Below, piece by piece: positions 1 to 23,059 of a stretch of 23,059 nucleotides of DNA. The notes under the pieces were generated by a model. The model saw only the letters and a program-made list of their open reading frames with translations. It was not told where the DNA came from and did not search any database. Origin of the DNA: a virus; IMG/VR virus record IMGVR_UViG_3300025840_000259, positions 1 through 23,059 of that record; one strand, 5' to 3'. The position numbers and the translations under genes are program-made. Position 1 is the first letter of the stretch, and every line of letters begins with the position of its first letter.

Positions 1-959
1 AGTAATTTGTCTTTCAATAGCCTAAATTCAAATGCTTTTGACATATTATTTCCTATGTAACGTTGTACTATTAAAGCCAGTTCTTCGTGAGTATACCAAT
101 CCGGGTGTTTTTTGCCTTCAGCAATGTTTTCGTAGTATCCTCTTTTTTCTATTTGTGCGCCTACTTTTTTAGCAATAGCAGTCCAGGCTAGTACGTTCCG
201 GTTCATATGAATACCTAATTCTCTAACGCCCATATTAGGATGTTTTTGCTCAAGCCACTCAAATAAAGAGGCAATAATTTTAGCAACTACGCCTTTATAA
301 TTACCAGCATACGCATCACCGACATTTACATACCCCATTGGGGGCTCTTCATAACCAACATATTGTACGCCAAGAGAAAGATAGAAATCTTTTCCGTTTC
401 CTCCGTGATGTTCGTATTCATCAGCAGTGGTATACTGCATATACATATCTTCGTCATCAATGGCTTTTAGTGGAACATTTGGGTATACTGATTTCCAGGC
501 TTTAATAACAACAGGATGTATTTCATCATAGTATTCAACTTCTTCGTCGTCATCATCGTCAAAGTTTGGTTGCGACATATCTTCATTCTTGACACAATTA
601 GGCACACGTTTTCCAAACATGGTTTTCATGCCTTTCTTTTGATATCCTTTCCAACATTTTTCAACTATTGTTTCTACAATGCTTGGGTCTATTTCTTGTG
701 CTGTGAATTGTTGCATTAGTTCAACAATGTCATCATCGTGATCCAATATTTTATAATCAGCATCAACTATGAGTGCTACATTATCATCATAGCCGTGATT
801 CTCACCACTGAGTACATGCATGCCATTACTTAATTCTATGTGATCTTCTTGATTGACCCATTGATGAATAACTGACTCTACTTCTTCATGTGGAAGTTTA
901 CCTAACTTAGGTTCTGTACTAAGAGTAGTTATGTCTTCTATGATATCAGATATTAACAT
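1..959 (-). CDS. Acidic late protein with Cys cassette, 3' end off window
   Basis: The frame is open from an ATG at 959 to the window edge (319 codons, no stop), so the C-terminus is missing. The N-terminus MLISDIIED has an I-I-E tripeptide at residues 6-8, like a T4 capsid-targeting sequence with a gp21 protease site. Residues 103-124 form a basic cassette (WKGYQKKGMKTMFGKRVPNC and following) with one Cys, of a kind I recall in marine T4-like phage proteins of unknown function. An acidic tract (DDDDDEE, 134-140) follows. The last 130 residues, with MNRNVLAWTAIAKKVGA near 252-268, vaguely recall the end of a GNAT acetyltransferase fold, but no acetyl-CoA loop is convincing. It follows the ParB-like gene by one base, so it is the most distal visible gene of the 9967-1 late operon. 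Probably a virion-associated protein; function unknown. Confidence 0.8.
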   Translation of the reverse strand, partial: MLISDIIEDITTLSTEPKLGKLPHEEVESVIHQWVNQEDHIELSNGMHVLSGENHGYDDNVALIVDADYKILDHDDDIVELMQQFTAQEIDPSIVETIVEKCWKGYQKKGMKTMFGKRVPNCVKNEDMSQPNFDDDDDEEVEYYDEIHPVVIKAWKSVYPNVPLKAIDDEDMYMQYTTADEYEHHGGNGKDFYLSLGVQYVGYEEPPMGYVNVGDAYAGNYKGVVAKIIASLFEWLEQKHPNMGVRELGIHMNRNVLAWTAIAKKVGAQIEKRGYYENIAEGKKHPDWYTHEELALIVQRYIGNNMSKAFEFRLLKDKL

Positions 960-960
960 T

Positions 961-2094
961 TTACTGCATCATGTCCTTGTATTTGTCTTTGAAAATACTC
1001 CAAGACTCTTGCTCACTGTATTTCCAATTTGGATCTTTGCGTTTTTCTCTGAACCAATCTGTGAAATTTTCGATTGGACTTTTCAGTTTGTTGTAATTCC
1101 ACTCTGGTTCTAAATTCAATCTATCTGGAACCATAACATCTAGCATACCTGTGTCTTGCCTTCTATCAGGATTCTTAAACACATCTAATTTACGATCTAG
1201 AGATTTACTACGTCCTCTTGGAGCACCTGGTGTTCTTGTTTTGATATCCTCTGTGGTATGAGCAAATGTTTTCATTAATGATTCTAAAGTTGCATTTACC
1301 TTGATTGCTTTTACATACTTTTTTTCTAACTGTAGTGCAACATCTAATCTATGGTGTCCATTAATTAATTTGTTGTTTTTGTCTACAATCAAATGATCAT
1401 AGTTGTTGCCATTGAATTTTTCATATGCTTTTTTGTGCATTTTTTTAGATCTATCTTTTTGCATAGGTATGATATTTTCAGTTTTGATAATACCTTTTTT
1501 GTAAGATATACTATTTTCTTCTAGATCAGACTCTTTGATTTGAGGCATGTCTTTGCGTTCATATACACCTTTACCAAAATCAAAACCACTGCTTGATTTC
1601 TTTTTCTTCTTTTTCTTTTTCTTTGAATTTTTGCTAGGTCGTAAACCATAAGCAAAATATAATCCTACGCCACGTGGTTCTGCAGTAGGCGTGGAGTCAG
1701 AGGAATTAGAGTCGCTATCTCCGGCGCCTCCAGAATCTGCAGACCCACTGTCTCCACTTGAACCTGTTGAACCGCCGTCGCCACCAGTACCTCCACCAGT
1801 ACCTCCAGCGGCTCCGCCGCCACCGCCGCCTCCGGCTTCAGCATCTATACGTGATTGCGAACGTACTTGTTGCTTATTTTCTTGTTCCCAACGTTGAATC
1901 AGAGATCTTGCATCACGTGCCATAACGTGGAATCTTGCTTCAAGTTCACGTTGTATTTGTATTTTACCCATGCCTCTTTGAACAAGTTTTGATATTACAT
2001 CAGTGTACGCTGAGTAATCATACATTCCGTACTTGTCGTAAGTGAGGTCTGGAAACCTCATATCGCCTTCTCTAAAAAATTCGTTTAATTTCAT
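961..2094 (-). CDS. ParB/sulfiredoxin-like domain protein with Gly-rich linker
   Basis: A 377-residue protein in three parts. Residues 1-75 are charged and helical (MKLNEFF start, HTH-like region near 35-70). Residues 85-140 are a Gly/Ser/Asp low-complexity linker, followed by nine lysines at 158-166. Residues 200-270 carry a ParB/Srx-type nuclease-fold signature: IIPMQKDR near 208-215, then LIVDKNNKLINGHHRLDVAL at 235-254, where NGHHRLDVA matches the G-x-H-R-x-x-A core of ParB N-domains. Family members bind or hydrolyse nucleotides, or cut DNA; the activity here is unknown. The N-terminus holds L-N-E at 3-5, compatible with a head-targeting/protease site. The start overlaps the SOD stop as ATGA, implying coupled translation. 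The linker DNA is strikingly GC-rich for this genome. Confidence 0.85.
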   Translation of the reverse strand: MKLNEFFREGDMRFPDLTYDKYGMYDYSAYTDVISKLVQRGMGKIQIQRELEARFHVMARDARSLIQRWEQENKQQVRSQSRIDAEAGGGGGGGAAGGTGGGTGGDGGSTGSSGDSGSADSGGAGDSDSNSSDSTPTAEPRGVGLYFAYGLRPSKNSKKKKKKKKKSSSGFDFGKGVYERKDMPQIKESDLEENSISYKKGIIKTENIIPMQKDRSKKMHKKAYEKFNGNNYDHLIVDKNNKLINGHHRLDVALQLEKKYVKAIKVNATLESLMKTFAHTTEDIKTRTPGAPRGRSKSLDRKLDVFKNPDRRQDTGMLDVMVPDRLNLEPEWNYNKLKSPIENFTDWFREKRKDPNWKYSEQESWSIFKDKYKDMMQ

Positions 2095-2636
2095 TCTGAT
2101 AACCTTATTACCCCACAGCCAACTCTGTCGCCTGCATTTCCTGTTTTCAAACTTTCTTCATCACCACCTTGTCCTAAATCATCTACATCAGCATGTACAA
2201 CTATTGCTCTACCTACAACACTTCTGTCGCCGTGTAAATCAACACGTGGTAATACTAAATCTATTTTTGCTACACCGCTGTCATCTGCAACAATGTTACC
2301 TAAGTCTCCCACATGGCCTTCTTTGATGTTGCCATGATCAACTCCGTCTGGATTGTAATGTGGTCCAGCACTGTCGCACCCATTACTTAAATCTCCAAAC
2401 TCATGTATGTGAAATCCATGCTCACCAGGTTCAAGTCCACTGACTTCACCCACTAACAGTGTGGGCTGACCTGGGTTTTGCTTGAACAAAAAATGTCCTA
2501 CAACATCGCCTTCTGTGTGTTCTAGTTCACATTTTGCTTTGATTGTTTGTTCTGCTTCTTGTAAACTTTTAATGCCAGCACAATCACAACCTTTTGCTTT
2601 TGTTCTAGGGCAACTTTTTACTTGTGAAAATTTCAT
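2091..2636 (-). CDS. sodC: Cu/Zn superoxide dismutase
   Basis: A 181-residue protein with both Cu/Zn-SOD signatures: GFHIHEFGD (74-82) and GNAGDRVGCGVI (166-177). All metal ligands of the family appear present: H76, H78, H93 and H148 for copper; H93, H101, H108 and D111 for zinc. The disulfide pair (C87, C174) and the active-site Arg (R171) are also kept, so the enzyme should be active in dismutating superoxide to peroxide and oxygen. Unlike periplasmic bacterial SodC, no hydrophobic signal peptide is visible. The first 30 residues instead hold a Cys-rich basic stretch (CPRTKAKGCDCAG, 9-21) and L-Q-E at 25-27. The start is fused to the giant gene's stop as TAATG, with AAGGGAA as ribosome site. 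Its place among late, probably virion-internal proteins suggests it is packaged rather than purely intracellular (inference). Confidence 0.95.
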   Translation of the reverse strand: MKFSQVKSCPRTKAKGCDCAGIKSLQEAEQTIKAKCELEHTEGDVVGHFLFKQNPGQPTLLVGEVSGLEPGEHGFHIHEFGDLSNGCDSAGPHYNPDGVDHGNIKEGHVGDLGNIVADDSGVAKIDLVLPRVDLHGDRSVVGRAIVVHADVDDLGQGGDEESLKTGNAGDRVGCGVIRLSE

Positions 2637-5600
2637 TATAATGTTCCCTTATTAAGTGTTAATTGTGCCCACTGTTCTCTACCAGCGCCTGCCTGTGTAG
2701 GTATAATACTGATACTTGTGGAATTAGCATGTCCGCTTCTTCTAAATGCTATGAGATCTTCGGGTGTTCTAATCATTGCAGTCTTTCTATTTGGTATATG
2801 CATCAGTAACAGTGCATCAAAATGATCTCTGTCTTGATACCAACGTAAATTTTGTGCTAAGTACATATCTTCTATTGCTGTCAAGTCTTGACTGGTTGCT
2901 ATTGTGTCAATAACAGGACCAGCAAAATTTTCTAAATCCATTACTAACAACTCAGTTGCAATAGCCTTTCTTACTTTCTGATTGTTAACATCTGTAATAG
3001 GTAAATCAATGTTTAATGCTTTCACAAATGCAGGTAATCCTAAACTACCGCCTTTGCCGCCAATGCTTTGCATCACAGTTGGAATACTGTCAGCATACTT
3101 GTCCAATACTGCACGTTTGGCTTTTTGACTGCCGCCTCCATAACCAATACGTCCACCACTGCTTGACAACGCCGCTTTAAGTTCTACTTTGCCGATGCCT
3201 TCAACTTCCAAATCACCTTCACCTTCTGCTAAACGTATTTGATTGCTCAAACATGCAAGAGCATATTCACCTGGTCCTTTTTGTTTCTTACCAACACCAT
3301 AATCTGCTAATGCAATAAATGCATTTATAGCAGTATCGTCTCCAAATACATTCTGGAATGTGTTAATTGGTTGTGCTAATTCATTAAGATTCACAATAGT
3401 ACCAGTAGTTTCTAATCTCTTTAAGAACTTGTTCATGGTACCATAGTCGCTGTCTATGCCGCCAACTATTCTGGTCATGTCTTGTATGACTTTGGCTTTT
3501 TCTTTCTCAGGCATAAGTTCGTCAGCAACACCTGCTTGGAATGCTGTGCCCATAGTAGCATCAATGTGCTCACTGTTGAGCAACTTATATATTCTATCTA
3601 ATATTTGAGCATGTTTTTCATTGCTGGCATCTAACCCACTAATAGTTTTAATAATGTTTTGTTTTTCAGAACCTAAATCATCATACTCGTTGACTGTAAT
3701 ATATCTGTTTTCTTTGAGAGATTGCTTTAATCTCTTTTGATCGTCTTTGTGTAACATACTCATATATCCTTTTACTATATCTCGGAGATCTGCATTGTCG
3801 CCATTTTGTGCTCTGGCATTTTTGAAATCTCTGATCATTGAAGGAACTGGCAACACAAAATAAACTTCCATTTGTGCTTTCAGGTCACTTGCTAGTATAG
3901 GTTCTTTGAGTAACTTTGTCAACTTGTGTATTTTATCATTGTTAGGTACACTTTCATCAATGTCTAATTTTTGCAATGGTAGATCTGTGAAACCACCTCT
4001 GTTGTAAGCATCTACCAGTGCATTGGCTAGTGTAATGTGTGCCGCGCCTAGATCCTCTGCTTTGCCACCTTTCATGCCTACTATGTGTCCTACTTGCCCA
4101 CTTTCGCTTGGTATAACCACAAACTTATCAAACTCTTGTCCTGGTGCAATTTTTCTGCTGGTAGGAACTTCTACTGCTTTGTGGTATTTGTCCTTGCCTT
4201 TTTGTGCTCTGCGTCTATCCAGAGAATGACTCACATCTCCTTCGTTTTTCTTTTTACCTGCACAATGAGCTTTTTGACTAAAGCCTTTTGGATTTGAACA
4301 GTTAATACTGTCTTTGTACTTTTTGCTCCATGCTTCGTTGATTTTTTTGGCATCTACTTTGTCTAACAACTGTAATTTTTCAATAAGCGATAACTTGTCA
4401 AATTTATCAAAAACACTTTCCATATTATTTCTACCTAATGCTAATGCCTGTTGCAGATCTGCAGGTTCGCCGCCACTTTCTTGGTTATAGGCTAATGCTT
4501 TAAGTACAGCACGTTTATAGTTTTCACTGAAATCACCTGTTAAGAATTTGACTAATCCGTTCACATCTGCTTGTACCATATAAAGTTGAATACCATTTCG
4601 CATCATTCCATCAAATAATTCATAGTTGCCTCTGGCTTCAGCATAACTGGTATCTGTGAGTTCGACCCTGCTAATTTCGCCAAGATCAGGATTTGCATAT
4701 ACGGTGGCAACATCGTCGCCTACACTGCCATCTGCATTCTTTCTAAAGTAGTTGCCGCCACTGGATACATAATTTTGTTCAATGTACTGCTTGGCCGCTT
4801 TTACAGAATCTATAAACCTCTGCATACCATAACCATCAATATTGCCTTGAGAACCATCGTTGTATTTGTCTGTAACTTTCTTCAACAAGTTTACACCTTG
4901 ATTATCGACACCAAGATCCAATTTCAAATACTTTGTTAGTTTTGGCCAATTTGCATAATCCCAAATAGTGCTTGAACTTGATTCAGAATAATCCAAAACA
5001 TCTGCTTGTGCAGGAATTTGTCTATCTATACTGTTTGCAAATTTTTCTGCTTCTGCTTCGGCTTTTTTAGCAAGTTCAGGATTGTTTACTTTCCATGATG
5101 CGGCGGAACTTGGCTCAAATGGCTCGCTATATGGTCCGTTAAGTTCTGCTCTGGGTATTAGCGGTCCAAATTTTCCTACGCCTTCTCTGCCATCACCTAA
5201 ATTCTTTGTGAACTCAACCTTTTGTTTTTTGAGTTTGGTTCTTATACTCAGATTGTCATCATTGATGTCGATGTATTTTTCAGAAAGATCATTAAATTTT
5301 ATTTTGTATGTGCTTTCAAATTTTTTCAGCACTGCTTGTGCTTTTTCCCAACGCCAAGTATCTTTATACTGATCAGGGTTTGCTAACATCTTTGATGCTT
5401 GTAATGCAGTGTAGTAGTGTATGTTGGGCATTATCAACAGATCACCATAATCAGTGCGGTGTATGTTGCTGGTTTGCTGAAGAGCTCTTGCAACGTCTTT
5501 TGGTGCCAGGTGCGGTAAGCCTTGTGCAAAACCTTTTTCTGCAAATATATTTCCACCAAAATCAAAGCCATTAATAGTACCAACATATTTCGGGCCATGT

Positions 5601-8600
5601 TTTTTATCAAACTCTTTTTCTTTTTGATCTAACTTGCGTTTTTGATCAATGGCTTTTTGTTGGCTGTCGAATCCTAACTTCTGTGATATCTTGTCAAATT
5701 CTTCTAAGAACTCTTGAATAACATTTAGTCTGGTTTCAACATAACCTCTCACAGCAGGAATTTTGTCATAGTAGTCGCTACCATGTTTCTTCTTATTATA
5801 ATAATACCTTTCAAAAGAATTAGAAATATAACCTTGGATTTGATCTCTCAATCTATGTGCTATAGGATCACCAAACGGGTCTGCTCTAGTGATTGCATCT
5901 AATATATCATTGAGAGCAGTTGCTATTCCTCTACGCATACCCATAAAATCTGGGCCGTCATAGTGATCTTTGAACTCTGTGTTCTCTATGCCTTCACCTG
6001 GCATAATGTCTTCTAACTTATCATCTTCATCACATTTATTCATATCTAAGAGGTACTCAACTAAGTCGCTAATTTCTCTTATAGTATCAATATACAGTCC
6101 TGGATTTTCTTCTCTGATATCTTCTATGTGTTCCCAACGCATTCTCATCTTCTGCAATAATTTACTCATTGCATTTTCTCTATAACTATCATCGTTGGTT
6201 ACAGCAGTGCTATGACCCTTAGCAACTGGGTGATTCCATTCTGGATATGTTTTCAAATGATCAATAAATTTGTTAAGTGCTTTTTTATCTACTGCTGTGC
6301 CGGGCACAAAAATAGCACTTTGATTATAAGAACCTGCTAATGCATGTTTGTGAAATTCTTTGTACTCTCTGCCATAAGTTCTCAACTCATCTAAGAACGC
6401 CGCCAGCCTATCTTCTTTTGACTCTGTGTTAGTGCCACTCATTGCTTGAGCACCCAGTTTAATAAACTGTCTAGATTGCTGACTGTCTTTGATTTCTTTG
6501 CTGTTTACAGCATGCCACATGCCTTGTATAACACGTTCTACTTGTGCATTAGATATATACTCTGGTTCTTTAACAATATCTTTCTTGAACAGTCTATCAA
6601 CACCGTTTTTGACTCTTTGTAAACGTTGCTTAGGCTTGATTTCCATGTGCCTCTCAGCACTAATTTCTATGTCATCAATAACGCCACGTAATATTTTGTC
6701 AAACTTACTATAGTTTAATTCGAATTCTTTAAGTGTGCTTCTCATTGTACCAATCAGTTTGGCATTTACAGGAGCACGGTTGAGATTTTGACTTAAATCG
6801 TAACCTGCTTGAGCGACACTCAGCACAAATGCTTCTTGTGCTTTGTTCAAATAGTATGGTGCTCTTCTGCTGGGTGCAGTGGCTTCAGGCCTAATGTAAC
6901 CTCTGAGTGTTTCGCCTTGTTCTACTTCCTCTATCTCTACTTTGTCGCCTGTGTCTTTTTCGTAATCTGCAATACGTTGTTTCCACTTTTTATCAGCACT
7001 AGGATCTGATGCTTCTTTGTAATTTTTAAGATCTTCAAAAGCACTGGTAAGTCTGTGCATGTACTTAACATAATTGTTTTTTGAGAAAAAGTCTTTCAAC
7101 ATATTCAACGCAGGATGTTCAATTTTACCCTTTACTCTTTCCTCATCGTCTGCAGATATCTTGCCAACACTGTTAATCAATCTAAACAATGCTTTTACAT
7201 AGTCACCTTGATATGCATCGTCATCGTGTCCTGCATATAATGTTGTAGCATAACGCACAACTGCTTTTGTAATAGTGGAGAAATCTCTGTGATAGTCACT
7301 GCCGCCACCAATTCGGAATTCTATCAATTGATTTTTTGTGTTGCTGTCGCGTTGATCTTTGAAATTTATAGAACTAAATTTGTCAGGTGATATGCCTTGC
7401 ATTAAAATATGTTCTATGTTTTTAATTGTTTTTATGTTGTTAGGATCTGATTTTAACTTGTATGCTAATTTTTCTAATCCAACCATTTGACTTTTTGCAT
7501 AACTGTTGCCTTTTCTACCAAATGTACTGAGTAGATATTTGTCACCTAACAGCAAGGCTAACTTGACTTTGTTCACAGTAAGATTATCGCCGTATCCGTC
7601 TTGGTTTTTACCTGCAAAACTCATGGTAACGTGCAAGCCTGTTGAATTGTTTGTTTCTACATTTTCGTTTTCAAACCAAGTAAACAGTTTTTTCATTTCT
7701 GTTAACATTTCACGTGGTGAACTATAAACTGGAGAAATGATCTCTGCACCTGTGCCATAACTGTCAATGGAACTGTCTGATTCTACACGCCAATATGATT
7801 GACCACTGCCATAATAACTGTGGTAGTCACCCCATTTAACTTGGTCGAATTTGCTGTTTTCGTTAGCCCAAGTTTCCATGTAATCAGCAACTGTGCCTAG
7901 GCCGCCGCCACCATCTGGATTGCTTAGATAGTGTCCATATTCACTTAAACAACTGTTCCAACTGCCGTATTCATAATTTGCCCAACGATCTATGTCATAA
8001 TCATCTCTGACATCGTCATAGGCTCTGTCCATTGCTTCACCAGAATCTCTGATTTCTTCTTCTAGGTACTCAATGAAATCATCCATCAATTCTTCTTCGA
8101 CATACTGACGACCCCAATTCATAAAGTCCCAATCTTCATATTCTTCTTGATCTTCTTCTGGTAAGTCATCTAGTATGCGTTCTTTGTAGTCTTCAATGTC
8201 GTCTTCGCTGATTTCATTTTCTATGTACTCATTGAGATAGTATTCGTCTTCTTTGCGTTCGTTTACTATTTCATTAACAAAATCGCCTTCGCGTTCCATT
8301 GCTTGATCTGATACCCAATCTTCGTATGCTTGTTCAATTTCTCTAGAAGCACTGCGACCTTCTTGATCATCCAGCATTTCTTCGATATCATACCAACTGT
8401 AGTCATCTAACCAGTTCTCATCATCGCCGCCACTTATGCCTTCCCATGATGTTTCTGCCTCAAAGCCACAGTTGATAGGCATGTCTAATGCTTCTTTGGC
8501 AATTGATTTTTTATTGAAGTTGATTTCAAACAGTTGCTCTGAACCTTGTTCTATGAGTTTGTTTTTGCGAATAAGTTTTTTGATCTTTTTGTGTAAGCGG

Positions 8601-9031
8601 TTCTTTTTGTCTTTTTTGTTAAGCAGTTTGTTTATTTTACTACTGCTTTCTTCTGCGTATTCTGGATTTGCAACATTTAATTCATCGTCTGCATCTACTA
8701 CAGAATATTTTTTATTCTTTGGGTTTTGCACAACAACTGCATCAGGCTTTGGCCCATCGCCTATTGGTGTTTTAACAATGCCTAACTCGTCGCCTCTGTC
8801 ATTATAATATACTTCGCCTTGTCCTATTTCGCCAGCCTTAGCAGGAACAAATTCTTGTTTAGGTGTAGTTGGTTTAACTCCTGTTGTTACTGGACTTGAT
8901 TTAGGAGGGTTAACTGTTGGACTTTTTGCACTTCTATTTACAGTGCCGCCTTTATTATATGTAGGTGCACCTGGTGTAGAACCATATTCTTTTAATATAT
9001 GCTCAATAGTTTTTATGCTTCTAAACTTCAT
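2636..9031 (-). CDS. Giant 2131-aa virion-type protein: amidoligase-like plus nuclease-like
   Basis: The largest gene in the window. The N-terminus MKFRSIKTIEHILKE ends in L-K-E (13-15), a candidate head-targeting/cleavage site, followed by a Pro/Thr-rich linker (17-60) and a basic stretch (132-160). Residues 186-600 look like an amidoligase (ATP-dependent carboxylate-amine ligase fold): CGFEAE (188-193), GTGAEIISPV (427-435), NNSTGLHVTMSF (461-472) and IEFRIGGG (570-577). The domain is interrupted by a very acidic insertion (200-350). Residues 1574-1596 are a Cys cassette (INCSNPKGFSQKAHCAGKKK). Near the C-terminus E1922, D1940 and E1950-x-K1952 fit a PD-(D/E)XK nuclease core (GDLEVEGIGKVELK). 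The middle 1000 residues are helical and unrecognised. It overlaps its neighbours at both ends (ATGA and TAATG). Probably an internal head protein; both enzymatic assignments are motif-level. Confidence 0.85.
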   Translation of the reverse strand: MKFRSIKTIEHILKEYGSTPGAPTYNKGGTVNRSAKSPTVNPPKSSPVTTGVKPTTPKQEFVPAKAGEIGQGEVYYNDRGDELGIVKTPIGDGPKPDAVVVQNPKNKKYSVVDADDELNVANPEYAEESSSKINKLLNKKDKKNRLHKKIKKLIRKNKLIEQGSEQLFEINFNKKSIAKEALDMPINCGFEAETSWEGISGGDDENWLDDYSWYDIEEMLDDQEGRSASREIEQAYEDWVSDQAMEREGDFVNEIVNERKEDEYYLNEYIENEISEDDIEDYKERILDDLPEEDQEEYEDWDFMNWGRQYVEEELMDDFIEYLEEEIRDSGEAMDRAYDDVRDDYDIDRWANYEYGSWNSCLSEYGHYLSNPDGGGGLGTVADYMETWANENSKFDQVKWGDYHSYYGSGQSYWRVESDSSIDSYGTGAEIISPVYSSPREMLTEMKKLFTWFENENVETNNSTGLHVTMSFAGKNQDGYGDNLTVNKVKLALLLGDKYLLSTFGRKGNSYAKSQMVGLEKLAYKLKSDPNNIKTIKNIEHILMQGISPDKFSSINFKDQRDSNTKNQLIEFRIGGGSDYHRDFSTITKAVVRYATTLYAGHDDDAYQGDYVKALFRLINSVGKISADDEERVKGKIEHPALNMLKDFFSKNNYVKYMHRLTSAFEDLKNYKEASDPSADKKWKQRIADYEKDTGDKVEIEEVEQGETLRGYIRPEATAPSRRAPYYLNKAQEAFVLSVAQAGYDLSQNLNRAPVNAKLIGTMRSTLKEFELNYSKFDKILRGVIDDIEISAERHMEIKPKQRLQRVKNGVDRLFKKDIVKEPEYISNAQVERVIQGMWHAVNSKEIKDSQQSRQFIKLGAQAMSGTNTESKEDRLAAFLDELRTYGREYKEFHKHALAGSYNQSAIFVPGTAVDKKALNKFIDHLKTYPEWNHPVAKGHSTAVTNDDSYRENAMSKLLQKMRMRWEHIEDIREENPGLYIDTIREISDLVEYLLDMNKCDEDDKLEDIMPGEGIENTEFKDHYDGPDFMGMRRGIATALNDILDAITRADPFGDPIAHRLRDQIQGYISNSFERYYYNKKKHGSDYYDKIPAVRGYVETRLNVIQEFLEEFDKISQKLGFDSQQKAIDQKRKLDQKEKEFDKKHGPKYVGTINGFDFGGNIFAEKGFAQGLPHLAPKDVARALQQTSNIHRTDYGDLLIMPNIHYYTALQASKMLANPDQYKDTWRWEKAQAVLKKFESTYKIKFNDLSEKYIDINDDNLSIRTKLKKQKVEFTKNLGDGREGVGKFGPLIPRAELNGPYSEPFEPSSAASWKVNNPELAKKAEAEAEKFANSIDRQIPAQADVLDYSESSSSTIWDYANWPKLTKYLKLDLGVDNQGVNLLKKVTDKYNDGSQGNIDGYGMQRFIDSVKAAKQYIEQNYVSSGGNYFRKNADGSVGDDVATVYANPDLGEISRVELTDTSYAEARGNYELFDGMMRNGIQLYMVQADVNGLVKFLTGDFSENYKRAVLKALAYNQESGGEPADLQQALALGRNNMESVFDKFDKLSLIEKLQLLDKVDAKKINEAWSKKYKDSINCSNPKGFSQKAHCAGKKKNEGDVSHSLDRRRAQKGKDKYHKAVEVPTSRKIAPGQEFDKFVVIPSESGQVGHIVGMKGGKAEDLGAAHITLANALVDAYNRGGFTDLPLQKLDIDESVPNNDKIHKLTKLLKEPILASDLKAQMEVYFVLPVPSMIRDFKNARAQNGDNADLRDIVKGYMSMLHKDDQKRLKQSLKENRYITVNEYDDLGSEKQNIIKTISGLDASNEKHAQILDRIYKLLNSEHIDATMGTAFQAGVADELMPEKEKAKVIQDMTRIVGGIDSDYGTMNKFLKRLETTGTIVNLNELAQPINTFQNVFGDDTAINAFIALADYGVGKKQKGPGEYALACLSNQIRLAEGEGDLEVEGIGKVELKAALSSSGGRIGYGGGSQKAKRAVLDKYADSIPTVMQSIGGKGGSLGLPAFVKALNIDLPITDVNNQKVRKAIATELLVMDLENFAGPVIDTIATSQDLTAIEDMYLAQNLRWYQDRDHFDALLLMHIPNRKTAMIRTPEDLIAFRRSGHANSTSISIIPTQAGAGREQWAQLTLNKGTL

Positions 9032-9306
9032 CGGTTTAACATTCTCAATCTGCGACTTGCTGAATTAAACTTTTTAGTCCTCTGCGACTTCCTTGCCATT
9101 CTATTGCCAAATTTTGCTTTATTACGTTTTAATGTGATACGTTTTTTCATGTTAATAGGCGCACTACACTGACTTGCAGTTGCTACAACACGACCTTTAC
9201 GTCTACCACTGGTACAACGCACTGCTCTAACAATTTTATTTCCTCTCTTGCGCCATACCATTCTGGCTTCAAGTAAATTTTCTTCTGTTAGTTGTTCGTA
9301 CTTCAT
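9028..9306 (-). CDS. Short basic protein with two-Cys cassette
   Basis: A 92-residue, strongly basic protein. The ATG at 9306 is chosen because it overlaps the previous gene's stop (ATGA) and gives MKYEQLTEEN, with L-T-E at 6-8 as a candidate capsid-targeting/gp21-type cleavage site. A longer in-frame start would overlap the upstream gene by some 80 bases. Residues 29-58 hold VRCTSGRRKGRVVATASQCS and following, with Cys 31 and 47; then comes an Arg/Lys-rich tail ending NSASRRLRMLNR. This cassette resembles one I recall as a separate ORF or a domain in many marine T4-like phage proteins; its function is unknown. Basic character and location suggest a DNA-binding internal head protein (inference). 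Confidence 0.8.
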   Translation of the reverse strand: MKYEQLTEENLLEARMVWRKRGNKIVRAVRCTSGRRKGRVVATASQCSAPINMKKRITLKRNKAKFGNRMARKSQRTKKFNSASRRLRMLNR

Positions 9307-9554
9307 GCCATAATTCTCATGATTAACCCACCTACTGTAGCAAGTAATGTTGTAACCGTAATACCAACAATGGCCACAATCCAACCTTCTAACTTGTTAA
9401 ATCTTGCTTTTGAATCTTCTTTGAATTCTCTGAGCTCAGTGGTTATGTTTTCTATACGCAACATATCTGCAATAATATGTGCTTCTAAATTGCCACCTTC
9501 CAGATACTTTGGCTGTTCTTCTACTTTGATTTTTGGTTCTGTTTTACGTGGCAT
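9303..9554 (-). CDS. Small coiled-coil protein with C-terminal membrane segment
   Basis: An 83-residue protein. Residues 1-30 are charged and proline-containing; 31-56 form a predicted amphipathic coiled coil (IADMLRIENITTELREFKED); 57-83 form one hydrophobic membrane segment (WIVAIVGITVTTLLATVGG). This coiled-coil plus single-TM layout resembles XhlA-type holin accessory proteins, but the length and similarity do not decide it. A ribosome site (AGGAT) lies about 7 bases before the ATG. The gene sits between a small conserved protein and the basic cassette gene, overlapping the latter by four bases. It may act in the host membrane during lysis or genome entry; function not established. Confidence 0.8.
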   Translation of the reverse strand: MPRKTEPKIKVEEQPKYLEGGNLEAHIIADMLRIENITTELREFKEDSKARFNKLEGWIVAIVGITVTTLLATVGGLIMRIMA

Positions 9555-9562
9555 TTTTTATC

Positions 9563-9967
9563 CTATAATAATTCTTGTTTTGTAAATTCCATATTGATAG
9601 AATTTTTTGTATCTATAGTGCCAATATTTAACACTATTCCGTCGAGCTCGTTTTTAAGTGTATCAATTGTATGTACATCTTCCCTTTCAAAAGCAAACTT
9701 AAAAATCCAACCTGCTCCTGTTAAACTTGGTGCACCAAAATTCTCTAAAACATTTGCACCAACACCATTTAGTTCTATCGGGTTGTTCATTACAACAGGC
9801 TGAGCTCTTAATCCTATAACCTGTACAACACTTTCAAAATCTTTCTGTGTATTATCGGCATAATTACCTGTGCGGGTAATGTCCAATGTAGTAAACAATG
9901 AATAAAACTGAATATTGCCTGATACAACTTCAGAACTTCCCATTGCTCCGCTTCTTTGTCCAACCAT
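9563..9967 (-). CDS. Conserved small phage protein, probably structural
   Basis: A 134-residue protein starting MVGQRSGAMGSSEVVSGNIQ. This ATG (9967) is preferred to longer in-frame starts because CAGGAG lies just upstream and a late promoter octamer (9995-9988) precedes it, so upstream codons would fall in or before the promoter. Composition is mixed beta, Gly/Asn-rich, without Cys or membrane segments. It lacks the M-K...[I/L]-x-E start seen in its operon partners, which suggests a different place in the virion. First gene of the 9967-1 late operon. I do not recognise a named family; a tail or head structural role is plausible from context only. Confidence 0.8.
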   Translation of the reverse strand: MVGQRSGAMGSSEVVSGNIQFYSLFTTLDITRTGNYADNTQKDFESVVQVIGLRAQPVVMNNPIELNGVGANVLENFGAPSLTGAGWIFKFAFEREDVHTIDTLKNELDGIVLNIGTIDTKNSINMEFTKQELL

Positions 9968-9987
9968 ATGTGTCTCCTGTATTACAC

Positions 9988-10002
9988 TATTTATCATAAA
10001 TA
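9988..10002. promoter_or_regulatory. Bidirectional late promoter TATTTATCATAAATA
   Basis: A nearly palindromic 15-base site giving GATAAATA on the minus strand (9995-9988, for the 9967-1 operon) and CATAAATA on the plus strand (9995-10002, for the sulfotransferase-like gene). The two octamers share one base pair. Each lies about 20 bases from its start codon. Confidence 0.65.
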
Positions 10003-10021
10003 ATTCGTATAGGATACACAC

Positions 10022-10999
10022 ATGATAGACAACAGAATTCAATCAGCCAGTAGTGTTGAATTTTTTTATAGTAAAAACAAAGACACCTGGTATGCTATAC
10101 CGTTACGTAACGGCTCTTCGTTATTCAGAGATATACAATTACATCTCACGGATATAGAAACTTCCCACACTATGGATATAACAAGCCGAGATATTTTTAT
10201 CAAGTATAAAAAATCTAGATTTGTATTTTTATATCGCAATCCTATTTTGAGATATGCATCTGCCTGTACTTTTTTACAACATAAATCTATTGAAATATAT
10301 AAATTGTATGAAGAACAGGTTAAATGGGATGAAATTACAAAAGAGAACATAGGTAAAGCACATGAAGAACTGGGTGCTGATCCTGATGGATTGTTTTATA
10401 ATTTCAGTTTTCACGATCCACATTTTATTCCAACAGTTTTTACACAACTTTTTTACTCCACCCTAGTAGATAATTACCAATTTGTACACATAGACGACTA
10501 TTCAGATTTTTTACTTGAAGAATTTAACACTAGACTTGAAGATGGAATCTCAGCAACTGGTGAACCACTATTAAAATTAATTGAGAAACGAAAGGAAAAT
10601 AAAGAATGTTTTTCAAAGAGATTGTATAAAAATTTTGTTACTTTTTTACAAACACCAAACGAAAAATTTAGATTGAATACAAAGCCATTAGAAAATCCGG
10701 GTTGCACATTGAATGATTATCTATACCCTGATATTGTTATGCACAAGTATCTCAACAAATACAAAGGTGTTAATAGACAACATAACATAGAACACATTGC
10801 CCGAATGCTTAGAATGTATCCTTATACTTTTTGGAGGTCAGCAGTTCATGCTGTAAAACTAATTGAGTTCTATGACATTGTTGATGAAAGGATCAAAGAT
10901 GCACTAGACAGTGCATATTCTAATTTAGAAAAATGTATACTTGATCACAGTATTAATACAGACTTATACAAAGTTTTGTCAAAAGAAAAGGGACTATAA
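10022..10999 (+). CDS. Sulfotransferase-like protein
   Basis: A 325-residue protein, one of only two plus-strand genes. The pattern WYAIPLRNGSSLFRD (23-37) sits where sulfotransferases have the 5'-phosphosulfate loop, and FVFLYRNPILRYASACTFL (67-85) resembles the 3'-phosphate-binding signature (R72, P74, R77, S80). The canonical Lys of the first loop is not evident (Leu28 or Arg29 in its place), so activity is uncertain. The remainder is helical, rich in Tyr/Phe/Lys, with no signal peptide. AGGAT precedes the ATG and a plus-strand CATAAATA sits at 9995-10002, giving late expression divergent from the 9967 operon. Its stop lies within a hairpin that also serves the convergent gene. Could modify a host or virion polysaccharide (inference). 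Confidence 0.75.
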   Translation: MIDNRIQSASSVEFFYSKNKDTWYAIPLRNGSSLFRDIQLHLTDIETSHTMDITSRDIFIKYKKSRFVFLYRNPILRYASACTFLQHKSIEIYKLYEEQVKWDEITKENIGKAHEELGADPDGLFYNFSFHDPHFIPTVFTQLFYSTLVDNYQFVHIDDYSDFLLEEFNTRLEDGISATGEPLLKLIEKRKENKECFSKRLYKNFVTFLQTPNEKFRLNTKPLENPGCTLNDYLYPDIVMHKYLNKYKGVNRQHNIEHIARMLRMYPYTFWRSAVHAVKLIEFYDIVDERIKDALDSAYSNLEKCILDHSINTDLYKVLSKEKGL

Positions 11000-11004
11000 G
11001 TCCC
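10981..11004 (-). terminator. Terminator of MAQA protein 1, overlapping the convergent gene end
   Basis: Stem GGGACT (10990-10995) / AGTCCC (10999-11004) with a three-base loop; on the minus strand it is followed by TTTTCTTTTG. It lies about 48 bases beyond the stop at 11052. The plus-strand gene's TAA (10997-10999) is inside the loop and stem. On the plus strand the hairpin is followed only by CCTTCC, a poor T tract. Confidence 0.75.
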
Positions 11005-11010
11005 CTTCCT

Positions 11011-11043
11011 GTGTGCATAACGCACGATCCCTAAGGTATTAGG
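11011..11043. repeat. Two further small hairpins between convergent genes
   Basis: GTGTG (11011-11015) pairs with CGCAC (11021-11025) with one G-T wobble, and CCTAA (11030-11034) pairs with TTAGG (11039-11043) over a four-base loop. With the 10990-11004 stem, they make three hairpins in the 52-base convergent gap. They may protect 3' ends or aid termination; neither has its own T tract. Confidence 0.5.
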
Positions 11044-11051
11044 ATTAGTTA

Positions 11052-11294
11052 TTAACCGAAAGTTGCGATTAATGTTGCGCCTGTAATAGATGGTGTTGCT
11101 GATGCACCTTGTAGTGCAATGTGCGAGCCTGAAGTTGTACCTTCAACTGCTACAACTACAAAACCTTCGTTTTGTGCTTCTAAACATGCCGCTTCAACTG
11201 TTACAACTGATACGTCATCAACTTCAAGGATAAAAGTTTTTCCTACGAAGCCGTTTGCCGCTCTAACTGCCGCATTTGGATTTGCTTGTGCCAT
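11052..11294 (-). CDS. Small MAQA protein 1, probable decoration or structural protein
   Basis: An 80-residue protein, MAQANPNAAVRAANGFVGKTFI then beta-rich Val/Ala/Gly/Thr sequence without tryptophan or tyrosine. The first 20 residues resemble those of the next gene upstream (shared MAQA, Ala-rich stretch, G-F-x-G-K), while the rest diverges. AGGAG is well placed before the ATG. The gene is a single transcription unit, with late octamer GATAAATA at 11335-11328 and a hairpin plus T-rich tract at 11004-10981. Strong dedicated signals suggest high late expression, as for head decoration or tail tube proteins. No enzyme motif. Confidence 0.85.
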   Translation of the reverse strand: MAQANPNAAVRAANGFVGKTFILEVDDVSVVTVEAACLEAQNEGFVVVAVEGTTSGSHIALQGASATPSITGATLIATFG

Positions 11295-11327
11295 TTTTAT
11301 TCTCCTAAAAAATGTTTATGTTACATA

Positions 11328-11335
11328 TATTTATC
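11328..11335 (-). promoter_or_regulatory. Late promoter of MAQA protein 1
   Basis: GATAAATA on the minus strand (extended GATAAATATA), 34 bases before the ATG at 11294 and just after the palindromic terminator of the previous gene. Confidence 0.7.
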
Positions 11336-11343
11336 TTTTTTGT

Positions 11344-11374
11344 CAAAAAAATACCCGCTATATAGCGGGTATTT
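11344..11374 (-). terminator. Palindromic Rho-independent terminator after MAQA protein 2
   Basis: A 26-base perfect palindrome (11349-11374; core ACCCGCTATATAGCGGGT) followed on the minus strand by a run of six T (11350-11345). It lies 24 bases past the stop and directly upstream of the next late promoter. A T-run also follows weakly on the plus strand, but no plus gene ends here. Confidence 0.9.
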
Positions 11375-11386
11375 AATGTTAATAAA

Positions 11387-11401
11387 CTAAGTGTAACTTA
11401 G
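11387..11401. repeat. Hairpin over the stop codon of MAQA protein 2
   Basis: CTAAGT (11387-11392) pairs with ACTTAG (11396-11401) around a three-base loop; the gene's TAA stop (11400-11398) is in the stem. It lies 12 bases before the main terminator on the mRNA and may be a 3'-stabilising element or chance. Confidence 0.4.
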
Positions 11402-11658
11402 AATGAAACGTCTGCAATAACGTAACCTGCGATGTCGCCATTTGCTAAGTTATCAGCACCTTCAACGATCATGTTAACTGTATCACCTGAAACTGCACCA
11501 ATTTTTAGTGTAGAAAGGTTTAAGTTCTGTACTGAACTTACGATTGCTGTTAAATCTGAAGCACTGATGTTACCTGACTGCTGTTGGAAAGACTTTAAGA
11601 ATACGTCCTTACCAATAAACTCACCTGCGGCTGCCGCTCTTCTATCTGCTTGTGCCAT
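11398..11658 (-). CDS. Small MAQA protein 2, probable decoration or structural protein
   Basis: An 86-residue protein, MAQADRRAAAAGEFIGKDVFL followed by Ser/Asn/Val/Gly-rich sequence. It shares its N-terminal 20 residues in pattern with the 80-residue neighbour, suggesting paralogues with a common anchor and different outer parts. TAGGAG lies before the ATG, a late octamer is at 11713-11706, and a 5'-leader hairpin and a strong palindromic terminator flank the gene. This is a monocistronic late unit, as expected for an abundant virion protein. No Cys, no membrane segment; molecular role unknown. Confidence 0.85.
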   Translation of the reverse strand: MAQADRRAAAAGEFIGKDVFLKSFQQQSGNISASDLTAIVSSVQNLNLSTLKIGAVSGDTVNMIVEGADNLANGDIAGYVIADVSF

Positions 11659-11678
11659 TTTACTCTCCTAATATATTT

Positions 11679-11699
11679 GAGGAAGATTATCTTCCCTCT
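11679..11699 (-). promoter_or_regulatory. 5'-leader hairpin of MAQA protein 2 mRNA
   Basis: An eight-base-pair stem with one bulged G around a three-base loop (core GGAAGATTATCTTCC at 11681-11695). It begins about where transcription from the late octamer at 11713-11706 should start and leaves the TAGGAG ribosome site free. Consistent with a 5'-terminal mRNA-stabilising hairpin. Confidence 0.5.
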
Positions 11700-11705
11700 T
11701 ACGTT

Positions 11706-11713
11706 TATTTATC
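11706..11713 (-). promoter_or_regulatory. Late promoter of MAQA protein 2
   Basis: GATAAATA on the minus strand, 48 bases before the ATG at 11658, in the gap between the late operon and this gene. The predicted transcript would start at the foot of a hairpin. Confidence 0.7.
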
Positions 11714-11733
11714 AAATTTTGAAATTTTTAGGT

Positions 11734-12324
11734 TTACTTAGGTTTCTTAAATGCTTTGTTATAGGCCGTCTTAATTGCTGAACCTGCAGTTCTTGCTATT
11801 TTAACAGGAGTTCTTTTTGCAAGTGATATATCATCATCGTCAGCATATTTGTTTATAGGACTAGTCACTTTGTCCTTCCATGTCTTTTTGACTTTGTTTT
11901 TTATACTGTTAGGATCTTCAAGATCAAAGTATGCTTTTCGAGCGCCTAGGCTATCTAATTTATTTGAACTAAAACTTTTTGTTTTGTTTTGTGATTTTGA
12001 CCTTAGATCTTCAGGATCAGTTTTTTGATCACCGGAAACCTTTGAACCTGTGCTATCTGAATCCTTACTCTGTTTTCTATCTGTGCCATCTCTGTATGTG
12101 GTATATTTGCCTCTGCCTATACCAGCGCCTTTGCCTGCATCTTGTTGAGCTTTTTTGTTACGAGCAATTTCTGCGGCAACATCAAATGGCACATTTGACT
12201 TTTGTAATTCTGCTTGTATCATGTTGGCTAGGATTGTGGAGTCTTTGTCGCCAGCCGCTCTCATTCTGTTGAGAATTGCAACGTGCTCTGGTCTTACTGC
12301 TTCTGTAATTTGCTTAATTTTCAT
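11734..12324 (-). CDS. Late internal-protein candidate, charged and disordered
   Basis: A 196-residue basic protein. It opens MKIKQITEAV, where I-T-E at 6-8 followed by Ala closely resembles the T4 internal-protein leader MKTYQEFIAEA cleaved by gp21. Residues 10-62 are helical; 63-125 are Lys/Ser/Asp-rich and probably disordered; the C-terminus (KIARTAGSAIKTAYNKAFKK) is a basic helix. Start overlaps the upstream stop as ATGA, with AGGA about 9 bases before. Last gene of the 16342-11734 late operon. No enzyme motif; best guess is a DNA-associated internal head protein (inference). Confidence 0.8.
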   Translation of the reverse strand: MKIKQITEAVRPEHVAILNRMRAAGDKDSTILANMIQAELQKSNVPFDVAAEIARNKKAQQDAGKGAGIGRGKYTTYRDGTDRKQSKDSDSTGSKVSGDQKTDPEDLRSKSQNKTKSFSSNKLDSLGARKAYFDLEDPNSIKNKVKKTWKDKVTSPINKYADDDDISLAKRTPVKIARTAGSAIKTAYNKAFKKPK

Positions 12325-13874
12325 ACCATTTTCCTAGACCAAAATTTTTCTATTTTAGAAATACTTGGCTTACTAACGTATTTATCAGTTTTTGGTTTTG
12401 GTTTTGCTGTTGCTTTAGGCTTTGCCACAGGTTGGTTGATTGCATCAAGTGATATTAATAATTCACTGCCCCTGCCTGTGCCACCACCAATTACACGTAA
12501 TTCATTTTGAAAACGTCTAACTAGTGCTCTACGATTTTGATCGTTGAGTCTTGGCCAATCTAGCACAGAACGTCTCCAAGTTTTATACCTACCATCGGTG
12601 ATATTGAGTTGTGACTCTAATCTAAACAAGTATGTGGTAAGTTCACTGCCATCAACATAGTCTCTTTGTATTTTACGTAAGAAATTGATATGTTTATCTT
12701 TGCTGAATTTTAATCTGTCTAAAAAGTTTTTGCTGTTTACAGGATCTTTGATATTAAAATTATCATTATCAGGGTGACATATTTGGTATGCTAACAAGTA
12801 CATATCTGTAGCATGTGTTCTAAACAGTGCATAAGTGCTGTATTGTGCTGTAGCACTTGCATATTGCTTTGCTGTTTTGTTAAAATCTTTATCTAAGTAC
12901 AGCATAGCCATAATTAAATTGTTCAAGTACATGAGATTAGCAATGTCTCTGCCTGTAAGTGTTGCAAAACGTCTTGTACTTCTAAACAGTCTTGATTCAC
13001 ACAATTCACTGTCAATTAATTCAAAACCTTCGTTTGTAGGCCATGGACCCCAATCCTGATGCTTTTGAATGAGTTCTGTAACTTGTTCGGCTGTGTATGT
13101 TTTAATATTGCTTGGGTCTGCTATACCATAATACAAATCTTTTTGTACACCGTTTCTGAACATTTTGCCCATCTCGCCTTTGTGGTTATTACTAAGGTCC
13201 CAAACCATGTTGCCTTTTTCTACCCAGGCATGTCCATATGGTTTTCCTATGCCTGGACCTCCCAGTCTAGGTAAAATATCTGCATGTACCAATGTTTTTG
13301 TTCTGTCTTTGAACAGCACTTCTTTTGCGGCCGCTTCATAACAATCACCATCTGCTCTAACATTTTCTGGTAACAATTTTGCTCGAGTATTTCTATCACC
13401 ATTGTAAATATTGTCAAACTCAATGTCCTGCCTTGTGTTTTTATCAAATCCTACAACTCTGTTTCCTGCCTTTTGTTTGAGATTCTGCCATACTTTATTT
13501 CCTGCAGGTGTTTGACTAGTAAAACTATATAGTGGTTGTTTGTATGCTTTACTGACTGCCAAATAAACAGGCACTGCAAAACCTCTGCCTGTATACTGAT
13601 TATGCACTGCTACATTTTTAGTCATCCAACCATCCAGATGTTTTTGAAGAACTAGAAGAAATATTGGATTATCTTGATCTAGTAAAAATACAATTCGCAC
13701 AGTGCCATTGTCATACACTTCATTGTTAGGAAGTCCTGGTATAGATGACAGTTTTATGTATCCATTTTCACCAAATGGTTGACGTCCGGATGCTTCTTGA
13801 TATTTGTCAGTGATGTAACTGCTATCGTTATTGCCGTAAGGCTTTTCTTGATATATTTCAGAAATTAAACTCAT
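12321..13874 (-). CDS. GNAT-like plus cysteine-peptidase-like fusion
   Basis: A 517-residue protein starting MSLISEIYQE, with I-S-E at 4-6. Residues 55-140 recall a GNAT acetyltransferase (beta strand TVRIVFLLDQ, VAVHNQYTGRGFAVPVYL at 88-105, SQTPAGNKVWQNL at 120-132), although the acetyl-CoA loop is loose. Residues 172-230 carry a Cys-His-Asp arrangement: DGDCYEAA (C178), YGHAWVEKG (H215) and MVWDLSNN (D226), as in papain-like or transglutaminase-like folds. The last 220 residues are helical, with a basic Pro/Lys tail. Both neighbours overlap by four bases (ATGA), so it is translated within the late operon. It may act on host or virion proteins after delivery; neither activity is proven. Confidence 0.8.
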   Translation of the reverse strand: MSLISEIYQEKPYGNNDSSYITDKYQEASGRQPFGENGYIKLSSIPGLPNNEVYDNGTVRIVFLLDQDNPIFLLVLQKHLDGWMTKNVAVHNQYTGRGFAVPVYLAVSKAYKQPLYSFTSQTPAGNKVWQNLKQKAGNRVVGFDKNTRQDIEFDNIYNGDRNTRAKLLPENVRADGDCYEAAAKEVLFKDRTKTLVHADILPRLGGPGIGKPYGHAWVEKGNMVWDLSNNHKGEMGKMFRNGVQKDLYYGIADPSNIKTYTAEQVTELIQKHQDWGPWPTNEGFELIDSELCESRLFRSTRRFATLTGRDIANLMYLNNLIMAMLYLDKDFNKTAKQYASATAQYSTYALFRTHATDMYLLAYQICHPDNDNFNIKDPVNSKNFLDRLKFSKDKHINFLRKIQRDYVDGSELTTYLFRLESQLNITDGRYKTWRRSVLDWPRLNDQNRRALVRRFQNELRVIGGGTGRGSELLISLDAINQPVAKPKATAKPKPKTDKYVSKPSISKIEKFWSRKMV

Positions 13875-15139
13875 GATCCTGGCTTGCCTGTTCCAAAGTT
13901 TATTCTGCTAAACTCTAATCTATCAACTAACTTTAATCCGTTGCCCATTCTATCGATTGCAACAAAACCTTCGTCGTTGGTAACACGGAACTCATCGCCA
14001 TCTTGTGCAAACTTTTGCATGCCACTAAGTGCATTAAGTTTTTGCACAATAATCACCTTTGCATGTATAATTTTCAAATACAAATCATATACTGCTACAA
14101 TTTCCTTGGCGTGTTCTTTGATAAATTTTACACCTGCAATCATTTTCTCTGTTTTAGCGTCTTTGGTTTCTTGTCTCTTAACTTTGTCTATTTCTTTTGT
14201 CCAGTAACCAATATATTTTTGCACAAAGCCATTGGCAAAAACTTCGGGTTCGTCAAATGCTCCTGCACGTATTGCATTGTTTACATGTGCTTTTAGTTGA
14301 GGCAAGAATTCTTCTACTTCATTTTTACCTGATTCTAACCAAGTAAATGTGCTCCTGTCTATCTGCTTTAGATAACCATTTGCTGTTGTAATAGCATTTA
14401 ACACCGTAGCACTTTCTTCATCAGTCATACTCACTGTGCCACTGACATCATCTATTGTGGCATCTGCTAACCAAATATCACTAGAATTACCCAGTGACTT
14501 AGCATTGAAACCAAAGTTGGCTTGCATGTCATTTATTGTAGGACCACCAGTGTATTCAGTGTGCCACACAATGCCCATTTCTGTTGACTGTATCTTTTTT
14601 GCTAGTTCGCTGTCTTTGGGTATAGCATACATAATTGTGTTTGGCTTGAATGCAATAAGTTTTTCACCTTCCCATTCAAGTTCTTGTAAGTCTTCTTTGC
14701 TGTACATAAAGTCGCCTTGTACAACTCTGCCATTCCAATTGAGTTTACCAAGTTTTGCTAATGCTAATTTTAATTTTTTATTTAGACCTTCTGCAGGGTG
14801 ATTGTTGTCAATATCTCTGCCGGTGAAATTCAGTTTGGGTGTTTTGGCAAACACACCTTTTGTGCCTACAAAGAATCTGTTGCTCTGTGGATCAATACCT
14901 GCAATGATAGCAGGAGCACCGTCCCACTTTAATGTCATATTAAACTTTTGTTTGCTGTTGCCTTCCAGCATTTGGTGTAAACTGTACAAGTAGTCTATGG
15001 CTTCTTTGGCACCTGCATACCCTTTGTTGAAGATGTGGTCTTCAAGGTGCTCCATGTGAGTATTTTGCTCTGCTTCAGCAAGAAAACTCTCACTTAGTAA
15101 TTTTGTTATTAAGGGTTTTGAGACTTCAACAAACTTCAT
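13871..15139 (-). CDS. Nucleotidyltransferase/RNA-ligase-like protein
   Basis: A 422-residue protein. The leader MKFVEVSKPLITKLLSESFLAEAE contains two [I/L]-x-E sites (LSE 15-17, LAE 20-22). The core resembles polynucleotide ligases and other covalent nucleotidyltransferases: motif I LKWDGAPAII (70-79) with K71 as candidate adenylated lysine, a motif III-like VVQGDFMY (139-146), and a motif IV-like GEKLIAFKPNTIMYAI (158-173). Proteins with this KWDGAP pattern are common and uncharacterised in T4-like marine phages. Residues 230-422 are helical. AAGGTAG lies before the ATG. It could seal or cap nucleic acid, or AMPylate; being in a late operon with a targeting leader argues against a normal replication role (inference). 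Confidence 0.8.
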   Translation of the reverse strand: MKFVEVSKPLITKLLSESFLAEAEQNTHMEHLEDHIFNKGYAGAKEAIDYLYSLHQMLEGNSKQKFNMTLKWDGAPAIIAGIDPQSNRFFVGTKGVFAKTPKLNFTGRDIDNNHPAEGLNKKLKLALAKLGKLNWNGRVVQGDFMYSKEDLQELEWEGEKLIAFKPNTIMYAIPKDSELAKKIQSTEMGIVWHTEYTGGPTINDMQANFGFNAKSLGNSSDIWLADATIDDVSGTVSMTDEESATVLNAITTANGYLKQIDRSTFTWLESGKNEVEEFLPQLKAHVNNAIRAGAFDEPEVFANGFVQKYIGYWTKEIDKVKRQETKDAKTEKMIAGVKFIKEHAKEIVAVYDLYLKIIHAKVIIVQKLNALSGMQKFAQDGDEFRVTNDEGFVAIDRMGNGLKLVDRLEFSRINFGTGKPGS

Positions 15140-15150
15140 GTTGGTCTACC

Positions 15151-16086
15151 TTACATATCAAATTCTTTTTGCGTTGCGTCTGGCTGGCCGCCTTTAGCCA
15201 ATTTTAGACCTAGTCCGCTGGCAAGAATTTGAGCGATTGCTTGTCTTTGTGCTGATGACAAATCTTTTAAGCCATCAATTAAGTTTGGATCAACAGAACC
15301 TTTTGCTTGTGCAACAGGATCATTTGACAGTTGCGAACCATAATAAGTACCATGAAAATTAGTTGATTTTTGTGCAATTTTTATAAAAGATCGTTGTAAA
15401 AACTTATTAAGTACACGTGGATTATCGTACACATCCGTTTCAAAATTTTCTGGAACTGGCACATCTGGGTATACACCTCGACAAATTTTATCAAGTGTAC
15501 TTTCTCTGATGCCGTTGGCTTCAAGAAATGTTCTCAATTTAGAAAAGTAGAATCCGCCGCCGGTTTCTAATGTTTGTGTTCTTGCTTCTCTATTAAAAAC
15601 TTCCTGGTTAAACCATTCTTTTTTGAGTTTATTTACTAATGCTTCTCTGTCTTTTGGGCCGCCAAAGTTAACTTCACCCTGTATGGCTTTTGCTTGATCA
15701 CCACCAGAAAGTTTGTAGTTCAAAATTTTCTGTACTGCTTGACCATAAGTGGTATTGCCTTTGATACCAAAGTTTGTTAAAGATAACTTCGGATTACCCA
15801 TGTTTATGTTAGAAAAATCTGTTATGGGTTTTCTGGTTTTAGGATCCATGATTACGTCTTTTTTTGGATTAGGTAGATCTATGCCTTTAGAACTTGCAAT
15901 TGACACCCATTGGGTATATATTTTGTTAGCAATTTCTTTTGTTTGCTCTTTACCAGCATCAGCGGCGTAGGCCGCATCTTTTGCGGCTTGTCCCATAAAA
16001 GCTCTGCTAACTGCTTTAGCGCCTTGTGAAATTTTACTACCTAGGCCGCCAATTTCGTCTGTGCGTGTTACCTCATAAATCTTCAT
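15151..16086 (-). CDS. Late protein of unknown function, targeting-type leader
   Basis: A 311-residue protein. The ATG at 16086 is chosen over a longer in-frame start (16155), because it overlaps the previous gene by only 14 bases and gives the leader MKIYEVTRTDE with I-Y-E at 3-5, like its operon neighbours. Residues 12-60 are Ala/Gly/Lys-rich and helical (GLGSKISQGAKAVSRAFMGQ); the middle holds a repeated NFG pattern (TNFGIKG, VNFGGPK); the C-terminus is helical. No catalytic motif or membrane segment is seen and I do not recognise the family. Probably a virion protein. Confidence 0.75.
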   Translation of the reverse strand: MKIYEVTRTDEIGGLGSKISQGAKAVSRAFMGQAAKDAAYAADAGKEQTKEIANKIYTQWVSIASSKGIDLPNPKKDVIMDPKTRKPITDFSNINMGNPKLSLTNFGIKGNTTYGQAVQKILNYKLSGGDQAKAIQGEVNFGGPKDREALVNKLKKEWFNQEVFNREARTQTLETGGGFYFSKLRTFLEANGIRESTLDKICRGVYPDVPVPENFETDVYDNPRVLNKFLQRSFIKIAQKSTNFHGTYYGSQLSNDPVAQAKGSVDPNLIDGLKDLSSAQRQAIAQILASGLGLKLAKGGQPDATQKEFDM

Positions 16087-16342
16087 TTCGATCTCGCTGG
16101 CTTTCTTTAATAATTTTTTTAATACCACGAGAAAATTTCTTTGCGTCTCTGCCACGAATACTGTTTACCAAACGATTTTGCAAATCTTTAGCAGTATCGG
16201 CGTCATAAAATTTATCAATTTGCTCTAATAAATTGATTGCACTTTTGATAACATGTTCACCACGATTTTCAACCACGTGATTTCTATCTCTGTCGACAGA
16301 AATTTGGTTTAATTCTTCTAAAATACTTCGTGTTTTACGCAC
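16073..16342 (-). CDS. Short conserved basic protein, first gene of late operon
   Basis: An 89-residue protein starting at GTG 16342: MRKTRSILEELNQISVDRDR. A TTG two codons earlier is possible, but AAAGGAAA lies only three bases from it and at normal distance from the GTG. I-L-E at 7-9 matches the leader pattern. The rest is helical and charged (VIKSAINLLEQIDKFYDADT, then NRLVNSIRGRDAKKFSRGIKK). Similar short proteins occur next to T4-like helicase genes in marine phages, as I recall; no function is known to me. A late octamer at 16377-16370 lies just upstream. Confidence 0.75.
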   Translation of the reverse strand: MRKTRSILEELNQISVDRDRNHVVENRGEHVIKSAINLLEQIDKFYDADTAKDLQNRLVNSIRGRDAKKFSRGIKKIIKESQRDRNEDL

Positions 16343-16369
16343 CGTCAATTTCCTTTAAGGTTATGCAAG

Positions 16370-16377
16370 TATTTATC
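16370..16377 (-). promoter_or_regulatory. Late promoter of the 16342-11734 operon
   Basis: GATAAATA on the minus strand, overlapping the helicase stop codon (AAGTGATAAATA), 28 bases before the GTG of the first late gene. It resembles the T4 late consensus TATAAATA with G at the first position, as in the other copies in this window. Confidence 0.7.
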
Positions 16378-17755
16378 ACTTTTTACCTTTTAGAAAGTCT
16401 CGCAACTGTAAACTGCTCTCAACAATATCGCTTGTGTTATCGTCTGTTGTCTTAATACTGCTTGAACGTTTTAATTGATCTACCAGTCCTGCAGTTGTTA
16501 CTGTTAGTGCATCTTCCTCATCTTCATTGAGATCTTCAATTTTTAGAGTGTCTGGGTCAAACTTCAAGTCTACTTTACTGCCAACACCACTACTTGAACG
16601 TGTTTTCATAAACTGAATTTGATATCTACCACGTTCTCGCATGGCGTTGCTTGTAAAAATACCCACAACATTATCTGCTGTCTGTATTTTACTAATACCA
16701 CCTGCAATATGACTGTGATCAAATTCTATTTCTTCTACTGCCGCTCTGTTTAACTGCGATGCTGTTACCATTAACAAGTTACGTTCTGCCGCTAAGTTAC
16801 GCAATTCTTCAGACACAAACTTGTCTTTAATAAATGTGTTCTCTGCACTTACCTTGCCGCTGATAGGCATCATTAAGTCCAAGTAATCAACAAGCAAACA
16901 ATCAACTTTCACACCACTTTGTATCTCATACTCACGCAAGAATGCACGAATATCATTTGCAGTAATACCACTTGGCATGTACTTAACACGAAACTTACCA
17001 GCACTCTTGGATTTCATTTTTACTTTTAAGTGTACGTCATCCATGTTCTTCATGATTTCTCTAGCGGCATAACCACTGACCATACTATCAAGACGCATAC
17101 TGATAAGTTGTTCACTAAGTTCTAAACTGATGTAAACAACATTAAGGCCTGCCAAACTCCAATTCACACCAAAGTTTTGCAAGAATAAACTTTTACCTGC
17201 GCCGGACCCTCCTGCGAATATTGTGATTTCGCCTCTGTTCAGTCCACCGTAAAGTTTTTGATCTATCGCTTTCCACCCTGTTGACACGGCGCCGCTTTGC
17301 TGTTTTATCCACTCTAGCCTCTCTTTTGGATTGTCAAAGTATTCTAAGCCTAAGTCTTTTACTAGGCCTGTTTGTACGGCATCTTTGATTTTAGTTTCAA
17401 CTGTGCCATAATCTTTCTTTTCAAGCAAGTCTGTGCTTTCAATGATTGCTTTTTCTAATGCTTTGTGTCTACAGAAAGTTTCAAACTCATCCATAAACCA
17501 ATTTTGATGATCTGGTGTGACATTGTCAATAGGTTCAATTGGAACTTTGCTAATAGCATTTAATTGATCCAATGTTGGCAGAGAATTATATTTGGAACTA
17601 TGACTCAGCAGTAATTCTACTGCCGGCTTAAATTTTGTATTAAAATGATCTGGGTGTACAATATTTTGACACCTAGCAAAAAGGTCGTTGTCGCTAATCA
17701 AGAAACGTACAAATAGTTCTTGTACTTCTTCTGTGTATTCTTTTATATCACTCAT
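16376..17755 (-). CDS. 41: Replicative DNA helicase, DnaB/gp41-like
   Basis: A 459-residue hexameric helicase of the DnaB/T4 gp41 family, which unwinds DNA 5'-3' at the fork and works with the primase. The N-terminal helical domain spans roughly 1-130. The RecA-like domain has Walker A AGGSGAGKS (181-189, K188) and Walker B CLLVDYLDLM (286-295). The H3-like segment TASQLNRAA is near 335-343, and the C-terminal motor motif FMKTRSSSGVG follows. It overlaps the upstream SGNH-like gene by eight bases and is co-transcribed with the primase. Its stop codon overlaps the late promoter of the next operon. Length is close to that of T4 gp41 (475 residues). Confidence 0.95.
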   Translation of the reverse strand: MSDIKEYTEEVQELFVRFLISDNDLFARCQNIVHPDHFNTKFKPAVELLLSHSSKYNSLPTLDQLNAISKVPIEPIDNVTPDHQNWFMDEFETFCRHKALEKAIIESTDLLEKKDYGTVETKIKDAVQTGLVKDLGLEYFDNPKERLEWIKQQSGAVSTGWKAIDQKLYGGLNRGEITIFAGGSGAGKSLFLQNFGVNWSLAGLNVVYISLELSEQLISMRLDSMVSGYAAREIMKNMDDVHLKVKMKSKSAGKFRVKYMPSGITANDIRAFLREYEIQSGVKVDCLLVDYLDLMMPISGKVSAENTFIKDKFVSEELRNLAAERNLLMVTASQLNRAAVEEIEFDHSHIAGGISKIQTADNVVGIFTSNAMRERGRYQIQFMKTRSSSGVGSKVDLKFDPDTLKIEDLNEDEEDALTVTTAGLVDQLKRSSSIKTTDDNTSDIVESSLQLRDFLKGKK

Positions 17756-18557
17756 CAGGTTTATGTATCCAATTTAACATATCAAGTCTTTTCCAAATAT
17801 TGTCTGCCATATACTTATAGCCCATTCTATTTGGTGCAATAAAATCATGATTTTTTGTTGCTTCATGATCGATCAAATCTTCCTTATCACCTAAGAAATC
17901 ATCTGTGGTAAGTGCATCAGAAATAATATGTCTTTCAGTTAGCCAGTTGTATGTTGTTGTAAATCGATGATAAATGTCGTCCCACGGTAATCTAGATTTG
18001 TTTGCTGTGATTGTTAGCAACCTAATTTTACGTTTGTTACACCATTCTTGCATCATTATTGCTGATTCAAAAAATTTGTTGTTTATGTATTTTGCAGAGT
18101 ACATTTTATCAGCACTTCTAAAATACTCCAAAGAATCATCAGCAATCTTTTGAATATGTGGTGGGCAATCTATGTGATAATCTAGGTCATCAATAAAAAC
18201 TTTGTCTTGAATATAATCGTACTGTAACCAAAAATTATAATCTGCATTATGTAATTCATTATTACGAGGATGAGATATTTGCCATACCACAATGTGATTA
18301 TGTGCATCTTCATCTTTAACATGTTCTAGTTTTTCAATAACACGCCTAACAGATCTTGTATTACTAGCACCTGCAATTGACAAATTATGTATACTTGCAT
18401 AGTAGGCTTCAAAATATCTTGTCCATGTTTGATTATTGATAATACTAACATCTCCGTGCCCATGTACTACTTTGTTAATATTTTCTCTTCTAACTCCTTG
18501 CGACAGTGCATCTCCAACAACTGTAACATTTGTGTGTTCTTGTTTTGTGTACTTCAT
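17748..18557 (-). CDS. SGNH-hydrolase-like protein lacking catalytic Ser and His
   Basis: A 269-residue protein with an SGNH/GDSL-like layout. Block I is VTVVGDALSQG (11-21), normally GDS; block II NLSIAGASN (58-66); block III HIVVWQISHPR (88-98); and the end block DFIAPNRMGYKYMADNIW (238-255), normally D-x-x-H-P-N-x-x-G. In both catalytic positions there is Ala (A17 for Ser, A241 for His; both codons GCA), so it is probably not a working esterase by the classical mechanism. It lies between primase and helicase with ATGA and eight-base overlaps, hence translated with them. Role unknown; perhaps a binding or scaffold protein. The fold call rests on motif order, not on alignment. Confidence 0.8.
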   Translation of the reverse strand: MKYTKQEHTNVTVVGDALSQGVRRENINKVVHGHGDVSIINNQTWTRYFEAYYASIHNLSIAGASNTRSVRRVIEKLEHVKDEDAHNHIVVWQISHPRNNELHNADYNFWLQYDYIQDKVFIDDLDYHIDCPPHIQKIADDSLEYFRSADKMYSAKYINNKFFESAIMMQEWCNKRKIRLLTITANKSRLPWDDIYHRFTTTYNWLTERHIISDALTTDDFLGDKEDLIDHEATKNHDFIAPNRMGYKYMADNIWKRLDMLNWIHKPDE

Positions 18558-19528
18558 AATAATTTACTTTTGACTTGCGCCTTAATTTTATTTGCTGTTG
18601 CATAACTTAGTATGCTTTGTAGTGTTCCTAACCTTGTATATTTATTTACTGCATCAGCGGCATCTTTACAATCATGATGCCATGGTGGAAAACTTACTTC
18701 CCAGCCTAATTCCAATGCTTGATCTATAAGTTCTTTGCCTGCACTGTCTCTGTCAGGACACAATACAACACGTTTGCCTAATTTTTCAATGAGGTATGCC
18801 TGTTCAGCAGTAACACTATTACCTAGTACACTAACTCCGTCGATCAGTATTGCATCAAATACTCCCTCAGTTACTACAACAACGTCTCTAGGTGATTCCA
18901 CAAACTTGTCAATGTTAAATACATATCCACTTTGCATGTTGTGTAGATATTTAGGCGTTTCTTTATCTGGTGGATTAATATGTCTGCCTGTCCAACCTAT
19001 CAATTCATTATTGTAAAAGAAAGGTACAATTAAACGTTTTTTGTTTATAGTGTCAGTAAAATGATAAAGTGGATAAAGACCAAGTATGCCTCTTTCTTTT
19101 GCATATTGTTTTAATGCATGATTGTCTGGTAAGTCACTAACACTTACAGCATCGTCTGGTAATGCCATAATGTTAAATTTATTCATTGAATAAACATAAT
19201 CTGTTTCAGTTTCTGTGCTTAACACTTCGCTGTTTTTGAGTAAGTCTAATTGTACTGCATGGATGTCAGTGCTAGTAGCACCTAACTTTTCGCATAAATC
19301 TTTATACTTTTTGCCCATATGGGGACTAGGCGACCAACCAGTTGTGTAATTGCAGTTGAAACAGTGATAACTTATTTTAGTGCCATTGGTAATTACACCG
19401 CCTCTTTTTCTAGTGTCACTGCACATTGGGCAGTCCATAGTAATCCAACCACTAGGAGTTTTATTTGTCTTTATAGGCAAATTACTCACAAGCAAATTGT
19501 GTACTGAATAAACAATCTCATCAATCAT
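18554..19528 (-). CDS. 61: DNA primase, T4 gp61-like
   Basis: A 324-residue primase. The N-terminal zinc ribbon has C33-x2-C36 and C56-x2-C59 (MDCPMCSD, HCFNCN). The TOPRIM domain holds VVVVTEGVFDAI (216-227, E221) and the metal-binding LCPDRDSAG (256-264, D259/D261). It makes RNA primers for lagging-strand synthesis with the gp41-like helicase encoded two genes on. ATG 19528 (MIDEIVYSV) is preferred over an in-frame GTG at 19543, because that GTG lies just upstream of the promoter -10 box. The predicted transcript start falls close to the ATG, so the mRNA may be leaderless. Length is near that of T4 gp61 (342 residues). Confidence 0.93.
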   Translation of the reverse strand: MIDEIVYSVHNLLVSNLPIKTNKTPSGWITMDCPMCSDTRKRGGVITNGTKISYHCFNCNYTTGWSPSPHMGKKYKDLCEKLGATSTDIHAVQLDLLKNSEVLSTETETDYVYSMNKFNIMALPDDAVSVSDLPDNHALKQYAKERGILGLYPLYHFTDTINKKRLIVPFFYNNELIGWTGRHINPPDKETPKYLHNMQSGYVFNIDKFVESPRDVVVVTEGVFDAILIDGVSVLGNSVTAEQAYLIEKLGKRVVLCPDRDSAGKELIDQALELGWEVSFPPWHHDCKDAADAVNKYTRLGTLQSILSYATANKIKAQVKSKLL

Positions 19529-19534
19529 GTATAT

Positions 19535-19563
19535 ATTATACACTCTGATTCTTTATAAGTCAA
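19535..19563 (-). promoter_or_regulatory. Near-consensus sigma70-type promoter of primase operon
   Basis: Read on the minus strand: TTGACT (19563-19558), a 17-base spacer, TATAAT (19540-19535). The -10 matches consensus fully and the -35 five of six bases. The -35 overlaps the last codons of the glycosyltransferase-like gene. The expected transcript start is within a few bases of the primase ATG (19528). This should let host RNA polymerase transcribe primase and helicase early or in the middle phase. Confidence 0.8.
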
Positions 19564-20632
19564 GACAATTATAAAATCTCTTTTTGTCAGATGTGAATCG
19601 ATTCATACGTCTTTTATTATCAACTAACCGCGGATAAAGTTTTTTATAAAGCAGATCTAAATTTTCATTCTGTAAAAACTTAACTGCTTCTACTGGATCA
19701 GATGGTATCTCTGCTTCGAATGTATAAAATCCTAACTCACGTAGTTTGGCAGGTATACAACTTTCCCCTACAATTATAAAAGGTCTCATACCTATAATAG
19801 GTTTATAAGTTTTTTCTGTTAACAATGGATAAACGGCATCAGACTCATCTGATAAAGTTTCTGTAACTATGCATAAAAAACTTTTTTTCCACACAGACAA
19901 ATTTCCTAGGCTGAATGCATCTGCTGGTATATTATATTCTTTGTCTTCTTGAGACATATTAGCATTGTGCCCATAACAATTATCAGGATATGTTTTATGT
20001 ACAATGTTTATGCCAGAAACTTCTATCTCATGTTTTTCATTTTGAGAAACAACGTTCCCCATAGTAAAAATACCATGTTTGAATAAATTTTCTTTGATAA
20101 AACTTTGTTGTAATTTTCTTCTATGTTTATTTGGTTTTCTGTTATAACAAATATAAGTATGTTCAAATGAACTAGGTCTAATATCCTCTTCAGTGTATTC
20201 ATAGAAAAAAGTATTGCATGCCAAAAACCAATAAGGGAACCATTCATTTCTAAATTCGTTATTTTCAACATTACCAATGATTTTAACATTTTCAATTCCC
20301 AACCTTTCAATACAAAACTCAAGTGTTTTTCTCCATGCGTCACTGTTCATTCTATCAAAGAATTCAAAAAACATAATGCATTCTATGTCTGGATATAATC
20401 CTAGGAGATCGATAACTTGTTTTGTTTTAGGTTTGGATGTTAAACCTGCATCTGCTAATCTATCAAAAGGGTGTGCCGAAGAAAAGTCCCACATTGTATT
20501 GACTTTAATACCTTTGCGATTTCCAAAGTATTTTTTATATAATCGATCAGATAAATCTTGATCAAATTTATAAGTGGTTGATTGAGAATCTGGATAACCA
20601 ATCCCAAAAAGATCGTAAAATGTGTGTGTCAT
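19553..20632 (-). CDS. Glycosyltransferase-like protein
   Basis: A 359-residue soluble protein. Residues 246-306 resemble the nucleotide-sugar-binding C-terminal part of fucosyltransferase-like enzymes: SVWKKSFLCIVTET, then LLTEKTYKPIIGMRPFIIVG, then LRELGFYTF. The segment YICYNRKPNKHRRKL (160-174) fits the region between two Rossmann halves. Similar proteins occur in marine T4-like phages; donor and acceptor are unknown. The gene begins seven bases after the structural gene's stop, with no clear ribosome site. Its 3' end contains the -35 element of the primase promoter. Confidence 0.7.
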   Translation of the reverse strand: MTHTFYDLFGIGYPDSQSTTYKFDQDLSDRLYKKYFGNRKGIKVNTMWDFSSAHPFDRLADAGLTSKPKTKQVIDLLGLYPDIECIMFFEFFDRMNSDAWRKTLEFCIERLGIENVKIIGNVENNEFRNEWFPYWFLACNTFFYEYTEEDIRPSSFEHTYICYNRKPNKHRRKLQQSFIKENLFKHGIFTMGNVVSQNEKHEIEVSGINIVHKTYPDNCYGHNANMSQEDKEYNIPADAFSLGNLSVWKKSFLCIVTETLSDESDAVYPLLTEKTYKPIIGMRPFIIVGESCIPAKLRELGFYTFEAEIPSDPVEAVKFLQNENLDLLYKKLYPRLVDNKRRMNRFTSDKKRFYNCLDL

Positions 20633-20638
20633 ATTGTG

Positions 20639-21439
20639 TTAATTTCTTAACAACACTTTATCAATAGATCCACTAGTTGGTTTACTTAAAATTCTTACCC
20701 AATTACAATTCATATTAAATGTAGTATGCGATATACTTGACGTATTGCTGAGGTCAATATTTTGTACATCAAACCAATCTGTACTAGCATCATCGTTGTC
20801 AGGTTGTCCAGTAAGACAACTTGCTTGAATTGTTACTTGTCCTGTGTAAGTGTTAGGATAAATTGCTAATGTGTGTTGTGCGTCAGCGAAGTTTCTATCT
20901 AAATTACCATACATTGCGTTTGTAACAAATGTATTAGATGCATCGCCTACCATGGTGTTACCTGTTTGTAAAAAAGTATTTTGAACTTGGGTTGGTATTG
21001 GTGAAAGGCCCAGTTGGTCAGCAATTTCGATATCAAATGCAACATTATTATTTTGATCACTGTATACTGGCCTATCCTGCACATCATCTAATGACATTGC
21101 AATATATACTTTATACAGTCCTGCATCTATGTTTGCTAAGTCTCCTTCTGATAGTGTTAATTTAACAACACCAATATCGGAAGTGTGTTCTAAAATACGT
21201 GATACTATTCTTTTTTTGGTAGTAGGACTAACCACATAAGCTCTTAATGTTTGTGCAAAAACATTCTGCAGTTTTCTGTCCCTATCGCGTATGTTTAGAA
21301 AAATGTCGTTTGTAACGCCCTTATGGGCAATAATTCTTCTGTTGTTCATAGGTCTATTATCCAAGTTCAGACTGTCTCCGCTAATTACGTAATCTACATA
21401 TTGATCATATAGATACAGTCTGTTATTCAAAATACTCAT
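20639..21439 (-). CDS. Probable virion structural protein (baseplate/fibre type)
   Basis: A 266-residue protein starting MSILNNRLYLYDQY. A longer in-frame start exists but would span the late octamer at 21452-21445. It is beta-rich, with Asn/Asp/Thr-heavy composition. Residues 30-120 (GVTNDIFLNIRDRDRKLQNV ... GLYKVYIAMSLDD) recall Ig-like N-terminal domains of baseplate upper proteins, and the end has a beta-sandwich look (WFDVQNIDLSNTSSISHTTF). It sits beside the glycosyltransferase-like gene and carries its own late octamer, consistent with a tail or fibre-related part. No Shine-Dalgarno sequence is seen; the octamer ends only five bases before the ATG. Confidence 0.75.
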   Translation of the reverse strand: MSILNNRLYLYDQYVDYVISGDSLNLDNRPMNNRRIIAHKGVTNDIFLNIRDRDRKLQNVFAQTLRAYVVSPTTKKRIVSRILEHTSDIGVVKLTLSEGDLANIDAGLYKVYIAMSLDDVQDRPVYSDQNNNVAFDIEIADQLGLSPIPTQVQNTFLQTGNTMVGDASNTFVTNAMYGNLDRNFADAQHTLAIYPNTYTGQVTIQASCLTGQPDNDDASTDWFDVQNIDLSNTSSISHTTFNMNCNWVRILSKPTSGSIDKVLLRN

Positions 21440-21444
21440 AACTA

Positions 21445-21452
21445 TATTTATC
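21445..21452 (-). promoter_or_regulatory. Late promoter-like octamer at structural gene
   Basis: GATAAATA on the minus strand (GATAAATATA), ending five bases before the ATG at 21439. With T4-like spacing the transcript would begin at or next to the ATG, so this copy would give a leaderless mRNA or is not used. Confidence 0.45.
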
Positions 21453-21480
21453 TGTATTATAAAATTGGTAAATATTGTTG

Positions 21481-21846
21481 ATGTCAGATAATCCATATCA
21501 AGAATTAGAATTCCTAACAGGAATAGCCTATGCTGGCGAAGAATACGTTGGCATAGTCGTTAATCAAGACAATCAAATAATTACATTTTATGACGTACAG
21601 TCTATACCTACCAACGAAGCAAGAAAAGAATTTTTGCTTTTAGGTGAAACATGGTGGTGGGAAAGTAATAGACAAATACCAATAGATGTATTCCTCCATT
21701 ATGAAATGAAACCTTTCTTACCTTCTATCAAAACTTTTGCAATGAAGGATGTTGAAATATTATTTGGGCCTGTAACAAGCCTACAAAAGTTAATACGCAA
21801 AAGAATTAAACGACGTACTGTGCAATTAGTACGTAAAACTGACTAA
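21481..21846 (+). CDS. Small conserved phage protein of unknown function
   Basis: A 121-residue protein on the plus strand, starting MSDNPYQELEFLTGIAYAGE (ATG 21481; a TTG two codons earlier is less likely). It has a tryptophan cluster (ETWWWESN), KTFAMKDVEILFGPVTSLQK in the middle and a basic tail (RKRIKRRTVQLVRK). No named family is recognised, although the sequence looks like a conserved T4-like marine phage protein. It is divergent from the structural gene and its stop codon overlaps the stop of the convergent DnaE-like gene (CTAA, 21843-21846). No ribosome site is clear. Confidence 0.75.
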   Translation: MSDNPYQELEFLTGIAYAGEEYVGIVVNQDNQIITFYDVQSIPTNEARKEFLLLGETWWWESNRQIPIDVFLHYEMKPFLPSIKTFAMKDVEILFGPVTSLQKLIRKRIKRRTVQLVRKTD

Positions 21847-22418
21847 CCTAACTGCTCTACTATTAGATTTAATTGTGCAACTATTGCAAGTGCATAGCCA
21901 TAACTGTGACTTTTCTTAAAGAAATATGTATCATCATCTGGTTTTACCCAAACATCTGATTCTATTTCTTGCCAAGTTTTACCAACTAGATGTCTTTTGC
22001 CAGGTCGTATCATTGCTAGTATCATTGCTAGTTGATCAACACTTGTAGGTGGATACTGTTTAACAATATCCCAATGATTATTAATATGAAACAACTGTTC
22101 AACAATGTCTTGATGCTTAAACAATTCCCACATAGGCTCAGTATCCACTAAACTTTGTAAATGGCTTTCACTTTTTACACCCTTGTAAATGTGATTGTTT
22201 AGAAAATCTACCTTGAACCAACCTTGTTCTTCGGCATCTTTGTAATCAATACTGCTAAAATCTTCTATAGGAAAAAATGGTATGTTTTGAAAGTACACAC
22301 CTGTGTTGTGTTTTGTAAACTGACCGTCTTTGAGAATACTAGCAGGAGTAGTTCTAACTAATTTTAGAAACTCATCTCTGTTGTACATATCAATGTCTAC
22401 ATCAAAGTCAATCTTCAT
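21843..22418 (-). CDS. Miniature DnaE (Pol III alpha)-like catalytic-core protein
   Basis: A 191-residue protein that can be laid along the polymerase core of bacterial DnaE. IDFDVDIDMYNRDEFLKLV (3-21) matches DnaE PDFDVDFCMEKRDQVIEHV, including the D-x-D metal pair (D6, D8). KHNTGVY (37-43) matches GKHAGGVV. QGWFKVDFLN (65-74) matches AGLVKFDFLGL, with the third catalytic Asp at D71. LAMIRPG (134-140) matches ALFRPG. FFKKSHSYGYAL (166-177) matches FNKSHSAAYAL of the fingers. The PHP, beta-binding and OB domains of the roughly 1160-residue enzyme are absent and spacers are shortened. It overlaps the MazG-like gene by 11 bases. Homology is inferred from recalled DnaE sequence; whether it polymerises, regulates or interferes with replication is unknown. 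Confidence 0.8.
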   Translation of the reverse strand: MKIDFDVDIDMYNRDEFLKLVRTTPASILKDGQFTKHNTGVYFQNIPFFPIEDFSSIDYKDAEEQGWFKVDFLNNHIYKGVKSESHLQSLVDTEPMWELFKHQDIVEQLFHINNHWDIVKQYPPTSVDQLAMILAMIRPGKRHLVGKTWQEIESDVWVKPDDDTYFFKKSHSYGYALAIVAQLNLIVEQLG

Positions 22419-22665
22419 CGCTAAACAACATACTCCACTTCATTAATTTTTCTTTCTTCTCTTTCATTCTATCTGTGATTTGCTCATCGGTGACGAGACC
22501 ACTCATTTTCATTATCTCAATCATGGTCATAACGTCACCAATTTCATCTTGAAGATTACGCAAGTACTTTGTTTTACCCTTAGTACGGATTACTTTGCTA
22601 CAAGCCTGAATAAGCTCTCCACATTCTTCCATAGTAATGACTAACATTTCTTTGCGTTTTTTCAT
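22408..22665 (-). CDS. mazG-like: MazG-like nucleotide pyrophosphohydrolase
   Basis: An 85-residue all-helical protein with the MazG/dUTPase-2 metal motif: E13-E14-x-x-E17 (EECGELI) and E41-x-x-D44 (DEIGDVM). Such enzymes hydrolyse NTPs or dNTPs to the monophosphate and pyrophosphate, and in phages may adjust nucleotide pools or alarmone levels. It has one MazG domain, as in short phage forms, versus two in E. coli MazG. It overlaps the thyX stop by four bases and the DnaE-like start by 11, making a nucleotide-metabolism operon. Confidence 0.88.
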   Translation of the reverse strand: MKKRKEMLVITMEECGELIQACSKVIRTKGKTKYLRNLQDEIGDVMTMIEIMKMSGLVTDEQITDRMKEKKEKLMKWSMLFSDED

Positions 22666-23059
22666 ATCTCCTTTCCCTTAAATTCTTCAGCAAGTGGAAA
22701 AATATCAGCAATGATATCTGCTACTGCATGAGCAATATCAATATGCTCTTTTTGTGTTCCGTTTGCACCACGTAATTCAATGTAATGAATCCAACTACGC
22801 AACGTACCGTTCACATACATGCGGCTTACAGTGTTTCCTTCTGGTAGCACTGCTCTGGCCTGCTCTTTGGCAATACCGTTGCTTATAGCCCACGTGTATG
22901 CGTCTGTGGCGGCTTTAATTACCTCTCTTTGGCGTTTATGCCATTCAATTTCTAAACCATCATTATCTGCTTCTATACTGTTTTGTCTGTTTTTAGGATC
23001 TTGCAGTCTTGCTTGTCTAGTTTCAAAACTTAAATCCTGTGTAGGGTCAGCATAACGTT
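22662..23059 (-). CDS. thyX: Flavin-dependent thymidylate synthase, N-terminus off window
   Basis: The frame is open from the right edge to a stop at 22662, giving the C-terminal 132 residues. RYADP near the start is consistent with the end of the R-Y region after the ThyX signature. VLPEGNTVSRMYVNGTLRSW and then HYIELRGANGTQKEHIDIAH match the family's C-terminal block (LP...N...TLRSLLHFL.LR....AQ.EI...A) that binds dUMP and folate. The enzyme methylates dUMP to dTMP using FAD, NADPH and methylene-THF, and often replaces ThyA in marine phages. The start codon lies beyond the window. Confidence 0.9.
   Translation of the reverse strand, partial: RYADPTQDLSFETRQARLQDPKNRQNSIEADNDGLEIEWHKRQREVIKAATDAYTWAISNGIAKEQARAVLPEGNTVSRMYVNGTLRSWIHYIELRGANGTQKEHIDIAHAVADIIADIFPLAEEFKGKEI

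Follow-up and report, generated by a model that had tools for sequence, protein, structure and literature searches.

An amidoligase-like domain and a likely nuclease module behind a candidate head-targeting leader in a giant protein from an uncultured T4-like phage

The window analysed here, a 23,059-nt (23-kb) fragment of a phage genome with many minus-strand genes, derives from an uncultured T4-like phage that encodes a giant protein of 2131 aa, and this protein is interpreted, with moderate confidence, as a late-expressed, head-targeted "polyvalent" protein that would enter the host together with the phage DNA. In agreement with an earlier note on this DNA, the list of open reading frames places the gene at 2636-9031 with an ATG start, and it lies on the minus strand, running from 9031 to 2636, as do the other genes of its transcription unit described below. 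The window also encodes a DnaB-type helicase, a primase and ThyX, the helicase being closest to those of the Pseudomonas jumbo phages PA5oct and MIJ3 (52%).

A single scan of viral contigs revealed 162 stretches encoding relatives of the giant protein, ruling out a chance ORF, and 150 ORFs of the loci retrieved, with duplicates counted, matched a family profile. The complete members range from approximately 1450 to 2470 aa and occur besides shorter variants. This family is large and common in environmental phage contigs, has no name, and had previously been essentially invisible, since the whole protein gave no usable match in Pfam, PHROG or NCBIfam and a single remote homologue, restricted to the amidoligase part, was found among 50,697 phage records, in the Agrobacterium phage Atu_ph07. 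Searches of the phage records by tblastn with three C-terminal variants of the giant returned no match, and no relative was confirmed in bacterial genomes.

The N-terminal part of the protein carries an amidoligase-like domain with the probable fold of GS/GCS-type COOH-NH2 ligases (residues ~186-600, 7232-8476), delimited by means of sequence and model. The motifs GFEAE (189-193), GAEIISPV (428-435), TGLHV (464-468) and EFR (571-573), from which an amidoligase had been proposed, were all present, and 15 positions were invariant in 59 aligned relatives, namely G189, E191, A192, E193, E417, D419, E430, P434, H467, T469, R506, E571, F572, R573 and R593. When these were compared with the motif definitions of the superfamily (GhExE, the strand-2/3 acidic residues, [HD]x[NH] and Ex[RK]; PMC2588565), the strand-1 GhExE (Ex[EH]) motif was recognized in G189-F/W-E191-A-E193, with the G, E, A and E preserved in 59/59 and the F in 56/59, the strand-2 and strand-3 acidic residues in E417, D419 and E430 (59/59, on or beside predicted strands), and the strand-6 Ex[RK] motif in E571-F-R573 (59/59), with D579 placed 6 residues past R573 instead of the 3 of the superfamily motif. 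The strand-4 [HD]x[NH] motif was replaced by H467-[VI]-T469, with T in 59/59 relatives, while Atu_ph07 presents HIN at this point. This HxT takes the place of one canonical metal/phosphate contact and, therefore, ligase activity is not assured and the chemistry may be altered.

In terms of profile searches, PF12224 (Amidoligase_2) was matched by 27 of the 59 relatives, the best at 2.2e-7, and by the giant of the window at 0.035, below the curated cut-off. The Atu_ph07 protein AUZ94978, which exceeds this cut-off (5e-7), matched the giant at 3e-9, and the alignment of the domain profile with it by hhalign reached 99.3% (E=2e-20); a sequence search of the PDB with domain profiles gave nothing relevant. 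The AlphaFold model of the domain (pLDDT 83, pTM 0.56) retrieved from the PDB, by Foldseek, glutamine synthetases at the top, followed by YbdK and PafA, the top hits being almost all of this fold; the scores are weak (E 0.009-0.08, TM ~0.2, best probability 0.96), though the hit list is consistent. The proposed domain is thus upheld by sequence and weakly by fold, with one motif changed: the homology of residues ~186-600 to Amidoligase_2 is supported, a common fold is probable, and the domain is named amidoligase-like, as a homologue with a putative ligase activity.

The claim that a very acidic insertion splits the amidoligase pattern was confirmed as well. This insert (residues ~198-405, 7817-8440), placed between core strands 1 and 2, comprises ~208 residues predicted to be all-helical, of which 33% are D or E, with a net charge of -55 that varied from -46 to -61 across all 68 aligned relatives. 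A 606-aa relative in locus L149 was devoid of the insert, and in L145 the amidoligase-like part was found as a separate 736-aa protein.

The domain is preceded by a Lys/Arg-rich stretch (residues ~130-166, 8534-8644, 38% K+R) and followed by a middle region (residues ~690-1560, 4352-6964) with scattered invariant W, R, H and Y residues, and no recognised domain was found between residues 690 and 1600. This interval also includes a Cys-motif peptide, AWSKKYKDSINCSNPKGFSQKAHCAGKKK (residues ~1564-1597, 4241-4342), common to cyanophage proteins. This short basic Cys-containing peptide (NCSNPKGFSQKAHCAGKKK) recurs in otherwise unrelated cyanophage proteins (window 4241-4342; L010:5548-6669; L011:5989-6144; L109), one of which is just 52 aa long, while the gene of another is close to that of the P-TIM68 major capsid protein. 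L109 also contains a second motif, similar to DUF5872.

Beyond the middle region, a junction module, xDLKxQMxxY..P.P.M...F (residues ~1690-1760, 3752-3964), marks the point after which the C-terminal types change. In the window it is followed by a type A cassette (residues ~1790-2131, 2639-3664), in which conservation and the structural model delimit a PD-(D/E)XK-like core, GPGE1922...GD1940...E1950-L-K1952...R1961 (3122-3319). The motif GDLEVEGIGKVELK, on which a nuclease core had been suggested, was found at 1939-1952, with E1950 and K1952 correctly numbered. Among 26 C-terminal sequences with mutual identity below 80% and a median pairwise identity of 25%, G1919, E1922, E1950 and K1952 were invariant (26/26), and D1940 was kept in 24, the other two resembling a one-column alignment shift. 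The type A model (pLDDT 80 over the C-terminus, ~78-86 around the core residues) placed E1922 in a helix and D1940 and the E-x-K on consecutive strands, in the order helix, strand, strand, strand, and this predicted order of elements fits the alpha-beta-beta-beta-alpha-beta core. Foldseek comparisons of this model revealed no significant match in the PDB and, in BFVD, only three unnamed uncultured phage proteins. The suggested nuclease core is therefore strongly conserved as a signature and fits in its strand order, but it matched no solved restriction-endonuclease fold, so the assignment rests on sequence, by which the module is likely a DNA-cutting domain.

Of 39 complete relatives examined, 27 carried type A, seven carried type B, five ended just after the junction module and one could not be resolved; the similarity between the two types is confined to the junction module. 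In L145, the amidoligase part and a type B module were encoded by two adjacent genes, and in L104, L109 and L110 the leader was joined to the C-terminal module with no amidoligase. As judged from these arrangements, the C-terminal module is an exchangeable cassette, and the conserved N-terminus with an exchangeable C-terminal effector, a feature of polymorphic toxins, is found here as type A, type B or no cassette after the junction. The type B C-termini (L023, L036, L042-L044, L057, L080) present an invariant D...GISSKGGxGA, and this module, unrelated to type A, is possibly another nuclease.

The protein opens with a putative leader, MKFRSIKTIEHILKE followed by YG (residues 1-17, 8981-9031), with an L-x-E-Y as in the cleavage sites of T4 gp21. 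This prohead protease cuts after L/I-X-E, and T4 leaders have 10-19 residues (PMC9026906). The pattern [L/I]xE[Y/F] was held by 62 of 64 distinct leaders, so that the short propeptide ending in L/I-x-E of T4 capsid-targeted proteins is present; the L/I-x-E-Y was kept while the adjoining stretch varied, and the leader was retained on the amidoligase-less relatives L104, L109 and L110. Moreover, Peptidase_S77, the family of gp21-type prohead proteases, was encoded in the contigs of two relatives (E 3e-27 and 4e-28). A generic version of the leader pattern was not clearly enriched genome-wide in a 250-kb relative (8/31 vs 16/107) and, therefore, the leader claim rests on orthologue conservation. 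The capsid-targeting leader proposed in the earlier note thus gained indirect support from the leaders, the protease and the late-promoter motif described below, packaging itself being a prediction.

The motif GATAAATA, located at 9988-9995, precedes the transcription unit of the giant and appears, from its sequence distribution, to be a T4-like late-promoter motif of this phage group. It was defined post hoc, after the classic motif had failed, and was then checked on the whole genome of a relative; the classic T4 late promoter TATAAATA was absent from the window and rare upstream of the relatives. The window holds six copies, all on the coding (minus) strand (9988-9995, 11328-11335, 11706-11713, 12379-12386, 16370-16377 and 21445-21452), and, by a hand count, 59 of 65 relatives carry a copy that precedes the giant by ~960-1040 nt, although these sequences are related to each other and do not represent 59 separate events. 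Of the 50 copies in the 250-kb relative, 44 were followed by an ORF start within 150 nt, vs 8.7% of random positions, and the genes preceded in this way include some that resemble, by eye, those for the portal, tail sheath and fibres. Between GATAAATA (9995-9988) and the window edge, the minus strand showed no terminator-like site. The unit begins with a gene at 9563-9967 (MVGQRSG...), includes, immediately before the giant, a small basic protein (MKYEQLTEENLLEARMVW...RCTSGRRKGRVVATASQC, 9028-9306) that is also upstream in 20/20 relatives, and extends to a 319-aa protein that runs off the window edge (3-959). The small basic protein (9028-9306, RCTSGRRKGRVVATASQC) itself presents a leader-like start, MKYEQLTEENLLEA.

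Two further genes of this unit follow the giant. A Cu/Zn superoxide dismutase (SOD) gene (2091-2636; PF00080, 3e-44) overlaps its stop codon, and a ParB-like protein with an INGHHR motif and a leader-like MKLNEFFREGD is encoded at 961-2094 (phrog_620, 7e-5). The homologue of the latter in L007 matched ParBc_2 at 4.7e-4, below the cut-off of that family, and tblastn with the ParB-like protein gave no match in the phage records. Among 49 loci with a readable flank, the SOD gene was directly downstream of the giant in 29 and the ParB-like gene was downstream in 40. Both were fused to the C-terminus of the giant in L058 (2472 aa) and L084 (2404 aa), which is the strongest indication that these parts act together. 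In L042, the gene directly downstream of the giant unites SOD, ParB-like and further neighbouring domains in one second giant of 1414 aa, indicating that domains move between genes in this operon. The SOD of the window carries an N-terminal Cys extension (SCPRTKAKGCDCAG...).

Other observations were made in the surroundings of the unit. A DUF6267 protein (13871-15139), upstream of the giant in 20/20 relatives, has a leader-like N-terminus (...SESFLAE followed by AEQ), and its KWDG motif is reminiscent of nucleotidyltransferase ligases; PA5oct gp257, considered as its orthologue with mass-spectrometry evidence, was rejected for showing no similarity. At 10022-10999, a lone plus-strand ORF of 325 aa lies in a low-GC (31%) stretch inside the minus-strand region and looks like an insertion, and its RNPILRYAS faintly recalls sulfotransferases.

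The earlier note makes no mention of the minus strand, of the SOD and ParB-like domains encoded beside the giant or fused to it, of the swappable C-terminus or of the late promoter. Multi-enzyme proteins injected by phages and conjugative elements form an already described class, the polyvalent proteins (Iyer et al. 2017, PMC5512222), so that the earlier description of the giant as a new kind of ejected effector was overstated. The giant resembles these large phage proteins, predicted to be packaged and injected, in joining unrelated enzymatic domains in one polypeptide (amidoligase-like and PD-(D/E)XK-like, with SOD and ParB-like added by the L058/L084 fusion), in the presence of ParB-like domains and in the occurrence of the same domains either fused or as separate genes; for the giant, packaging and injection are predicted. 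It differs from them in its T4-type leader and in combining a constant N-terminus with C-termini that can be exchanged, a layout that the survey attributes to secreted toxins and not to polyvalent proteins; unlike in polymorphic toxins, a phage leader takes the place of the trafficking domain. The giant is thus similar to known polyvalent proteins with a T4-type leader added, and the words "amidoligase" and "superoxide" are absent from the text of the survey (PMC5512222). The T4 internal head proteins (Alt, IPI-III) share with it a short leader ending in L/I-x-E, a T4-like late promoter and a T4-type protease, the latter in relatives, but the leader of the giant has ~15 residues, the residue after the cut would be Y and not A/G, and its cargo, presumably packaged, exceeds 2000 residues with two enzyme-like domains.

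In the context of its individual domains, the giant shares with Amidoligase_2 (PF12224)/GCS2/YbdK, PafA and glutamine synthetase homologous sequence, the GhExE, the strand-2/3 acidic residues, the strand-6 ExR and the top fold matches, and differs in its H-x-T, its ~208-residue acidic helical insert and its embedding in a giant protein. The closest homologue in a cultured phage, the 500-aa AUZ94978 of Atu_ph07, with Amidoligase_2 above cut-off, is encoded near the portal and major capsid genes, within a cluster of virion-protein genes (CDS 170-215, the homologue being gp196 by numbering offset); in contrast to the giant, it is a stand-alone protein with an MRWQDIS start without LxEY, keeps HxN and has no nuclease module. 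With the PD-(D/E)XK superfamily the C-terminal core has in common an E located in a helix and, on predicted strands that follow one another, a D and an ExK, which stay constant across divergent members, whereas it is distinguished by the large helical insertion that follows and by giving no significant structural match.

The preferred reading starts from what can be read in the DNA itself, that is, the gene, its family and domains, the conservation of its motifs, the operon, the fusions and the promoter motif. Transcription from the T4-like late promoter GATAAATA would produce the giant together with the Cu/Zn SOD and the ParB-like protein, as the sequence supports. The leader would then dock the giant in the prohead core, where a gp21-type protease would cut after L-x-E, as suggested by the motif and by the protease of the relatives, and the giant would be packaged with the genome and later ejected. 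Once in the host, the amidoligase-fold domain may act on a host protein or metabolite by forming, or perhaps breaking, an amide bond, and the PD-(D/E)XK-like module may cut nucleic acid, with the DNA of the host or of a competitor as the most likely substrate; these two activities and their targets are predicted from the invariant catalytic residues. More speculatively, the acidic insert may serve as a docking or DNA-mimic arm.

The leader and the late promoter, as well as a ligase of the GS fold that could act on capsid proteins and Lys-rich and Cys-motif segments that are common to a cyanophage gene adjoining the major capsid gene, would also suit a protein that helps to build or assemble the inside of the head, such as a scaffold or inner-body component, whose enzyme-like domains act in the prohead, for example by crosslinking or tailoring head proteins, and which is not an injected effector. 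This is considered unlikely, since the putative-nuclease residues and the SOD and ParB-like proteins of the same unit fit host takeover better and relatives carry a different C-terminus or none. Somewhat less probable still, the giant could work only within the cell, in phage replication or counter-defence, and never enter the virion, its leader being just an interaction peptide. The conserved neighbourhood with primase and DnaB-type helicase and the weak genome-wide signal of the generic leader pattern speak for this, but the late-promoter motif at the start of the unit and the conservation of L/I-x-E-Y beside a variable stretch argue against it, as does PA5oct, one of the nearest cultured relatives by helicase, in which a virion-structural cluster adjoins the helicase region.

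A further alternative concerns the amidoligase-like domain, which could be dead or repurposed for binding or hydrolysis, the giant being mainly a carrier of the C-terminal module. It is doubtful, although somewhat more credible than the preceding ones: H-x-T stands for [HD]x[NH] in all 59 relatives, and there is a precedent in Dop, a hydrolase related to PafA (PMC7947786), but the other acidic and Arg residues of the core never vary, as they would in a functional enzyme, and the amidoligase-like part stands on its own in L145.

In the head-targeted polyvalent protein favoured here, a T4-type leader and a late promoter are combined with an amidoligase fold, a nuclease signature, a Cu/Zn SOD and a ParB-like domain, which makes injected modular multi-enzyme cargo of T4-like phages a directly testable idea, while GATAAATA can serve to recognize the late genes of this group of phages. 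In its boldest and quite improbable form, marine T4-like phages would inject a giant that tags host proteins through an ATP-dependent amide bond, as an analogue of pupylation by PafA, while a swappable nuclease cuts host or rival DNA and the co-delivered SOD protects the takeover. If this were true, these phages would possess a single modular delivery platform with interchangeable warheads.
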